Positions 1 through 64,000 of a DNA stretch of 64,000 bases are shown piece after piece. The notes beneath the pieces were generated by a model, which saw only the letters and a list, made by a program, of their open reading frames with translations, ran no database searches and was not told the origin of the DNA. A program made the translations under genes and the position numbers. Where the stretch lies: the NCBI GenBank assembly GCA_017449525.1, contig JAFTFL010000018.1, positions 173,526-237,525 of the forward strand. The letters are read 5' to 3'. This DNA is from Bacteroidales bacterium (GTDB lineage Bacteria > Bacteroidota > Bacteroidia > Bacteroidales > P3). Positions within the stretch are counted from its first letter, which is position 1. Each line of letters begins with the position of its first letter.

Positions 1-1
1 A

Positions 2-139
2 GGAGAGGGATTAGGACTGCTTAGCCTTTGCGAACGCTTTCAGTTGGCCGCCGCCCGCGATGTTGACATAAGTTCTTCCGACAACCTCTTCCGCGTAACC
101 ATCCCCCTTTTGGACGAACCACCCACCAACCTTACATAA
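2..139 (+). CDS. Sensor histidine kinase, C-terminal end (partial)
   Basis: An open frame enters from the left edge and ends at TAA 137-139, giving 46 residues. It begins G-E-G-L-G-L-L-S-L-C-E-R-F, which matches the G2 box of the HATPase domain of LytS/YehU-type kinases (GxGLGLxN...RL), followed by the terminal strand of the ATPase fold. The stop lies 12 nt before a LytTR response regulator, the usual partner of this kinase class, so the two are almost certainly one operon and a cognate pair. The sensor and membrane portion lies outside the window, so the stimulus cannot be inferred. Confidence 0.75.
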   Translation, partial: GEGLGLLSLCERFQLAAARDVDISSSDNLFRVTIPLLDEPPTNLT

Positions 140-151
140 TCCTTTCCAATC

Positions 152-928
152 ATGAAGCAAGCACTAATCATTGAAGACGAGGCCATAGCCGCTCTAAACC
201 TCACCCGTCTGCTCGCTGAAGTTGCACCCGACATCGAAATATGTGAGACACTGCAGAGCATCGAGGAGACCATCGACTGGTTTGCCGTTCACTCCGAACC
301 CGACATCGTCTTTATGGACATCCACCTTGCCGACGGCTTGTCCTTCCGCATCTTTGAGCATATCACCATTCACTGCCCGATAGTCTTCACCACTGCCTAC
401 GACCAGTACGCCCTCGACGCGTTCGAAGTGAATAGCATTGACTACTTGCTCAAGCCCATCAGTGCCGACAAACTGAGGCACGCCCTCAACAAGTGGGAAA
501 CTTTTTCTCCTCTGCACGAGAACGAAGCAGCCATCAGTCAAGAAACTATGCAGCAACTGCTGCAAACCATGCAACATTCACACCGACAGTACCAGTCCCA
601 CTTTCTGGTACCCATGGGCGAGAAGCTTCAACCCCTCCCTGTGGCCGACATTGCCTATATTCATCTTGATGCCAAGATAGCCCAAGCTTGTACCCTCAAC
701 GACCAGCACTACTTCATTGACAAACCTCTTGACACATTAATGGAGTTGCTCAACCCCGACCTTTTCTTCCGCGCCAATCGACAGTTCATCATAGCGCATA
801 GTGCTATCAAGTACATATCGACGCGCTTAGGCAGTAAACTCGGGGTAACACTCGTTATTTCCACCCCAGAGCCTATCATCATCAGCAAGGCTCGCGCTAC
901 GGAATTCAAGCAGTGGTTCACCCACTAA
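152..928 (+). CDS. LytTR-family response regulator
   Basis: The 258-residue protein has an N-terminal receiver domain (about residues 1-120) and a C-terminal LytTR DNA-binding domain (about 150-258). Receiver landmarks are the acidic pair E8/D9, the predicted phosphoacceptor D56 in F-M-D-I-H, T80/T81 and K101 in L-L-K-P. The C-terminal part contains the F-F-R-A-N-R-Q-F-I-I segment typical of LytTR domains. It follows the end of a LytS-like kinase by 12 nt and should be phosphorylated by it. Target genes are unknown; the lipoprotein gene at 1087 has its own promoter and is a possible but unproven target. Confidence 0.92.
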   Translation: MKQALIIEDEAIAALNLTRLLAEVAPDIEICETLQSIEETIDWFAVHSEPDIVFMDIHLADGLSFRIFEHITIHCPIVFTTAYDQYALDAFEVNSIDYLLKPISADKLRHALNKWETFSPLHENEAAISQETMQQLLQTMQHSHRQYQSHFLVPMGEKLQPLPVADIAYIHLDAKIAQACTLNDQHYFIDKPLDTLMELLNPDLFFRANRQFIIAHSAIKYISTRLGSKLGVTLVISTPEPIIISKARATEFKQWFTH

Positions 929-1045
929 TCCTCCGCTATCTACTCCTGCGCACAACACCACATCTTCTTTCTTTGCATTGTCCACCCCACTCATGTCCGC
1001 TGGACTGTAGAAAATGCAGTTCAATGCGGATTCATATATTTTTCT

Positions 1046-1053
1046 TACCTTTG
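1046..1053 (+). promoter_or_regulatory. Bacteroidota -7 box (TACCTTTG) before lipoprotein gene
   Basis: TACCTTTG fits the TAnnTTTG consensus of the Bacteroidota primary sigma factor. It lies 33 bp before the ATG at 1087, and a strong Shine-Dalgarno (AAAGGAGG, about 1071-1079) lies between. No clear -33 TTTG is seen. Confidence 0.55.
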
Positions 1054-1086
1054 CATTGACAACTTAGCCTGAAAGGAGGCATCATC

Positions 1087-1827
1087 ATGAACCAGCGTAT
1101 CTTCTCTCTCGGGTCGTCGACTCTGATGCTACTGTGTAGCTTGATGCTATTTGCTGCGTGCACCGTCTACAACCCAACAGCCAGCGAACTGCCACTGCTT
1201 CGCGAAAAGGGCGAATGGCGTGCTGACGGTGGGATGATTTTGTCCGACAACTTTGAGCCAGCCCTTACTTTGGGTGCATCCTATGCCCCGTGGAATCATG
1301 TAGCATTCCAAGTATCCGCAGCCACCAATATGGCAGACAAAGCCACCGAACACCAGAACTTTGGCCTCTTTGCCGTTGGCACCTTTCTCCCCTATGCCCA
1401 ACGTTCCGTCTTAGAACTCTACGCCGGCATCATCCACGGCTACGGAGCCGCTCACAGCAATCTCTATGTTTCCAAACCCGACGAAGGTTGGCTCAGAGCC
1501 ACCTACAACCTGCCATACCTACAGGCTAACTGGGGCATTGTAGGTCTTGGAGCCTTCGATTTGGGCATCGGCTTGCGTACTGGTCGCCTGTTCAACTCCG
1601 CCGAAGAATACTGCTACTTCGCAGGCCATAAGTCCGACGACGGACTGCGACAGTACGAAGAACGCCTGTGGATTATCGAGCCCACTGCCATGATGCGAGT
1701 TGGCGGAGAGCACGTCAAGTTCAGCCTTCGCCTTGGCTATAGCCACATTAACGGCACGCTGGGTAGCGACCGCCACTTCCCATACGCCAGCTTCTCACTG
1801 GCCGCAGGCGTGTCGCTCCACTTCTAA
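1087..1827 (+). CDS. Predicted lipoprotein, possible outer-membrane barrel
   Basis: The 246-residue protein starts with a type II signal peptide; the lipobox L-F-A-A-C puts the lipidated cysteine at residue 25. The mature part has alternating hydrophobic/polar stretches rich in Gly, Tyr and Phe and ends S-L-A-A-G-V-S-L-H-F, with a terminal aromatic residue as in many outer-membrane beta-barrels. I do not recognise a named family. It has its own promoter and is followed by a bidirectional terminator, so it is probably monocistronic. A cell-envelope location is supported; the function is unknown. Confidence 0.7.
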   Translation: MNQRIFSLGSSTLMLLCSLMLFAACTVYNPTASELPLLREKGEWRADGGMILSDNFEPALTLGASYAPWNHVAFQVSAATNMADKATEHQNFGLFAVGTFLPYAQRSVLELYAGIIHGYGAAHSNLYVSKPDEGWLRATYNLPYLQANWGIVGLGAFDLGIGLRTGRLFNSAEEYCYFAGHKSDDGLRQYEERLWIIEPTAMMRVGGEHVKFSLRLGYSHINGTLGSDRHFPYASFSLAAGVSLHF

Positions 1828-1874
1828 TGACATCACTCCGCATTGCACAAGACCCCCTTCACCAACCACAATAC

Positions 1875-1914
1875 CAAAGGGGCTGCCGACTGGATGAGTC
1901 GGGCAGCCCCTTTG
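1875..1914. terminator. Bidirectional intrinsic terminator
   Basis: A perfect 13-bp stem (CAAAGGGGCTGCC / GGCAGCCCCTTTG) with an additional GACT/AGTC pairing inside lies between the convergent lipoprotein gene and rimO. It is A-rich on one flank and T-rich on the other, so it could serve both strands. Confidence 0.8.
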
Positions 1915-1941
1915 TCTATCGCGTAATCTTTCGTTCTTCCT

Positions 1942-3228
1942 CTACTCCACCACTCCTTCAAGGTCGTGTTCCCATGCCGTTGCAATGCGCACATCGTAGA
2001 ACTGCCCCACCTCCAACGGCGTCGCGGAACGCACCACCACTTCGTTGTCCACTTCTGGGGAGTCAAACTCGGTGCGTCCTACCCAATGGTCATCTTCCTC
2101 TTCATCGATGAGCACACGCATCGTCTGCCCAACCAGTGCCTCGTTCTGTTCTAGTGCTATACGCTCTTGTAGCTCCATCAGTTCATCTATACGTTGCTGC
2201 TTCACCTGCTGTGGCACGGGGTCTCCCAGACTTTCGGCTGGAGTGCCTTCTTCTGGCGAGTATGCAAACACGCCCATACGTTCAAATCTCGCTTGACACA
2301 CAAACTGCTTCAGTTCTTCAAACTCGCGGTCGGTCTCGCCTGGATAGCCTACTATAAAAGTGGTGCGCAGTGCCACCCCAGGTATTCTTTCGCGCAACGT
2401 GTCCACCAGTCGGCGCGTAGCATCACTGTCCATACCCCGCTGCATTGAGGCTAAGATGGGTGTGCTGATGTGTTGGAGCGGCATATCTATATAGCGGCAG
2501 ATGTTCGGGTGTTGACTCATTACCTCAAGGAGGTTCATTGGAAAATCCGTTGGATAAGTGTAATGAAGCCTAATCCATTCGGCTTCGCTCTGCTCTGCCA
2601 ACTGCTGCATGAGTTGTGCTATGCGACTTTGCCCACCCCAATCGCGTCCATAGAACGTCGTATCCTGGGCTATAACGAGCAGTTCCTTCACGCCTCCTGC
2701 CACCAACTCGTGCGCTTCCGACACCAGTTCCCTTTCTGTTCGCGACACATAGTGTCCGCGTATCGACGGTATGGCGCAGTACGCGCAACGCCGGTTGCAA
2801 CCCTCGGCAATCTTCAGATATGCATAATGTGGACGCGTACTCAACAGCCGAGCTCCTTCAAAATTAGAGACCGACTGCTGCGTCAGCAGTTGAACCAATT
2901 CGCCCCACTGGTGCGTTCCGTAAAAAGCATCTATTTCGGGAATCTCGGCCGCAAGTTCCTTACGATACCGCTCGATGAGGCACCCCACCGCTATCAGTCG
3001 GCGAGGCTTGCGTCCGCGCTGCTTGATAGCAGCCTGTTGCAGCAGTACATTGACGGATTCCTCTTTCGCATCGCCGATAAATCCACAAGTGTTGACTATC
3101 GTAACATCACAATCCGTCTGCTCCCTGTCGAAGTATACCTGTATGCCAGCCCTACGCAGGTGTCCTGCCACATGCTCCGAGTCGACCACATTTTTAGAAC
3201 ACCCCAGCGTAATAACATTTACTTTCAT
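1942..3228 (-). CDS. rimO: Ribosomal protein S12 methylthiotransferase RimO
   Basis: RimO is a radical-SAM enzyme that adds a methylthio group to a conserved aspartate of ribosomal protein S12. The 428-residue protein has the full layout: an N-terminal UPF0004 domain with cluster cysteines C10, C48 and C83, a radical-SAM core with C144/C148/C151 in C-N-R-R-C-A-Y-C, and a C-terminal TRAM-like domain. The motif C-A-I-P-S-I-R-G following the cysteines favours RimO over the tRNA enzyme MiaB. Its ATG overlaps the ftsY stop by 4 bp (ATGA type), so the two are translationally coupled. Confidence 0.95.
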   Translation of the reverse strand: MKVNVITLGCSKNVVDSEHVAGHLRRAGIQVYFDREQTDCDVTIVNTCGFIGDAKEESVNVLLQQAAIKQRGRKPRRLIAVGCLIERYRKELAAEIPEIDAFYGTHQWGELVQLLTQQSVSNFEGARLLSTRPHYAYLKIAEGCNRRCAYCAIPSIRGHYVSRTERELVSEAHELVAGGVKELLVIAQDTTFYGRDWGGQSRIAQLMQQLAEQSEAEWIRLHYTYPTDFPMNLLEVMSQHPNICRYIDMPLQHISTPILASMQRGMDSDATRRLVDTLRERIPGVALRTTFIVGYPGETDREFEELKQFVCQARFERMGVFAYSPEEGTPAESLGDPVPQQVKQQRIDELMELQERIALEQNEALVGQTMRVLIDEEEDDHWVGRTEFDSPEVDNEVVVRSATPLEVGQFYDVRIATAWEHDLEGVVE

Positions 3229-4178
3229 TGCTCAAACAAACTGTCTACAAAAGCTTCAGCATCGAACACCTGGAGGTCTGTCATCTGCTCGCCCAAACCG
3301 ATATACCGAACAGGTATATTGAACTCGTCGCTGATACCGATGATGACACCGCCTTTGGCCGTACCGTCAAGTTTGGTCAGCGCCAACGCGTTCACATCAG
3401 TAGCCGACACAAACTGCCGAGCCTGCTCCACAGCATTCTGCCCTGTGCTTGCATCCAGCACCAGCAGTACCTCGTGCGGCGCGTCGGGCAGGAGTTTCTT
3501 CATCACCTTCTTAACTTTGGTCAGCTCATTCATGAGCCCCACCTTATTATGTAGACGACCTGCGGTATCAATGAGTACCACGTCGGCCTTTTTTGCCAAC
3601 GCCGATTGCAGTGTATCGTACGCCACCGAGGCTGGGTCGGCGTTCATGCCCTGTTGCACAATGGGTACACCCACCCGCTCCGACCAAATCTGCAACTGCT
3701 CCACTGCCGCAGCGCGGAACGTATCCGCAGCCCCGAGCATCACACTTTTCCCCGCCTGTTTAAACTGGTAGGCCAACTTGCCTATTGTGGTGGTTTTCCC
3801 TACACCATTCACACCCACCACCAGAATCACATAGGGCTGCGCCGGCAGGGGCGACGAGAAATCTGCAAACGGAGTCGTGTCATGCCTGCTCAGCAGCGCA
3901 GTAATCTCCGACCTCAGAATGGAGTTCAACTCCGAAGTACTCATATAACGGTCGCGCTTCACTCGGTCCTCAATACTGCGAATAATCTTCAGCGTCGTCT
4001 CCACTCCCACATCCGAAGAGATGAGCATCTCCTCCAAATTGTCCAGCACATCGGCATCGACGGTGGACTTACCGAGGATGGTTTTCGAAAGCTTTGTGAA
4101 GAAATTCTCCTTTGTCTTGGCCAAGCCCTTGTCGAGCGTTGCCTTTTTCTCTCTGCTGAATATGGAAAAGAGACCCAT
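3225..4178 (-). CDS. ftsY: Signal recognition particle receptor FtsY
   Basis: FtsY is the SRP receptor GTPase that delivers ribosome-nascent chain complexes to SecYEG. The 317-residue protein has a helical N domain (about 20-100) and a G domain with the P-loop G-V-N-G-V-G-K-T-T (122-130), D-T-A-G-R (204-208) and T-K-L-D-G (268-272). It is short because it lacks the long acidic A domain of E. coli FtsY, as is common in Bacteroidota. It is the first gene of a pair with rimO. In other Bacteroidales these genes usually follow rpmB and rpmG; here the ribosomal genes are absent and a promoter lies just upstream. Confidence 0.96.
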   Translation of the reverse strand: MGLFSIFSREKKATLDKGLAKTKENFFTKLSKTILGKSTVDADVLDNLEEMLISSDVGVETTLKIIRSIEDRVKRDRYMSTSELNSILRSEITALLSRHDTTPFADFSSPLPAQPYVILVVGVNGVGKTTTIGKLAYQFKQAGKSVMLGAADTFRAAAVEQLQIWSERVGVPIVQQGMNADPASVAYDTLQSALAKKADVVLIDTAGRLHNKVGLMNELTKVKKVMKKLLPDAPHEVLLVLDASTGQNAVEQARQFVSATDVNALALTKLDGTAKGGVIIGISDEFNIPVRYIGLGEQMTDLQVFDAEAFVDSLFEQ

Positions 4179-4644
4179 GTGTGTACCGTGTTATAGCGTT
4201 GCAAATGTAAATGCAAAGTTACGAAACTTTTTCGTATCAGTCGCTTGATTTTCGCCTCTTTCGCGCTTCATCAGCCACTGCTTTTGCCCACTCTGCACCA
4301 CCTGCCGTACTTCTTATTCCAGTCCATATTTCCTCTGTTCACCCCGCGTCCTTGCGCTTCAGTCGACAAAATCTTCTTCAGAATTAACATTTTATAGTGC
4401 CATTTTGTCATACACCATACAACATACATAAATCTACTTATCAACTATTTAAAACTATTCCTCAAAACAAGTGAATTAACCAAACCGAACAAAAACTGCT
4501 ATTTTGACACTACAATATTTTCATTTTCGTACTTGGCACAACAGTTGCATGTTCCTCCATCGAAAGCTTCACCCACTGAGAGAGCGAAGCAAAGAGAACA
4601 ACAAAACATAAAAATATAACCAAACAAAATAGGAGATTCAAACC
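4179..4644. other. Divergent intergenic region between ftsY and hsp20
   Basis: These 466 bp hold the ftsY promoter at the left edge and the hsp20 leader at the right (Shine-Dalgarno AGGAGA about 4631-4636). The middle is A+T-rich. I see no open frame with coding character and no CIRCE-type inverted repeat (TTAGCACTC-N9-GAGTGCTAA) before hsp20. Confidence 0.6.
4214..4221 (-). promoter_or_regulatory. Bacteroidota -7 box for ftsY-rimO
   Basis: On the minus strand this reads TAACTTTG, matching TAnnTTTG, 36 bp before the ftsY start codon. No convincing -33 element was found. Confidence 0.5.
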
Positions 4645-5082
4645 ATGATGTTAGCAAAGAGAAACAGTTACATGATGCCCTCACTGCTCAATGAGCTTTT
4701 AGACTGGAACAACTGGAATCAAGCCCCAACAAGTGAAGGAGCCGTATCGCCCAAGATGAACGTTAGTGAGTCGAAGACCGACTACCGTCTGGAGCTCTGC
4801 GTGCCGGGACTGAAGAAGGAAGACATCAACATCTCCATTGACACCGAGAACAATCTTGTCATCGAGATGAACAAGAAAGAGGAACATGAAGAGAAGGACG
4901 ACCGCCACTATCTGCGCAGAGAGTTCTCTTCGACCCAGTTCAAACAGGTTCTCTCCCTGCCAGAGAATGTCAAACGGGAGAACATCTCAGCCAAAGCAGC
5001 ACATGGGGTGCTTACCGTAACCCTGCCGAAAGTAACCGAAGAAGAGAAGAAAGCCTTGGCTCAGACCATTCAAATCGACTGA
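4645..5082 (+). CDS. Hsp20 family small heat shock protein
   Basis: Small heat shock proteins are ATP-independent holdase chaperones that bind unfolding cytoplasmic proteins. The 145-residue protein has the alpha-crystallin domain at about residues 35-130, including Y-R-L-E-L-C-V-P-G-L, the Asp/Glu/Lys-rich loop, and the conserved end A-H-G-V-L-T-V-T-L-P-K. Length is normal for the family. The ATG at 4645 is chosen because a good ribosome binding site (AGGAGA) lies 9 nt before it. A terminator follows, so it stands alone. Confidence 0.93.
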   Translation: MMLAKRNSYMMPSLLNELLDWNNWNQAPTSEGAVSPKMNVSESKTDYRLELCVPGLKKEDINISIDTENNLVIEMNKKEEHEEKDDRHYLRREFSSTQFKQVLSLPENVKRENISAKAAHGVLTVTLPKVTEEEKKALAQTIQID

Positions 5083-5107
5083 TGCTTCGCTTCGCAAGGC
5101 GCAATGC

Positions 5108-5142
5108 AAGAGGAGAGCCCACGTAGGTTCTCCTCTCTTTTT
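5108..5142 (+). terminator. Intrinsic terminator of hsp20
   Basis: An AGAGGAGAGCC / GGTTCTCCTCT stem (one G-T pair) is followed by a T-rich tract, about 25 bp after the hsp20 stop. Confidence 0.8.
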
Positions 5143-5207
5143 ATTATCTCATGTCCAAAGATTATTCAATCAGCTTTCCAACTATTATTTATCAGCGAAA
5201 GTTCGCC

Positions 5208-7241
5208 TCACGCTAAGCCGCGGTTGCGGAGTAGCGCGTCGACCGAAGGCTCCCTCCCTCGAAAATCGCGGTAGAGTGCCATCAAATCCGTTGTATTCCC
5301 ATGCTCCAGTATACGACGGAACCGCTGCGCCAACAACGGGTTGTACAGGTCGCCACTTTCACAGAAAGCCTCAAAGGCATCGGCATCGAGTATGGCCGTC
5401 CACGTGTAGCTGTAGTATCCTGCATCGTAACCCGTGGAGAAAATGTGCAGGAAGTACGGACTGCGATAACGCGATACTATCTGCGGTATCAGGCCAATCC
5501 GCTCCATTGCCTCGTCCTCAAACCGTGGCAAATCTACTGCCTTTGGGCTCACAAGGGTATGGAAATCCATGTCGAGCAGTGAGGCAGCCAGCAGTTCCGT
5601 GTTGGCAAAACCCTGTCCGTATGTAGTAGCGGCCTGCAACTTCTCTACGAGTGCGTCGGGTATGGCCTCGTCCGTGGCATAGTGCCGTGCATACTCTTTG
5701 AGCACATGCCGATGACGACACCAGTTTTCCATCAACTGCGAAGGCAGCTCAACGAAGTCGCGTGGCACGTTGGTCCCTGAGAGAGAACGGTATCGGCAGT
5801 TGCTTAGGATGCTGTGTAGTGCATGGCCAAACTCGTGGAAGAGTGTTTGTGCCTCGTCAAAACTGAGCAGCGACGGGCGGTCGGCCGCTGGACGGGTAAA
5901 GTTGCAGACCACTTGTATGACGGGCACATGGTTGCGCCCTTGTGCATCCACATATTGTTCTTCGAAGTTGGTCATCCACGCGCCACTGCTTTTGCTCGCA
6001 CGAGGAAAGAAGTCCATGTAAAGGACAGCCCTCACCCGTCCGTTCTCCACCACCTCATAGGCCTCAGCCTCCTTGTCGTAGGTTGGCAGGGCATCGTTGC
6101 GGCGAAAGTTGAGCCCGTAGAGCCTATTCGCTACCATAAAAGCCCCCTCGCGCACGCGCTCCAACGGGAAATAGGTGCGCAGTTGTTCCTCGTCTATGCT
6201 GTAGAGACGACGACGCAGTTGCTCGCTGTAGTAGCGCCAGTCGTATGGCTGCAATTCCTCCGTAGCAGGGAACTCCTCATGCAGCATATCACTGAGAGCC
6301 GCACACTCCTCCTTTGCTTTGCGTAGCGCGGGCTGCCACAGGCGGAGCAGACAGTTATACACAGCCTGGGGTGTGCGCGCCATACAGTCGTCCAGCACAT
6401 AGGCTGCGTGGTTCTCGTAGCCCAACAGCTGCGCTCGTTCACGGCGCAAATTCACCAACTGGTCTATCACCAGCCTGTTGTCGTTCACTCCCGAGGTACA
6501 TCGCAATGTGTATGCCTCCCACATCTGCCGACGCAGTTCGCGGTTGGCCACGTAGCACATAAACGGTTCCCAACTGGGCATCTGTAGGGTAAAGCGGTAG
6601 CTACCCTCGGCATCGCCTGCCTCTTGAGCCAACTGGACTGCGGCAGCGCACTGACTCTCGGGCAGTCCGCTCAGTTGCGCCCTGTCTACCACCAGTGCAT
6701 ACTCATTGGTAGCACGAAGCACGTTGTTGCCAAAGCGCAGTTCGAGCGAAGCGATTTGCTCATTCATCTCCCGCAAGCGTGCCTGCTTGTCGTTCGGAAT
6801 GCCAGCTCCATGCCGCACGAACGACTTGTAGGTCTCTTCAAGCAACCGCTGCTGCTCGGGCTCAAGAGCCTCCTGCTGCCGACGCTCATACACCACCTTC
6901 ACACGGGCAAAAAGCTCCGCATTGAGGCTGATGTCGTCGTGGTGAGCAGAGAGCAGCGGCGTAACCTCTTCGGCTATGCGCTCCATCTCGTCGCTGTGGT
7001 TGCTCTCGGCCAAGTTGAAGAACACACCGCTCACACGTGCCAGCATGCCGCCGCTCCGCTCCAACGCCTCCACCGTATTGGCGAAGGTGGGTGGCACAGG
7101 GTTGGCCACAATAGCGGCGACCTCTGCTTTCTGACGGCGCATAGCCTCCTGAAAGGCGGGCATGTAGTGTTCGGTTCGGATAGCTTCAAAGTCGGGCACA
7201 CCGTAGGGTGTGCTCCACTCTTCGTAGAACGGGTTTTGCAT
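5208..7241 (-). CDS. dcp: M3 family zinc metallopeptidase (Dcp-like peptidyl-dipeptidase)
   Basis: M3 peptidases of this group remove dipeptides or cut short oligopeptides, usually in the cytoplasm, at the last stage of peptide breakdown. The 677-residue protein has the zinc site H-E-F-G-H (residues 469-473) and the downstream glutamate in V-E-L-P-S-Q-L-M-E-N-W (about 498-508). The long helical N-terminal half is typical of Dcp/OpdA. No signal peptide is visible, supporting a cytoplasmic location. The exact specificity (Dcp or oligopeptidase A) is inferred. Its start is followed upstream by a short gap and a secreted thioredoxin-like gene on the same strand. Confidence 0.92.
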   Translation of the reverse strand: MQNPFYEEWSTPYGVPDFEAIRTEHYMPAFQEAMRRQKAEVAAIVANPVPPTFANTVEALERSGGMLARVSGVFFNLAESNHSDEMERIAEEVTPLLSAHHDDISLNAELFARVKVVYERRQQEALEPEQQRLLEETYKSFVRHGAGIPNDKQARLREMNEQIASLELRFGNNVLRATNEYALVVDRAQLSGLPESQCAAAVQLAQEAGDAEGSYRFTLQMPSWEPFMCYVANRELRRQMWEAYTLRCTSGVNDNRLVIDQLVNLRRERAQLLGYENHAAYVLDDCMARTPQAVYNCLLRLWQPALRKAKEECAALSDMLHEEFPATEELQPYDWRYYSEQLRRRLYSIDEEQLRTYFPLERVREGAFMVANRLYGLNFRRNDALPTYDKEAEAYEVVENGRVRAVLYMDFFPRASKSSGAWMTNFEEQYVDAQGRNHVPVIQVVCNFTRPAADRPSLLSFDEAQTLFHEFGHALHSILSNCRYRSLSGTNVPRDFVELPSQLMENWCRHRHVLKEYARHYATDEAIPDALVEKLQAATTYGQGFANTELLAASLLDMDFHTLVSPKAVDLPRFEDEAMERIGLIPQIVSRYRSPYFLHIFSTGYDAGYYSYTWTAILDADAFEAFCESGDLYNPLLAQRFRRILEHGNTTDLMALYRDFRGREPSVDALLRNRGLA

Positions 7242-7294
7242 AGTTACTGTATTATTGTATGGATCGACCTTGGCGTTACCAGCAGCCTGGCGCC

Positions 7295-8743
7295 TTATTC
7301 GTCAGCCTCTTCGCTCGACTTCAGTTGGGGTTCGAGTTCCTTGATGACGATGTCGAACGACGAAGCACTGAGTTTCTTAGCCAAAATCTTCTTCTCGCGG
7401 TCGAGCAGGTAGATTTGAGGAGTGGTCTCCACGTCGTACACATCGTGCCAGTCAATGTTAGCCTCGCCACCGTCCAGGTTTAGCCAATGAGGGTCGTTGA
7501 GGTTGTGCTTAGCAATGAAATCATACCACTTTTCGCGAGTTTTCTCATCGGGTTCGCTCAGGATGGTGAAGGCTGTAATGTCGCATTTGTCGCGGTATTC
7601 CTTGAACTTCGCAAAGAGTTGTGGTATCTCCACCTTGCAGTGGCCGCACGAGGGCGACCAGAAGACCAGCAGGGTGTACTTCGACGGGATGCTGTACATA
7701 CTGTGGAACCGCTTCTCACGGTCACGCAGTACCAGCTCGGGAGCCTGCTTGCCCACGAGCAGTTTCGCCCACTTGTCGGCTCGACGCGTTTCGCTCTCAA
7801 TGGTGGCAGGCGACGCCCAGAAGGCTTTGCCACTTGTGTAGTAGGTGTGCACCATGTGGACATAGACCGCATCATAGCTCATCACCTTGCTCTGCAGATA
7901 CTTCTCGGTGATGGTATGTACTAAGTACTGGTAGACTTCCTTCGCTGGCTCGGCGCGCGCTATCATTGCATCAACGTAGTAGATGATGCTGTCTGGATGG
8001 GCATTGCGCAGGTTGCGATCGAGGTAGTCGGTCAACTTCTTCTGGAATATGGACTCAGGGGTGCGCAGTATGGCATCGTTGTCCAGCGCCACATAGTCGA
8101 AATAGTGGAGGAGGTAATGGTGTAGTTGTTGGCCGAAGGTGAGGCTGTCTCCGTTGGCATCGACCGTTGGCACCGAGGGGGTGCGCCGCGCATTGAGCAT
8201 GATGCCCAGCAGCGACTCGGGGTGCTTTTCTATCACATCAAGCGTAATGCTGTCCATCAGCCGCACCTGTTCACGATAAAAGGCTTTGTACTCCTCCCCT
8301 TGGGGATCCATACGCTGCTTTGCGTCATTGAAGAGGTTGTAGAAGCTGCGATTGATGCGTTGATATGTAAAGAAGAGGTCGTTCTGTGGTGAGCCTTTCA
8401 CCTTCATATTGCCCGTCCAGTCGGATTCGGCCGTATGGAAAGTGATGTTGAAATCCTCGTTGTACATCACCACCTCCACGTACCGGCCTTGCTGGTTGGT
8501 AAAGAAGTAGAGGCCCGGGCGCAGGTCGTAATTCTTCTTTTCGAACACGAACTGCCCCTTGCGGTTCACGTGGGCCGTGTCGATGGAGTAGGTCTTGCCG
8601 ACAAAATAGGTACCGAAGTACATCACGCTGTCGTGCCCCCCATCGATGATGAGCGTCAGTTTATACCCCTTTTGTGGTGTGCGAGCCGCCATGAGCGACA
8701 GGGCTGCCACCACCAGTATGCAGAACGATGCAAATCTCTTCAT
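7295..8743 (-). CDS. Secreted thioredoxin-family protein (TlpA-like, DUF5106/DUF4369 type)
   Basis: I start at the ATG at 8743 because it gives an immediate signal peptide (M-K-R-F-A-S-F-C-I-L-V-V-A-A-L) and has a GAGGA ribosome site; an in-frame ATG at 8827 gives a poor N-terminus. The 482-residue protein has a beta-rich N-terminal domain (about 25-120), a helical middle domain (about 125-330) and a C-terminal thioredoxin fold with the redox pair C366-G-H-C369 in W-S-P-S-C-G-H-C-K. Such Bacteroidota proteins are periplasmic disulfide reductases or isomerases. Partner proteins are unknown. The Omp28-like protein encoded divergently also has a CxxC motif. Confidence 0.85.
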   Translation of the reverse strand: MKRFASFCILVVAALSLMAARTPQKGYKLTLIIDGGHDSVMYFGTYFVGKTYSIDTAHVNRKGQFVFEKKNYDLRPGLYFFTNQQGRYVEVVMYNEDFNITFHTAESDWTGNMKVKGSPQNDLFFTYQRINRSFYNLFNDAKQRMDPQGEEYKAFYREQVRLMDSITLDVIEKHPESLLGIMLNARRTPSVPTVDANGDSLTFGQQLHHYLLHYFDYVALDNDAILRTPESIFQKKLTDYLDRNLRNAHPDSIIYYVDAMIARAEPAKEVYQYLVHTITEKYLQSKVMSYDAVYVHMVHTYYTSGKAFWASPATIESETRRADKWAKLLVGKQAPELVLRDREKRFHSMYSIPSKYTLLVFWSPSCGHCKVEIPQLFAKFKEYRDKCDITAFTILSEPDEKTREKWYDFIAKHNLNDPHWLNLDGGEANIDWHDVYDVETTPQIYLLDREKKILAKKLSASSFDIVIKELEPQLKSSEEADE

Positions 8744-8965
8744 ATCCTCGGTTGTTACAATTGGTTTCCATAACGCAGATAGCCCACCTATTCGTACATC
8801 GAGCCTAAAAAATAACGACTTTGGCATGTACTCCCTGCCTCGGGCTCACCTCTGTCCCTCGTCGTCAGCTCAAGGCCTGCGGTGCAGACGTGGCAAGTCT
8901 CCTTCGCCAGCCGCATCCGCCCGCTTTGTGCACACCTGTCCCCTCCCACAGGTGCCTCTCCCAAC

Positions 8966-9080
8966 TGCCGTACGACACCTCCATTAAATGCCGTACAGCA
9001 TCGTGCCCTATGTCGTACAGCATAGGCTGCTATGCTGTACGGCATGAGGCCTTCTGCCGTACGGCACCCGAACCGATTTC
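8966..9080. repeat. 22-bp-period palindrome array A (5 units)
   Basis: Five copies of a GYCGTACRGC-type palindrome have their central GTAC at 8970, 8993, 9015, 9037 and 9059, so spacings are 23, 22, 22 and 22 bp. The 14-mer ATGCCGTACAGCAT occurs at 8988-9001 and, inverted, at 9032-9045. Sequence between palindromes varies. The array lies between two divergent genes, upstream of the promoter at 9240. It belongs to a family with the arrays at about 28.4, 37.6 and 55.3 kb. Confidence 0.85.
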
Positions 9081-9239
9081 ACAATAATATCATTATCAGT
9101 ACTATTACACAAATATACCACACCCTCTTCTCCTCCACCCACCCTTCGGTAGGGCTAAAGCATGGCCACACGGCACAACTCCTATCCCCACATGAAGGCC
9201 TGTATACGGGCAGATGCAGTGTATATAATAAAATTTCCG

Positions 9240-9247
9240 TATCTTTG
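9240..9247 (+). promoter_or_regulatory. Bacteroidota -7 box (TATCTTTG) before Omp28-like gene
   Basis: TATCTTTG lies 30 bp before the ATG at 9277, which places the transcription start only some 20 nt from the start codon. The -33 region is weak. Confidence 0.6.
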
Positions 9248-9276
9248 CGCAGCAGAATACCTCAATATTCAAACAC

Positions 9277-10713
9277 ATGATGAAACACATTTTACTTCTT
9301 CTCCTGGCCGTCAGCCTAACCTTCGCCACGGCTGCACAGACCGATTCCAACCGCGCCGAGCTGAGCAAAATGACAGTGCCACAATACATAGAGCAGGGCA
9401 GCACTGGTGGGCGCGTATCGGTAACCATCACCAACACAGGCATCAAACAGCTTCTCTCGTTCTGCGTCCGCATTACCATCGACGGGCAAGAGGGCAGTGG
9501 TCCTGTGCATGTAACAGGCTTGGACAGCCGCAACCTCACCAATGGCAAAGCCTATCGGTTCAGCATCGGTTACCCCTTGCCGTCGACCGACCTGGGCTAC
9601 CACACGGCCGAGATAACGCTGACCAACATCAACGACAACGGAGACACGGCCTCCATCCTATCGCAACTCAGTGAGTCGTACTACGTTTACGACCCAGCTA
9701 TCACTGTGCCGCGCACCACTCTCATTGAGCAATTCACCGGCTACTCGTGCCCCAACTGCCCTCCGGGCGAAGAGAGGATGAAGAATGCCACACGCACCTA
9801 CAAGGACATCATCTGGATTACCCACCATGCAGGCTATGGCAATGACCCCCTCAATAGCACAGCCAGCCAAGCTGCCACGTTCTTCTTCAACAACGATGGC
9901 AGTACGTATGCACCAGCCTACATGTACAATCGCTACCAAGTAAATCAAAACAATCCAGGCCCCGTTACCCATGTATACACCAGTCCGACCGACATCCGCG
10001 CCGAGATTAACGTAGCGCGTAACCTCCCCGCCTTCGTAACATTGGGCTTCACCGACGTGGCCTTCGACACCGCCACCCGACACTACGTGGGCCACATCAG
10101 CGGACGTTTCCTCTCCATGGCGCCCTACACACGCTCCACCCGCGTGATGCTCTACCTCGTGGAGGACAGCATCAACATGCGCCAAGCCGACAACTCGTCG
10201 GGCTCCGCCATTTGGATATCCCCCTACTACCACATGCGCACCGTGCGCGAAGCCCCATTCGGTACGTGGGGCAAGACTTTTGCAGTGGACGAGGAGGGCT
10301 ACTTCAACATTGCCTTTGACGAAGAGATGTCTGCCGACTACGACTACACCCAGTGCCGCCTTGTCGCATTCCTCTACAAGTACCACTCCACCAATGCCAA
10401 CGACTGCACCGTACTGCAAAGTGCCACCACTGGTAATCTGAACCACCCCAAGCTGAGCATTGACCGCGTGGGCAGCGACATCCATCTGGACTTCTACCCC
10501 AACCCCGCCACCACCGCCATTCATCTGCAAAGCGACGAAGGCATGACGCTCGTGCAACTGATAGACATGCGCGGACGCGAAGTCATCCACAGCCGTCCGG
10601 CCGACGCCCTCAGCACCTCCATCAGCACCCACAACGTGGCGGCAGGCATCTACCTGCTGCGCATCACCACCGCCACAGGCGTAACGACCAAGCGCATCAC
10701 GGTAACCCACTAA
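9277..10713 (+). CDS. Omp28-like secreted protein with T9SS sorting domain
   Basis: The 478-residue protein has a Sec signal peptide (residues 1-20, cleavage near T-A-A-Q-T), a beta-rich domain, then the Omp28-type segment L-I-E-Q-F-T-G-Y-S-C-P-N-C-P-P-G (149-164) with C158/C161 in a thioredoxin-like setting. It ends with a type A T9SS C-terminal domain from about 403 (D-F-Y-P-N-P-A-T-T ... G-I-Y-L-L-R-I ... K-R-I-T-V-T-H), so it should cross the outer membrane and be anchored at or released from the surface. Related proteins are called Omp28 or surface lipoprotein; the biochemical role is not known. It is followed by a strong terminator. Confidence 0.87.
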   Translation: MMKHILLLLLAVSLTFATAAQTDSNRAELSKMTVPQYIEQGSTGGRVSVTITNTGIKQLLSFCVRITIDGQEGSGPVHVTGLDSRNLTNGKAYRFSIGYPLPSTDLGYHTAEITLTNINDNGDTASILSQLSESYYVYDPAITVPRTTLIEQFTGYSCPNCPPGEERMKNATRTYKDIIWITHHAGYGNDPLNSTASQAATFFFNNDGSTYAPAYMYNRYQVNQNNPGPVTHVYTSPTDIRAEINVARNLPAFVTLGFTDVAFDTATRHYVGHISGRFLSMAPYTRSTRVMLYLVEDSINMRQADNSSGSAIWISPYYHMRTVREAPFGTWGKTFAVDEEGYFNIAFDEEMSADYDYTQCRLVAFLYKYHSTNANDCTVLQSATTGNLNHPKLSIDRVGSDIHLDFYPNPATTAIHLQSDEGMTLVQLIDMRGREVIHSRPADALSTSISTHNVAAGIYLLRITTATGVTTKRITVTH

Positions 10714-10755
10714 AAGTGCCGAACCGCCCACGGCACGCACCGCAGCCATACAAAT

Positions 10756-10801
10756 AGCGAGGGGGCATACATCGGCCGATGCACGCCCCCTCGCTGTTTT
10801 T
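10756..10801 (+). terminator. Intrinsic terminator after Omp28-like gene
   Basis: An AGCGAGGGGGC / GCCCCCTCGCT perfect stem is followed by GTTTTT, 43 bp after the stop at 10713 and ahead of the convergent membrane-protein gene. Confidence 0.85.
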
Positions 10802-10815
10802 CACCATACCGTACG

Positions 10816-12039
10816 CTACCGCAACTTTCGCAGCCGAGCCCAATCTACCAGAGAGCCCACTGCCAGCAGCAATCCTGCTGCCGTTATCATCTGCAGCCGA
10901 TAGGTGAACCACGCATGCTCGTAGCTGTGGTCGGCCACTACCCAATACCACACGTAGGGCATCACCGACACCACAAGCTGCAGCACCGCAGTCGGCCACC
11001 CCTCACGCCGAAAACGCCAGATGGCCAGCCCCACCAGCACTACCAGCAGCACCGTAATCAATCCCAGCGGCAGCAGTTCGGCATTGGCCGCCACCGCGTC
11101 GAACCGCGAGAAGTCGGGCATAGTGGAGGCACGGTAGCCCACTGCCGAGGAGGCATCGGACACCACGTGGTGGCGCGTCGTGGCCGAAGCCAAGAGCCAT
11201 TTACTCACCCAGGTACCCCCATAGGCAGCGCACCACAACAGGCCGCACCTCGCTATCTGTCGCAGCCCACGCCGAAGCACTTGCTGCGACTCGCGACCCT
11301 CCTTCAGCACCACGACCAACAGGGGTAGCCCCAACGTCAGCAGGGGAATAGTCAGCAGGTCGAAGAACGCCGTCAACGCACCCAACACAAAGAAGACCTC
11401 CTCTGCAGGACGTCCAACTTCGGCTCGTTGGCACACCGCCATCACGCCGCACAGGGCTATCCATAGCACTGGCACAAACTGAATGGAGAACTCCATCACA
11501 AAGAGGTACATCACTGCGAGCCCCACGGTCATCAGCACCGCCACCCATTCTCCGAACGTCCTGCGCAAAGCCAACGCCATCAGCAGGAGCAACAACATGG
11601 AAACGACGTAAAAGAGGTGTCGGAGCGTCTTGTAGGAAGCCAGCAACAGCAGGTAGCGCATTAGGAATGTGTTTCCATGCCAGTAGCGTGGATAAGCGAC
11701 GGTGCCATGCGGCACACCATCAACCACCTTCCTAAGCAACAGTGTCTGCGCATCCATACTGGAAAACCTTACGGGTGCCATCATCGACAGCCACAGACTG
11801 TCGCTGCTACAAAACCAGGCCTGCTGCAGGATGAGGGCATCGGTGAAGTTGTCCATGATGGTCTGCTTCTGCGGCATGACAGCGCGCGGATAGTCGTCCA
11901 TCAAATCGCCGTATGCCACAGAACGGGCTATATTCTTGTGAACAACACGATTGGGAAGCAAACAGGACACACCTGCAAAGAGCAGGAAGCCTGCTATCAT
12001 AGCCACGAAGAGGAACAGGTAGTGGCGCAGTGTCTTCAT
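10816..12039 (-). CDS. Multi-pass membrane protein, possible lipid-linked sugar transferase
   Basis: The 407-residue protein has roughly ten hydrophobic segments and a periplasmic-looking loop with Y-P-R-Y-W-H-G-N-T-F-L-M-R-Y-L-L at about residue 118. Similar RYWHG segments occur, as I recall, in poorly characterised GtrII-like membrane proteins encoded beside DPM-type glycosyltransferases. Its ATG overlaps the stop of the GT2 gene by 4 bp, so the two are translationally coupled. The inferred role is to use the polyprenyl-phosphate sugar made by the GT2 enzyme to decorate a surface glycan. No catalytic residues can be assigned with certainty. Confidence 0.7.
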   Translation of the reverse strand: MKTLRHYLFLFVAMIAGFLLFAGVSCLLPNRVVHKNIARSVAYGDLMDDYPRAVMPQKQTIMDNFTDALILQQAWFCSSDSLWLSMMAPVRFSSMDAQTLLLRKVVDGVPHGTVAYPRYWHGNTFLMRYLLLLASYKTLRHLFYVVSMLLLLLMALALRRTFGEWVAVLMTVGLAVMYLFVMEFSIQFVPVLWIALCGVMAVCQRAEVGRPAEEVFFVLGALTAFFDLLTIPLLTLGLPLLVVVLKEGRESQQVLRRGLRQIARCGLLWCAAYGGTWVSKWLLASATTRHHVVSDASSAVGYRASTMPDFSRFDAVAANAELLPLGLITVLLVVLVGLAIWRFRREGWPTAVLQLVVSVMPYVWYWVVADHSYEHAWFTYRLQMITAAGLLLAVGSLVDWARLRKLR

Positions 12040-12983
12040 GGGCGAGTCCTTTCGTCCTGCTGCTCAAAGCGAATGCGCTGCAGCTCATATTGCCTGCGGT
12101 CTTTGCTCACCATCACATCGAGACAGAGCCCCGTAAACAACGACTGCAGGGCTGCCAGACCACAAAAGAGCGACACAAACAGTGTGGGAAAACGCGGCAC
12201 CAGCCCCGTATGGAAATACTCAACAAGTACGGGCGTAAGGAATGCCACCATGGCCACAAACAGCAGTGCCGCAAGCCATCCGAAGAAACGCATGGGGCGA
12301 TACTCCTTGAACAACGACGCTATGGTGCGCAGCACCCGCAGTCCATCGCTGAAGGTATTGAGCTTGGATTGGCTGCCAGCTGGGCGATCGGTGTAGACCA
12401 CTGGTACTTCCTGTAGGAGGAAACGCTTGTCGAGCGCATGCACCGTCATTTCGGTCTCAATCTCAAAAGCCGACGACATGACGGGAAATAGTTTGACGAA
12501 GGGACGGCTGAACGCCCGGTAGCCCGTCATAATGTCGTGGATGTCGGTATGCCACAGCCTGCAAATCAAGCTACGCACCAGTCGGTTGCCGAAGCCGTGA
12601 AAGGGGCGCTTGTTCTCCTCGAAATAGGTAGACGAGAGGCGGTCGCCAACCACCATATCCACGCCGTGCTGCAGCACCAACTCCACCATGCGTGGCGCAT
12701 CGGCCGCCGGGTAGGTGGCATCGCCATCGACAAGCACAAAGCAGTCGGCCTCCACCTCACGGAACATGCGGCGGATGACGTTGCCTTTGCCCTGCAACGG
12801 CTCGCTGCGGACGATGGCACCCGCCTCACGTGCCAACTCGGCCGTGTTGTCGGTAGAACAATTGTCGTACACATAGATGTCGGCTTGCGGTAGGGCCTGC
12901 CTAAAATCGGCCACCACCGCAGCTACCGTAGCTGCCTCGTTGTAACAAGGAATCAGCACGGCAACTCGATTGGAAGAGAACAT
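12036..12983 (-). CDS. GT2 family glycosyltransferase, polyprenyl-phosphate sugar synthase type
   Basis: The 315-residue protein has a GT-A fold: A-V-L-I-P-C-Y-N-E-A at the start, D40-N-C-S-T-D-N-T, and the metal-binding D86-G-D88. The later segment G-Y-R-A-F-S-R-P-F-V-K is typical of DPM1/GtrB-like enzymes. Two predicted C-terminal transmembrane helices (about 245-300) match GtrB-like synthases that load a sugar from a nucleotide donor onto undecaprenyl phosphate. It overlaps the downstream membrane-protein gene by 4 bp, which fits a two-gene glycosylation module. The sugar is not predictable. Confidence 0.87.
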   Translation of the reverse strand: MFSSNRVAVLIPCYNEAATVAAVVADFRQALPQADIYVYDNCSTDNTAELAREAGAIVRSEPLQGKGNVIRRMFREVEADCFVLVDGDATYPAADAPRMVELVLQHGVDMVVGDRLSSTYFEENKRPFHGFGNRLVRSLICRLWHTDIHDIMTGYRAFSRPFVKLFPVMSSAFEIETEMTVHALDKRFLLQEVPVVYTDRPAGSQSKLNTFSDGLRVLRTIASLFKEYRPMRFFGWLAALLFVAMVAFLTPVLVEYFHTGLVPRFPTLFVSLFCGLAALQSLFTGLCLDVMVSKDRRQYELQRIRFEQQDERTRP

Positions 12984-13079
12984 CAGGGGAAGTTTTTATG
13001 AGGAAACGAGGCTGCACCGCAGTGCAACATTCACACCGCGCCCACCACTCGAACCGAGCGGCAGACGCAGGGGAAAAAC

Positions 13080-13841
13080 TCAATCGGTGTAGTAGGTCAG
13101 GGTACGCTCCACTACTTTGAATAGTTCTGCACCCGAGGAAGTGATGTGGTAAACGTATTGGCGAGTCCAGTTGCGGTACTCGTCAAACTCATAGGTAAAC
13201 ACAAGGTGCTGATGCAACGACTCAAGGTGATAAGTACATTGGTCAATGAGGTTGCCCTCCGTGTCGTAACGCATCCGCTCTGTAAAGCGATAGGAATCTT
13301 CGGCAGACTCGAAGTGGTCAATCTCGATACAATTACCATATCGGTCGTAGCGGTGATCGGTGCGATAGACCACATTCTTGTCGGCATCGTATACCAGATG
13401 TTGCACCATATTGCAATCGTCGTCGTAGAAAGACTCTTCCATAAAACTGGTAGAGTCCATCACGCCAAAGACATCGGCCGTGATGGCGTGGCGGCGCAAG
13501 TCGCGCATGTAAGAGGTCTCTAAAATCAACTGTTCGGTAGAAAGCTGGATTCTGACGTCGCGGCTGAGCAATCCCATACTGTCGTACTTGTAATCCACTC
13601 GGACAGTAGGGTTATAGAACGTGTCAAACACCACTATATGATCAAAGTTGCCGACCCCATTGAACACGTATTCGCACGGGGTACCGTTGATGTGGCCATG
13701 AAGTCCACGAGTGGTTTCGCGCATGGAGTGTACATAACCACGTAGGTTAAGCGTATGCCCGTCGTTGTAGCACGGTTGGGCAAAGAGTGAAATTAATGAA
13801 GAGGAAATAGTAAACAACAGCAGCAGAAGATGTTTTCTCAT
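13080..13841 (-). CDS. Secreted protein with YD-like motifs, unknown function
   Basis: I start at the ATG at 13841, which gives a signal peptide (M-R-K-H-L-L-L-L-L-F-T-I ... L-F-A-Q) and lies just after a -7 box; the longer in-frame extension to 14078 runs through the promoter. The 253-residue protein contains repeated strand-turn motifs such as Y-D-S-M-G-L-L, Y-D-A-D-K-N-V-V-Y, Y-D-R-Y-G-N-C and Y-D-T-E-G-N-L, reminiscent of YD/RHS-type repeats but without an RHS core. It is probably periplasmic or surface-exposed. No enzymatic residues are apparent. Confidence 0.7.
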   Translation of the reverse strand: MRKHLLLLLFTISSSLISLFAQPCYNDGHTLNLRGYVHSMRETTRGLHGHINGTPCEYVFNGVGNFDHIVVFDTFYNPTVRVDYKYDSMGLLSRDVRIQLSTEQLILETSYMRDLRRHAITADVFGVMDSTSFMEESFYDDDCNMVQHLVYDADKNVVYRTDHRYDRYGNCIEIDHFESAEDSYRFTERMRYDTEGNLIDQCTYHLESLHQHLVFTYEFDEYRNWTRQYVYHITSSGAELFKVVERTLTYYTD

Positions 13842-13866
13842 AGTTGCATTCTCCGTATTGAAGGCG

Positions 13867-13874
13867 CAAAGATA
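13867..13874 (-). promoter_or_regulatory. Bacteroidota -7 box for the YD-motif protein gene
   Basis: Reads TATCTTTG on the minus strand, 26 bp before the ATG at 13841. With the box at 14014 it forms a divergent promoter pair. Confidence 0.6.
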
Positions 13875-14013
13875 CGGAGAATATTCCGTTCTGCCAACAC
13901 CCACACGCAGTTGGGCGACACACGACGACCGCATCAACGAGCAGGAAGCGAGCGAAGGGGACTCTGCATACCGACCATCCACCCTGATGCGCACCACGTT
14001 GGAGAAAAAGGCG

Positions 14014-14021
14014 TACCTTTG
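14014..14021 (+). promoter_or_regulatory. Bacteroidota -7 box before radA
   Basis: TACCTTTG lies 85 bp before the ATG chosen for radA at 14106. Confidence 0.5.
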
Positions 14022-14105
14022 CAGAGGTGAGCAGGCGACGTGATGCGACCCATGCCGCACACAACCTACTGTACACAAGAACCAAAAGCAGCGATTATAA
14101 TCATC

Positions 14106-15473
14106 ATGGCCAAAAGCAAATCATACTACTACTGCAGTCAATGTGGCTACCGCTCCGCCTCTTGGCTGGGACGTTGCCCTGAGTGTGGAACTTGGAACTC
14201 CATGGAGGAAGAGGTGGTGCGGGCGGCTTCAGCCAGCGCAGCCGCAAGCGTGCGAGCCACAGGTAGCACATCGGTGCCGCATCTGCTGCACGAAGTAACC
14301 TACAGCCAACAAGAACGCATTGCCACCCACAGTGCCGAGTTGGACCGAGTGCTGGGGGGTGGCTTGGTACCTGGCTCACTGCTTTTGATAGGTGGTGAGC
14401 CTGGCATAGGCAAGAGTACACTGCTGCTGCAGACGGCCATGTCTATCAAAGACCGCACTGTATTCTACGTCAGTGGCGAGGAGAGTGAACAACAAATACG
14501 GATGCGCGCAGAGCGCGTAGGGCTGCACTCCGACCGCTGCTATGTGTTGGCCGAGACTGTTACCGACCGCATCTTTGAACATGTAAACACTGTGCAGCCC
14601 GACATATTGATAATAGACTCCATACAGACTATGAGCACCGAGAGTATCGACTCGTCGGCAGGTAGCATATCGCAAATCAGAGAATGCACTACGGAGTTTC
14701 AACGCTACGCCAAGTCGAGCGGTGTACCTGTACTACTCATTGGACACATCACCAAAGATGGTTCGCTGGCTGGGCCGAAGGTGATGGAGCACATCGTAGA
14801 CTGCGTGTTGCAGTTTGAAGGCGACCGCAACTACGGCTATCGCCTACTGAGGACACTCAAGAACCGCTTCGGCTCAACGGCTGAAATAGGCATCTTTGAG
14901 ATGGTGGGCTCTGGGCTGCGCGAGGTGGCCAACCCGTCGGAATTTCTCCTCTCCCATCGAGACGAGCAACTGAGCGGTACGGCTGTTTGCGCTACACTCG
15001 AGGGTGCACGCGCCCTTCTCATAGAGGTGCAAGCCCTGGTGAGCAGTGCCGTCTACGGCACCCCGCAGCGAAGCGCCAACGGTTTCGACTTCCGTAGACT
15101 CTCCATGCTCTTGGCAGTACTGGAGAAGCGCTGCAACTTCAAACTGGGAGCCAAGGATGTATTCCTCAATATTGCAGGGGGCATGCGGGTATCGGACCCC
15201 GCCATTGACCTGGCCGTCGTATGTGCCATCCTGTCGTCGAACGTCGACATACCCATCAGTGCACAAGACTGTTTTGCTGCCGAGATGGGACTAACAGGCG
15301 AGGTGCGCCCCGTGGCACGCCTCGAACAGCGTATTGCAGAAGCCGACAGGCTGGGCTACGAACGCATTTTTGTGTCGAAGTATGGACTAAAAGGCGTTGA
15401 CCTCAAACGGTTCCACATTGAAGTGGTAGCACTCAGTGTCGTGGAGGATGCCTTCCGACAACTCTTCGCTTAA
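14106..15473 (+). CDS. radA: DNA repair protein RadA (Sms)
   Basis: RadA is a RecA-like ATPase that helps branch migration in recombinational repair. I start at the ATG at 14106 (M-A-K-S-K-S-Y-Y-Y-C) since family members begin just before the zinc finger. The 455-residue protein has the four-cysteine zinc finger C10/C13/C24/C27, Walker A G-G-E-P-G-I-G-K-S-T (96-105), the hallmark K-N-R-F-G (252-256), and a C-terminal Lon-protease-like domain. Length and order of domains are normal. It is convergent with the ThrE-like gene. Confidence 0.96.
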   Translation: MAKSKSYYYCSQCGYRSASWLGRCPECGTWNSMEEEVVRAASASAAASVRATGSTSVPHLLHEVTYSQQERIATHSAELDRVLGGGLVPGSLLLIGGEPGIGKSTLLLQTAMSIKDRTVFYVSGEESEQQIRMRAERVGLHSDRCYVLAETVTDRIFEHVNTVQPDILIIDSIQTMSTESIDSSAGSISQIRECTTEFQRYAKSSGVPVLLIGHITKDGSLAGPKVMEHIVDCVLQFEGDRNYGYRLLRTLKNRFGSTAEIGIFEMVGSGLREVANPSEFLLSHRDEQLSGTAVCATLEGARALLIEVQALVSSAVYGTPQRSANGFDFRRLSMLLAVLEKRCNFKLGAKDVFLNIAGGMRVSDPAIDLAVVCAILSSNVDIPISAQDCFAAEMGLTGEVRPVARLEQRIAEADRLGYERIFVSKYGLKGVDLKRFHIEVVALSVVEDAFRQLFA

Positions 15474-15510
15474 GCGACTGCGAATCTATATTCAATCTTG
15501 GCTGGTTGCA

Positions 15511-16782
15511 CTACGACGTATGCAACTTCCTGCGCAAGCTACGCTTGTGCGCTCGGCGACCGTACAGTTCATAGGCCAAAATAATACCCAAAGCTATAGC
15601 TACCGTAATCTTCACCGCCAGGAAACCTGTGCTGACAGCCTGGACAAGATGGCCTGCCACCAGATGATAGGATGTCCAAAAGATGCCGGCTCCAGGCACC
15701 AATGGAAAGATGCCGCAGATGAGAAACACCGTTACTGGACACTTGCGCCAGACGGCTTGCAGCCGCGATACCATAGCGACTACGGTGGCCGAAACAACAG
15801 TAGCCTCCACCACCGTCAGATGGGCAGACCGCGTAAGGAGTAGATAGACTGCCCAACCCACTGCTCCACACACACCACAGTCAACATAGTAACGGCGAGG
15901 AACCCCGAAGAGCACCGCAAAACCAGCCGTACCAATCAGCGCAGCAAGTACCTGGACAACGCCGCGCGAAGTGAAGGCATCAACCGTCATCGAACTCAGT
16001 TCTACCAAGCCTCCAGTCAACCGCGCATCGAGCATCAGTGCGAGGCATAAACCCAAAGCTATACAGAAAAAGATGAGCATGGCGTCGAGAAGCCGCGTTG
16101 TTCCTGCAATATAGTCCTCGTTGGCGAGGTCGCGTATGCCATTGGTAAACGGCACTCCTGGCACCAGAGCTATAAGGGTGCCGATGATGATATTGCTCAG
16201 GTGGTCGCCCACCCCACAACGATACAAGCAAAGACACGAAAGGGATGCTATCAAGCCTCCCAACACATTGGAGGCTATGCGCGAAAGATATGGGGTCGAG
16301 ACAAAAGAGACAAAGCAGGCCAATACCAAGCCTGCCACGAGGGATGCAAAACAGTCGGTCATGCTACCACCGAAGAGTAGGCAAAAAGCAGCCCCACCAA
16401 TGGAAGAACCCAACACCTGTTCCCAGTTGGGCTTGCGCTTCATCGTACGGATAGAGTCCAAACGGTGGCGCGCTTCAGCCAGCGGAATGTCGAACTCAAT
16501 CACCTCGCGAGAGAGCTGGTTAACCGCGACTACCTTGTCGAGACTGGTGCCCTTAATAGGGATAAAGCTGGCGCGCGCATAGTCTTGTCCCGTTGCAATA
16601 ATGCCGTTGCTCAGCACGAAGAAACTGTCATCCTCTGCACCGTAGTGGTGTGCGATGCGCGACATAGTTTCCTCCACACGCGCTATTTCTGCTCCGTTTT
16701 CGAGAAGTGTGCGACCCGCGTTGCCCGCCAAGTCCAAGATGTCTCGATTGGTCTCCATGCGTTCCATACGGTTGGAAAACAC
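15511..16782 (-). CDS. Threonine/serine exporter family protein (ThrE-like, two modules)
   Basis: The 423-residue membrane protein joins the N-terminal ThrE module (PF06738 type; motif L-E-N-G-A-E-I-A-R-V-E-E-T and the segment V-P-G-V-P-F-T-N-G-I-R-D-L) to the second module (PF12821 type; F-P-L-V-P-G-A-G-I-F at about 355). In some bacteria these are separate genes; here they are one chain. About ten transmembrane helices are expected. ThrE exports threonine and serine in Corynebacterium; that substrate is only inferred here. It begins 4 bp after the U32 gene and appears to be the last gene of a three-gene operon. Confidence 0.88.
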   Translation of the reverse strand: MFSNRMERMETNRDILDLAGNAGRTLLENGAEIARVEETMSRIAHHYGAEDDSFFVLSNGIIATGQDYARASFIPIKGTSLDKVVAVNQLSREVIEFDIPLAEARHRLDSIRTMKRKPNWEQVLGSSIGGAAFCLLFGGSMTDCFASLVAGLVLACFVSFVSTPYLSRIASNVLGGLIASLSCLCLYRCGVGDHLSNIIIGTLIALVPGVPFTNGIRDLANEDYIAGTTRLLDAMLIFFCIALGLCLALMLDARLTGGLVELSSMTVDAFTSRGVVQVLAALIGTAGFAVLFGVPRRYYVDCGVCGAVGWAVYLLLTRSAHLTVVEATVVSATVVAMVSRLQAVWRKCPVTVFLICGIFPLVPGAGIFWTSYHLVAGHLVQAVSTGFLAVKITVAIALGIILAYELYGRRAHKRSLRRKLHTS

Positions 16783-16786
16783 GTCC

Positions 16787-18034
16787 TCAGTAGAGGTCAG
16801 GGATTGATACTACCTTATAGAATTTGTCGCCACGATGCAGTGGCTCGGAGGTGCGAATACTAAAAAGGTCGCCTTGATGTACACTGTCGACAGGGCCATC
16901 ATCAAGGCGAAGTTCGTCGACAGTAGCAGAATACACACCTGTGGTCTGCCCGATAACCATCAACTGGTCGCCGACGGAGAGGGTCTCAGCCGTTTCCAAA
17001 CGAAACTCCGCCACCTGAATACGAGCGAAGAAGTTCGTCACCCGTCCTAAGTAAACCTTAGTCTCCGTAGCCTGCGAGCCGTAGCGCTTGGTCCACTCAC
17101 CCATGGTACGTCCGAGGTAATAGCCATCCCAAAAGCCACGATTGAACACAGTGGATAATCGCTGGTTCCAGTCGGCTATTCGTTCGGGAGTGTAGGTATT
17201 GGTGGCTATAGCATCCAGTGCCTCGCGGTAGCACTCCACCACAACCTTAACGTAGTCCGCACTGCGTCCACGTCCTTCAATCTTCAATACACGGATGCCT
17301 GCTTGAACCATCTTATCCAAAAAGTCGATAGTCTTCAAGTCCTTGGGCGACATGATATATTTACCATCCACTTCGAGTTCTGTACCCGTCTCGAGGTCGC
17401 GCACCAAATATCCACGGCGACACAACTGCAAACACCGTCCACGATTGGCACTGGCATTGGCGTTGTCGAGGCTCAAATAACACTTACCCGACACCGCCAT
17501 GCATAGGGCACCGTGGGCAAAAGTCTCGATGCGGACAAGTTGGCCACTGGGACCACAAATGTGTTCTCGTTGAATGGTCTCCACTATATCGGCCACTTGG
17601 CGGAGCGAAAGCTCGCGCGCCGTAACCATCACATCAGCATATTGGGCAAAGAAACGCACCGCCTCGACATTGCTGATATTAGCCTGGGTGGAAATATGGA
17701 CCTCCATACCCACCGACCGAGCGTAGGCTATGACAGCAAAATCGCTAGCAATGATAGCCGACACTCCCGCTTGCATGGCGCGGTCAACCAAAGAACGCAT
17801 GTCGGCCATTTCATGGTCATAGATGATTGTATTGAGTGTAAGATAGGTGCGTAATCCATGCTCGCGACAGCGTGCGCAGATGTTGTCGATGTCATCGAGC
17901 GTGAAATTCACAGCCGACCGAGAGCGCATGTTCAGAGCGCCCACCCCGAAGTAGACCGAGTCGGCCTCTGCTTGTATGGCCGCTGCGAGGCTCTCATAAG
18001 AGCCTACTGGCGCCATGATTTCGATAGGATGCAT
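16787..18034 (-). CDS. U32 family protein, TrhP-like tRNA hydroxylation factor
   Basis: The 415-residue protein starts I-E-I-M-A-P-V-G-S-Y-E-S-L-A-A-A-I and contains the U32 signature E-x-F-x-x-G-A-L-C-x4-G-x-C-x-L-S, with further cysteines in R-G-R-C-L-Q-L-C that would complete an iron-sulfur cluster site. Members long called collagenase-like peptidases are now known to act mainly in RNA modification (TrhP/YegQ: 5-hydroxyuridine at tRNA wobble position; RlhA: 23S rRNA). Length fits TrhP rather than the longer RlhA. The assignment to TrhP is an inference. It lies 8 bp after a secreted hydrolase gene and 4 bp before the ThrE-like gene. Confidence 0.85.
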   Translation of the reverse strand: MHPIEIMAPVGSYESLAAAIQAEADSVYFGVGALNMRSRSAVNFTLDDIDNICARCREHGLRTYLTLNTIIYDHEMADMRSLVDRAMQAGVSAIIASDFAVIAYARSVGMEVHISTQANISNVEAVRFFAQYADVMVTARELSLRQVADIVETIQREHICGPSGQLVRIETFAHGALCMAVSGKCYLSLDNANASANRGRCLQLCRRGYLVRDLETGTELEVDGKYIMSPKDLKTIDFLDKMVQAGIRVLKIEGRGRSADYVKVVVECYREALDAIATNTYTPERIADWNQRLSTVFNRGFWDGYYLGRTMGEWTKRYGSQATETKVYLGRVTNFFARIQVAEFRLETAETLSVGDQLMVIGQTTGVYSATVDELRLDDGPVDSVHQGDLFSIRTSEPLHRGDKFYKVVSIPDLY

Positions 18035-18042
18035 TGGAGGGG

Positions 18043-19017
18043 CTATTGTGCGTAGAGTTTGAATATGGACATATCCGTAACAGGGAACTCACTGAGAGAT
18101 CCATCGCTACATGTGGCATCATAGTGCATTGTGCGCCCATCTATCGCCATATCGACGAAGGCAGAGAACTCTTCAATAGTGGCTGGCAAGAAGTGACAAA
18201 CCTCATGACCCCTACCGTCGAAGCGCAGTATGGCATAGGTATAGTCGTTCTTGCGGAACTCGCGAACCACCTTTGATGCACCCTTGAGAGAATAGCGTAG
18301 CGAACTGCGGAAACTGCGATAGTTCACTATGCGGTCGGCCGTGCCATGAAAGAAACATGTCGGTGCTGGGGCTGAAGCGTAGCGCAACGTACGGTTCTTC
18401 AGATACAGTCCACCCGAATAACTCACTACGGCGCAAGGCTTCCACGAGGCAGGCAGCGCAACGGCATAGCTCAGCCCATTGGCACGGGCATAGTCGGTTT
18501 GCAGCACCGTGATGGCACCAGCACTTGAGCCCGTCAGCACCATTCGAGTTGTGTTGATACCCAACTCGGACGCATGCTCATACAAATAGGCAACTGCTGC
18601 ACAGCAGTCTTCAACTGCCCACGTGATAGACCTTTGAAAGGGAGATGACAGGTTAAATAAACTAAGTGTGTCGCGGTCGAGAACGCGCAAGCCCAACCGG
18701 TAGTCGATGCTCACCGCCACATAGCCATGGTTGGCAAGCGTCCGACAGGTCTCCACTGATTCCTTATCATTACGAGCCCCATTGTAGAACCCACCGCCAA
18801 ATACATAGACCACACAGGCCGAATCGGTTCGCGGCTGTGCAGGATGATAAACATCAAGCTTCAGTTGAAACGTATCGCGCGTGGCATAGACATACGTCTG
18901 CTGGGCAGTAACTTCACTCGCCTTGCAGAACAGCAATACCAGCATGACACAACCTGCAATCGAATGCCACATGCGAAGAAGTCCAATCATCCGTCTTGAA
19001 GACCATAAATGTTCCAT
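18043..19017 (-). CDS. Secreted alpha/beta hydrolase (esterase-like)
   Basis: The 324-residue protein has a signal peptide or anchor (hydrophobic stretch about 18-31, ending S-E-V-T-A-Q-Q). It shows an alpha/beta hydrolase fold: oxyanion segment Y-V-F-G-G-G-F-Y (71-78), nucleophile S165 in G-S-S-A-G, an acid in H-G-T-A-D-R-I-V, and a histidine in F-D-G-R-G-H-E-V. The GGGF form of the oxyanion motif is typical of carboxylesterases of the BD-FAE/ExeM type. Substrate unknown. The ATG at 19017 is uncertain; the internal ATG at 18990 would give a tighter signal peptide. First gene of an apparent operon with U32 and ThrE. Confidence 0.83.
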   Translation of the reverse strand: MEHLWSSRRMIGLLRMWHSIAGCVMLVLLFCKASEVTAQQTYVYATRDTFQLKLDVYHPAQPRTDSACVVYVFGGGFYNGARNDKESVETCRTLANHGYVAVSIDYRLGLRVLDRDTLSLFNLSSPFQRSITWAVEDCCAAVAYLYEHASELGINTTRMVLTGSSAGAITVLQTDYARANGLSYAVALPASWKPCAVVSYSGGLYLKNRTLRYASAPAPTCFFHGTADRIVNYRSFRSSLRYSLKGASKVVREFRKNDYTYAILRFDGRGHEVCHFLPATIEEFSAFVDMAIDGRTMHYDATCSDGSLSEFPVTDMSIFKLYAQ

Positions 19018-19208
19018 TTTATCTATCTTATCTCACTTGTGTAAAAAAATGTGTGCTTCTAACGATTCCCCATTCCTTTTATTGCACCAATCCACGCAGC
19101 ATCACCACAAAGCACAGCCTTGGGGGCATCACTCTCACACCCCATCCTCACGAAGTCCTTACGCCATACACTGGCACGATGGTTCATCAAGTGCGCGGTA
19201 TCCATCCG

Positions 19209-20309
19209 TTACTTCACCAACGGACTATTGCTAAGTTTTTCAAGGAAAGAGATATTTTCCTTGACCGATGAGAGCAACAGCGTGTCGAGCGTGTAATCCT
19301 CACGCCCCTGCATTTCCACATGAATCGGCAGGAAATATATTGGCAAGTTGGCCAGCACAGAGCGGGCTTCTGCTGTCTGTAGGCGTGCAGCATCTTTTTC
19401 AGTTGTAACTAAAGCCTTGCGTAACGACTTAAGTTTCGAAAATGTTGTAGCCAGCTGCTCAAGGTCGGCCACCGTGTAGTCGTGGTGGTCAGCAAATGGA
19501 ACAAAACGCACTGGACAACGCGATCGTACATAACTGAGCAGGCCATCGTAGTGCGCAATACCAGCGAATAGCACGACCTCATCAATCTCATCCCACGACG
19601 GTGCAGTCGCTGACCCATAGACGGGTTGCAACTCCTCATATCTCATCGAGGAGAAAAACACCGACTGGTAGGGCAACGCCCCAATATCATTCAGCACATT
19701 GTGGTGGGTGATTGGGTTTTCGTTGTCGGGTGTACGACTAACTATAATAATGTTGGCGCGTCGCTTCGCACCTCTAAATTCTCGCAAGTTGCCGTAGGGC
19801 AGGATGTGGTCAGCATAGAATGGACGGTTGTATTCTGTAAGTAGAATATTGATAGTGGGCTTAACAAACCGGTGTTGGAATACGTCATCGAGGACAATCA
19901 ACTGCGGAGCGGGAGTCTGCTGCATCAGTTTCTCAATACCAACAGACCGCTTTTCACACACAGCCACCACTACGGATGGGAAGCGGCGAGCGATCATGGC
20001 AGCCTCGTCTCCAAGCCGACGAGCATCGGGCTCGCCTTCGCAAAGAACAAAGCCTCTGCTCTGCCGCCGATAGCCCCTACTGAGATAAGCCACCCGATAG
20101 TGTTCCGACAACAGGGAGAGGACATGCACTGCATGAGGTGTTTTACCAGTGCCTCCCACAGCCAAATTACCCAACCCTATCGTTGTTATATGCGGACACT
20201 CCTCGCGGAGCAACCCCACTACAAAAAGAAAATTCCTGATGGCTACCCCCAACGCATACCACATTGTCAAGGGGAACAACAACCACGACAAAACCTTTCT
20301 ACGCGTCAT
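19209..20309 (-). CDS. lpxK: Tetraacyldisaccharide 4'-kinase LpxK
   Basis: LpxK phosphorylates the 4' position of the lipid A disaccharide at the inner membrane. The 366-residue protein has the N-terminal membrane helix (about 8-32), the P-loop G-N-L-A-V-G-G-T-G-K-T-P (47-58), Y-L-S-R-G-Y-R-R, and F-A-D-H-H-D-Y-T, all hallmarks of the family. It has no lipid A neighbours here and stands alone on the minus strand. Confidence 0.95.
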   Translation of the reverse strand: MTRRKVLSWLLFPLTMWYALGVAIRNFLFVVGLLREECPHITTIGLGNLAVGGTGKTPHAVHVLSLLSEHYRVAYLSRGYRRQSRGFVLCEGEPDARRLGDEAAMIARRFPSVVVAVCEKRSVGIEKLMQQTPAPQLIVLDDVFQHRFVKPTINILLTEYNRPFYADHILPYGNLREFRGAKRRANIIIVSRTPDNENPITHHNVLNDIGALPYQSVFFSSMRYEELQPVYGSATAPSWDEIDEVVLFAGIAHYDGLLSYVRSRCPVRFVPFADHHDYTVADLEQLATTFSKLKSLRKALVTTEKDAARLQTAEARSVLANLPIYFLPIHVEMQGREDYTLDTLLLSSVKENISFLEKLSNSPLVK

Positions 20310-20363
20310 ACCTCATTCTATTATCACCACAATATTACACCTTATATATTATAGTATGCACAC

Positions 20364-20451
20364 CACTTTCGTACTCTGTCCACTCCACGTTCGAACTCTG
20401 CCCACATCACTTTTAGACACTGTCCACTCCACCCTCGAGCGTTGCCCACAT
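20364..20451. repeat. 44-bp tandem duplication made of four 22-bp subunits
   Basis: Copies 20364-20407 and 20408-20451 align without gaps. Both contain CTGTCCACTCCAC and GCCCACATCA-type blocks in the same positions. Each 44-mer splits into two related 22-bp halves, one with TGTCCACTCC and one with TGCCCACATC. The period equals that of the palindrome arrays elsewhere in the window, but the GTAC core appears only once (20371) and is otherwise replaced by GAAC, AGAC and GAGC. Confidence 0.85.
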
Positions 20452-20546
20452 CATAAAACCTGCACACAGAGCCCTACCCAGTACAACACCTCTCTGTATG
20501 CACCTATCTCACAACACTCAAATCATTCTCCCCTTAGGCAAGAAAA

Positions 20547-20593
20547 CGGCGGAGACCCTATCTCGCACTGCTGTGCAGTTAGGGGCTCCGCCG
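20547..20593 (-). terminator. Intrinsic terminator of the rubrerythrin cluster
   Basis: A 14-bp stem (CGGCGGAGACCCTA pairing with TAGGGGCTCCGCCG, one mismatch) with a long loop. On the minus strand it is followed by TTTTCTT, as expected for a terminator of the gene ending at 20728. Confidence 0.75.
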
Positions 20594-20727
20594 CATTACT
20601 TGTTTGTAGACTTTCGTCTTGGCAGCACATTGAATCCTGCTGCCTTCAATTGACATCTAAACCTACCTAATAGTCCCGACCAACATTCAGTCAAGACCAT
20701 AAGCAGACATGGTCAATGTCATCACAA

Positions 20728-21273
20728 CTACTTACCTTCAAAGTAACGTTTATAAAGACCTTCCAAAGCCTTGCCGTGGCGAGCCTCATCACGTGCCATC
20801 TCGTGCACAGTGTCATGGATAGCATCGAGGTTTAAGGCCTTTGCACGCTTCGCGAGATCAGTCTTGCCAGCCGTAGCCCCATATTCTGCATCAATTCGCA
20901 TCTTCAGATTCTGTGCTGTACTATCAGTAACGACCTCTCCAAGCAGTTCAGCAAACTTTGCAGCGTGTTCGGCTTCTTCGTAGGCTGCCTTCTCCCAGTA
21001 GAGACCAATCTCGGGGTATCCCTCGCGATGTGCCACCCGAGCCATTGCCAGATACATGCCCACTTCAGAGCACTCTCCATTGAAATTAGCGCGCAAGTCC
21101 ATCAAGATGTCTTCAGGTGCACCCTTAGCTACGCCCACCACATGTTCGGCTGCCCATGTCTTCTCGTCCGACTTTTCTTCTACCATCGGTTTGCCGCAGA
21201 TAGGACACTTCTCAGGCATTGTCTCGCCCTCGTACACATAACCGCATACTGGACAGATAAATTTCTTCTTCAT
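20728..21273 (-). CDS. Reverse rubrerythrin (rubredoxin-first)
   Basis: Reverse rubrerythrins are NADH-linked peroxide and oxygen scavengers of strict anaerobes, known best from Clostridium. The 181-residue protein has the rubredoxin-like domain at the N-terminus (C7/C10 and C23/C26) and the diiron ferritin-like domain after it, with E-E-A-E-H-A (about 95-100) and D-E-A-R-H-G (about 162-167). Classical rubrerythrin has the opposite order. The gene is followed by a terminator and preceded, on the same strand, by ferritin and FprA genes, which suggests a joint oxidative-stress function in the cytoplasm. Confidence 0.93.
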
Positions 21274-21319
21274 GTCAACTTATTTTATTAGGATTAAACT
21301 GTACTCCTCGTCTTCGGAT

Positions 21320-21832
21320 TTAGAGCGTGAGGCTCGGAGCCGAATAGGTTCGGGTGCTGAGTTCTTGATTCAGCATGTAGAGGCTCTTGGGATCGTTGCC
21401 AAAAAGCTCCATCTTGGTAATCAATTCGTGTGCATTAGCCTCCTCTTCGCCCTGCTCCTTAATGAACCAATCAAGGAACTGCATGGTACGAAAGTCTTTC
21501 ACTTCGTAGGCTTGAGCGTAGATATTGTTGATGAGCGACGTTACGTATTCCTCATGCTCCAGTGCAGCCTGCAACACATCCATGTCCTTTGCAAACACCT
21601 TATCCGGCTTGGCAATGGCCAAAAGTTCTACCTTTTCACCATTGTTCTGCAAGTACTGATAGAAGAGCATTGCGTGGTCGCGTTCTTCCTGCGCCTGGAT
21701 TTTGTACCAGTTAGCGAACCCCGAAAGACCTCTTTGCTCAAAATAATTCGACATGTCTAAGTAGAGGTATGCCGAATATAACTCTTCGTTAATTTGCTCA
21801 TTGATAAGAGCAGAAACTTTGCTGTTCATCAT
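21320..21832 (-). CDS. ftnA: Bacterial non-heme ferritin
   Basis: Ferritin oxidises Fe(II) and stores it in a 24-subunit shell, limiting Fenton chemistry. The 170-residue protein is of normal length with ferroxidase-centre residues in Q-I-N-E-E-L-Y-S-A-Y-L-Y, A-Q-E-E-R-D-H-A and W-F-I-K-E-Q-G-E-E. Two ATGs are adjacent; the second (M-N-S-K-V-S) is the more family-like start and would be 21829. It lies 46 bp before the reverse rubrerythrin gene and 61 bp after FprA. Confidence 0.94.
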   Translation of the reverse strand: MMNSKVSALINEQINEELYSAYLYLDMSNYFEQRGLSGFANWYKIQAQEERDHAMLFYQYLQNNGEKVELLAIAKPDKVFAKDMDVLQAALEHEEYVTSLINNIYAQAYEVKDFRTMQFLDWFIKEQGEEEANAHELITKMELFGNDPKSLYMLNQELSTRTYSAPSLTL

Positions 21833-21893
21833 GATATGTACTCCTTACGTAAATTATTTGGTATACAATTCCACTATATCTGTCCCCTCAGTC

Positions 21894-23096
21894 TTATTTC
21901 ATCGACTCCAACACCACGTCCACAAACTGGTCAACACTTCCGCGTTGCGACTCTTTCAGTGCAGACTTCAGCGTCAACGTTGGCGAGAGCACCGTCATGG
22001 CCTTCATGGATTGCACCATTTCGGTCATCATCTTGCCTGTCATTGGAGCCCAGGTGCCGTTCTCAATGAGTGCGATAGTCCGGTTTTGCAGGTTGTGTGC
22101 TTTCAGTTCTTGCAAGAAATGTTCTATCGGGGTGTATACGGCAGCGTTGTACGTAGGCGCGGCCACAACGATATGACTCCAACGGAATGCTTCTCCTACA
22201 AGCAGGCTCATGTCGGTGTGGGACACGTCGTAGAGTGCCACTTCCGTCATCTCCTTTTCGGCCAAGCGAGCTGCTACACATTCTGCAGCCGACTCTGTAT
22301 TACCATACATCGAACCGTATACCACCATCACACCTTGTTCTTCGGCCTCGTAGCGGCTCCACTTGTCATACTTCTCCAGTATGTAGCCCAAGTCTTTACG
22401 CCACACTGGACCATGCAGCGGACAAATACGTTTGATATCTAATCCAGCAGCCTTTTTCAAGACAGTCTGCACCTGTGCACCATATTTTCCAACGATATTG
22501 CAATAGTAGCGGCGCGCATCCGCAATCCAGTCGCGCTCAAAATGTACCTCGTCGGCATAGATACTACCAGCCAACGCACCAAAGGTACCGAACGCATCGG
22601 CCGAGAAGAGCGTGCTCGTAACCGAATCATACGTCATCATAGCCTCTGGCCAATGCACCATCGGTGCCATGACAAAGGACAACGTATGTCTACCTGTGCA
22701 GAGCGTGTCGCCTTCGGCTACCACCTGTGTACGTCCAGCCAAATTCACATCAAAGAATTGGCCTATCATCTGAATCGCCTTGGCATTGGACACCACTTTG
22801 CAGGAAGGGTAGCGCAGCAACAGGTCGCCAATCAGGGCGCAATGGTCGGGCTCCATATGGTTCACCACCAAGTAGTCCAAACCTCTTCCCCCAAGGACTC
22901 CAACCACATTCTCAAAAAACTGGTGTCCCACGGCCGAGTCTGCCGTATCAAGCAGCACAGTCTGTTCGTCCAAAAGCACATAACTATTGTAGGAAACGCC
23001 CCTCGGTATCGGCATCACATTTTCAAATAATGCCAGCTTCCTGTCATTGGCTCCGACCCAGAATAGGTCAGAATCTAATCGTCTGAGATTTTGCAT
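21894..23096 (-). CDS. A-type flavodiiron protein (FprA family)
   Basis: Flavodiiron proteins reduce oxygen to water or NO to nitrous oxide in anaerobes. The 400-residue protein has an N-terminal metallo-beta-lactamase-like diiron domain with H80-x-E82-x-D84-H85 and a C-terminal flavodoxin domain with the FMN loop V-V-Y-G-S-M-Y-G-N-T-E-S (about 254-265). This is the simple class A layout, so electrons must come from rubredoxin; the rubredoxin-like head of the neighbouring reverse rubrerythrin, or a rubredoxin elsewhere, is a candidate donor. It is the promoter-proximal gene of the fprA-ferritin-rubrerythrin cluster. Confidence 0.95.
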   Translation of the reverse strand: MQNLRRLDSDLFWVGANDRKLALFENVMPIPRGVSYNSYVLLDEQTVLLDTADSAVGHQFFENVVGVLGGRGLDYLVVNHMEPDHCALIGDLLLRYPSCKVVSNAKAIQMIGQFFDVNLAGRTQVVAEGDTLCTGRHTLSFVMAPMVHWPEAMMTYDSVTSTLFSADAFGTFGALAGSIYADEVHFERDWIADARRYYCNIVGKYGAQVQTVLKKAAGLDIKRICPLHGPVWRKDLGYILEKYDKWSRYEAEEQGVMVVYGSMYGNTESAAECVAARLAEKEMTEVALYDVSHTDMSLLVGEAFRWSHIVVAAPTYNAAVYTPIEHFLQELKAHNLQNRTIALIENGTWAPMTGKMMTEMVQSMKAMTVLSPTLTLKSALKESQRGSVDQFVDVVLESMK

Positions 23097-23187
23097 GTAT
23101 TAATATGTGTATTCTTGTTCTTATTTCCTTCTCAACTGCACTATCCTCATCCGCATAGAACCACACACCCTCTGCAGCCGAGGTTTG

Positions 23188-23195
23188 CAAAGATA
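23188..23195 (-). promoter_or_regulatory. Bacteroidota -7 box for the fprA-ferritin-rubrerythrin cluster
   Basis: Reads TATCTTTG on the minus strand, 92 bp before the fprA ATG. No inverted repeat typical of OxyR, PerR or Fur was recognised nearby. Confidence 0.5.
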
Positions 23196-23274
23196 CAAAT
23201 ATTTTGGGGGATAAATCGTTCTCCCATCGAAAATATCACACTGATTGCAGTCCTCTCAACTACGCTTCCGCACA

Positions 23275-23772
23275 CTACGGCACCAGAATAGGCTTGTTGT
23301 TGAGTTTGGCTTCCGTCAGCGTGTCCCCCTTGTAGACCAGTTTCAGTGAGAAAAACGACTGCGACTCATCCTGCAACAGGCGCAGGAAGATGCGGTCGCC
23401 CGTCCACAGTTCCAATGCCTCAATATCACGCTTGTCCACCCATTGCAGTTCTCCCTCGTCGCAAGCAGAGAGCGTTCCTGTCCAATCTGTCGCCGTGAAA
23501 AGATGCATATATTCACATGGCCAAACGTCTGACACGAACGTTACCACACCCCTATACCTCCAGTCCTCAACCGTCAATCCTGTTTCCTCCCATACTTCGC
23601 GGAGCATGCACTCCTCTGGGCTTTCAGTCTGAAAGCATTTCCCTCCCACGCCAATCCATTTGTTGTGGCTGGCATCATTCTTCTTGGTCGTACGATGCAG
23701 CATCAAATACCTGCTGCCATCGTCTATATAACATAAGGTGGTCTGCCGGATAGCACTACTGTCCTTCGCCAT
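23275..23772 (-). CDS. NUDIX hydrolase (MutT-like 8-oxo-dGTPase)
   Basis: The 165-residue protein carries a perfect NUDIX box, G-x5-E-x7-R-E-V-W-E-E-T-G-L (44-66). Family members cleave nucleoside diphosphates linked to another group; the MutT/YjhB-like composition suggests sanitising oxidised nucleotides, but specificity is inferred. I choose the ATG at 23772, 10 bp after the C10 protease stop and next to AGGAGG, over the in-frame ATG at 23808 that overlaps the protease gene. The tight spacing implies cotranscription with the protease. Confidence 0.88.
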   Translation of the reverse strand: MAKDSSAIRQTTLCYIDDGSRYLMLHRTTKKNDASHNKWIGVGGKCFQTESPEECMLREVWEETGLTVEDWRYRGVVTFVSDVWPCEYMHLFTATDWTGTLSACDEGELQWVDKRDIEALELWTGDRIFLRLLQDESQSFFSLKLVYKGDTLTEAKLNNKPILVP

Positions 23773-23782
23773 GCCCTCCTGA

Positions 23783-25264
23783 TCACCGAACCACAAAGCG
23801 GCGTACATTGCCGTTCAAGCGGCACACATACACACCTTGGGGATAACTGCTGACATCCAATTTGTATTCACCTGTCGTAGTTTCCAAACGCACGCTCTGC
23901 ATCAGTCTGCCACTGATGGAGTACACCTGCATATCGGCCGCAGCATTCAGGCTGTAGGGTACGTTCACGTAGTTCGATGCGGGATTGGGGTAGATCGGTA
24001 ACTGCTCTTCGGCCACGTCCTCAATAGCCAACGTACTACCACCACCGATACTATCCTTCGGAGGCTGGATACCCATCACCACTTGTTGTTGCAGTGCAAA
24101 GGTGTAAGAGCCGGCCACAAGGTTCGATGTCATAACGTTGCACCATCCATCCGCATAGCCACCCCAGCCCCAATTGAAGTGGAAGTAGCCGTTTATCGAA
24201 TTGTATCCGTCGCACACAAATGCGTGTCCTGCATCCTTACCGGCCTGGTTTGTGGTGCTGAACCCAGTATAGAACACGGGACGTCCTGCTTTGATTTCAC
24301 CGCGAAGCGTGTCCACCCATGCCGTATCATTACGAAAGTATGCACGACGCGTTTCGTATGCCTTGGCATATTTGAAGTAATTCTTCAGTGCGCGTGCTGT
24401 GTAGCGGCAGGTAATACTGCTGGCTACTCCGCTACCGTCCCAATCGTAGTCCATCTCAACGCTCACGCCTGCATGGTAGCACAAGAGGGCTATGGCGTTG
24501 ATCGACGAAGTGGAGGTACGGCCCGAACCCGACAGGAGAACAGAGTCTTTCATTGAGGCGAAGTCGTAATAACTGTCGCCGTAATTCACCGTCAAGGTCT
24601 GGTTAGGCTTCGATGCCTTGTAGCTGCTGCTACCAAGTCCTGTTGAGGGATACTTCCAGTAGTACATTATTTGCGCCATGGCCAGCGCCACACATCCAAC
24701 TGGAGCGCGGTAGTTAGAACCATTATGCGACACTACCGGGCAATACTTATTGTAGGGGTTCTCCTGCGACCACTTGCTGGTTACCAGTATCTTCACCGCT
24801 TTATTCGATCCGAAATAGGGCAGCTGCCCATCCTGCAGACGGTTCCATTCAGCCTCCACCGCAGCATCAGCCTGCACCTCTTCCGCATTGTTCTGGGCAT
24901 AACTCACCTCGTCAGCGCGCATGGTCATCCAGTTCAAGAAGCTGGGTGGCATATTGTCGGCATCCAAACGGCCTTCGGTAGAATAGGCCACAATGGGGTT
25001 CACCGCATCGCTGGCAGCTACTACTACGTAGCCTTTCTCGCCGTAGTTGAACATATATACCGCAGGCACCTGCTGCGTCTCATTATCTATCTGATAGACC
25101 AACGTCATGTCCATCGGCTGCAATGCCTTAGTACCCATCTGTGCCGAAAGGAAGTGTGCACCCACTCTTTGAGCAGTCTTCACATCAATGTTCCGTGCTT
25201 GAACTGTCGTGCACATCAAGAGAGCCGTCAAGCATATTCCCAGCATGCAACTACGTGTCTTCAT
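23783..25264 (-). CDS. C10 family cysteine protease (streptopain/interpain-like) with T9SS domain
   Basis: The 493-residue precursor has a signal peptide (about 1-23), an inhibitory Spi-like propeptide (to about 150), and a catalytic domain with C191 in P-V-G-C-V-A-L-A-M-A-Q and H347 in D-A-G-H-A-F-V-C-D-G-Y, followed by F-N-W-G-W-G-G-Y (363-370). A linker leads to a type A T9SS C-terminal domain (about 422-493: Y-P-N-P-A-S-N-Y ... V-Y-S-I-S-G-R ... V-C-R-L-N-G). Relatives are interpain A of Prevotella intermedia and PrtT of P. gingivalis, which degrade host proteins. It should be secreted by T9SS and autoprocessed. Confidence 0.93.
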   Translation of the reverse strand: MKTRSCMLGICLTALLMCTTVQARNIDVKTAQRVGAHFLSAQMGTKALQPMDMTLVYQIDNETQQVPAVYMFNYGEKGYVVVAASDAVNPIVAYSTEGRLDADNMPPSFLNWMTMRADEVSYAQNNAEEVQADAAVEAEWNRLQDGQLPYFGSNKAVKILVTSKWSQENPYNKYCPVVSHNGSNYRAPVGCVALAMAQIMYYWKYPSTGLGSSSYKASKPNQTLTVNYGDSYYDFASMKDSVLLSGSGRTSTSSINAIALLCYHAGVSVEMDYDWDGSGVASSITCRYTARALKNYFKYAKAYETRRAYFRNDTAWVDTLRGEIKAGRPVFYTGFSTTNQAGKDAGHAFVCDGYNSINGYFHFNWGWGGYADGWCNVMTSNLVAGSYTFALQQQVVMGIQPPKDSIGGGSTLAIEDVAEEQLPIYPNPASNYVNVPYSLNAAADMQVYSISGRLMQSVRLETTTGEYKLDVSSYPQGVYVCRLNGNVRRFVVR

Positions 25265-25587
25265 ATCTATGCGTTTTATTATTCTTGGTTCTTAGTACCG
25301 TGGCAACAATGTTTATTGCACCTTTTGCGGCACAAAGGTAGACCTTTTTCTCCAAGCCGCAGGCCACGATACCCTTCATTTTATTTTTTTTAGGATTTGT
25401 GTCTCAACACTGACGTCCTACAATTATCACATCCATTGACTGTTCCCGACCTCCTCAAGTTGACGGCCTCCAAGGCGACTGCCGTCCAATGTGTATCGCA
25501 GCGCTGCTCTATTATATAATTATAGGTGTAGGTCTCGCCACTTTTCTCCGAAAAATAGCAGGCACCACATTGCTGCCAAACCACACC
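25265..25587. other. Intergenic region upstream of the C10 protease gene
   Basis: These 323 bp contain the protease promoter (25333-25340) and otherwise no supported element. A 64-codon open frame on the minus strand (25390-25584, GTG start) has no recognisable features. Confidence 0.55.
25333..25340 (-). promoter_or_regulatory. Bacteroidota -7 box for C10 protease-NUDIX
   Basis: Reads TACCTTTG on the minus strand, 69 bp before the protease ATG. Confidence 0.5.
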
Positions 25588-26934
25588 TTATTTCTTGATA
25601 TAGGACAGGAAGTCGAGGTCGATAGAGAGAGCCACAAAGGGCTTCACCAACCACGAATGTGCAGTGATGTCGGTCAGACTCTCCGAGCCAGTCAGGTATG
25701 TGCCGTCCTTCCTACCGTCGGTTAGCACTTCATATTCGCACACATTCACACCGACAACGAGGTAGAAGAAGTCCATAAAACGGAACGATGGCCCAACGTA
25801 GAAGTTCTTAAACAGATTGCTTCCACCAAAGCCAACGTACACTCCCAGGTCGTATGCAAACTGCTGGTCGAACCTACGCAGTTCTTTACCGCTGAAGGTA
25901 GAGAAGGTTGTGTCGGTCTTTCCCTTAGGGTTGAAGTAGTTCGTCATGTCCCAAAGCATGACTGAAGCGCCCGTGATGTAGTCAAATTCTATACTGCCAG
26001 CGTTGCGATTCCATATTTGTTTTTTGTTGTCGGCGGTCAGTCGGATGTTCCAATCCGGGGTGCGGTAGAACTTCATCGCAATACCCTGGACTGGCCGAAC
26101 CTTCTTCTTGCGGTTGGTTGCCGTTGCGACCTTTTCTTCGGCCGCTTTGGCACGTTCGGCCAAGTACTTGTTCTCCTCCTGTTTTTTCACGTTCTCCATC
26201 TCGGCCGCCACAACTTTGGCACGCAACGAGTCGACGATGTGCATATATCGGTTGCGCTCTTGCAAGAGGCTGCGATAGTTGTTCTTCTCGTCTTTCAGCG
26301 AGCTGTCGCGCGCATCTATGTTGCGCTGCATCATCTCTATTTCCTTCTCTTTGGCCGTAATGCTCACTTCTTTGGCCTGCAGTTCAAACTGGAACTTGGC
26401 CTTGTCTACCGTGGAGCTGCTGATGGCTTCCTTGTAGAGTTGTTCCTTCTCGGCCACGAGCTGTTCTTTCTCCTGGAGTGCGCGTATTTTCTCTTCAAGC
26501 TGGCGGTTTTGAGCCTGCAGCTCACGCTGATACTTCGAATTACTCACTACCAGTGAGTCTTTGATGCGCGACAGGTAGTTCATCTGGTCGCGGTAACCGT
26601 CCATGATGCTGTGGGCTATGCGCAACGAGTCGCCCAGCTGCGAGAGTTGCACCCGTAGTCTGGCGAGCGAGTCGGTCAGCGAGGCAATCACCATCGTGTC
26701 GCGCCACACGTCAATCACTTCTGCATCCACCAGTTTGGGAGTTGACGCACGGAGGCTGTCGCCCACTTCTACAGGAGCTGGCCTCGTGAAGGTGCTGTCG
26801 CCCACAACCACCTGGGCCGAAAGGTGTGCGACCAACAAGAGGGGCATCATTAAAAGAAGAACAAAAACTGACGCGTTCCTCCAGCCTCGCACGATTGTAT
26901 TACAGATGTTGTGCAATCTCATCAGCGGGTACAC
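25588..26934 (-). CDS. Secreted coiled-coil protein with C-terminal membrane-barrel-like domain
   Basis: The 448-residue protein has a hydrophobic export signal (about 22-40, ending H-L-S-A-Q), a long coiled coil (about 85-275, dense in E, K, Q and L heptads), a short basic linker (R-K-K-K-V-R-P) and a C-terminal beta-rich region (about 285-448) with [15 protein letters not shown] and a terminal Y-I-K-K. An envelope-spanning role is plausible: a barrel in the outer membrane with a periplasmic coiled coil. The ATG at 26934 lies inside the end of hisS; a GTG at 26892 would avoid the overlap and give a cleaner signal peptide. Function unknown. Confidence 0.72.
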
Positions 26935-28240
26935 TGGTCTGTTCTCCAGTAGTCATGTTCTTAATCGTAACGGTGTGGCTGTCCATTTCGGTCTCACCCA
27001 CAAACGCCACGTAAGGGATGCCCTTGCGGTTGGCGAAGTCCATCTGCTTCTTCATCTTCGCAGCATCGGGATAGACAAGTGTAGGTATGCCCTGCCGGCG
27101 CAGCTGCGTGGCGCACTGCAGGCAGTACTGCATTTCCTTCTCACCGAAGTTGACAAAGAGCACACGTGCAGCTTGTTCCAGCCCTTCGGGGAAGAGGTCG
27201 AGCTCGGTCAGCACGTCGTAAATGCGGTCGGCGCCGAACGAGATGCCCACCCCCGACACATCGGGCATGCCGAAGATGCCGGTGAGGTTGTCGTAGCGAC
27301 CGCCACCGCATATTGAGCCGATGGCCACGCCTTGCGCCTTCACCTCGAAGATGGCTCCGGTGTAGTAGTTCAGGCCACGCGCCAGGGTAAGGTCGAGCTC
27401 CACCGTGCAGGTCGGTTGCACCGCAGCTATTAGGCCGAAGAGGCTGCGCGTCTCTTCGATACCCTTTTGCCCCACCTCGCTTGCAGCAAACATGGTGGCC
27501 AACTGCTCCAGTTTCTGCTCGGCAGTGCCTTGCAGGTCAAAGACTGGTTGCAAGGCAACTATCTGTTCGGAGCTGAGGCCACGTTCGGCCAGTTCGGCGC
27601 GCACGCCTTCGATGCCGATTTTGTCCAGTTTGTCTATTGCGACGGTGATGTCCACCAGTTTATCGGGAGCCTGCACGCAGTCGGCTATGCCTGCCAATAT
27701 CTTGCGGTTGTTGATTTTCAGTACCACATCGACACCCAACTTGGCGAACACGAGGTCTATCATCTGCACCAACTCCACCTCGTTGAGCAGCGAGGTGGAC
27801 CCGATCATATCCGCATCGCACTGGTAGAACTCGCGGTAGCGTCCCTTCTGCGGTCTATCGGCGCGCCACACGGGCTGCAGTTGATACCGACGGAACGGGA
27901 AGACCAGCTGGTCGCGGTGCTGCACTACGAAGCGGGCAAAAGGCACTGTGAGGTCGTAGCGCAATCCCCTTTCGCAGATGCGCGGGGCCACTTTGCGATA
28001 ATCCTCGCTGAAGTCCACATCCTTCATGAAATCTCCCGAGTTGAGCACCTTAAACAGCAGTTTGTCGCCCTCTTCGCCGTACTTGCCCATGAGGGTGCTG
28101 AGGTTTTCGAGCGAGGGGGTTTCGATGGGCTCAAAGGCAAAAGCCCTAAAGACCTCGCGTATGGTGTCAAAGATATAGTTGCGACGAGCCATCTCCTGTG
28201 GCATAAAGTCGCGTGTGCCTTTGGGTATACTACACTTCAT
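26900..28240 (-). CDS. hisS: Histidyl-tRNA synthetase
   Basis: HisRS charges tRNA-His. I start at the ATG at 28240 ([12 protein letters not shown]), the usual N-terminus, giving 446 residues. Class II motifs are visible: K-G-T-R-D-F at the start, [39 protein letters not shown], and a C-terminal anticodon-binding domain. Its last codons overlap the start of the coiled-coil protein gene by 35 bp if that gene uses its first ATG. Confidence 0.96.
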
Positions 28241-28387
28241 TTGGTCAATCTCTTTCGTGCACCTGTCGGCCAATCATCCCCACTGCCAATCCTCCATCCG
28301 TCCTACGCGCCGACATCGCCCGGACTTAACTCATCGTAACGCACATTCCTCGTATTTCGTATGCCGCGTGCTGTGCATTTTGCGAAA

Positions 28388-28560
28388 TGACGTACGGCAT
28401 ACCCCCTTACGTCGTACGGAAGTCGCGCTCTCGCCGTACGACAGCATCTCCTATGCCGTACAGCATGCGGTTCTCGAAACAAGATGATTTACAGCCAGCC
28501 ACATCGCACCCCACTCCGATGCCGTACAGCATTGAGCCCAATGTCGTTGAGCAGTGGAGC
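28388..28560. repeat. 22-bp-period palindrome array B
   Basis: The central GTAC of palindromes lies at 28392, 28414, 28436, 28458 and 28524; the last interval is exactly three periods. A degenerate unit (ATGTCGTTGAGCA) continues the register at 28546. The 14-mer ATGCCGTACAGCAT occurs at 28453-28466 and 28519-28532, and is shared with array A. The array lies between the 3' end of tRNA-Ser and the start of hisS. No open frame explains it. Confidence 0.85.
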
Positions 28561-28853
28561 CTACATCCACCACATCGCACCGAAAAGAATCAAGGAAAAA
28601 CCACCTGCAACCCGCACTGCCAGTACACCTCAGCGCACCTGCAGCACCACAGAAGGCGCAGCGCGCCGCCAGCACCTGCTAACTGCACACTCTTCATAAC
28701 GCCGCAGCGCGCCACTTATTGCCCCTCGCCAGCATTGACGCAACAGACACTCCATTTCCTCAACTTCTGCAGGTTATCATTCCAACAACCGCAGGCTTAC
28801 CCCATCGGTCAGACAACAAAAAAACTGCGTCCACCGTTGTGAACGCAGCCTCT

Positions 28854-28943
<90 letters not shown>

Positions 28944-29011
28944 TATCGACCTCGAAGTGCGGCCACCGACAACACTGCCGAACCTGCCGTCCTTCTCTGT
29001 CTTTCGGGTTG

Positions 29012-29019
29012 CAAAAGTA
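29012..29019 (-). promoter_or_regulatory. Possible -7 box for tRNA-Ser
   Basis: Reads TACTTTTG on the minus strand, 69 bp before the tRNA 5' end at 28943. The spacing is longer than needed, so the assignment is tentative. Confidence 0.35.
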
Positions 29020-29127
29020 CTACTTTTTTTTCACACGTAGGGCAAAAATTAATCGTCCCGTACGGGACTCGCCTCCTATTTGATAGAATTTTAGTAAATT
29101 TGCCCTGCATATTGACACAACCCGACC

Positions 29128-31374
29128 ATGAAAAAAAAACTGATACTGGCAGGATTACTCCTATGGACTCTCGGCGCAATGCCCCAAATTTCGAAGGCAA
29201 GCAGCATTGCAACAGCAGACAATTCCTCCCAGACCTCTACTGACATCAGAATGAACTACAAGCCCATCACTCTGGACGACATTTGGGCCAACGGCACCTT
29301 TGCCGCACAGGGCATCACCGCCATCCGCTCCATGAACGACGGCGAGCACTACTGCACACTCACCCGTACTGGCGTAGAAAAATACAGTTACCGCACCGGC
29401 GAACGCGTCGAAACGATCTGCTCCTTTGCCCAAATCGGGCGGCAGGCATCGAAAGCCAAGCCACTACCCCCCATTGAATCCTACGAGTTTGACCAAGCCG
29501 AAGCGCAGCTGCTGCTGAGCTCTGGTTACGAACCCATCTACCGGCGCAGCGGCGTAAGCGATTATTACCTATATAATATTGCCAGCGGCGAACTGAAGAA
29601 GATATCGACCACTGGGAAACAGCGGCTCACCACCTTCTCACCAGACGGCAAGAAAGTGGCGTATGTGAGGGACAACAACATCTACGTATACGACATTGCC
29701 GCAGACACCGAGCGCCAACTCACCAGCGACGGACGTCTGAACCACATCATCAACGGCACGACAGACTGGGTATATGAGGAGGAATTCGCAATTACGCGGG
29801 GCTTCTACTGGTCGCCCGACAGCCGTCGTATCGCATACTATCGGTTCGACGAGAGTCGTGTAAAAGAATACAACATGCAGATGTGGGGCGCACTCTATCC
29901 TCAGGACAACCGCTTCAAGTACCCGAAAGCAGGCGAGGACAACTCGGTGGTGGATGTCTACATTGCAGACATTGAGGCCGGCACCACCCGTAAATTGGAT
30001 GTCGGCAGCGAGAGAGACCAGTACATACCCCGACTGAAATGGACCCAAAACCCTACCCAGCTGGCCATCATGCGCATGAACCGCCTGCAGAACGAACTGG
30101 AGATTCTCTTGGCCGACGCCACCGACGGCTCCCTGCACACGCTCTACACCGAGACGGCCAAAGAATATGTGGAGGTGCCCGACACTTGGCTTTTCCTGCA
30201 AGACGGCAAGCACTTCCTTATCAACAGCGAACGGTCGGGCTACAACCACATCTACATGTATGACATGAACGGTGCCCTGGTGCGCGCCCTAACCGCAGGC
30301 GACTACGACGTGGTGGCCGTACGGGGTGTTGACGAAAAGAGCGGACGGCTTTTCTACACCGCGCACGCCTCCTCACCCATCAACACCGAACTCTTTGCCG
30401 TCAACTTCAACGGCAAGAAACTGCAGAAACTGAGCGACAAGCCTGGCACCTACGGAGCCACATTCAGCAAGGGCTGCAAGTACTACATCCGCACCTTTAG
30501 CGATGCCAACACGCCCCCCTGCTACACACTTCACGACGGCAAGGGCAAACTCATCAAAGTCCTACAAGATAACGCAGCACTGCAACAACGTATGGCCGAA
30601 TACGGCACGGGACACAAGTCGTTTGGCAAGCTCACCACCGCCACAGGCGTTGACATTAACTACTACACCGTACTGCCACCAGACTTTGACAGTACGAAAC
30701 GCTACCCACTCTTCTTCTACGTGTACGGCGGACCCGGCAACCAACAGGTGAACAACAGTTATGGCGGCAGCGACTACTACTGGTTTCACATGCTGGCACA
30801 GCAAGGCTACGTGGTGGCCTGCTTCGACGGACGAGGCACGGGCGGACGAGGAGCCGAGTTCAAGAAGTGCACCTACAAGAACCTCGGCAAGTTGGAATGC
30901 GAAGATGCCATTGCAGTGGCACGCTGGTTTGGCAGTCAGCCCTGGATTGACGAGCAGCGCATCGGCATATTCGGGTGGAGTTTTGGAGGCTACCTCTCGT
31001 CGCTCTGCATCCTCAAAGGAAACGATGTGTTCAAGTCGGCCATCGCTGTGGCACCCGTAACGACGTGGCGCTACTACGACAATATCTACACAGAACGTTT
31101 TCTGCAACGGCCGCAGGACAACCCCACTGGCTACGATGACAATTCGCCCATCAACTTTGCAGCCAACCTCAAAGGGCACTACCTCCTCATCCACGGCACT
31201 GGCGACGACAACGTGCACTTCCAGAACTCCATTGACTTGATTACCGCCCTGCAAAAGGCCAACAAGCAGTTTGACTTCTACCTCTTTCCCAACAAAAATC
31301 ACAGCATTTATGGGGGAAACACCCGTCTGCACCTGTATGAGAAGATGACCAACTTCATTCGGCAAAACCTATAA
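29128..31374 (+). CDS. dpp4: Dipeptidyl-peptidase IV (S9B)
   Basis: DPP IV removes X-Pro and X-Ala dipeptides from the N-terminus of peptides, here in the periplasm. The 748-residue protein has a signal peptide (1-24), an eight-bladed propeller with D-W-V-Y-E-E-E-F, the double-glutamate motif that anchors the substrate amino group, and a C-terminal alpha/beta hydrolase domain. The catalytic triad is S618 (G-W-S-F-G-G-Y), D693 (H-G-T-G-D-D-N-V-H) and H725 (K-N-H-S-I). Length is typical of Bacteroidales DPP IV. It provides one arm of the extracytoplasmic peptide-degradation set in this window. Confidence 0.95.
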   Translation: MKKKLILAGLLLWTLGAMPQISKASSIATADNSSQTSTDIRMNYKPITLDDIWANGTFAAQGITAIRSMNDGEHYCTLTRTGVEKYSYRTGERVETICSFAQIGRQASKAKPLPPIESYEFDQAEAQLLLSSGYEPIYRRSGVSDYYLYNIASGELKKISTTGKQRLTTFSPDGKKVAYVRDNNIYVYDIAADTERQLTSDGRLNHIINGTTDWVYEEEFAITRGFYWSPDSRRIAYYRFDESRVKEYNMQMWGALYPQDNRFKYPKAGEDNSVVDVYIADIEAGTTRKLDVGSERDQYIPRLKWTQNPTQLAIMRMNRLQNELEILLADATDGSLHTLYTETAKEYVEVPDTWLFLQDGKHFLINSERSGYNHIYMYDMNGALVRALTAGDYDVVAVRGVDEKSGRLFYTAHASSPINTELFAVNFNGKKLQKLSDKPGTYGATFSKGCKYYIRTFSDANTPPCYTLHDGKGKLIKVLQDNAALQQRMAEYGTGHKSFGKLTTATGVDINYYTVLPPDFDSTKRYPLFFYVYGGPGNQQVNNSYGGSDYYWFHMLAQQGYVVACFDGRGTGGRGAEFKKCTYKNLGKLECEDAIAVARWFGSQPWIDEQRIGIFGWSFGGYLSSLCILKGNDVFKSAIAVAPVTTWRYYDNIYTERFLQRPQDNPTGYDDNSPINFAANLKGHYLLIHGTGDDNVHFQNSIDLITALQKANKQFDFYLFPNKNHSIYGGNTRLHLYEKMTNFIRQNL

Positions 31375-31412
31375 TATTGTAGACAATCTGCTCCCCTTTG
31401 CTTGAAAAATTG

Positions 31413-31420
31413 TAACTTTG
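31413..31420 (+). promoter_or_regulatory. Bacteroidota -7 box before the outer-membrane barrel gene
   Basis: TAACTTTG, 64 bp before the ATG at 31485. Confidence 0.5.
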
Positions 31421-31484
31421 CTGGCCTGTTACCTTGTCAAGAAAAAACAGAACGATGTATAAAACAGTAGTGTAATACGCGCTT

Positions 31485-32240
31485 ATGAAAAGAATAGGTA
31501 TCCCACTAATTATAGCGGTGCTCCTCTCATTCGGCACCGCGCAAGCCCAACTAACCCACTACGGAGCGCGCTTCGGCCTTGGACCTTCGTACGTAGGCGA
31601 TGATCTAATAACCTCTTCGCCCATCGTGGGAATGGACTTGGGCGCGTACGTCAACTACGGATTCACTGAGGCCAAATCGTTCTGGGCGGACAACCTGTAC
31701 CTGCAAGCAGGCTTCAACATCGTCCGACGCGGAACGAACTTCAAGCAGGAGCTGAAGCTCATGCAGTCCATTCGCACGGGATATTTTCACCTGTGGTATG
31801 CACAAATTCCCATTTTGGCCTGCTGGCGCTACGAGTTGCCCACGCGCGTGCCAGGCAACATTGTCAATCTCTATGTAGGTCCATCCTTCAGCGTAGGCCT
31901 GTTTGGCCGCTTGTGGGATAGGCAGATTACGCCTGGTGCCCCACAGGAGTCTATCAACTACGACACCTACATCACCGAAGGAAAGGATGCCCGACGCGCT
32001 TTTAAACACGCCCGCCGACTCGACGTGGCACTGCGCACTGGCGTAGGCTACCAGAAGGGACCCTATAGATTTGACCTCTTTTGGGAGCACGGCTTCGTAG
32101 CTCTGATGAAACGGGACGACATCTTGAACAACTTGGACAAGATGCTCTACCCCTCAGTCGATATCAAGAACCGCAATAGTTATACAGGCAGTCTCAACAG
32201 CTTCATCTTGTCTGTAAGCTATGAGTTGCCCATCAACTAA
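31485..32240 (+). CDS. Outer-membrane beta-barrel protein (OMP_b-brl type)
   Basis: The 251-residue protein has a signal peptide (1-21, cleavage after A-Q-A) and a mature chain of amphipathic strands: G-A-R-F-G-L-G-P-S-Y, G-M-D-L-G-A-Y-V-N-Y, L-Y-L-Q-A-G-F-N-I, L-Y-V-G-P-S-F-S-V-G-L, and the terminal L-S-V-S-Y-E-L-P-I-N. The pattern matches the PorT-like / OMP_b-brl_2 group widespread in Bacteroidota. No specific substrate or partner can be inferred. It has its own promoter and a strong terminator. Confidence 0.78.
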   Translation: MKRIGIPLIIAVLLSFGTAQAQLTHYGARFGLGPSYVGDDLITSSPIVGMDLGAYVNYGFTEAKSFWADNLYLQAGFNIVRRGTNFKQELKLMQSIRTGYFHLWYAQIPILACWRYELPTRVPGNIVNLYVGPSFSVGLFGRLWDRQITPGAPQESINYDTYITEGKDARRAFKHARRLDVALRTGVGYQKGPYRFDLFWEHGFVALMKRDDILNNLDKMLYPSVDIKNRNSYTGSLNSFILSVSYELPIN

Positions 32241-32262
32241 CGGTGCGGTCAGCACCTCCACA

Positions 32263-32298
32263 AACGAGGGGTACAGCCTGTGGGTTGTACCCCTCGTT
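32263..32298 (+). terminator. Intrinsic terminator after the outer-membrane barrel gene
   Basis: A perfect 13-bp stem AACGAGGGGTACA / TGTACCCCTCGTT, 22 bp after the stop at 32240. The downstream T-tract is short. Confidence 0.7.
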
Positions 32299-32341
32299 GC
32301 TTATAGGTGTAGCACACCTGGATGTGCAGTAGCAGGCACGC

Positions 32342-32405
32342 CCTACATATTATCATAGGTGTCATGCATGCAACACGCAGGACACCTTAATATAAATATG
32401 TAGGC
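32342..32405. repeat. Imperfect long inverted repeat
   Basis: CCTACATATT (from 32342) pairs with AATATGTAGG (ending 32405), and AGGTGTC pairs with GACACCT inside it, separated by an unpaired A+T-rich bulge and a 17-nt loop. It lies between a terminator and the promoter at 32504. It could be a regulatory structure or a small mobile-element remnant. Confidence 0.6.
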
Positions 32406-32503
32406 ACTGTGAATGCGCACATGCAGTGTAGCCACACTCCCGCCCACACGCCCTCACCACAGGTGCTGATGGACGACAAGGGCATGATGTGTAGTTTTTT
32501 TCG

Positions 32504-32511
32504 TATCTTTG
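32504..32511 (+). promoter_or_regulatory. Bacteroidota -7 box before the DPM-type synthase gene
   Basis: TATCTTTG, 58 bp before the ATG at 32569. Confidence 0.55.
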
Positions 32512-32568
32512 CCCTATTGATAATGTATTACACACTGCGCCAAAGAGGGCGCAAACACCTCTGCACCA

Positions 32569-33294
32569 ATGCACGATAGCTTAGTCATTACCCCCACCTA
32601 CAATGAGCGTGAAAACATAGAGAGTATCATTCGCAAGGTCATGTCGCTGAGCGAAGGATTCGATATGCTGATTGTGGAGGACAATTCGCCCGACGGCACA
32701 GCCACCATCGTCAAACGCCTCATGCAGGAGTTTCCAGACCGCCTCTTCATCAAGGAACGACAGGGCAAGCAGGGACTCGGTACAGCCTACCTCGACGGAT
32801 TCCGCTGGGGGATGGAACATGGCTATGACTACATGACCGAAATGGACGCAGATTTCAGCCACAACCCCGACGACCTACCACGACTGTTACAAGCGTGTAA
32901 GGACGGCAAGGGTGATGTAGTCATCGGCTCACGCTACGTCAATGGGAAGATAAGCGTAGTCAACTGGCCCATGACACGCTTGATGATGAGCTACTACGCA
33001 TCGAAGTACGTAAAGCTCATCACAGGCATGAAAGTGTTTGATGCCACGGCTGGATTCGTATGCTGGAGTAGGCCAGTACTGGAGCGCATGAAGTTCGACA
33101 AGGTGAAGTTCGTTGGCTATGCCTTCCAAATCGAAATGAAATACACCGCTACGCGCCTCGGCTTCCACATCCACGAAGTGCCCATTGTCTTCACCGACCG
33201 TGTGCTGGGCGAATCGAAGATGAGCATGAAGATATTCAAAGAAGCATTCTTTGGCGTCTTCAGCCTCAGATTCCGCAACTGGAAAAACTACTAA
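32569..33294 (+). CDS. Polyprenol monophosphomannose synthase (DPM1-like, GT2)
   Basis: The 241-residue cytoplasmic GT2 enzyme has I-T-P-T-Y-N-E-R-E-N, E-D-N-S-P-D-G-T (37-44), Q-G-L-G-T-A-Y and the metal site D93-A-D95 in E-M-D-A-D-F-S-H. It lacks C-terminal membrane helices, so it is a soluble DPM1-type synthase that would make polyprenyl-phosphate-mannose or a similar lipid-linked sugar. In Bacteroidota such donors feed O-mannosylation and lipoprotein or glycan decoration by GT39 enzymes; a GT39-like protein is encoded at 61869-63152, but a link is speculative. Confidence 0.92.
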   Translation: MHDSLVITPTYNERENIESIIRKVMSLSEGFDMLIVEDNSPDGTATIVKRLMQEFPDRLFIKERQGKQGLGTAYLDGFRWGMEHGYDYMTEMDADFSHNPDDLPRLLQACKDGKGDVVIGSRYVNGKISVVNWPMTRLMMSYYASKYVKLITGMKVFDATAGFVCWSRPVLERMKFDKVKFVGYAFQIEMKYTATRLGFHIHEVPIVFTDRVLGESKMSMKIFKEAFFGVFSLRFRNWKNY

Positions 33295-33435
33295 ACTATC
33301 TCTTATAGGCCGCAGCAACCCCTCAGCAGCGCAACGCTCTCGGGACTCTTCAACAGGGGAATTTCTGTTCCCCACACAGCGGCACACAAACGGCAACACT
33401 GGAATATCAATCATTTCTCAGTTATTTTTTACTTC

Positions 33436-35427
33436 ATGAAACGACTCATCACAACCGTAGCTCTTGTACTCGTAGCACTGGCCTCGACAGCACAAGAGAA
33501 AATTCTTCAGTGCAGTCAACTTTCTTCTCGCCAACTCTACGTGCAACGCCCTATGCAGGGCTTTGCGTTCGTTCCCGGAACGGACAAGATTGTATACGCA
33601 GCAGCCGACGGCTTCCACCTCTTCGACGGCAAGACGACCACCTCTATCTCAAAAGAGGAGGCCACCCGTCTGAAGGGCACCGCCTCCACCACAACCAAAG
33701 CCTCCGACCGCGTGGAGAAAGGCGGTAATCTCTATGTCGACGGAAACCTTGTAGCGGAGGGCGACGGCTACAACATTGTACTGGGCGAAAGCGTCCATCG
33801 CAACGAATTTGGCATCACAGGCGGCCTCTTCTGGTCTCCTTCTGAAGCACGTCTGGCCTTCTACCGCATGGACCAAAGCATGGTGCGGGACTACCCACTG
33901 GTCAACACCAAAGCGCGCGAGGCCGAGCCCCGCAATATCAAATACCCCATGGCCGGCATGAAGAGCCACGAGGTAGAGGTGGGTGTATACGACTGCACCA
34001 CACACAAGACCATCTACCTGCAGAGCCGCCGCGATTCCACCGTACACGAACGCGAGATGTATCTGACCAACGTAGCTTGGAGTCCCGATGAGCAACACGT
34101 CTACATCGCCAAGGTCAACCGTGAGCAAAACCACATGTGGTTGGAGCAATACTCTGCAACAACAGGCCGTTTAGAGAAGATTTTATTCGAGGAACAGAAC
34201 GACCGCTACGTGGAACCATGTGAGCCGATGATTTTCACTCCCCGTGGAGACCAGTTCCTGTGGTTCTCCATGCGCGACGGTTTCAAACACCTTTACCTCT
34301 ACCGCGCCGATGGCACCCTCGTCAAGCAGCTCACCTCGGGGGAGTACGAAGTGGAAGAATTCATCCGCTTCGACAAGGCTGGCGATAACATTTTCGTATA
34401 TGCCAACCGCGACAACCTTGCAGGACGCGATGCCTACCGCATCAACCTCAAGAGCGGTCGCATGGACCGTCTCACCACTGGCAGTGGCACCCACACCGTC
34501 GTCCTCAACGACAATGGCGACTGCTTTGTTGACCTCTACTCCTCCGTCTCTGTACCCGCACGCGCTGTGTGGAACAAGGTGCGCTACGGCAAAGAACTGT
34601 CCTTCACTAAGACCCGCGAGCTCTACACGGCCGACAATCCACTCAAGGACTACGCCATGCCTACCGTCAAGCTCGGCACTATCAAGGCTGCCGATGGCAA
34701 AACCGACCTCTATTACCGCCTCATCACTCCTCCCCACATGGAGCCAGGCAAGAAATATCCAACCTTAGTCTATGTATATGGAGGTCCACACTCCCAGCTC
34801 GTAACCGACAGCTGGCTCGGCGGCGGCAATCTTTACTTTGCGTTGCTGGCTCAACACGGTTATGTAGTCTTCACGCTCGACAACAGAGGCACGGACAACC
34901 GTGGCTTTGAATTTGAGAGTTGCACCCACCGCCGCTTGGGACAAGTCGAACTGGCCGATCAGATGGAGGGTGTGAAATACCTACAGTCGCTCCCCTACGT
35001 TGACACCTCTCGCATGGGGGTGGAAGGCTGGAGTTTCGGAGGATTCATGACTATCACCATGAAGCTGGCTCATCCTGAAGTATTCAAGGTGGGCTGTGCT
35101 GGTGGGCCAGTCATCGATTGGAAGTGGTACGAAATCATGTATGGCGAACGCTATATGGACCAGCCTGAAGAGAATCCCGTCGGCTACGCCTCGGCTTCGC
35201 TGCTCGACAAGGCCAAGAACCTGAGCGGACGCCTACTCGTCATACATGGGGCAGAGGACAACACCGTGGTCTGGCAACACTCGCTGGAGTTCATCGAGCG
35301 TTGCATCAACAACTACAAGCAGGTGGACTACTTTGTCTATCCCCACCACGAGCACAACGTTACCTGGCCAGAGCGCACACATCTGTACCAGAAGATGTTC
35401 GACTACTATGAGACACATCTAAAGTAG
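33436..35427 (+). CDS. S9 family peptidase (DPP IV/prolyl tripeptidyl-peptidase-like)
   Basis: The 663-residue secreted protein has a signal peptide (1-19), a propeller domain and a C-terminal hydrolase domain with the triad S533 (G-W-S-F-G-G-F), D608 (H-G-A-E-D-N-T-V) and H640 (H-E-H-N-V). Unlike the DPP IV at 29128 it lacks the Y-E-E-E motif; the corresponding segment is V-H-R-N-E-F-G-I-T, with a single glutamate. It is therefore probably not a classical DPP IV and may be closer to prolyl tripeptidyl-peptidase; substrate preference is inferred only. A 19-bp-stem terminator follows. Confidence 0.9.
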   Translation: MKRLITTVALVLVALASTAQEKILQCSQLSSRQLYVQRPMQGFAFVPGTDKIVYAAADGFHLFDGKTTTSISKEEATRLKGTASTTTKASDRVEKGGNLYVDGNLVAEGDGYNIVLGESVHRNEFGITGGLFWSPSEARLAFYRMDQSMVRDYPLVNTKAREAEPRNIKYPMAGMKSHEVEVGVYDCTTHKTIYLQSRRDSTVHEREMYLTNVAWSPDEQHVYIAKVNREQNHMWLEQYSATTGRLEKILFEEQNDRYVEPCEPMIFTPRGDQFLWFSMRDGFKHLYLYRADGTLVKQLTSGEYEVEEFIRFDKAGDNIFVYANRDNLAGRDAYRINLKSGRMDRLTTGSGTHTVVLNDNGDCFVDLYSSVSVPARAVWNKVRYGKELSFTKTRELYTADNPLKDYAMPTVKLGTIKAADGKTDLYYRLITPPHMEPGKKYPTLVYVYGGPHSQLVTDSWLGGGNLYFALLAQHGYVVFTLDNRGTDNRGFEFESCTHRRLGQVELADQMEGVKYLQSLPYVDTSRMGVEGWSFGGFMTITMKLAHPEVFKVGCAGGPVIDWKWYEIMYGERYMDQPEENPVGYASASLLDKAKNLSGRLLVIHGAEDNTVVWQHSLEFIERCINNYKQVDYFVYPHHEHNVTWPERTHLYQKMFDYYETHLK

Positions 35428-35451
35428 CCATCCTACGGCACTGTATCACAC

Positions 35452-35494
35452 AAAGAGGGAGGCCATCCGCTGCGCGGATGGCCTCCCTCTTTTT
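35452..35494. terminator. Strong bidirectional terminator
   Basis: A perfect 19-bp stem with a 3-nt loop is flanked by AAA on the left and TTTTT on the right, between the convergent S9 peptidase and threonine dehydrogenase genes. Confidence 0.9.
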
Positions 35495-35544
35495 ATCGCC
35501 ACTCTATGGATGGCTGTTTCCAACTTCTCAGTTGGTCATGCCGT

Positions 35545-36492
35545 TCAGAGGAGCTTCTTCTTCAGGTTGACAATCATGTCCTCGGTCATGCGATCCAAGT
35601 CATATTGCGGGTTCCATCCCCACTCATTGCGTGCGCAACTGTCGTCCATCTTGTCGGGCCAGCTGTCAGCTATAGCTTGCTTAATGGGTTCTGGCTCGTA
35701 GGTCATCACGAAGTTAGGATAGTGTTTCTTGATGGCGTTGTAGATGATTTCCGGGTCAAAACTCATAGAGGTTACGTTGAACGAATTGCGGTGCACGAGT
35801 TTCGATGCATCAGCCTCCATGATGTCAATCATGGCTTTCTGGGCATCGGGCATGTACATCATGTCCATATACGTCCCTTTCTTGAGGGGGCAAACGAATG
35901 GTTCACCCTTCACTGCAGCGTAGTATATCTCCACTGCATAATCAGTGGTGCCGCCTCCGGGGAGTGTCTGGTAGCTGATAAGTCCTGGGAAGCGTACCGA
36001 ACGGGTGTCAACGCCGAAGCGGGTGAAATAGTAGTCCGAAAGCAATTCTCCCGTTACCTTGGTTACGCCATAGATAGTGTTAGGACGCTGTATGGTGTCC
36101 TGCGGCGTGTTGTCATGCGGTGTGGAGGGGCCAAAGGCTCCTATGGACGAGGGGGTGAACACGGCACAGCCGAAGAGTCTTGCCACTTCAAGGCAGTTCA
36201 CAAGGCTGCCGATTCCGACGTTCCAACCCAACATGGGGTTCAATTCGGCCGTGGCACTTAGGATGGCGGCCAGGTTATAAATCGTGTCAATGTTGTACTG
36301 CTTGACGGCAGTTGCAATTTGCATGATTTGGGTCGAGTCAATGCGTTCAATGGGGCCACGCTCGTAGGGGTCGCCCTTTAGCGGACGGAGGTCGCTGCAC
36401 ACCACATTGCTGTCGCCATAGATGTCTCTCAGATTGCGGGTGAGTTCCGAACCGATTTGGCCACCTGCACCAACGATAAGAATTCTTTTCAT
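35545..36492 (-). CDS. L-threonine 3-dehydrogenase, SDR type
   Basis: This NAD-dependent enzyme oxidises threonine to 2-amino-3-ketobutyrate, the first step of one threonine catabolic route. I start at the ATG at 36492 (M-K-R-I-L-I-V-G-A-G-G-Q-I-G), giving 315 residues. The nucleotide loop is G-A-G-G-Q-I-G (8-14), catalytic residues are S115/S116, Y141 and K145 (Y-G-V-T-K). The segments G-G-T-T-D-Y-A-V-E-I-Y and D-S-W-P ... W-G-W-N-P-Q-Y-D-L are characteristic of epimerase-like threonine dehydrogenases rather than sugar epimerases. A dedicated KBL partner is not adjacent. Confidence 0.9.
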   Translation of the reverse strand: MKRILIVGAGGQIGSELTRNLRDIYGDSNVVCSDLRPLKGDPYERGPIERIDSTQIMQIATAVKQYNIDTIYNLAAILSATAELNPMLGWNVGIGSLVNCLEVARLFGCAVFTPSSIGAFGPSTPHDNTPQDTIQRPNTIYGVTKVTGELLSDYYFTRFGVDTRSVRFPGLISYQTLPGGGTTDYAVEIYYAAVKGEPFVCPLKKGTYMDMMYMPDAQKAMIDIMEADASKLVHRNSFNVTSMSFDPEIIYNAIKKHYPNFVMTYEPEPIKQAIADSWPDKMDDSCARNEWGWNPQYDLDRMTEDMIVNLKKKLL

Positions 36493-36580
36493 TGTAGTAT
36501 TCTGTATTGATTGTTGAACTATACTAATGTTTTTTCTCTCAACCGTGTAAACCAACGTTCTTGAGGTTTGCACGACGGTG

Positions 36581-36588
36581 CAAAGATA
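36581..36588 (-). promoter_or_regulatory. Bacteroidota -7 box for threonine dehydrogenase
   Basis: Reads TATCTTTG on the minus strand, 89 bp before the ATG at 36492. Confidence 0.5.
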
Positions 36589-36629
36589 CTAAACATTCTG
36601 TTCCCTGCGCCGAAAAGGTTGCGCTGCTC

Positions 36630-37277
36630 TTATTGCTGCTGTTTCATGTACTCTTCCAGGAGCCGCTGCACATATTTGCCGAACACGTCAAACTCGATGT
36701 TGACCACCGTTCCAGTGGGGCGAGGGTTGCCCATCTCGTCGGTGTCGTCGCCACGGAAGTTGTGGAAGTTGGTTACTTCGTAAGTGTAGGGGATGATGGA
36801 GACACTGAATTTGCCGCGATCACTGTCCACCACCGTGAGGCTTACCCCATTGATGCTGATGCTGCCTTTGGGCACTGTGATGGACGGAGCCGTTGTGGGG
36901 TCGTACTCAAAATAGAAGCGCCAGGAGCCATGCTCGTCGACCACGCGCGTGCAGCGTGCTGTCTGGTCAACGTGGCCCTGCACGATGTGGCCGTCGAAGC
37001 GCCCGTCCATCCGCATGGAGCGTTCCACGTTCACCTCACTTCCCACCTGCCACGTTGACAGATTGGTCCGTTGCATAGTCTCCAGCATGGCCGTCACTAC
37101 ATACTCTTTCCTCTCCGGGTTGATGCGCACCACGGTGAGGCAGCAGCCGTCGTGTGCCATACTTTGGTTAATCTTCAGCTCCTCGGCAAAGGGAGCTGTA
37201 AGTGTGAAGTGGTAGTTGGTTTTCTCTTTGGCTATAGCCACCACGCGGGCAGTCGTTTCGATAATTCCTGTAAACAT
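36630..37277 (-). CDS. ribE: Riboflavin synthase alpha subunit
   Basis: Riboflavin synthase dismutates two 6,7-dimethyl-8-ribityllumazine molecules into riboflavin. The 215-residue protein starts with the invariant M-F-T-G-I-I-E and contains two lumazine-binding barrels: the first with D-G-C-C-L-T-V-V, the second with N-G-V-S-L-T-V-V-D and F-S-V-S-I-I-P-Y-T. Length is normal. No FMN riboswitch is recognisable in the short upstream spacer. Confidence 0.95.
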   Translation of the reverse strand: MFTGIIETTARVVAIAKEKTNYHFTLTAPFAEELKINQSMAHDGCCLTVVRINPERKEYVVTAMLETMQRTNLSTWQVGSEVNVERSMRMDGRFDGHIVQGHVDQTARCTRVVDEHGSWRFYFEYDPTTAPSITVPKGSISINGVSLTVVDSDRGKFSVSIIPYTYEVTNFHNFRGDDTDEMGNPRPTGTVVNIEFDVFGKYVQRLLEEYMKQQQ

Positions 37278-37382
37278 GTTGTACTAATCTTTGCGCTGCA
37301 TAACGTTTCGCCACCTTATATTATTATACGCTTTTGCTGCAATAGGGCCATGTTTTCCGCTGTGGTTTCGGGGCAACTGCAG

Positions 37383-37413
37383 TTGCGCATTCGGGCGAAA
37401 GTTCGTACCTTTG
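37383..37413 (+). promoter_or_regulatory. Promoter (TTG-N20-TACCTTTG) far upstream of rseP
   Basis: TTG at 37383-37385 is followed after exactly 20 bp by TACCTTTG (37406-37413), an excellent match to the Bacteroidota -33/-7 promoter. It points toward rseP, about 420 bp away, so palindrome array C would be transcribed as part of the leader. Confidence 0.65.
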
Positions 37414-37505
37414 CACATTCGTTGTCGCTCTGCAGCCGCATTCCGATGCAACACACCGTGGGTGGCGTTTCTTCGGCTAAATTTCCTTTTTCCCTACAGA
37501 ACTGA

Positions 37506-37700
37506 GCCTCCCGTGCCGTACGGCACGGGAGGCTGTTGCCGTGCAGCACAGAGCACCACCCTACATTATCCACCACTATATCAGCACAGAAGCCCTCCAA
37601 TACGCCGTACGGCATCCACCCTCCTACCGTACGCCTTCTCGCCTGCAGTCGTACGACGTAGGTCCCCACGCCGTACGGCCGCCGAGCCGATGCCCCACAC
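37506..37700. repeat. 22-bp-period palindrome array C with 28-bp perfect palindrome
   Basis: Central GTAC positions are 37518, 37607, 37629, 37651 and 37673, with a GTGC variant at 37541. Intervals are 23, 66 (three periods), 22, 22 and 22 bp. A degenerate unit (ATGCCCCACACGGC) holds the register at about 37694. The first unit is extended into a perfect 28-bp palindrome at 37506-37533. The array lies between a predicted promoter and the rseP start. Confidence 0.87.
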
Positions 37701-37833
37701 GGCCTGTTGTCCCCCACCCTCCACCCCGTGCGCATTGCTCATAGGCTCCGACATACTAAAGCCCTCACTTTTGAGTTACACAGTGAGTGCGCCATTGTGC
37801 GCTTTTGTTGAACCGCATAAACTGACCTCAACC

Positions 37834-39264
37834 TTGAAACTATTAGCCCTCCTGCTCAGCCTGTCGCTCCTCGTGGTAACCCACGAGTTGGGGCACCTCG
37901 GCTTTGCCAAACTTTTCGGCGTGCGTGTACGTCGCTTCTACATGTTCTTCAACCCTGGTTTCTCACTGTTTAAAGCCAAGAAATTCGGGGGTAAATGGCA
38001 CTTCCTCTTCTTCAACAAGGAGCATCCCGCCGAATGGGACGAGCAGGAGCCCGACAACACGTTGTGGGGCATCGGTTGGCTTCCCCTCGGTGGCTACTGC
38101 GATATAGCTGGCATGATAGACGAGACCAAAGGCGCCGACCAACTGGAAAAAGAGCCCCAGCCGTGGGAATATCGCAGCAAGCCCGCATGGCAACGGCTCT
38201 GCATCATCAGTGGCGGAGTGCTTGTCAACTTCATCTCCGCCCTGCTTATCTACAGCTGTATCTTTGCCCACTGGGGGAAAGACGAGTTGCCACTGCACAA
38301 CGCCAGCCTCGGTTACGACTACCATGAGATTCTGCACAGTGAGGGATTGCGCGACGGCGACATCATCTGGAGCATCGACGGCCAAGAGGTGAACGATTTT
38401 GCCGAGGCACAGCAGCAACTGCTCCTCAACAAGCCCACCTGGCTCACCGTGCAGCGCACCTTCCCTGCCGATAGCCTGCGGCCCACCGACAGTACGGCCA
38501 TGGTTGACATCATGCTCAGCGATAGCCTCCAAGCACGACTCCTGCGCGAAAACCCGCCTGCGCTGATGAGCCTGCGCATGCCCTTTGTGGTGCGCGAATT
38601 CGTGGCTGGCAGCGCCGCCAAGGCCGCAGGGCTGATGGAGGGCGACAGCATAGTAAGCATAGCTGGCGAACCCACCACGACCTATTTCGACGTAGTGGCA
38701 GCCCTGTCAGACCACGCCTCCGAATCCATCACCGTAGACTACTTCCGCGCCGACTCGGCAGGACAACGCCAACTGCACCAGTCGGTAGTGCAACTTGGCG
38801 GCGACGCCAAACTCGGCATCTTCCCGAAAGACCCCATCGAAGTGTTCAACGCCACCCACACCGACTACACACTGCTGCAAGCCATACCGGTCGGCATCAA
38901 GTACGGATGGGAAACGCTGGCCACCTATGTCAGCTCGATGAAGCTCATCTTCACCAAGGAGGGAGCCAAGAGCCTCGGTGGCTTTGGCACCCTGGGCAGC
39001 ATGTTCCCTCGCCAGTGGGACTGGCTGCGTTTTTGGAACATCACTGCGCTATTGGCCATCGTACTGGCCTTCATGAACATCATTCCCATACCAGGTTTGG
39101 ACGGCGGCCATATACTATTTACCCTTTGGGAGCTCATCACCCGCCGCAAACCCTCAGACCGCTTCCTTGAGGTGGCGCAGAGCATCGGCATGATACTCCT
39201 GCTCGTCCTCTTGGTATGGGCCAACGGCAACGACCTCATTCGATGGATATCCAAATGGTTCTAA
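37834..39264 (+). CDS. rseP: RIP-type zinc metalloprotease RseP (S2P family)
   Basis: RseP cleaves membrane-embedded substrates such as anti-sigma factors. With a TTG start at 37834 it has 476 residues. It begins directly with a transmembrane helix carrying H-E-L-G-H (17-21), contains V-R-V-R-R-F-Y-M-F-F-N-P, a PDZ region (about 250-330), and the second active-site motif N-I-I-P-I-P-G-L-D-G-G-H near the C-terminus. No ATG gives a family-like N-terminus; the nearest in-frame ATG (37690) adds an implausible Pro/Cys-rich segment containing part of the repeat array. First gene of a likely operon with lptF/G, VOC and DUF1232 genes. Confidence 0.9.
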   Translation: MKLLALLLSLSLLVVTHELGHLGFAKLFGVRVRRFYMFFNPGFSLFKAKKFGGKWHFLFFNKEHPAEWDEQEPDNTLWGIGWLPLGGYCDIAGMIDETKGADQLEKEPQPWEYRSKPAWQRLCIISGGVLVNFISALLIYSCIFAHWGKDELPLHNASLGYDYHEILHSEGLRDGDIIWSIDGQEVNDFAEAQQQLLLNKPTWLTVQRTFPADSLRPTDSTAMVDIMLSDSLQARLLRENPPALMSLRMPFVVREFVAGSAAKAAGLMEGDSIVSIAGEPTTTYFDVVAALSDHASESITVDYFRADSAGQRQLHQSVVQLGGDAKLGIFPKDPIEVFNATHTDYTLLQAIPVGIKYGWETLATYVSSMKLIFTKEGAKSLGGFGTLGSMFPRQWDWLRFWNITALLAIVLAFMNIIPIPGLDGGHILFTLWELITRRKPSDRFLEVAQSIGMILLLVLLVWANGNDLIRWISKWF

Positions 39265-39342
39265 ACAGGGCCGCGTAGTCCACACGCCAACGCCTGCCTC
39301 CGCGCACCCCACCAGCCACAACCACCACCAACCTACACCCCC

Positions 39343-40923
39343 GTGAAGAAAGCCGACCGCTACATCCTGCGCTCCTTCTTGGGCCCACTGCTTCTCACCT
39401 TCTCCATAGCCATATTTGTGCTACTGATGCAGTTCGTGTGGAAGTACATCGACGACATGGTGGGCAAAGGGCTGGACTTTGGCATCATCCTACAGCTGCT
39501 GTTCTACGCCGCAGCCACCTTCGTCCCCATGGCGTTGCCCATAGCGGTGCTCTTCGCCTCTATCATGACCATGGGCAACCTCGGCGAGAAATACGAACTG
39601 GTAGCCCTCAAAGCTGGCGGCATACCAGTGTGGCGCATCATGATGCCCATGGCCGTAGTAGTACTCCTGCTGACAGGTACCGCTTTCTACTTCGCCAACA
39701 ACATCATGCCCGTGGCCATGCTCAAGTACAAGTCCACGCTCTTCGACGTTACGCGCAAGAAACCAGCCCTCAACATCAAGCCCAGCGAGTACTACACCGA
39801 ACTGGATGGCTACGTCATCCGTATTGACCACAAGGCTTCGGACGGGCGCACCCTGCAGGGCATCCTTATCTATGACCAAACCAAGACCTCGATGCAACAG
39901 ACCGTCATCGTGGCCGACAGCGGCTCTATGCAAACAACCCCAGACGACCGCACTTTGCTATTGACCCTCCACCACGGGCACATCTACACCGAACGCTATG
40001 ACGGGCGCAACCGAAACACAAGACCCTTTACCACCATCGACTTCGACAAGCAAGTCATCAGCTTTGACCTCTCCTCATTCGCCTTCAACAAGAGCGACCA
40101 AGATTTCTTTAAGGGGAACTACCAGATGATGAACATCAGCCAGCTCATGGAATCAGCACATCAGCTGGAAACCACACAGGAACAACGCTACGCTGAGTTC
40201 GCCACCGATATGGACAAAAAACTACAGTGGCTTGCACGGCTGAAGCACCCCACGGCCGACCTCACAACCACTGCAACCGCAGCCGACAACAGCTTGGCTC
40301 CAGACTCGCTACTCTTTGCCACCCTCGACGAAAGCTACGAGCCCCCTCTCGCCTCGTCCACAGACACCGCGACCGTACCCCCTCCGTTCCACCCCGACCT
40401 GATGCAAACCGTAGACTCCACACTGCGCTACAACATCGTCAACAGCGCCATAAGCCGTTGCCAATCGGCCATGACCGACATCGCCATGTATGGCACCATC
40501 ACCGAATCGGACGAGGAATTCATCAACCGCCACTACATCGAATGGCATCGGAAGTTCACCCTCTCGGTGGCCTGCATCGTACTGTTCCTCATTGGAGCAC
40601 CGTTCGGCTCTATCGTGCGCAAGGGGGGACTTGGCGTACCACTGGTGGCCAGCGTACTGTTCTTCGTAGTGTACTACATGATAGGCATGATAGCCGAGAA
40701 GTCGGTGCGCGAATCGGCCATCCAGCCTGCGGGCATGTGGATTTCCACCCTCGTATTGCTCCCCATAGGCCTGCTACTCACCGTAGAAGCCACTTCGGAT
40801 GCCAAGATATTCGACCCCGCCACATGGCGCAATCTACTTGGCCGCCGCTCTCGCAGCCAACGCCATTCGGCACACTCCACTGCGCCATCACCTCAGCAAG
40901 ACACATCAAACACACCACAATAA
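39343..40923 (+). CDS. LptF/LptG family LPS export permease
   Basis: LptF and LptG form the membrane part of the ABC exporter that extracts LPS from the inner membrane. The 526-residue protein (GTG start at 39343) has helices near residues 15-110, a long periplasmic beta-jellyroll-like domain, and C-terminal helices. Typical segments are R-Y-I-L-R-S-F-L-G-P, E-L-V-A-L-K-A-G-G-I and F-L-I-G-A-P-F-G-S-I-V-R-K-G-G-L-G. It is longer than E. coli LptF (about 366) owing to an extended periplasmic insert, a form common in Bacteroidota. It lies 78 bp after rseP. Confidence 0.92.
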   Translation: MKKADRYILRSFLGPLLLTFSIAIFVLLMQFVWKYIDDMVGKGLDFGIILQLLFYAAATFVPMALPIAVLFASIMTMGNLGEKYELVALKAGGIPVWRIMMPMAVVVLLLTGTAFYFANNIMPVAMLKYKSTLFDVTRKKPALNIKPSEYYTELDGYVIRIDHKASDGRTLQGILIYDQTKTSMQQTVIVADSGSMQTTPDDRTLLLTLHHGHIYTERYDGRNRNTRPFTTIDFDKQVISFDLSSFAFNKSDQDFFKGNYQMMNISQLMESAHQLETTQEQRYAEFATDMDKKLQWLARLKHPTADLTTTATAADNSLAPDSLLFATLDESYEPPLASSTDTATVPPPFHPDLMQTVDSTLRYNIVNSAISRCQSAMTDIAMYGTITESDEEFINRHYIEWHRKFTLSVACIVLFLIGAPFGSIVRKGGLGVPLVASVLFFVVYYMIGMIAEKSVRESAIQPAGMWISTLVLLPIGLLLTVEATSDAKIFDPATWRNLLGRRSRSQRHSAHSTAPSPQQDTSNTPQ

Positions 40924-40938
40924 GCACACCATTACACT

Positions 40939-42027
40939 ATGAAAGAGAACTATCTCATATCAGGCATCCAGCAGATTGGCGTAGGTTGCACTCGTTTCGA
41001 AGAATCCTGGAAATGGTACATAGACATGTTTGGCATGGATGTCCGCATACTGGAGGACGACACCGTGGCCGAACGCATGCTGCCCTACACCGGTGGCCAG
41101 CCCCACCGCAGACACGCCTGCATAGCTGTCAACCTGCAGGGCGGCGGCGGATTTGAGATATGGCAATACAGCGACCGCACACCAACACCGTGCGACTTTG
41201 AGGTGGCAGCCGGCGACTTGGGCATCTTCGCCGCCAAGTTGAAATGCAAGGACGTGAAGGCCTTCCACCACGAGTTGCAACAGAAGAAGCAGACCGACAA
41301 CCACGACTGGCTACTGGGCGACGTAGTCTCCACACCCGAAGGCACACCAGCGTTCACCCTACGCGACCCGTGGGGGAACTACTTTTATGTGGAGCATCGC
41401 ACCGACGTGTTTATTGAACAGCACCGCCTTAACGGGGGCATCAGCGGTGCCATGGTAGGCAGTACCGATGCCGACCGTTCACTCCCCTTCTACCGCGACC
41501 TGCTGGGCTACGACACGGTGGTGTACGACCGCACCGACACCTTTGCCGACCTCGCTACCTTCAACGGTGGCAACGGCCGATTCCGCCGCATCAAGTTGCG
41601 CCACTCCGCTCCTCGACGTGGCGCTTTTGCACCACTGCTGGGACCTTCCACCATTGAGATATTGCAACCGATAGACCGCACCCCACGCAAGATTTACGAA
41701 GGCCGTCTGTGGGGCGACCCTGGGTTCATTCAACTCTGCTTCGACGTAACCAACATGCGCGCCCTGGAGCAGCGATGCAACGAGCTTGGACATCCTTTCA
41801 CTGTAGACAGCTGCCGAGACAACGGACACTTTGACATGGGAGAGGCCAGCGGTCATTTCACCTACATCGAAGACCCCGACGGAACCCTCGTAGAACTGGT
41901 GGAGGCACACAAACTCACCGTGCTCAAACGTCCCCACATCTACATCAACATGCTCAACCGCGACCGCGAAAAAGCCTTCCCCAAGTTGTTTTTCCGCCTG
42001 ATGGGACTGAGTAAAGTCAAGCTCTGA
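40939..42027 (+). CDS. VOC family (glyoxalase/dioxygenase-like) protein with two domains
   Basis: The 362-residue protein has two vicinal-oxygen-chelate modules, about residues 8-150 (I-G-V-G-C-T-R-F-E-E-S ... F-Y-V-E-H) and 160-315 (G-A-M-V-G-S-T-D-A-D-R-S ... G-T-L-V-E-L-V-E). The arrangement resembles extradiol dioxygenases or 4-hydroxyphenylpyruvate dioxygenase-like proteins, but an oxygenase would be odd in an anaerobe, so a glyoxalase, isomerase or epimerase role is more likely. Substrate unknown. It begins 15 bp after the LptF/G stop and is probably cotranscribed. Confidence 0.8.
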   Translation: MKENYLISGIQQIGVGCTRFEESWKWYIDMFGMDVRILEDDTVAERMLPYTGGQPHRRHACIAVNLQGGGGFEIWQYSDRTPTPCDFEVAAGDLGIFAAKLKCKDVKAFHHELQQKKQTDNHDWLLGDVVSTPEGTPAFTLRDPWGNYFYVEHRTDVFIEQHRLNGGISGAMVGSTDADRSLPFYRDLLGYDTVVYDRTDTFADLATFNGGNGRFRRIKLRHSAPRRGAFAPLLGPSTIEILQPIDRTPRKIYEGRLWGDPGFIQLCFDVTNMRALEQRCNELGHPFTVDSCRDNGHFDMGEASGHFTYIEDPDGTLVELVEAHKLTVLKRPHIYINMLNRDREKAFPKLFFRLMGLSKVKL

Positions 42028-42123
42028 CCCCTGCCATTGACATTTGGACACCCTGCCTCCCCTTAGCACGAATTCTGCGGCACCTACCTACAAAAACACG
42101 AACAGACAAGAAATACAACAACC

Positions 42124-42588
42124 ATGATCATCTCCATCTGCCTGCTGATACTGGCCTACACCCTGAGCGGCCGCGACGTACGCCCACTACTCAACAAGGT
42201 GCGCAACGCCAACTGGGTGAAACGATTTGGACGGCTGTTCAAACTGCTCAAGCGACATGCCCTCAAGGCTGGACGCTTCGCCACCAAACCGCTGCTGCAA
42301 CTCTATTATGTAGTAACCGATAGTGAAACTACGCTCGGCGAGAAGGCCCTGATATACGGATGCCTAATCTACATCGTCATGCCCGCCAGCATCATACCAC
42401 AGCGCATCTTCAAAGTGCTGGGGCTGGCCGATGAGGGGCTGGCCTTAGCCACTGTAGTGCGCAAAGTCAAAAGCAAGATTAACGCCGATATAGACGCTAA
42501 GGTAGAAGAGACGCTGAACCGCTGGTTTAAGGACGAGGAAGAAGCGCCCGGTACCAAAACCTCTGCATCATCGCAGATTGACGAGTGA
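42124..42588 (+). CDS. YkvA/DUF1232 family membrane protein
   Basis: The 154-residue protein has an N-terminal hydrophobic segment and the DUF1232 core: Y-Y-V-V-T-D ... E-K-A-L-I-Y-G-C-L-I-Y-I-V-M-P-A-S-I-I-P (about 60-100), followed by L-A-D-E-G-L-A-L-A-T-V-V. The C-terminus is a charged helix. Family members are small membrane proteins of unknown function. Likely the last gene of the rseP operon. Confidence 0.82.
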   Translation: MIISICLLILAYTLSGRDVRPLLNKVRNANWVKRFGRLFKLLKRHALKAGRFATKPLLQLYYVVTDSETTLGEKALIYGCLIYIVMPASIIPQRIFKVLGLADEGLALATVVRKVKSKINADIDAKVEETLNRWFKDEEEAPGTKTSASSQIDE

Positions 42589-42628
42589 GGCCCAACTGGA
42601 CACGATGTGCATCGCAATGCCCGTCGGC

Positions 42629-43915
42629 CTACGCTGTCGAGGCATCGGTCGATGACAGACTATGCTCGTAGCGTAGCACTTGTGCCACATACCACCCACC
42701 GAGCACGACGGCCATCAGTCCGCTACCCACAGCAAAACCCTGCACCGCCAATAGGAAACTGCCAGCGCGTACGCCCACCCACAGTCCAGCAGCGCGCAGC
42801 AACAACTGCATGCAAAAGAGGATGAACTCCTGTTTCTGAGTGGCGAAAACGCTGCTCACAAACAGCAGCGACCCACTGCCCACAAGCAGATAGAGCCACG
42901 GCAAAACAGCTCGCACATAGGGCGCACAGCCTGCCCACCGTCCACCAAAGAAGAATGAAAACAGGGGCTCCGCAAAGCAGTAGCCTACCACAAACAGAGG
43001 TAAAGCGCAGCCCATCAGTGCCAATAGAAAACGGCGCAACATGGGCCACACGTGTTGTCGACACCTGACGCGCTCGGCCATTCGCACATAGAGCATACGC
43101 TCGGCCACCGTATTGACAATGCCAACTGGTCGCAAGGTGAACGTCAGTGCTAACGAGAGCAGTCCCACCTCCGCCCTGTCAAAGTAGAGTGCCACCCAAA
43201 GAAACGGGAGATTCATAGACAACCCCGCCACGAATTCTTTCGGCATGGAGTAGAGAGGAAAATTGCGGTAAGTACGAGCCACAGTTCGCAGTTGACCTCC
43301 TTTTATGGGAACACGCGACAAGTGCTTGCGGCAAAGCACTCTGTAAGCGAGCCAACTCACCATGCGTCCCACCACTGCTCCGACGGGCATACCACCCACA
43401 TCCGCCCAAGCATGACGCACACGAAGAAGCGTGGCAGCCAACTTGGCCACCAATCCTGCAGTGGCCTCTCCTGCCTCCACAGACGCCATGAGCTGGAAGC
43501 GCCGATAACGATTGGCCAACATGGAATAGACTCGCCCACCGCCTGTGAAGAAGACCATAGGCGGAATGAACAGTGCCAGCGCACCGAGGGTGCGAGTCTG
43601 CCCTGGTAGACAATCGGCCCACCACAACACACCTATTATTAATAGCAGCAGCGTGGACACCCCCGCATTGAGGCGCATAGCCAACCGCGATACAGTGGCG
43701 GCCTCCTCATCCGTAGGGGCAACGACGGTGGCCATCTCGTATTTGCAGGTGGAAAGAATAATGAGTATCTCTAAATAGCTGCAGAAGATGGCATAGATGC
43801 CGAAGGCTTCAGGCGAATAGAGTCGGGTAAGGAGCAGGTAACCCACAAAGGCTATGACCTGCGCCCACAACTGCCCAGAGAGCAGTGCCGCCCCATCGCG
43901 CAGCGCCCTCTTCAT
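42629..43915 (-). CDS. Polysaccharide flippase (Wzx/MATE-like)
   Basis: I start at the ATG at 43915, which overlaps the upstream stop as ATGA; the in-frame ATG at 43945 would overlap more. The 428-residue protein has about 12 hydrophobic segments and begins L-L-S-G-Q-L-W-A-Q-V-I-A-F-V-G-Y-L-L-L-T-R-L-Y-S-P, the usual N-terminus of Wzx-type oligosaccharide flippases. It would move lipid-linked glycans across the inner membrane. There is no surrounding polysaccharide cluster, so the substrate is unknown; coupling to the vWA protein gene is unusual. Confidence 0.83.
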   Translation of the reverse strand: MKRALRDGAALLSGQLWAQVIAFVGYLLLTRLYSPEAFGIYAIFCSYLEILIILSTCKYEMATVVAPTDEEAATVSRLAMRLNAGVSTLLLLIIGVLWWADCLPGQTRTLGALALFIPPMVFFTGGGRVYSMLANRYRRFQLMASVEAGEATAGLVAKLAATLLRVRHAWADVGGMPVGAVVGRMVSWLAYRVLCRKHLSRVPIKGGQLRTVARTYRNFPLYSMPKEFVAGLSMNLPFLWVALYFDRAEVGLLSLALTFTLRPVGIVNTVAERMLYVRMAERVRCRQHVWPMLRRFLLALMGCALPLFVVGYCFAEPLFSFFFGGRWAGCAPYVRAVLPWLYLLVGSGSLLFVSSVFATQKQEFILFCMQLLLRAAGLWVGVRAGSFLLAVQGFAVGSGLMAVVLGGWYVAQVLRYEHSLSSTDASTA

Positions 43916-46014
43916 ATCTCGCCATTGTATTTTCGAAGCACCCACTCAACACCCAACAGCAGCACAAGCAGTGCCAGCACCCAGGGTAGACGTAAAAGTT
44001 CCACGTAGCGCGTGTGGGCGTGCAACATCGTAACCGCATCCACACGCGACTTGATTAGATCGGGTAGTTGTTGCACCTCACTCGGGTAGAGCATTGTACC
44101 ACCTGTCAGCGAGGAGAGTGAGTACATCAAGCCGTGGTTGGCCACCAAATTAATGTCCTCCAAGTTTAACGCCTCGACCACAAATGAGCCTTCGCTCTGG
44201 TAGTGCTGACCACCGAGCGTAGTGGACGCACGATAGCGATAGCGGCCAGCTGGAAGCTGACCCATGCTGAGCCGATAGGAGGACGCACGGCGTGAGAAGG
44301 TAAACTCCACCTCGTGCTGTGACGAGTCAATCAGCATCAGCACTGCATCGGGCGCATTGATGGGCTCGTAGTTGTCGTTGTAGAGTTCGGCTTCCACCAC
44401 TACGTCTTCGCCCGACTGCCACACGCGTTGTGTCTCCACATGAAAACGCTCTTTGTCTGGCTGCAGGGAGGTATATACCAATAGCTTGTTCAACCAATTG
44501 TCGAAGTTTGTATGTCCGCCCGAGAGTTTGTAGTCTGCCAATCGCCACCGCCACAGTCCTTCGCCAGCCACAACAGCACAGCGGGTGCCACGCACATTTC
44601 CCACACATACCAGCGGCTGCTCGCTCACCACATTGCCCATGCGCGCATAGAAAAGAGTCTGCACCGACGGGGCTACTCGGTAGTCGCCGAAAGGCGCCAC
44701 GAGCGGAGGCAGTTCGGAGAAAACCTGCTTCACCTCGTCGTCGAGCGTAAAGGCAGAAAAAGAATTATTAACCTGTGCTATAACCTCATTGGTTCGCTGC
44801 AACCGAGAAACGATTTGTAGACCAGTGCCCAGATTGTTGAATCGTGCCAAGTCCACACCCGTACCGAGCACCATGATGACAGGTACACGTGCCTCAATGA
44901 CTTTCCGCACCAGGTCTGCACCTGGCATGCCCAAGGCAGGAATCCTGTGCAACACCACCAAGTCGAAGTCGGACAACTTGGCCTTAAACGTAGAAGCAAG
45001 GAAGGTCTCTACCTCATAGCCTTCATGTCCACCAATGCTCTGCTGCAAGGCGGCCACATCGGGGTGAGGCGCAGCAGCTATAATGGCCACATGTTGTCGC
45101 CCATCCACCACTTCTACCACAACCTGCTGCACGTTGTTGCGCGACGAGGTTTCCCCATCAAGCACGCTGAGACGCACCACATAATTGTGAACCCCCTCCT
45201 TGTCGGCATCGACCTCGACCGAAATATTTTGCAGGTCGTCGTCGGCAGCATAGGCGACATGCTGCTGATGCATCACACGCCCGTCGCACTCCACACTGAG
45301 CTGTGCCGTACGACCCTTGAGCCGCGAGGCGCGCACCGCCACATTCATCACAAAACGACTGCCCAAGAAGGCCACTTTGTTGCACCGCACGCTTGCCACG
45401 GCCGCATCGCACCGCACCGAAGTGTCGCCCAAGGCCACAGCAAAGAGCGGACAGCCAACAGCCTCGGCCAAATGTTCGGGCGACGAACCACGGTTATACA
45501 GCCCGTCGCCAGTAAGGACGACCGCAGCGAGGTTGCGACCTGCATATTGCTCACGCATGGAGGTCAACAGTGCAGAAAGGTCGGTGGAATGCTCAACGCC
45601 TTCAGCTGGAGCAAAGTCGGGTTGGCGCACCACCTCAGTACCATAAGTGTAACTGTGCAGGCTGTAGTCGTGCGCCAAGCGGTTGACCACTTGGCTCAAC
45701 TGGGCTGCATACTCGCCCCTATACAGAGCCGAGTCGCGGCAAAGAAAGGGAGATTGGGAGTTGTCTTGTGCCACAACCACAATGGGTTTCTCCTCCTCGG
45801 AGACCGTGCGCTTCACTAAAGGAGTAAGCAGTAAGAAGGCGAGCAGCGATACCGCACTTCCACGCAACACGGTGGCTATCCACTGCCACCTGTGGGATTC
45901 TGAAGAACGGTCGCCACGGCGACGACCCAGCACATACAGGCCTGCGGCGTAGGCCACACCAAGTAGCACACAAAGCGCGACGGTCCAGAGCGGTTGTTGT
46001 AGCGATAAGTGCAT
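43912..46014 (-). CDS. Membrane protein with von Willebrand A-like domain
   Basis: I start at the ATG at 46014 (M-H-L-S-L-Q-Q-P-L-W), giving 700 residues; the ORF extends 20 codons further upstream. Two N-terminal helices (about 10-29 and 46-65) precede a vWA-like domain with the MIDAS motif D84-N-S-Q-S88 and V-L-T-G-D-G. The long middle and C-terminal part is beta-rich, and a final helix (about 675-695) returns to the membrane. The layout resembles uncharacterised Bacteroidota proteins related to BatA-type vWA proteins. The stop overlaps the flippase start by 4 bp. Function unknown. Confidence 0.8.
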   Translation of the reverse strand: MHLSLQQPLWTVALCVLLGVAYAAGLYVLGRRRGDRSSESHRWQWIATVLRGSAVSLLAFLLLTPLVKRTVSEEEKPIVVVAQDNSQSPFLCRDSALYRGEYAAQLSQVVNRLAHDYSLHSYTYGTEVVRQPDFAPAEGVEHSTDLSALLTSMREQYAGRNLAAVVLTGDGLYNRGSSPEHLAEAVGCPLFAVALGDTSVRCDAAVASVRCNKVAFLGSRFVMNVAVRASRLKGRTAQLSVECDGRVMHQQHVAYAADDDLQNISVEVDADKEGVHNYVVRLSVLDGETSSRNNVQQVVVEVVDGRQHVAIIAAAPHPDVAALQQSIGGHEGYEVETFLASTFKAKLSDFDLVVLHRIPALGMPGADLVRKVIEARVPVIMVLGTGVDLARFNNLGTGLQIVSRLQRTNEVIAQVNNSFSAFTLDDEVKQVFSELPPLVAPFGDYRVAPSVQTLFYARMGNVVSEQPLVCVGNVRGTRCAVVAGEGLWRWRLADYKLSGGHTNFDNWLNKLLVYTSLQPDKERFHVETQRVWQSGEDVVVEAELYNDNYEPINAPDAVLMLIDSSQHEVEFTFSRRASSYRLSMGQLPAGRYRYRASTTLGGQHYQSEGSFVVEALNLEDINLVANHGLMYSLSSLTGGTMLYPSEVQQLPDLIKSRVDAVTMLHAHTRYVELLRLPWVLALLVLLLGVEWVLRKYNGEI

Positions 46015-46169
46015 AGAAGTAGGCTCATAACTAAGAAGTGGGGGTTTTATTGCCCTCGCGTTGCAGTTCGACACCCCCTATGCATGCCTCATAGGTCTGC
46101 GTAGAGGCAATTGGTTGCCCGATGCACGCCTGTAGTAATGGTGCTGCTGCGCAAGCCTGTCAAGCCTAA

Positions 46170-46201
46170 TTTGGAGAGCCCACTCTTTTTCCGTACCTTT
46201 G
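46170..46201 (+). promoter_or_regulatory. Promoter TTTG-N20-TACCTTTG of dpp11
   Basis: TTTG at 46170-46173 and TACCTTTG at 46194-46201 with 20 bp between, the best -33/-7 match in the window. It lies 28 bp before the first ATG of dpp11. Confidence 0.75.
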
Positions 46202-46229
46202 CACCCCATAAAGTACACCTATAATAATA

Positions 46230-48353
46230 ATGTATACACCAATGAGACCAACACATTGCTCCTTGCGCAGCCTGCTGGCTGTACTGCTGATTGCATGTCT
46301 GTCGCTGCCTGCACTGGCCGATGAAGGCATGTGGATACCAATGCTGCTACAACGCAACGAGGCCGACATGCAGGCCAAAGGCATGCACATTAGTGCGAAA
46401 GACATTTACGACATCAACAACGCTTGTCTGAAGGATGCTGTCATCCTGTTCAATCAGGGTTGCACGGGTGAATTTGTCAGCCCCGAGGGATTGTTCCTTA
46501 CCAACCACCACTGCGGCTACTACTACATCACCAGCCACAGCACGGTGGCTCACGACTATTTGACGCGCGGCTTTTGGGCCATGACGCGCGAAGAGGAACT
46601 GCCCTGCCCTGGATTGACTGCCACACGGTTGGTGCGCATGGAGGACGTTACGGCACAGGTACTGGAGGGTGTATCTGCCGATGCCTCGGAACTCGAGCGC
46701 AGCCAGCTCATTGATGAGCACATTGCCTACATCATTTCTCAGGCCACGCAGGGCACCCACTACCGAGCCATCGTGAAGCCGTTCTACTATGGCAACCAGT
46801 ACTTCATGTACGTTAACGAGGTATTTACCGACGTGCGCCTTGTGGGTGCACCACCCAGCAACATCGGTAAGTTTGGTGGCGACACAGACAACTGGATGTG
46901 GCCCCGCCACACTGGCGACTTCAGCATGTTTCGCGTCTATGTGAACCGCGAGGGGAAGCCCGCCCCCTACAGCACTGACAATGTACCCTACCAGCCGAAG
47001 AAGCACCTCGAGATATCGCTAAAGGGGGTGCAAGAGGGTGATTTCACCTTCGTCTTTGGCTACCCAGGAACCACGCATCGCTACGTAACGTCCGATGCAG
47101 TAGACTTGGCCGCCAACGTGCAGAACCCCATCTGCATCGACCTACGCACCATACGTCTAAAGCACTACAACAACGCCATGAACCGAAACGCTGCCCTGCG
47201 TCTGAAGTACGCCAGCCGTGTGGCCTCCATTGCCAACGGGTGGAAGAAGTGGCAGGGCGAAAGCCAGGGCATAGCCCGCCTGAAAGGGGTGGAACAGAAG
47301 CAGGAGCAAGAGCGTTTGTTTCAACGCTGGGCCGACAACAACAACGAGTATCGCGACGTGCTAACCAAGCTGCACAACGCTTACACCCAGTTGCGTCCGC
47401 TACAGGAGCGCGCGGTGTATTTCAGCGAAGGGGTGCACGCCAGCGACTTCATGGGCACCGCCGCCAAGCTGTTCCAGCTGGCCACCACACCCGACAGCTT
47501 GGCACAGCGGCACGCCGATGAGACCTCGTACGCCTACGAGCCTACCGATGTGGACAGTGCCATCTTCATCGAGACGATGCGCTACGTTATGAAGCACAAT
47601 CCGCAGTGGGGCTTCGCCGTAGCGCATCCCACCGAAGCTCAGGCCACCGAGGAGTTGCAGCGCATCTACCATAGCTCGAGAATACTGAACAAGGCTAGCC
47701 TTGACAGCGTGAAGCAGCATGTTGCCCAGTGCGACCAGTGGCTCAACGACCCCGCCGTGGACCTCTATTCCTCGGCACTCGACTATGCCTTCACCGCAGA
47801 TCAGCAGCATGAACGCCGACGCCTCAATGTCGACATCAACCGCCTGATGCGCACCTATGTGCGAGGCCTGATGGCCATGTATCCAGACAGCAACTTCTTC
47901 CCCGATGCTAACCTCACCCTGCGCGTGGCCTATGGCCATGTGTCCGGCTTCCACCCACGCGACGGCGTGTATTACAAGCCCTACAGCACACTTGACGGCA
48001 TTCTGCAAAAAGAGAACCCCGACATATACGACTATGTGGTCGAGCCGAAGCTCAAGTCGCTCCACTACCGCCGCGACTATGCGCCCTACGCCGATGAGAA
48101 TGGTGCCATGCCTGTAGGCTTCATCGCTACAAACCACACTACAGGGGGCAACAGTGGCAGCCCTGTGCTGGATGCCGACGGACGCTTGATCGGTATCAAC
48201 TTCGACCGCTGCTGGGAGGGAACCATGAGCGACCTGCTGTTCGACCCCGACTATTGTCGCAACATCTGCCTCGACATCCGCTACTGCCTCTTCATCATCG
48301 ACAAGTTTGCCGATGCCAAGCACTTGGTGGACGAGATGACCCTCATCCAGTAA
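46230..48353 (+). CDS. dpp11: S46 dipeptidyl-peptidase, DPP11 type (Asp/Glu-specific)
   Basis: S46 peptidases remove dipeptides from peptide N-termini in the periplasm. The 707-residue protein has a signal peptide (to A30, mature D-E-G-M-W), the catalytic histidine H94 in L-T-N-H-H-C-G-Y, and the serine S642 in G-G-N-S-G-S-P. Eighteen residues after the serine is R660 in N-F-D-R. In P. gingivalis the arginine at this position (R673, serine 655) makes DPP11 specific for Asp/Glu at P1, while DPP7 has glycine. This predicts acidic-residue specificity. Length is normal. The start could also be the ATG at 46242. Confidence 0.94.
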   Translation: MYTPMRPTHCSLRSLLAVLLIACLSLPALADEGMWIPMLLQRNEADMQAKGMHISAKDIYDINNACLKDAVILFNQGCTGEFVSPEGLFLTNHHCGYYYITSHSTVAHDYLTRGFWAMTREEELPCPGLTATRLVRMEDVTAQVLEGVSADASELERSQLIDEHIAYIISQATQGTHYRAIVKPFYYGNQYFMYVNEVFTDVRLVGAPPSNIGKFGGDTDNWMWPRHTGDFSMFRVYVNREGKPAPYSTDNVPYQPKKHLEISLKGVQEGDFTFVFGYPGTTHRYVTSDAVDLAANVQNPICIDLRTIRLKHYNNAMNRNAALRLKYASRVASIANGWKKWQGESQGIARLKGVEQKQEQERLFQRWADNNNEYRDVLTKLHNAYTQLRPLQERAVYFSEGVHASDFMGTAAKLFQLATTPDSLAQRHADETSYAYEPTDVDSAIFIETMRYVMKHNPQWGFAVAHPTEAQATEELQRIYHSSRILNKASLDSVKQHVAQCDQWLNDPAVDLYSSALDYAFTADQQHERRRLNVDINRLMRTYVRGLMAMYPDSNFFPDANLTLRVAYGHVSGFHPRDGVYYKPYSTLDGILQKENPDIYDYVVEPKLKSLHYRRDYAPYADENGAMPVGFIATNHTTGGNSGSPVLDADGRLIGINFDRCWEGTMSDLLFDPDYCRNICLDIRYCLFIIDKFADAKHLVDEMTLIQ

Positions 48354-48371
48354 CCCGACAGTATTCCACAC

Positions 48372-48415
48372 ACAAGTAAACCCGAATGGCCACACGCCCA
48401 TTCGGGTTTACTTGT
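48372..48415. terminator. Terminator after dpp11
   Basis: A perfect 18-bp stem (ACAAGTAAACCCGAATGG and its complement, 8-nt loop) lies 18 bp after the dpp11 stop. T-tract weak, stem very stable. Confidence 0.75.
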
Positions 48416-48430
48416 ACCATACAACCAGAT

Positions 48431-48505
48431 GAATACTCAGTATTCAGAGCACAACACTATAGACTCTCAGTGTACTGAGAATACAACCAACAGTACACTG
48501 AGAGT
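48431..48505. repeat. Cluster of perfect inverted repeats
   Basis: GAATAC-TCA-GTATTC (48431-48445) is followed by a perfect 15-bp inverted repeat ACTCTCAGTGTACTG (48463-48477) / CAGTACACTGAGAGT (48491-48505) with a 13-nt loop. Further right, CTGAGCCTGCCGA-like blocks recur at about 48525 and 48596. It lies in the convergent spacer between dpp11 and the WG-repeat gene. It has no T-tract, so it is not a simple terminator. Confidence 0.75.
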
Positions 48506-48653
48506 TGGTACTCCTGTGCCGAGCCTGCCGAGCCAACTGTTCGGACACCTCAAGGAGATAACCGATGCCCTCCCGCTTGCCTGTACTGAGCCTGCCGATC
48601 CCACTGCTCGGACTCTTCTCGGACGAGGCACAGGCGCACGGCAACACAAGTCC

Positions 48654-51416
48654 TCACTTTAATACCTTACCCGTACCTCTGCAATGACTGCACTTGCCGC
48701 GATCCGACTTGCAATTGGCACACGGTATTTTATCCAATCCGAAGCCCTCATCCTGCATACCAGTACCGTTGCATGTACGACACTTCCCGTTGCCTGGAAT
48801 ACTACAAAACGGGCAGTCCTTGTACCCACTGCGACTCTCGTAAAACTCTCTATTCTGCTGCTTAATGTGCTCCCACCTACTGTTGTCGTAGGTACTACCC
48901 GAAGATCCTCCATTGTTCCTTTGTTCCTGCTGTAAATCCGCATAGGCCTGCGCCTCAATCTGTAGGCGGCGCTGCTTGTACTCTTCCCACGAAAGGAGTG
49001 AACCGTCTGGGTTCAGCATATAGCCAGGATTCTTCCTGTAATTCTCATACTCCTGCCGCCACTGCGCCTCCTTGGCTGCCTGCTGAGCTGCCATCTGCAT
49101 CTGAGTCTGCTGCATGATACGCTGTGGGGCGGTGGCAAACTCGTACTGCATACGGCGCTCGCTCTGCGCCATAATGCGGTTGGCATTGGCAATGGCCGCA
49201 TCGGCGCCATCGCCGTAGTGGTAGGTGGATCCGCCGAGGGAGGGCGACGAATAAGATGACGAGCCATAAGGCGACGAACCATAGGAGGAGTTGGCATAGT
49301 TGGCTGCAACATACGAACTTGCCACCACTGCAGTAGCTACCAATGCTCCAGCCATCACCTGCCCGAAAGCCTCCCACCGCTGCTGGCGGCGCTGCGCCAC
49401 CATCTTATTGCACTTGTCTTGCATATCGCTCGCCTGCGAGGCAAGCTTCTTGTTCTTTTCCTCATATGAAGCCACTAATCTCGCCTCTTCGAAAGCCTTT
49501 GCAGCCTTTTTGTATGATTCCTCATTATAGAGCGAAGCCCCCATATTGTAGTAAGCATAGGACGACCTGTGGTAGTGCAGAGCTTTCTTGTATTCATCAG
49601 CCGCATCAGAGTAAGACTTCTTCGCAAATAGACGGTCTCCTTCCTCAACATGAGAGTCATACAGGTTATGATAACTCTTATATGGCTTATTATCTGCATC
49701 AAGGAACACACCAATAGAGGTAGGCTTGCCTGCCGCAAGGAAATAGAAACCATTCTTAGCATTGTATGCCAACGGTGCATGCCACTTAAGAGGAACTATT
49801 TCCTTCCCATTCTGGTCGCACACCCCATAAAGGCCATTCTTCTCTACAACATAATAACTCCCTCTTTCATCAGTCCGCGACATACAGACAATGCCCGTGT
49901 ACCCCCTGTCGGGCGAGATGAGCTCCTTATTCTGAGCCCAATATGCCCACACACCGACATTCTTACCTTTGACTACCAGCATGGTGCAACCCCTCACCGT
50001 ATCTCCATTCGGCCGGATGCACATCGGATCCTCTACAAGAAACATATTAGTATAACCCTTCTTGCGCGTCTCCTTATTTGTCCACACCGTACTGTCGCCC
50101 ACATATTTCACCATCCTACGGTCGCCCGCCACCATAAACAGACGCATCACATTCGGATCACCAGCCACCATGCGCGAATCCACATCCTTATACTCCTTGC
50201 TGCACGGAGCCCCATTCACATCCAAATAGACCGCATCGGCATACGGGTTACGACCCGACACCTTGAACCCACCATCCGTAGTGTAACTTACACCGCCATA
50301 GCGCACGGGCACCAGCTCGTCGCCACTCACCGCACAAGCACCCCACTTGCCACCACGCCGTACGCGGAAGTAGCCCACATGCCCCTCTACTGGCACAAAC
50401 ACCACTCTGCTATAGGCACTGCTAAATGGCAACACCTCGCGTTCACGAGAATCGTACACCACCTCACATCCACCGCTCGACACCTTCACCCAAGTGGAAT
50501 CGCCCACCTTGAATCGCACCGAACTGAGGACTGCACCTTTCTTCTCCTCACGCTTACTACTTGTGACAGCGGGCTTCTCCGCCTCACTCTTGCCGCTGAC
50601 CGAGCCCTTTTCATCGCCGTCTAACGAAAAGATAACCACGCTACTGCGCACACTTTCAGATAATGGCTTCCTCGCATTATCCAGTTTCTCGCGCTTCTTA
50701 GCCGCTCTCACCTCCATTGTTGATGATTCCAATGAGGCCAGAGCCTGCTCCTTCGTAAGCTGCTGACTCTGCCATAGCGCAGGCCTCTTTGCAGCATTAA
50801 ACCGAGCGAGGTCGGCCGACTTGGAGAGGTCGTACGAGCCTGGTGCTACTGAAGCACCGTTGAGCGACACTGTGTGGTACACACCCAACGAATCGCGGCA
50901 ACAGAACCGCTTTTCAGCCCTTCGATACCCAACATCCGAATAGCCACCCTCGAACGGCACTATACATTCGCCCTGAATATTGTAGACAGCTTTCGCCCGA
51001 ACGCCACGCTTTTCCACCTTAAACAGGCCATCACCCTGGTGGAAGATGTAACTGAGTCCAAGACTTCGCGGCAACACAACCTCCCCCCGACTGTTGTACC
51101 CTTCACACTCTCCGGCATAGAATACTTGCCACAATCCACCACCACAATAGAAAGGAAGCGCATGCGTAGGCGGCGTGATTTGCTTTCCATCAATCGTGTA
51201 GGCCGCCATAGTAGCACCCTCAAATCTGTAGAGTTTCCAGCGCACGGGGGCATCATCATGCTTGCTTGCCAAGCTGTCCACCCGCTCCTCTATCTTTACC
51301 ACCTTCGGGGTCGAGCCCTTCGACGACTGTGCATGCGCCGTTCTTACAACCATGCACAACCCCATTACCAACAGCCCCATGATGCTCACCCGCATCCAAT
51401 GTGTACTATTCTTCAT
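48654..51416 (-). CDS. Secreted WG-repeat, TPR and DnaJ-type zinc-finger protein
   Basis: The 920-residue protein has a signal peptide (about 1-30, cleavage near A-H-A-Q), a long region of WG-type repeats (about 60-600; e.g. V-V-E-K-N-G-L-Y-G-V-C-D-Q-N-G-K-E-I-V-P), TPR-like helices (about 605-700; A-A-D-E-Y-K-K-A-L ... A-A-K-A-F-E-E-A), a Ser/Gly/Tyr-rich stretch (about 725-770), a Gln/Ala-rich helix, and a C-terminal double CxxC...CxxCxGxG zinc finger (about 870-920) like that of DnaJ. WG repeats usually mediate binding. Role unknown; a zinc finger at the end of an exported protein is unusual. Confidence 0.8.
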   Translation of the reverse strand: MKNSTHWMRVSIMGLLVMGLCMVVRTAHAQSSKGSTPKVVKIEERVDSLASKHDDAPVRWKLYRFEGATMAAYTIDGKQITPPTHALPFYCGGGLWQVFYAGECEGYNSRGEVVLPRSLGLSYIFHQGDGLFKVEKRGVRAKAVYNIQGECIVPFEGGYSDVGYRRAEKRFCCRDSLGVYHTVSLNGASVAPGSYDLSKSADLARFNAAKRPALWQSQQLTKEQALASLESSTMEVRAAKKREKLDNARKPLSESVRSSVVIFSLDGDEKGSVSGKSEAEKPAVTSSKREEKKGAVLSSVRFKVGDSTWVKVSSGGCEVVYDSREREVLPFSSAYSRVVFVPVEGHVGYFRVRRGGKWGACAVSGDELVPVRYGGVSYTTDGGFKVSGRNPYADAVYLDVNGAPCSKEYKDVDSRMVAGDPNVMRLFMVAGDRRMVKYVGDSTVWTNKETRKKGYTNMFLVEDPMCIRPNGDTVRGCTMLVVKGKNVGVWAYWAQNKELISPDRGYTGIVCMSRTDERGSYYVVEKNGLYGVCDQNGKEIVPLKWHAPLAYNAKNGFYFLAAGKPTSIGVFLDADNKPYKSYHNLYDSHVEEGDRLFAKKSYSDAADEYKKALHYHRSSYAYYNMGASLYNEESYKKAAKAFEEARLVASYEEKNKKLASQASDMQDKCNKMVAQRRQQRWEAFGQVMAGALVATAVVASSYVAANYANSSYGSSPYGSSSYSSPSLGGSTYHYGDGADAAIANANRIMAQSERRMQYEFATAPQRIMQQTQMQMAAQQAAKEAQWRQEYENYRKNPGYMLNPDGSLLSWEEYKQRRLQIEAQAYADLQQEQRNNGGSSGSTYDNSRWEHIKQQNREFYESRSGYKDCPFCSIPGNGKCRTCNGTGMQDEGFGLDKIPCANCKSDRGKCSHCRGTGKVLK

Positions 51417-51607
51417 AGTCTATCTCTGCATATATATAATATATGTATATGCTCCCTATCATTCCCTCATTGACTCACGGCCACACATCACCCACTGCTG
51501 GCAATCCATATTCAATGCACTGTAAAGACACCCTATGATAGAGGAACTACAAACAACATAATGAAGAAACTGCTATCATCAAAAAAAAGTAAGAACCACC
51601 GAAAACA

Positions 51608-51654
51608 AAAGAGGGGGAACACTCCTCTTGCAACAAGTATTCCCCCTTTCTTTT
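51608..51654 (-). terminator. Terminator of the ferredoxin oxidoreductase operon
   Basis: An AAAGAGGGGGAACACT / AGTATTCCCCCTTTC stem; read on the minus strand it is followed by CTTTTGTTTTC. It lies 16 bp after the last gene's stop. Confidence 0.75.
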
Positions 51655-51669
51655 AGCGCATTGTGCCAA

Positions 51670-52221
51670 TTACAGCACCTGCACAGCTTCTATCAAGCCC
51701 TTGCCAATCTCGATAGCCTCTTCGTTTTGAGGAATGAGGTTCCAGTGGCGTTGTGGCAGCGAGTGCTCCAGTCCTTCGTGGATGTACTGCTTGTCGACAA
51801 TAGGTTTCAGTTTGAGGAAGCCGCCGAGCACCACCATGTTGAACACCTTGCTGATGCCGAGCTCTTGAGCCTTAGCGGTAGCAGCTATCTTATAGATGTT
51901 GATGTCCTTGCGCGTAGGCTCGTGGGTAATGCCGTTGGGGTCGTAGATAAGCAGACCGCCAGGCTTCACGCTGTGCTCAAACTTATCGAGCGACTGCTGG
52001 TTGAGGATAATGGCCGTGTCGAACTGGTTGATGATAGGAGAGCTGATGCGATCGTCGCTGATGATGACGCTCACATTGGCTGTACCGCCACGCATTTCGG
52101 GACCGTAAGAAGGCATCCAACTGACCTCCTTGTCTTGCATAACGCCAGAGTAGGCCAAGATTTTACCCATAGAGAGCACACCTTGTCCACCGAAACCGGC
52201 TATGATGATTTCTTCTGTCAT
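51670..52221 (-). CDS. korC: 2-oxoacid:ferredoxin oxidoreductase, gamma subunit
   Basis: The 183-residue protein matches the POR gamma domain: I-I-I-A-G-F-G-G-Q-G-V-L-S-M-G-K at the start, W-M-P-S-Y-G-P-E-M-R-G-G-T-A-N-V and L-G-G-F-L-K-L. It is the last gene of a four-gene operon (ferredoxin, alpha, beta, gamma) and forms the small catalytic subunit of a CoA-acylating 2-oxoacid oxidoreductase in the cytoplasm. Whether the substrate is 2-oxoglutarate (Kor) or a branched-chain 2-oxoacid (Vor) cannot be decided from the sequence. Confidence 0.9.
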   Translation of the reverse strand: MTEEIIIAGFGGQGVLSMGKILAYSGVMQDKEVSWMPSYGPEMRGGTANVSVIISDDRISSPIINQFDTAIILNQQSLDKFEHSVKPGGLLIYDPNGITHEPTRKDINIYKIAATAKAQELGISKVFNMVVLGGFLKLKPIVDKQYIHEGLEHSLPQRHWNLIPQNEEAIEIGKGLIEAVQVL

Positions 52222-52272
52222 GGTTATCGTGTGTTTTATTTGTTCAATACTGAAGTGTTGTACCCTGTCTGA

Positions 52273-53127
52273 TTACTTGTTGACCACGGTCAACGGATGG
52301 CTCAGCACAAGGCGGTTGGCATCGATACCTTCGGCTATCTTGCCGTCCACTTTGATATCGCCGATGGGGTAGTTGGGGAACATGTTCTCTTCCATCCACT
52401 TGTTGGCAGCCACAGGCGTCATCTTCCAACCCGAATTGCAGTTGGACACTATCTCCACAAAGGAAACGCCCTTTTGCAACTTCTGGTTCTCAAAGGCTTT
52501 GCGGATAGCAGCTTTAGCCTTACGCACGGCGGCCGGTGTCTGCACGCTCTGACGGGTTACGTAGTACGTACCTGGTAGCGTAGCCAGCAGCTCGGTGATG
52601 CGCAATGGGTAGCCGTTGAGGGCCACATTGCGGCCATAAGGAGTGGTAGCACTTTTCATGCCCACGAGTGTAGTAGGCGCCATTTGGCCACCAGTCATAC
52701 CGTAGATACCGTTATTGACGAATATCATGGTAATATTCTCTCCGCGGTTGCAAGCATGGATGGTTTCAGCCGTACCGATAGCTGCCAAGTCGCCGTCGCC
52801 TTGATAGGTAAAGACGAAGCAGTCGGGGTTCAGACGCTTGATGGCAGTGGCCAATGCAGGTGCACGACCGTGTGCAGCCTCTTGGAAGTCCACGTCGAAA
52901 TAGTTGTATGCCATCACCGAGCAGCCCACTGGCGACACGCCGACAGTCTTGTCTTGGATGCCCATCTCGTCTATCACCTCAGCCACCAAGCGGTGGGTAG
53001 TGCCGTGGCCGCAACCCGGGCAGTAGTGCAACACTGCGTCGGTAAGAACCTTGGTCTTGGTGTAGACCTCAGTGTAGCCTTGGTTCAGCAATTCTTGCTT
53101 GCGTTGTTCTATATCAGTATTTGCCAT
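52273..53127 (-). CDS. korB: 2-oxoacid:ferredoxin oxidoreductase, beta (TPP) subunit
   Basis: The 284-residue subunit binds thiamine diphosphate: Y-C-P-G-C-G-H-G-T-T-H at the N-terminus, Y-Q-G-D-G-D-L-A-A-I-G (TPP motif, about 114-124), and F-V-N-N-G-I-Y-G-M-T-G-G-Q. C-P-G-C-G-H is typical of Kor/Vor beta chains. It starts 7 bp after the alpha subunit stop, so translation is coupled. Reduced ferredoxin produced here would support hydrogen or fumarate-linked metabolism. Confidence 0.92.
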   Translation of the reverse strand: MANTDIEQRKQELLNQGYTEVYTKTKVLTDAVLHYCPGCGHGTTHRLVAEVIDEMGIQDKTVGVSPVGCSVMAYNYFDVDFQEAAHGRAPALATAIKRLNPDCFVFTYQGDGDLAAIGTAETIHACNRGENITMIFVNNGIYGMTGGQMAPTTLVGMKSATTPYGRNVALNGYPLRITELLATLPGTYYVTRQSVQTPAAVRKAKAAIRKAFENQKLQKGVSFVEIVSNCNSGWKMTPVAANKWMEENMFPNYPIGDIKVDGKIAEGIDANRLVLSHPLTVVNK

Positions 53128-53134
53128 GATTGTC

Positions 53135-54217
53135 TTATTTTATAATTTTGGTTTCTAATGCTTCCAGTACCTCGGTCGGAGTCGGGATGATGCCGCCGAA
53201 ACGACCAAAATGCTCAGTCTTGATGCTGCAATTGGTAGCGAGCTTAACGTCCTCAATCATCTGGCCAGCACTCATTTCTACACAGAGTATACCCTTCACG
53301 TTCTTGGCAACTTCTTGCAACTGCTTCGTGGGAAAGGGGAACAGCGTAATGAGACGGAACAGACCCACTTTGATACCTTTCTCGCGGGCCATCTGCATAG
53401 CCTTCATAGCTATACGACTGCTCGAGCCATAGGCAACAAAAATGTAGTCAGCATCCTCGCAGTTGAGGGCTTCGTAGCGCACTTCGTTCTTCTCCATCTC
53501 GCGGTATTTTGCCTGCAATTTGTGGTTGAACACTTCCTGACGTGCACTGTCAAGCTCGAGCGAGGTGATGATGTTGTGGTTACGATTGGCTGGTTTACCC
53601 CATGTGCCCCAAGGAGCGTTGGCGCGGCGTTCCTCTTCAGTCCAGCGCGGTATGTAGTCGCGGGTGTAGAGTTTTTCCATGCACTGTCCGATGGCACCGT
53701 CCGAGAGAATCAGTACTGGGTTGCGGTATTTGAAAGCTATATCCCATGCGTCGAACACAAAGTCGTACATCTCCTGCACACTGGCCGGAGCAAGGGTGTA
53801 AAGTTGGTAATCACCGTGTCCACCGCCCTTGACGCTCTGGAAGTAGTCGCTCTGTGAAGGCTGGATGGTGCCCAATCCTGGGCCACCACGCATAACGTTG
53901 ACAATAAGGCAAGGTATTTCTGCACCAGCCAGGTAGGTCAAGCCTTCCTGCATCAGCGATATTCCGGGCGACGAAGAGGAGGTAGCCACTTTTTTGCCTG
54001 TAGCGGCGCCGCCGTACACCATGTTGATAGATGCCATCTCGCTTTCGGCCTGCAGCACTACCATACCGGTGCTTTCCCACGGCTTCTCAGCCATGAGGGT
54101 TTCCATAACTTCCGACTGCGGCGTGATGGGATAACCGAAATAGCCATCCGTACCACTGGCAATCATAGCGCGGGCAATAGCCTCATTGCCCTTCATCAGT
54201 TTCAGTTCTTTTGCCAT
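53135..54217 (-). CDS. korA: 2-oxoacid:ferredoxin oxidoreductase, alpha subunit
   Basis: The 360-residue chain begins L-M-K-G-N-E-A-I-A-R-A-M-I-A-S-G-T-D-G-Y-F-G-Y-P-I-T-P-Q-S, the pyrimidine-binding domain of the POR alpha family, and ends with the C-terminal domain carrying V-A-Y-G-S-S-S-R-I and G-L-F-R-L-I-T-L-F-P-F-P. In databases close relatives are often named VorB (3-methyl-2-oxobutanoate dehydrogenase). Second gene of the operon, 22 bp after the ferredoxin. Confidence 0.92.
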   Translation of the reverse strand: MAKELKLMKGNEAIARAMIASGTDGYFGYPITPQSEVMETLMAEKPWESTGMVVLQAESEMASINMVYGGAATGKKVATSSSSPGISLMQEGLTYLAGAEIPCLIVNVMRGGPGLGTIQPSQSDYFQSVKGGGHGDYQLYTLAPASVQEMYDFVFDAWDIAFKYRNPVLILSDGAIGQCMEKLYTRDYIPRWTEEERRANAPWGTWGKPANRNHNIITSLELDSARQEVFNHKLQAKYREMEKNEVRYEALNCEDADYIFVAYGSSSRIAMKAMQMAREKGIKVGLFRLITLFPFPTKQLQEVAKNVKGILCVEMSAGQMIEDVKLATNCSIKTEHFGRFGGIIPTPTEVLEALETKIIK

Positions 54218-54239
54218 TTCTATGTAACGTTTTTCCTGT

Positions 54240-54458
54240 TTAACACTGCTTTTTGTACACCGATATTACGCCGTCGGGGCACACCATGGCGCAACTGGCG
54301 CAACCAATACACTTGTCGTTGACAACTTCGGTGTAGTTGTAACCCTTACCGTTCACATTCTTCGACAGCTCGATAACCTGCATCGGGCACGCAGCAAGAC
54401 ACACTGCACATCCTTTGCAACGCTCGGTATCGATAACGATTTGTCCTTTAAATGCCAT
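54240..54458 (-). CDS. korD: 2[4Fe-4S] ferredoxin-like delta subunit
   Basis: The 72-residue protein has two CxxCxxCxxxCP clusters: C14-K-G-C-A-V-C-L-A-A-C-P and C-I-G-C-A-S-C-A-M-V-C-P. It is the first gene of the kor/vor operon and most likely the electron-transfer subunit of the complex. Confidence 0.93.
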   Translation of the reverse strand: MAFKGQIVIDTERCKGCAVCLAACPMQVIELSKNVNGKGYNYTEVVNDKCIGCASCAMVCPDGVISVYKKQC

Positions 54459-54514
54459 ACTATTAGTTTTATAAGATTAATGTTTACTTCCACCCTTTCA
54501 CAACGAAAGGTTTG

Positions 54515-54522
54515 CAAAGATA
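54515..54522 (-). promoter_or_regulatory. Bacteroidota -7 box of the kor/vor operon
   Basis: Reads TATCTTTG on the minus strand, 57 bp before the korD ATG. Confidence 0.55.
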
Positions 54523-54678
54523 CATATTTTTGCACAAATATGTCGTCTTTCGTGCGATGTATTGTACAACAAAAGGTACGCGCATGCGCGCGTACTTCGT
54601 GCTTCCGCCTGTTGGATATCTGCCTGGCTGCACATGAGCCCCATGGGCACCTCTCCTGCATCAGCCGCCACATGGCCG

Positions 54679-55198
54679 TCAGAGACTCCACACGGTAGGT
54701 ATTGACACGCGCATACCGCGCTGCATCAGGTGTGGTGCTGCGGCGAGGGGCACGGACTTAGGCAGCCGTCTCGTCAAGGGCTCGCTGACCACCAGCTCGC
54801 AGCGCAAGCCCGTGTGCATCCGCTCGGTCAGCCGGCACCGCAGCCCAATGTGGAGTTCCACGGGCACCCCCCACGCGCCTCACCGCATAATCCTGCCCAC
54901 TGTATTCAAAATCGTTGCGCATGTAGAGCAATCCCACATCGCATCCTTCGCCGAGGCTCATCCAGTCGGTCAGTTGCTTATGGAGTAGCACCGCGAAGGA
55001 GCGGGCATTGAGCGAAACAAATTCTTCACCCACATCGCTGCGCACCGAGGTGTAGCCCACTTCGGGCGAGGCACCCATGTAGTGCACCATGTCGGCCTTG
55101 CTCCGTTTGGTCTTAAAGAGGAGGTTCTCGCGCGTAGGGACATCGATTCGGTAGGCTGCTGCGCACCCTCCAATACGGCCACATCGTGTTCGTCCCAC
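54679..55198 (-). pseudogene. Frameshifted outer-membrane-barrel-like gene fragment
   Basis: One minus-strand frame (from about 55198 to 54870) reads like a membrane barrel: S-K-A-D-M-V-H-Y-M-G-A-S-P-E-V-G-Y-T-S-V, D-V-G-L-L-Y-M-R-N-D-F-E-Y-S-G-Q-D-Y. It then turns into low-quality sequence, while a second frame takes over at about 54867 with V-E-L-H-I-G-L-R-C-R-L and ends M-R-V-S-I-P-T-V-W-S-L at 54679. A single frameshift near 54868 would join them. No signal peptide is seen at the 5' end. This fits the 3' part of a broken outer-membrane protein gene; a sequencing error cannot be excluded. Confidence 0.5.
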
Positions 55199-55280
55199 AA
55201 TCCATTTCCCACCCCTTCAACTACGTCTCATTCCCAAGCCCTTCGCCCACAACCATCTTCCCCTACGCCACAAGGTATGC

Positions 55281-55425
55281 CTGCCGTACGGCTCGGCAGT
55301 CCTTGCCGTTGAGAAACGGTGCGGATGCCGTACGGCAATATTCCTCGATACCGTACTGAACAAATGGCGCTTACGCACGCGCCTATATATACGCCGTAGG
55401 GGACGTAGGGCTCAGCACTACGGCA
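55281..55425. repeat. 22-bp-period palindrome array D
   Basis: Palindrome centres: GTAC 55286, degenerate GTTG 55308, GTAC 55330, GTAC 55353, then degenerate GTAG 55396 and CTAC 55418. Intervals are 22, 22, 23, 43 and 22 bp. The unit at 55324-55338 is ATGCCGTACGGCAAT. The array sits between marC and the broken barrel gene, and its right end merges into the inverted repeat at 55395-55446. Confidence 0.78.
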
Positions 55426-55446
55426 CTGAGCTCTACGTCCCCTACG
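55395..55446 (-). terminator. Long inverted repeat after marC (terminator-like)
   Basis: CGTAGGGGACGTAGGGCTCAG pairs over 21 bp with its near-perfect complement (one mismatch) around a 10-nt loop, 42 bp after the marC stop. There is no T-tract. It may act as a terminator or be part of the repeat array. Confidence 0.6.
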
Positions 55447-55488
55447 ATACTCTATTCAATGAAGTAGCACCTGGAAGTGCTATCTGCG

Positions 55489-56082
55489 CTACTGCACCCC
55501 TTGTATGACAATGGCAATGTTGCTCACAAAGAGCTTCACCGCCATAGCCAGCAGTATGACGCCGAAGAATTTGCGCAGCACATATACAATGTCGCCCCCC
55601 AGGGCCTTGGCCAACTTGTGGAGGTAGCGCAGCACCAGGTAGTCTAAGGCTATATTGAGCAACAGCCCTATCATGATGTTCACCACGTGGTACTCTGCAC
55701 GGAGCGACAGCAAAGCGGTGAGGGCTCCCGGCCCTGCTATCAGAGGGAAAGCTATCGGCACGATGGAGGCTCCCGAACTGGCGCTCTCGTTGCGAATGAT
55801 TTCGCGTCCCAGTATCATTTCCAACGCCAGCACAAACAGTACAAACGCACCAGCCACTGCAAAAGAGGCGATGTCAATGCCAAACAGTCGTAGTACTGCC
55901 TCGCCCGCAAAGAAGAACACCACGAACAGGCCCAAGGCCACCAAGGTGGCCTGCCCAGCGCGTATGGTCTTGCCCTGTTCTTTCATGCCCAAGAAGATGG
56001 GGATGGAACCAGTAATGTCGATTATGGCAAACATCACGAGAAACGAACCGAATATCTCTACCAGGCTTAGGTGTTGCAGCAT
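55489..56082 (-). CDS. MarC family integral membrane protein
   Basis: I start at the ATG at 56082 (M-L-Q-H-L-S-L-V-E-I-F), which gives the usual MarC/NAAT length of 197 residues with six hydrophobic segments. Family marks are F-A-I-I-D-I-T-G-S-I-P-I-F-L, R-x-G-Q-A-T-L and I-V-P-I-A-F-P-L-I-A-G-P-G-A-L-T. The frame stays open upstream to 56727, but that extension is unrelated to MarC (see the fragment at 56230). MarC proteins are of uncertain function; an early link to antibiotic resistance was withdrawn. Confidence 0.9.
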   Translation of the reverse strand: MLQHLSLVEIFGSFLVMFAIIDITGSIPIFLGMKEQGKTIRAGQATLVALGLFVVFFFAGEAVLRLFGIDIASFAVAGAFVLFVLALEMILGREIIRNESASSGASIVPIAFPLIAGPGALTALLSLRAEYHVVNIMIGLLLNIALDYLVLRYLHKLAKALGGDIVYVLRKFFGVILLAMAVKLFVSNIAIVIQGVQ

Positions 56083-56210
56083 TGTGGTCATAGTGCGTAG
56101 GACGATTTGTTGTTTGGTCATCGGCATGCCCTTCACTGCAGCGCGCCTCGCCATGCAGCATGCTGATGCTGCGTAGGTCGCGCGTATGAGGGGGCCTTGC
56201 CTTTTGACTG

Positions 56211-56218
56211 CAAAGATA
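56211..56218 (-). promoter_or_regulatory. Bacteroidota -7 box of marC
   Basis: Reads TATCTTTG on the minus strand, 129 bp before the ATG at 56082. Its position supports the short marC start over the long open frame. Confidence 0.5.
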
Positions 56219-56229
56219 CGCTTTTTAGT

Positions 56230-56727
56230 CCACACCATCCTCTGTCCACAGCTGCGCCACGCTCCACCGCAGCGTGCCGACCTGCCTCTGCGCAGTGTAA
56301 TGGTGAGCGGCGCACGAGGGTCGAGTCGCAGCAGTGTGTCATAGGAATGGGTATTCCAGCATCCCAGCATCGTCGGACTGAGAGTGCCAGTCGGATAGAT
56401 GGAGTCGCCGTTGCTGGTGGTGTACTGCGTCGAGGTCGTCAGAATAGGGAAGTACTGGATAGTTGTGAGCCGATGATGACCCCGCAGTGCCCTGCTGTCG
56501 AATGTCGCGCTCCAGGAGAGTGTGCCGTAGTCCCCAAGTGGATTGCTGGAGGCTGAGGTGTACTGGTTAGTAAAAGCCCCCTTGGTGAGGCTGAGCGTGT
56601 CAGCATGGGCTATGGGGTCGAAGTAGGCCGTGAGGGAAGTATCGCCACGCACTTCCATGTAGCGCGGTGAGAAATGCGAGCCGTCGCTCCTGTGGCTGAA
56701 GCGGTAGCCCGCAGCAGGAGGAACCAA
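56230..56727 (-). pseudogene. Fragment of a secreted InlB-B-repeat-like protein
   Basis: In frame with and upstream of marC lies protein-like sequence: G-Y-R-F-S-H-R-S-D-G ... V-R-G-D-T-S-L-T-A-Y-F, which fits the Listeria-Bacteroides (InlB B) repeat consensus GxxFxxWsDG...vtgdtTLtAyF, followed by a Ser/Thr/Tyr-rich stretch (L-S-W-S-A-T-F-D-S-R, Y-T-T-S-N-G-D-S-I-Y). It lacks a start, a signal peptide and a T9SS domain. The marC promoter lies at its 3' end, so it is probably the remnant of a large surface protein gene, not part of MarC. Confidence 0.55.
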
Positions 56728-56730
56728 AAC

Positions 56731-56769
56731 GAGACGGGGGAGCGACGATCTGCGCCACTCCCCCGTCTC
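56731..56769 (-). terminator. Terminator after the POT transporter gene
   Basis: A perfect 12-bp stem GAGACGGGGGAG / CTCCCCCGTCTC, followed on the minus strand by GTTTTGG, 60 bp after the transporter stop. Confidence 0.75.
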
Positions 56770-56828
56770 AAGGTTAGTTGTATTTCAGTGCTACACCGCT
56801 GCCGCAACAGCGTGCAGCTTGTGGGATA

Positions 56829-58406
56829 CTATTCGGTCTTGTCTGCAGTAACCTTCTCCAACCAGCTGACCATGCCCCACATCACGCCCATGGCAACAAG
56901 GGCGATGCACATAAAGACTGCCCAGCACATCCACAGGTTCGGGAACTTGTTGTACATCAGAGGACCAATCCAGATAAAGAGATTACCTACTGCCGTAGCG
57001 CTCAGCCACAGACCCTGGCATATACCCTGCAGGTGCTTCGGTGCAACCTTTGACACAAAGGAAAGTCCCAGAGGAGAGATGAACAACTCGGCCAACGTGA
57101 GGAAGAAGTAGGTTACGATGAGAACCCACCAACCAGCCTTCTCAGAGTAGGTGCCTTCCACTGCATTGCGATAGGCTTCGCCCGAAGGATAGCCCATCTT
57201 GGCACTGAAGAGGGTGAGGAAGAGGTAGGCAATGGCCACGATGGCCATGCCGATGACTATCTTACGTGGGGTGGAGACCTCCTTGCCTCGACGCGAAAGC
57301 ATGCCGAAGAACCACATAATAATAGGTGTCAGCACAATGACGAAGAACGGGTTGATGCACTGCCAAATTTCGGGTGCTATTTTGTCGGAGTTGACAAAGT
57401 CGCGAGCAAAGACGGAGAGAGACTGGCCGTTCTGGTGGAAGGCAAGCCAGAAGAAGATGCAAACGCCCAACACAGCAAAAAGGGCTGCCATACGCTGCTT
57501 GATCTCCTTGGCCATGGCCGAACGCTCTTCGGGAGTATAGTCGGACGAAGCAGCTGCAACTTTCTTGGCTGGCACGGGGAAGATTTTCTTGGTGCAAAGA
57601 AAGATGACGAGGGAGATAAGCATAGCGGCTACCGATGCAAAGAAGGAGAAGTGCACACCCGTGTTGAACACGTCGAGGTAGCTGCTGCAGAAGTTGCTCA
57701 TGGTGTCAGCAGCAACGGGAACGCCGTTGTTGCCCAGGGTAGAGAGCTCAACAAGCTTGTCGGTTACGACTCCAGCCGAGTCGCCTTTCAAGAAGTTGTG
57801 GCACTGCTCGGGCAGACCTGCATTGTAGACAAAGCCTTTGGTGCTGAGCCACCACTGACGCAAGAACGGGGCGACGAAGGGGGCAATGAGACCGCCAACG
57901 TTGATGAAGACGTAGAAAATCTGGAAACCGCTGTCGCGCTTGCCCTGGGCCTTGCGCAGCGCTTCGGGGCCTTGCTTGGCAGCCTCGGCCTCAAAGTTGT
58001 CGTACATCTGACCTACAAGAGCCTGCAGGTTGCCTTTGAAAAGGCCGTTGCCGAAGGCAATCATCAGCAGTGCAAAACAGGTGAAAGGCAGCAACCACGA
58101 TATGTTGCCCGTGGTGGCGGAGATGGGAATGGCCAGCAGCACATAGCCTGCTGCCATCACGTATAAGCCCATCTGGATAGTACCTTTATAGTTCTGCGTG
58201 CGGTCAGCAATAATACCACCCACCAAGCTTAGCACATAAATCGATGCATAGAACACCGAGTAGATAATGCCGGCCGTGGCATCGGACAGACCGAACTTGG
58301 AGCACAGAAACAGCAGTAATACGGCATTCATGATGTAGTAACCGAAGCGTTCGCCCATGTTACTAAGGGCTGCCGCAATTAGCCCTTTGGGGTGACCTTT
58401 GAACAT
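56829..58406 (-). CDS. POT/PTR2 family proton-dependent oligopeptide transporter
   Basis: POT carriers import di- and tripeptides with protons. I start at the ATG at 58406 (M-F-K-G-H-P-K-G-L-I); the ORF extends upstream without family-like sequence. The 525-residue protein has about 14 transmembrane segments and the hallmark N-M-G-E-R-F-G-Y-Y in helix 1. Other segments are G-G-I-I-A-D-R and S-P-L-G-L-S-F-V-S-K-V-A-P. It would take up the products of the DPP IV, DPP11 and S9 peptidases. Confidence 0.93.
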   Translation of the reverse strand: MFKGHPKGLIAAALSNMGERFGYYIMNAVLLLFLCSKFGLSDATAGIIYSVFYASIYVLSLVGGIIADRTQNYKGTIQMGLYVMAAGYVLLAIPISATTGNISWLLPFTCFALLMIAFGNGLFKGNLQALVGQMYDNFEAEAAKQGPEALRKAQGKRDSGFQIFYVFINVGGLIAPFVAPFLRQWWLSTKGFVYNAGLPEQCHNFLKGDSAGVVTDKLVELSTLGNNGVPVAADTMSNFCSSYLDVFNTGVHFSFFASVAAMLISLVIFLCTKKIFPVPAKKVAAASSDYTPEERSAMAKEIKQRMAALFAVLGVCIFFWLAFHQNGQSLSVFARDFVNSDKIAPEIWQCINPFFVIVLTPIIMWFFGMLSRRGKEVSTPRKIVIGMAIVAIAYLFLTLFSAKMGYPSGEAYRNAVEGTYSEKAGWWVLIVTYFFLTLAELFISPLGLSFVSKVAPKHLQGICQGLWLSATAVGNLFIWIGPLMYNKFPNLWMCWAVFMCIALVAMGVMWGMVSWLEKVTADKTE

Positions 58407-58527
58407 AATTTGTAACTTTTTAGTTGATAATATAATATTTACTCTGTTGCTTGGTCGTACAGCAGGATGCTGTGGATGCAAATGTACGAAATAATGCTGA
58501 GACACAACCTGTGTGGGGGCATTTTCG

Positions 58528-58535
58528 TAATTTTG
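58528..58535 (+). promoter_or_regulatory. Possible -7 box before tsaC
   Basis: TAATTTTG, matching TAnnTTTG, 23 bp before the ATG at 58551. Confidence 0.45.
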
Positions 58536-58550
58536 CACTCGTAATAGCCA

Positions 58551-59210
58551 ATGATTACTACCATGCCATACCCTACTACGCTGTATGCCGAACCCACTGC
58601 CACACGGTTGCTTCGCGAGGCCCTCAACGCACTAAACGAAAAGAAAACACTACTTTATCCCACCGAAACAGTGTGGGGGCTGGGCTGCGCTGCAAATGAC
58701 GACGCGGCTGTACGCAGACTCTACGCCATCAAAGAGCGCGACTCGCACAAAAGTATGCTAATACTGGTATGTGAGGGAACGGCGGAATTGCTTATCGACG
58801 CGGTAGGAGACGCAAAATCACGCTTGCTGTTGCGCCAACAATTACTGCAGCAGCCACGTGCCACCACGGTGGTGTGCCCCGCAGGATTGGGACCAGTGGA
58901 GTGGCTCACTGCACACCAACAAGTCAGCACGTTACTCCCCTCCGAGGACGGCAGCATAGGCATCCGCGTGCCCCACGAGGGTTTTCTACAACGACTGTTG
59001 TCGGCAGCCGGCTATCCTTTAGTAAGCAGCTCGGCCAACCTGTCGGGCAGGCCGTCTCCCACCTCGCGCGCCAAGGTGTCGACCGAGGTATTGGCGCGCA
59101 CGGACTACCTACTGCCGCCCTCCATAGCCGATGAACAGCAACTGCCCACACCACCACCTTCACGCATCGTACGGCTGACGGCCGCTGGCATAGAAATCCT
59201 TCGTCCTTAA
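58551..59210 (+). CDS. tsaC: Threonylcarbamoyl-AMP synthase (Sua5/YrdC family)
   Basis: TsaC makes threonylcarbamoyl-AMP from threonine, bicarbonate and ATP for the t6A37 tRNA modification. The 219-residue protein has K-K-T-L-L-Y-P-T-E-T-V-W-G-L-G (31-45), K-E-R-D-S-H-K-S-M-L-I-L, I-G-I-R-V-P and S-S-S-A-N-L-S-G, all conserved in YrdC. It is a single-domain form without the Sua5 extension. The start could be the ATG at 58551 or 58563. It is 19 bp upstream of the phosphopantetheinyl transferase gene and probably cotranscribed. Confidence 0.94.
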   Translation: MITTMPYPTTLYAEPTATRLLREALNALNEKKTLLYPTETVWGLGCAANDDAAVRRLYAIKERDSHKSMLILVCEGTAELLIDAVGDAKSRLLLRQQLLQQPRATTVVCPAGLGPVEWLTAHQQVSTLLPSEDGSIGIRVPHEGFLQRLLSAAGYPLVSSSANLSGRPSPTSRAKVSTEVLARTDYLLPPSIADEQQLPTPPPSRIVRLTAAGIEILRP

Positions 59211-59229
59211 CCGCCACACCATTTCACTG

Positions 59230-59916
59230 ATGATAGTCCTTTCGTTTTCAGAGCTTCCACTCATCGACATTTCCTTCATCAACAACCTCATTCCCCATCT
59301 CCCCCCCGACCAAAAGGCCTATGCCGAAGCTTCACCCGTGGGCAACATACGCCGCGAACGCGTGGTGAGCTACCTGCTGCTAATGCACGCCCTACAGCTA
59401 CACAACGAGGGCGTTCGTCCGCCCATGCTGCAGCGCATAACGACCTCCGAACTGAAGGCAACGGCCTCGCGGCTACTCGGTGTACCACACCTCTCTCAAC
59501 CAGTATTTCTCTACGGTACGCACGGCAAACCCTCATTTGCCAACGGCGCAATGCCCCACTTCAACCTAAGCCACTGCCGCCGAGCCGTGGTGGTAGCCCT
59601 GCACGAAAGCGCGGTGGGCATCGACGTGGAGAGCCGACGCCGCATCTCCGACCAACTGATGCGCCACACCTGCTCGACCTCCGAACTGGAGACCGTGCTG
59701 GCCGCCCCCGACCCAACCGATGCCTTCATCCGGCTATGGACAAGAAAAGAATCTTACGTAAAGTACACAGGTACTGGCCTCACCGTACCTATTCCCACCC
59801 TACTTGACAACCTGCCCGAGGCAATAACACAGCAGACTCTTCCCCTATCCGACCTTGATGCCTGGGTAACCATCACCTCAGGGATCGCCCCTTCCTCAAG
59901 CGGCAATGCAGAATAA
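59230..59916 (+). CDS. 4'-phosphopantetheinyl transferase (Sfp type)
   Basis: The enzyme attaches the CoA phosphopantetheine arm to carrier proteins. The 228-residue protein has the Sfp-type motifs F-N-L-S-H-C (111-116), G-I-D132-V-E134 (Mg binding) and W-T-R-K-E174-S-Y-V-K178. Sfp types act on NRPS/PKS carriers or, in Bacteroidota lacking a dedicated AcpS, on the fatty-acid carrier; no NRPS/PKS is in this window. Confidence 0.93.
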   Translation: MIVLSFSELPLIDISFINNLIPHLPPDQKAYAEASPVGNIRRERVVSYLLLMHALQLHNEGVRPPMLQRITTSELKATASRLLGVPHLSQPVFLYGTHGKPSFANGAMPHFNLSHCRRAVVVALHESAVGIDVESRRRISDQLMRHTCSTSELETVLAAPDPTDAFIRLWTRKESYVKYTGTGLTVPIPTLLDNLPEAITQQTLPLSDLDAWVTITSGIAPSSSGNAE

Positions 59917-60470
59917 ACGTAAGCAACTTTTCGCCACGGGGAGCACAACAACAAGACAATAGCAGCCACGTCATTAAAATTCATACGCTGTGGTCTAATA
60001 ATCCGAGTGGTCTCGCTGGCCACCGGCCCAAAACTGTACTTGTTTGCCATAGATGAACGGGAAGTTGTATGACATATCTTTTTAAAGACTAAAGACGGAC
60101 AGCGAACCCCATGGATTTCCGACCTCTTCATTATTGGATCAATCGACTGTCTGTAGGCGATCATACTCAATACGGATCCAACTTTCTTCACCACATTACG
60201 AACTTGGATAGCATTCGTTTTGACAATCGTCTCTTCCTCCTTTTGGATAATATTCTTGAGCAACATCCTGCACCTACAGAACGAGCAGAAGTGGGGGCAG
60301 GTGCTGCAAGAGGAGGCAGAGGCCGAAAAATCACAGGTCGATGCCACGCGTTCAATGACATGACCACCACGCGCGCATATATAGACGTATTTGTTCTTCC
60401 CACTATTGCCCCAACCATCACTCATCGTTCGTCCGACGGTCGGGGGTAAAATCATCTCCCCAAACCGTCA
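59917..60470. other. Non-coding or decayed spacer after the PPTase gene
   Basis: Long frames are open here on both strands (minus 59754-60455, plus 60111-60449), but none has recognisable protein motifs, a plausible start region or family resemblance, and the longest overlaps the PPTase gene antisense. I treat the stretch as decayed sequence, probably continuous with the pseudogene region to its right. Confidence 0.5.
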
Positions 60471-60710
60471 TCATGGGGTATTGAGAAAAAGTTCATCCCA
60501 TCCAAACGTATAGATTGATCCATTTACGTGCGTAGAATGACCGACCAATGCGCATCGCTGAGGAAGGAGTACTGGGGTAATGGAACTAAACAAGCAGCCC
60601 CACAGAAGTACGCTTCCATTAAGTTGCTCGTTTAGTATATATACCTCATCCTTACGATGGACTATCAACAAAAACATCTTGCCGTTCGCGTCAAGATGCC
60701 CGTCAATCAT
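60471..60710 (-). pseudogene. Decayed fragment, downstream part of the locus
   Basis: A 79-codon minus-strand frame (M-I-D-G-H-L-D-A-N-G-K-M-F-L-L-I-V-H-R-K-D-E-V-Y ... Y-T-F-G-W-D-E-L-F-L-N-T-P) reads like real protein but has no start context. It lies beyond a frame change from the pseudogene at 60772-61645 and may be its continuation. Family unknown. Confidence 0.35.
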
Positions 60711-60771
60711 TTTTGTTGAATGTGTCGTTACGGTTCTCCGATCAGAGCGACCTGCCGAATCTTATAGCTTG

Positions 60772-61645
60772 CTACCGCGTCCCCTTCAGAACCGTTCCGT
60801 TGTCCAACTTGACGGTTCTACAACCCACGCCTGAGAAGACTATTCCACCAACAACATCCCCCTGCAATCCCACCACCCAGGTGGACCATCTAAACACATG
60901 GCTAATCAGCATACAGAGGCTGCTCACCACAACGTAGCACGCATGGAAGAGGCCGCCTTTGTATAGAACAACGGAGAAACCATGCAGCGTAGCAAGACTG
61001 ACGTACTTGGCATTCATCGAATCCAGCCTAACGTTATTGCTCAAATGCATCCGCTGGTGTAGCCCCTCCCACACACATATAGCGTCCAAATACTCATTCT
61101 CCTTAATGAAGCCAATCACCAAGTCGCCCCCCCTCTTGGGAGCCGTTCTAATCTTGGCCCGCAACCCGCTGAAATCAACATCGTAGTACTACGGCACATG
61201 ACAGAAAGCCGCATTCCGCCACGTGCCGATGCGCCCCTTCTTCATAACCAGCACATCATTAAACCGTACTTAATACATCCGTGGCATTTAGCGAACCGAG
61301 CCATCCGTCTGCTGCACATTCCCCGTCTGGCCGTACACCGTGTCGCGACCAATAAAACAAACGGCCACCTTGTCGCACTTCAAAAATTCCTTCTGCAACT
61401 TGTCCCCTACACAAGCAGTTCCTACCATATAAGCAATTGGTGCTATGTACATTCTTATCATGGACATAGTTCCTGTGATTAGTAGAATACTGCTTTTTAA
61501 CAGACTCCTCCACCGCACTATAGCAAAAAAACCGATGATTCTCCTTGTCAATACGAGTGCGGCATGACATAACGGTCAACATTGACGATGCTACCATAAG
61601 CGACAGCACCAGTTTGTTCAACCTCGATCTTATCATTCTATGCAT
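60772..61645 (-). pseudogene. Degraded lipoprotein-like gene with frameshift and three stops
   Basis: The 5' end encodes a lipoprotein signal (R-L-N-K-L-V-L-S-L-M-V-A-S-S-M-L-T-V-M-S-C). After about residue 50 the reading shifts to another frame, which runs from about 61551 to 60772 with protein-like sequence (G-D-K-L-Q-K-E-F-L-K-C-D-K-V-A-V-C-F-I-G-R; V-I-G-F-I-K-E-N-E-Y-L-D-A-I-C) interrupted in the same frame by TAA at 61288-61290, TAA at about 61273 and TAG at about 61183. These breaks indicate a nonfunctional gene of unknown family, possibly once a surface lipoprotein. Confidence 0.6.
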
Positions 61646-61868
61646 AACTCCGTTCGGTTACTCGTGGGCAACGGAGCGATAAACTACTGTAACTTGTGCC
61701 TTTCCCCACCCATGCGCAACAATACATAAGTACCCATACTTTTTAATCTATCACGATGGTGATACAAAATAATCCCTCATCAATGCCGTCTGTGATGTTT
61801 CGACACAGCCTCGCCCATCGCCGCAGAAAGTTCCGAATGGCCTACTGAAGTTTATTGAACCACAGTGC

Positions 61869-63152
61869 CTACTTCTTAGAATCATGCACTACAACAACAT
61901 CGATGGTCATCCCAACGATAAGCAAGAATAGTGGATAGGCAGGCAACATGAGCCTCCCAAAACCCTCACAGGCAGACAGCATGATGCCAACGCAATGCAT
62001 CGCAGCCATCATAGTGATCACAGAAGGCCAAAACAAAACTTTTTTTCGACGCACAACATACCACATCAACAGCACACAAGCCAGCGTAAGCATCAAATAA
62101 AAAAGGGAGAGAGGCGGCGCAAGAAGCAAACTCCATAAGAAGAGGCAACAGCCAACAAAACTGTGAGTATTGACAGAGGCTGGGAATCGGGACTCGAAAC
62201 TTTCAATCACAAGTCGCGTTCTGTAGCGAAACCATTCCTGACGATGTGCCATTTTCATATCATCACAGGCCTCGTCCAATAGTGCTAATACGCTACTGTC
62301 TTCAGTCACCATGCGATACAAAGGCTCATAATTACACGTCCACAAACTGTCGACACAAAGACACTTCTCTTTTGCCTCTTTATTTCTTATGGCTTCAATA
62401 TCCCACAATCCACTATTCTTAAGTATATACACATCATTAGCAAGAAAAGAGATAGTCAAACTCTTCTTCCCGAAATGTTGCTCCATATTTTGAGCATACA
62501 TTAGCACTCCAATACCAACGAAACAACCTAACATCAACAATATAACGCCCCTTATATAAACACTCGAACGAAGACAAAATATTGTCCATACCACTGGCAG
62601 AACCACAAGTAAGATTAAGAATGTTGGCCTCAGCATGATCATCACAAATGCCAAAAGATGAATTCCTACAGCACGCACATAGGACCACTTCCGCAAAAGA
62701 GTCATCATCTCGTATACCATAATAATCATCAGCGACATACTTAATGATTCAGTCAACAACTCATTACACCACGCAGGCGCGATAACAACGGAATAATACA
62801 AAGCAACACATTCGGCCAGATATCGGGTTGAAAAAAGTTGTCGCCCAATCCTTATTAAGAGATAGACCGAAAGCAAGTGCAATACACTTTGCAAAACTGT
62901 AACAAAAACTCCAGCCCCACCACTTCCAAACAACAACAAGGAAAACTGTAAAATAAGAGGATATACTGGTGTCCTTAAACAATCCATCTTACCATCCAGC
63001 AAGCGGCTCCCCGCCTCAAAATACAAATGAGTATCAAACGAGTCTCCCCTCTCTGTAAAATCAAATAAAACAACAAAAATTGTGGCAATCAATAAAAACT
63101 CGCCCCTTATCCTAGGTTCTGTAGAGAATACATTCCTTTTCATGCTATTCAT
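61869..63152 (-). CDS. GT39-like multi-pass membrane glycosyltransferase
   Basis: The 427-residue protein has about 10-11 hydrophobic segments. An early extracytoplasmic loop, R-G-D-S-F-D-T-H-L-Y-F-E-A-G-S-R-L-L-D-G-K-M, is followed by P-V-Y-P-L, matching the first loop of ArnT/PMT-type enzymes that transfer sugars from polyprenyl phosphate. Catalytic acidic residues would be in that loop. Its A+T content is much higher than its neighbours and it stands alone between a decayed locus and the rRNA operon, which suggests acquisition. Start could be 63152 or 63143. Acceptor unknown. Confidence 0.72.
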   Translation of the reverse strand: MNSMKRNVFSTEPRIRGEFLLIATIFVVLFDFTERGDSFDTHLYFEAGSRLLDGKMDCLRTPVYPLILQFSLLLFGSGGAGVFVTVLQSVLHLLSVYLLIRIGRQLFSTRYLAECVALYYSVVIAPAWCNELLTESLSMSLMIIMVYEMMTLLRKWSYVRAVGIHLLAFVMIMLRPTFLILLVVLPVVWTIFCLRSSVYIRGVILLMLGCFVGIGVLMYAQNMEQHFGKKSLTISFLANDVYILKNSGLWDIEAIRNKEAKEKCLCVDSLWTCNYEPLYRMVTEDSSVLALLDEACDDMKMAHRQEWFRYRTRLVIESFESRFPASVNTHSFVGCCLFLWSLLLAPPLSLFYLMLTLACVLLMWYVVRRKKVLFWPSVITMMAAMHCVGIMLSACEGFGRLMLPAYPLFLLIVGMTIDVVVVHDSKK

Positions 63153-63869
63153 ATATAAATAACGAAAACTACTGCCTATTAGTATTCCCTTTTATACTGT
63201 CATTTATTCGACATTAAGACAAACTTATTCTATTGACTGTAGTAATCCGTCTATCTAATATTATGACATTTGTACCTATACTAGTAATATTTCTTACCAA
63301 CGTCATGACCCTATATCAACTGTAGTAATACATGTCCTATACTTTGTGTTTCTGTTGTAAAGTACTACAATAATAAACAATACACTCTAATATTAAACTT
63401 TAATATTTCTATTTGAAGTATCCTATAAAATCTTGTTTCTTATGCTCCCTAAAAAAGAATAAGTGTTCTTAAAGTCATTAGTCATTATGTAGAGTAATGA
63501 CATCAGAGGCATTAGAGTCTCTAAAACCTTTTGTAGACCCGTTCGAAACGATGTAACACAAGACCACTCATCCTAATCGACTCATCGAATATCTCGTTCA
63601 TGTGGAACTACACTCCTTATTTAAACATTCCCTGTACTCACTCGCCAAACAGCAAGCCCCACAAAAAACTACAACAGCCCCATTCTACAAAGACATTATG
63701 GAATAAAAAGAAGAGACAAGGACTTATCGAAATTACAGAAAGAAGGAGAAAGGATGTCATCGCATCTAACGGCCTAAAGTCCATATAACTTTAAAGACTT
63801 TAACAACCTTAAAGCGAGGGGGGGGGGCTATATCTCCGTCTCATGCCATACCGACAAGGTATAAAAGTA
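63153..63869. other. A+T-rich spacer between the GT39-like gene and the rRNA operon
   Basis: These 717 bp contain no supported gene; a 62-codon plus-strand frame at 63600-63788 is rich in Lys, Thr and Pro without motifs. A run of 10 G occurs at 63818-63827 in otherwise A+T-rich sequence. I see no tRNA. Confidence 0.65.
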
Positions 63870-63896
63870 AAGGGCATCTCATTTAGAGATGCCCTT
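63870..63896 (-). terminator. Terminator of the rRNA operon
   Basis: A perfect 11-bp stem AAGGGCATCTC / GAGATGCCCTT with a 5-nt loop lies directly after the 5S rRNA 3' end. On the minus strand it is followed by TACTTTTAT. Confidence 0.88.
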
Positions 63897-63902
63897 AGAA
63901 AG

Positions 63903-64000
<98 letters not shown>

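Follow-up and report, generated by a model that had tools for sequence, protein, structure and literature searches.

Palindrome arrays in phase occupy four spacers of the window, the whole 64-kb stretch of DNA analysed here. Array A (8965..9067, no strand assigned) consists of five palindromes at 8965-8978, 8988-9001, 9010-9023, 9032-9045 and 9054-9067, each repeat unit comprising a 14-bp palindrome, ATGCCGTACGGCAT, and ~8 variable bp, so that the steps between palindromes are 23, 22, 22 and 22 bp. All five near-identical palindromes claimed in an earlier note on this DNA could be located in the sequence, and the centres it assigned to them (8970, 8993, 9015, 9037 and 9059) reproduce the spacing pattern but all lie ~1.5 bp too low. 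The palindromes of array A are contiguous, without the 44-bp gap described below, and the motif TATATTTG on the minus strand (9110-9117) points into the array from ~57 bp, unlike the usual distance of such motifs.

The same palindrome in the same register, previously noticed in three other spacers, is present at 28387-28554 (array B), 37513-37681 (array C) and 55281-55361 (array D), where several copies are degenerate and the register is nevertheless kept. Array B lies on the minus strand and has a block of four palindromes (28387-28466), a gap (28467-28518) containing the IHF-like core ATCATCTTGTTTC (28476..28488, minus strand), and a block of two (28519-28554); a tRNA gene (28857-28943, minus strand) lies upstream of the array and is directed towards it. 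Array C lies on the plus strand, with two palindromes (37513-37526 and 37536-37549) followed by a gap with no clear IHF-like core and by a four-site block (37602-37615, 37624-37637, 37646-37659 and 37668-37681). A promoter-like TACCTTTG (37406..37413, plus strand) faces this array from upstream, at 203 bp from the first site of the four-site block. Array C was not among the units selected by the template search described below. The sites of array D, for which no strand is assigned, are found at 55281-55294, 55303-55316 (degenerate), 55325-55338 and 55348-55361 (degenerate). Within the window, the motif TAnnTTTG, which we take to be a promoter motif of the Bacteroidetes type, was not found at its usual distance from arrays A, B and D, and near array D there is none on either strand within 54900-55600. 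A long near-perfect inverted repeat (CGTAGGGGACGTAGGGCTCAG ... CTGAGCTCTACGTCCCCTACG), possibly a terminator, adjoins array D at 55395-55446.

In total, the window contains 39 matches to the 14-mer (up to 3 mismatches, both strands counted) against 10.9 expected, a number reached by 0 of 100 shuffled windows. The original observation is thus real, and the phenomenon is larger than first described.

Abundance, phasing and genomic position

Genome G000 (2.53 Mb in 26 contigs) contains the core GCCGTACRGC 176 times per strand, as compared with 10 and 9 occurrences of its backwards control, making the palindrome core (ATGCC-GTAC-GGCAT) ~18 times commoner than its control. The 22-bp peak anticipated for the whole genome is present, as 57 of the 62 palindrome pairs that lie 7-37 bp apart among the matches listed have a distance of 22 or 23 bp, four of these 62 being duplicates that lie on further contigs. 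Some contigs share identical array matches, namely C5:122797-122874 with C8:18370-18447, C7:5742 with C14:231750, and C9:10823 with C14:53106, which suggests duplicated segments or assembly redundancy.

The position of the sites was assessed in a 464-kb sample consisting of the window and 20 stretches of 20 kb each, taken at regular intervals from four long contigs, using home-made gene calls. The earlier note had set its reading against palindromes being equally common, and unphased, inside coding sequence; in the sample, site density is 1.29 per kb between genes versus 0.18 in genes. Pairs with an intergenic member fall at 22-23 bp (50 pairs), 44-46 bp (30), 65-68 bp (25), 87-90 bp (27), 109-112 bp (20) and 132-133 bp (15), and up to 150 bp no listed distance of this kind departs by more than 2 bp from a multiple of 22.2 bp. 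Coding sequence contributes just two pairs, with distances of 12 and 55 bp, and neither is in phase. The observation thus withstood both refuting conditions set out in the earlier note.

Phased arrays occupy 22 gaps of the sample, which extrapolates to ~120 per genome, and they are concentrated between divergent genes. Among gaps of at least 500 bp, arrays are held by 14 of 20 divergent, 2 of 26 co-directional and 0 of 7 convergent ones (divergent 14/20 versus others 2/33, Fisher p 1.4e-6), leaving six of the 20 divergent gaps of this size without an array. With the same gene calls, the counts for gaps of at least 30 bp are 15 of 34 divergent, 5 of 176 co-directional and 2 of 31 convergent. 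A template search yielded 39 distinct units, whose gene context is -+ in 24, -- in 8, ++ in 4 and +- in 3, and which show no bias in strand composition (18 against 21). While 32 of 38 scanned flanking proteins match a Pfam family, with T9SS sorting domains among the matches, no function common to the 38 was found, the neighbours being unrelated proteins of metabolism, transport, secretion or processing. The sorting domains, together with the promoter type, point to Bacteroidota.

Composite anatomy and the phased promoter motif

In general, the arrays show a spacing of [22/23]-66/67-[22-22-22] or its mirror image, corresponding to two palindromes, a 44-bp gap and four palindromes. This anatomy was seen in most arrays of a set of 40 stretches fetched around listed pairs and hence selected for arrays. 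Aligning the gaps (37 rows from 36 arrays, omitting 8 of 44 without a clear 66-bp gap, including arrays A and D) reveals a conserved and asymmetric element with A at -41, T at -34 and TCAnSTTGTTGnG at -28 to -16. The majority sequence agrees in part with the IHF consensus, WATCAANNNNTTR, matching it at seven of nine specified positions, one of which is a W that half of all sequences would match by chance. Per-array counts of IHF matches are only slightly above those of the flanks, and the best matches lie at one common offset in 27 of 39 arrays, these 39 having been chosen by a template that scores the gap. The genome has six matches to the HU/IHF family.

The earlier description of a conserved palindrome with varying spacers is borne out by the 39 arrays, in which mean pairwise identity over columns -75 to +29 is 0.63 in palindrome columns and 0.32 outside both the palindromes and the gap element. 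Expressed by element, identity between arrays is 63% in the palindromes, 53% in the gap element and 32% in the remaining columns, which are near random, though slightly above the 25% expected from composition.

In most units, the promoter motif TAnnTTTG (here TTCGTACCTTTGCA) stands upstream and is directed into the array at a nearly fixed distance. It occurs 120-300 bp upstream of the four-site block in 36 of the 39 units, three units having none, and its distance is 200-205 bp in 22 of these 36. The other 14 distances are 168, 190, 190, 192, 214, 218, 224, 224, 225, 234, 246, 256, 269 and 269 bp, 13 of them within 1 bp of 202+11n (binomial p 5e-7). The best period of the distances is 11.1 bp; because this period came from the same data, random sets were run as a control, and 2 of 2000 were as concentrated at any period of 9-13 bp. 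A step of ~11 bp is typical of loops in negatively supercoiled DNA in vivo.

The consensus of the array promoters is shared, less tightly, by 79 ordinary gene promoters of the 464-kb sample. Many neighbouring genes have a TAnnTTTG of their own, the left gene on the other strand and the right gene beyond the array, with spacing that is not fixed. Between promoter and array, the leader has no predicted structure (28 units, mean z -0.05), and its sequence shows little conservation in logos. Two arrays, array B and the one at L139, follow tRNA genes; in the latter, a tRNA-Val gene (L139:1507-1582, minus strand) and a terminator-like hairpin stand between promoter and array.

Distribution among genomes and the wider 22-bp lattice

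Phased pairs were found 67 and 63 times in G000; the core occurs 0-15 times per strand in the 118 other genomes of the genus that were searched, and among 189 other genomes of the family two have a single phased place each. Of 393 genomes of the order and 395 of the phylum, both being samples of larger groups, only G000 has a stricter pattern, and no genome searched in family, order or phylum besides G000 has more than one phased pair. Viral contigs gave 0 matches with two patterns. In Marseilla (L035) and Odoribacteraceae (L076), there is one phased place in the whole genome, and these matches are local because each genome has a single one. The broader scan that gave these two returned at least 106 stretches with matches, of which most among those listed are from high-GC actinobacteria; for example, Streptomyces diastatochromogenes has four GTAC palindromes at 23-bp steps (L016:6358-6427). 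Judged by the genomes of the phylum that were searched, the array family is restricted to one species; it may also occur outside the phylum. In 400 kb of sequence from the four relatives G085, G044, G114 and G048, no comparable palindrome family was found, and the tandem arrays present there are local and differ in period.

A preference for the 22-bp step extends to intergenic tandem repeats of G000 that lack the palindrome. Of 30 intergenic arrays that Tandem Repeats Finder identified in the sample of G000, 19, including two of the palindrome family, have a period of 22, 23, 44, 45, 67 or 132 bp, the periods of the other 11 being 10-52 bp or 233 bp; of 18 coding arrays, one has a lattice period, of 45 bp. 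The 14 gaps with lattice repeats and no palindrome are co-directional in eight cases and convergent in six, and none is divergent. In the four relatives, 29 arrays have periods of 11 (6), 22 (3), 23 (2) and 44 bp (1), with the other 17 at 7 to 27 bp. The 22-bp-step repeats without the palindrome and the periods of the relatives therefore indicate that phasing to the helix may be frequent in intergenic DNA of the genus, the palindrome family belonging to the G000 species.

Several other repeats can be described individually. A second 22-bp array in the window (20355-20447) has CACTCCAC...TCTGCC alternating with CACATCAC...CTGTC in a 44-bp super-period, and the 464-kb sample yielded no second array of this kind. 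Large intergenic minisatellites with unrelated sequences and units of 22, 44 or 67 bp (132 in part of L251) occupy convergent or co-directional gaps of G000 at L255:2375-2864, L257:10075-10389, L251:15908-16242, L258:8005-8207 and L252:14709-14814. In the relative G044, a dispersed element of ~200 bp, likely MITE-like, is present in two copies (L213:17040-17240 and L214:10525-10720) and carries 11-bp direct repeats near TATTTCAACRC. Closely similar repeats of 11 bp, near CTAACTTAAGT or the reverse complement of this sequence, are found at three places in the relative G114 (L217:10985-11028, L220:12053-12086 and L152:3719-3785). Finally, a CRISPR-like array with the repeat GTTGTGAATTGCTTGAAAAGAGGACATTGACACC... 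and a step of ~78 bp lies at L249:7025-8473.

Interpretation and comparison with known systems

The earlier proposal of phased sites for a dimeric protein gains support from conservation, arm symmetry and two-turn spacing, although it missed the composite anatomy, the phased promoter and the bias towards divergent genes. With its two-fold symmetry, symmetric tolerance of changes and helical spacing, the palindrome array has the features of an operator array for a dimeric protein, and the Pfam scans of the 38 flanking proteins linked no cognate DNA-binding protein to it. Beginning with what can be read from the DNA itself, i.e., the sites, their phasing and anatomy, their location and the quantised promoter distances, we somewhat favour a model in which the palindromes would be docking sites for one candidate dimeric DNA-binding protein, with dimers spaced ~22 bp apart along a single face of the helix. 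Where the 44-bp gap is present, as in most arrays, a protein of the IHF/HU type may bend it so that the array folds into a compact complex. The promoter ~202 bp away, if active, would lie on the same helical face and could be locked to the complex through looping or wrapping of the DNA, and the complex may control or block transcription and supercoiling between the neighbours, acting as a local insulator-like node rather than as the operator of one regulon. The main effect is probably local because the units stand mostly between divergent genes with their own promoters and have a leader without conserved sequence or structure. Given a leader that lacks conservation and neighbours of no common function, local insulation or control is the likeliest role; an insulator function is suggested by position and by the lack of any conserved leader or regulon theme. 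Points against the model are the partial IHF match, the three units without the promoter motif, its absence at the usual distance from arrays A, B and D, and the six long divergent gaps that hold no array.

Several other explanations must be weighed against this model. The palindrome could be the stem, with a GUAC loop, of transcribed RNA hairpins belonging to a multi-copy small RNA or a leader. A promoter directed into the array would suit such a transcript, as would the strong predicted folding of the arrays (mean z -3.7, 28 units), which any palindromes would give. However, one-sided changes are equally frequent on both arms; G.T is not favoured over A.C on the transcribed strand as assigned from array anatomy (31 versus 30 at pair 3 and 23 versus 24 at pair 4, 199 sites); and compensatory double changes are rare in these sites, with T-A doubles in few cells only. 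The equal counts and rare double changes therefore point to a palindrome constrained as a two-fold DNA site, and by this pattern of changes the palindromes behave as DNA sites, not as RNA hairpins. A search of 14 sources against Rfam matched two tRNAs and a 5S only, no family falling on the arrays, and six loci searched by E-value returned, besides a tRNA, four matches below threshold, among them mir-960 on an array (L142:1373-1455, minus strand; 32 versus a gathering score of 100 bits) and a DUF805b-like match at L146:1773. Given arm symmetry, an unstructured leader and arrays without an Rfam family, the structured-RNA reading was rejected, and RNA hairpins are hardly credible here. Simple tandem duplication, giving minisatellites with a 22-bp unit, is likely the origin of the non-palindromic arrays, and the preference of other intergenic tandem repeats for units of 22, 44/45 and 67 bp with array-specific sequences speaks for it more widely. 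For the palindrome family it is contradicted by the recurrence of one palindrome at dozens of separate places, the differing 8-bp spacers and the non-repeat gap at a fixed place, making it very improbable.

The main rival holds that the arrays are ordinary operators of one global transcription factor that governs a conventional regulon of adjacent genes. Palindromic operators with cooperative spacing would be expected from it, 24 of the 39 units are upstream of both neighbours, and most right-hand plus-strand genes of those 24 have their own TAnnTTTG beyond the array. Yet the 38 scanned flanking proteins show no common function, and in the -- and +- contexts (11 of 39) the phased promoter has no downstream gene on its strand, which makes a conventional regulon unlikely. 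The units could also be decayed copies of a dispersed, MITE-like mobile element of which only functional motifs are still recognisable. A stereotyped anatomy at dozens of places would fit this, as would the dispersed element with 11-bp repeats in G044 and BrickBuilt of Porphyromonas, described as a MITE with a 23-nt minisatellite (PMC4596501). By contrast, the logos show no conserved ends, the non-motif columns are near random, slightly above expectation (0.32 versus 0.25), and the off-mode promoter distances fall in helical steps, as expected from selection and not from decay. Pairwise BLAST of the 39 units revealed no recent duplication, its 30 longest rows being 67-78% identical over at most 115 bp. 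While an ancient mobile origin of the units is possible but unsupported, decayed copies of such an element are a quite improbable account of the arrays.

If the favoured model of dimer docking, gap bending and promoter looping is correct, a compact, helically locked promoter-array unit, repeated at dozens of places in one genome and found in none of the relatives that were searched, would give bacteria a novel means of organising transcription between genes. More speculatively, and with considerable doubt, the arrays may be a bacterial boundary element on an intergenic lattice of ~11.1 bp per turn, in which species-specific six-site arrays, bent by an IHF/HU protein and locked to a promoter whose leader is not conserved, insulate divergent genes, and unrelated repeats share the 22-bp lattice in non-divergent gaps. 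The arrays would make testable the open question of whether bacteria have sequence-encoded insulators between divergent promoters. Any single array should capture the binding protein, so that a pull-down would be simple, and promoter distances of 168 to 269 bp, nearly all on 11-bp steps, amount to a phase experiment set up by nature, from which helical repeat and looping could be studied in living cells.

The kinship with BrickBuilt considered in the earlier note did not hold. This MITE of Porphyromonas gingivalis is described as having a 23-nt consensus, AGAYCATARTATCCTCTCRTRTG, without spacers, a leader and tail with inverted-repeat ends, and 19 copies in one strain (PMC4596501). Both repeats are intergenic with units of 22-23 bp and occur in the same phylum, but the BrickBuilt consensus is unrelated, the arrays here combine a palindrome with ~8-bp spacers, and the unit logos reveal no terminal conservation beyond promoter and array; consensus, spacer-less layout and inverted-repeat ends thus all fail to fit.

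The nearest analogue is BIME-1 (REP-IHF-REP) of enterobacteria, in which palindromes are described as surrounding an IHF-binding segment; the related description of RIB elements places these at the 3' ends of transcription units (PMC2817692). BIME-1 and the present arrays are dispersed, high-copy intergenic palindromes with an IHF segment, here a putative, IHF-like one, in between, but they differ in position and repeat. Unlike RIB elements with their place at 3' ends, the arrays favour divergent 5' regions, and they consist of another repeat, a short symmetric palindrome at a 22-bp step with a phased promoter. No description of an equivalent element was found in the open-licence PMC literature.

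When compared by layout, two further systems resemble the arrays. In the operator/enhancer of phage Mu, which adjoins a promoter, an IHF bend separates blocks of repressor sites, an arrangement similar to the split site blocks, IHF-like gap and nearby promoter motif seen here; however, it is a phage control region, whereas the arrays are present in dozens of chromosomal copies. Iteron plasmid origins carry direct repeats with ~22-bp spacing and IHF beside the rep gene, and resemble the arrays, with their putative IHF element, in two-turn spacing, IHF and a nearby promoter, but their repeats are direct, while those described here are symmetric palindromes at dozens of chromosomal loci.
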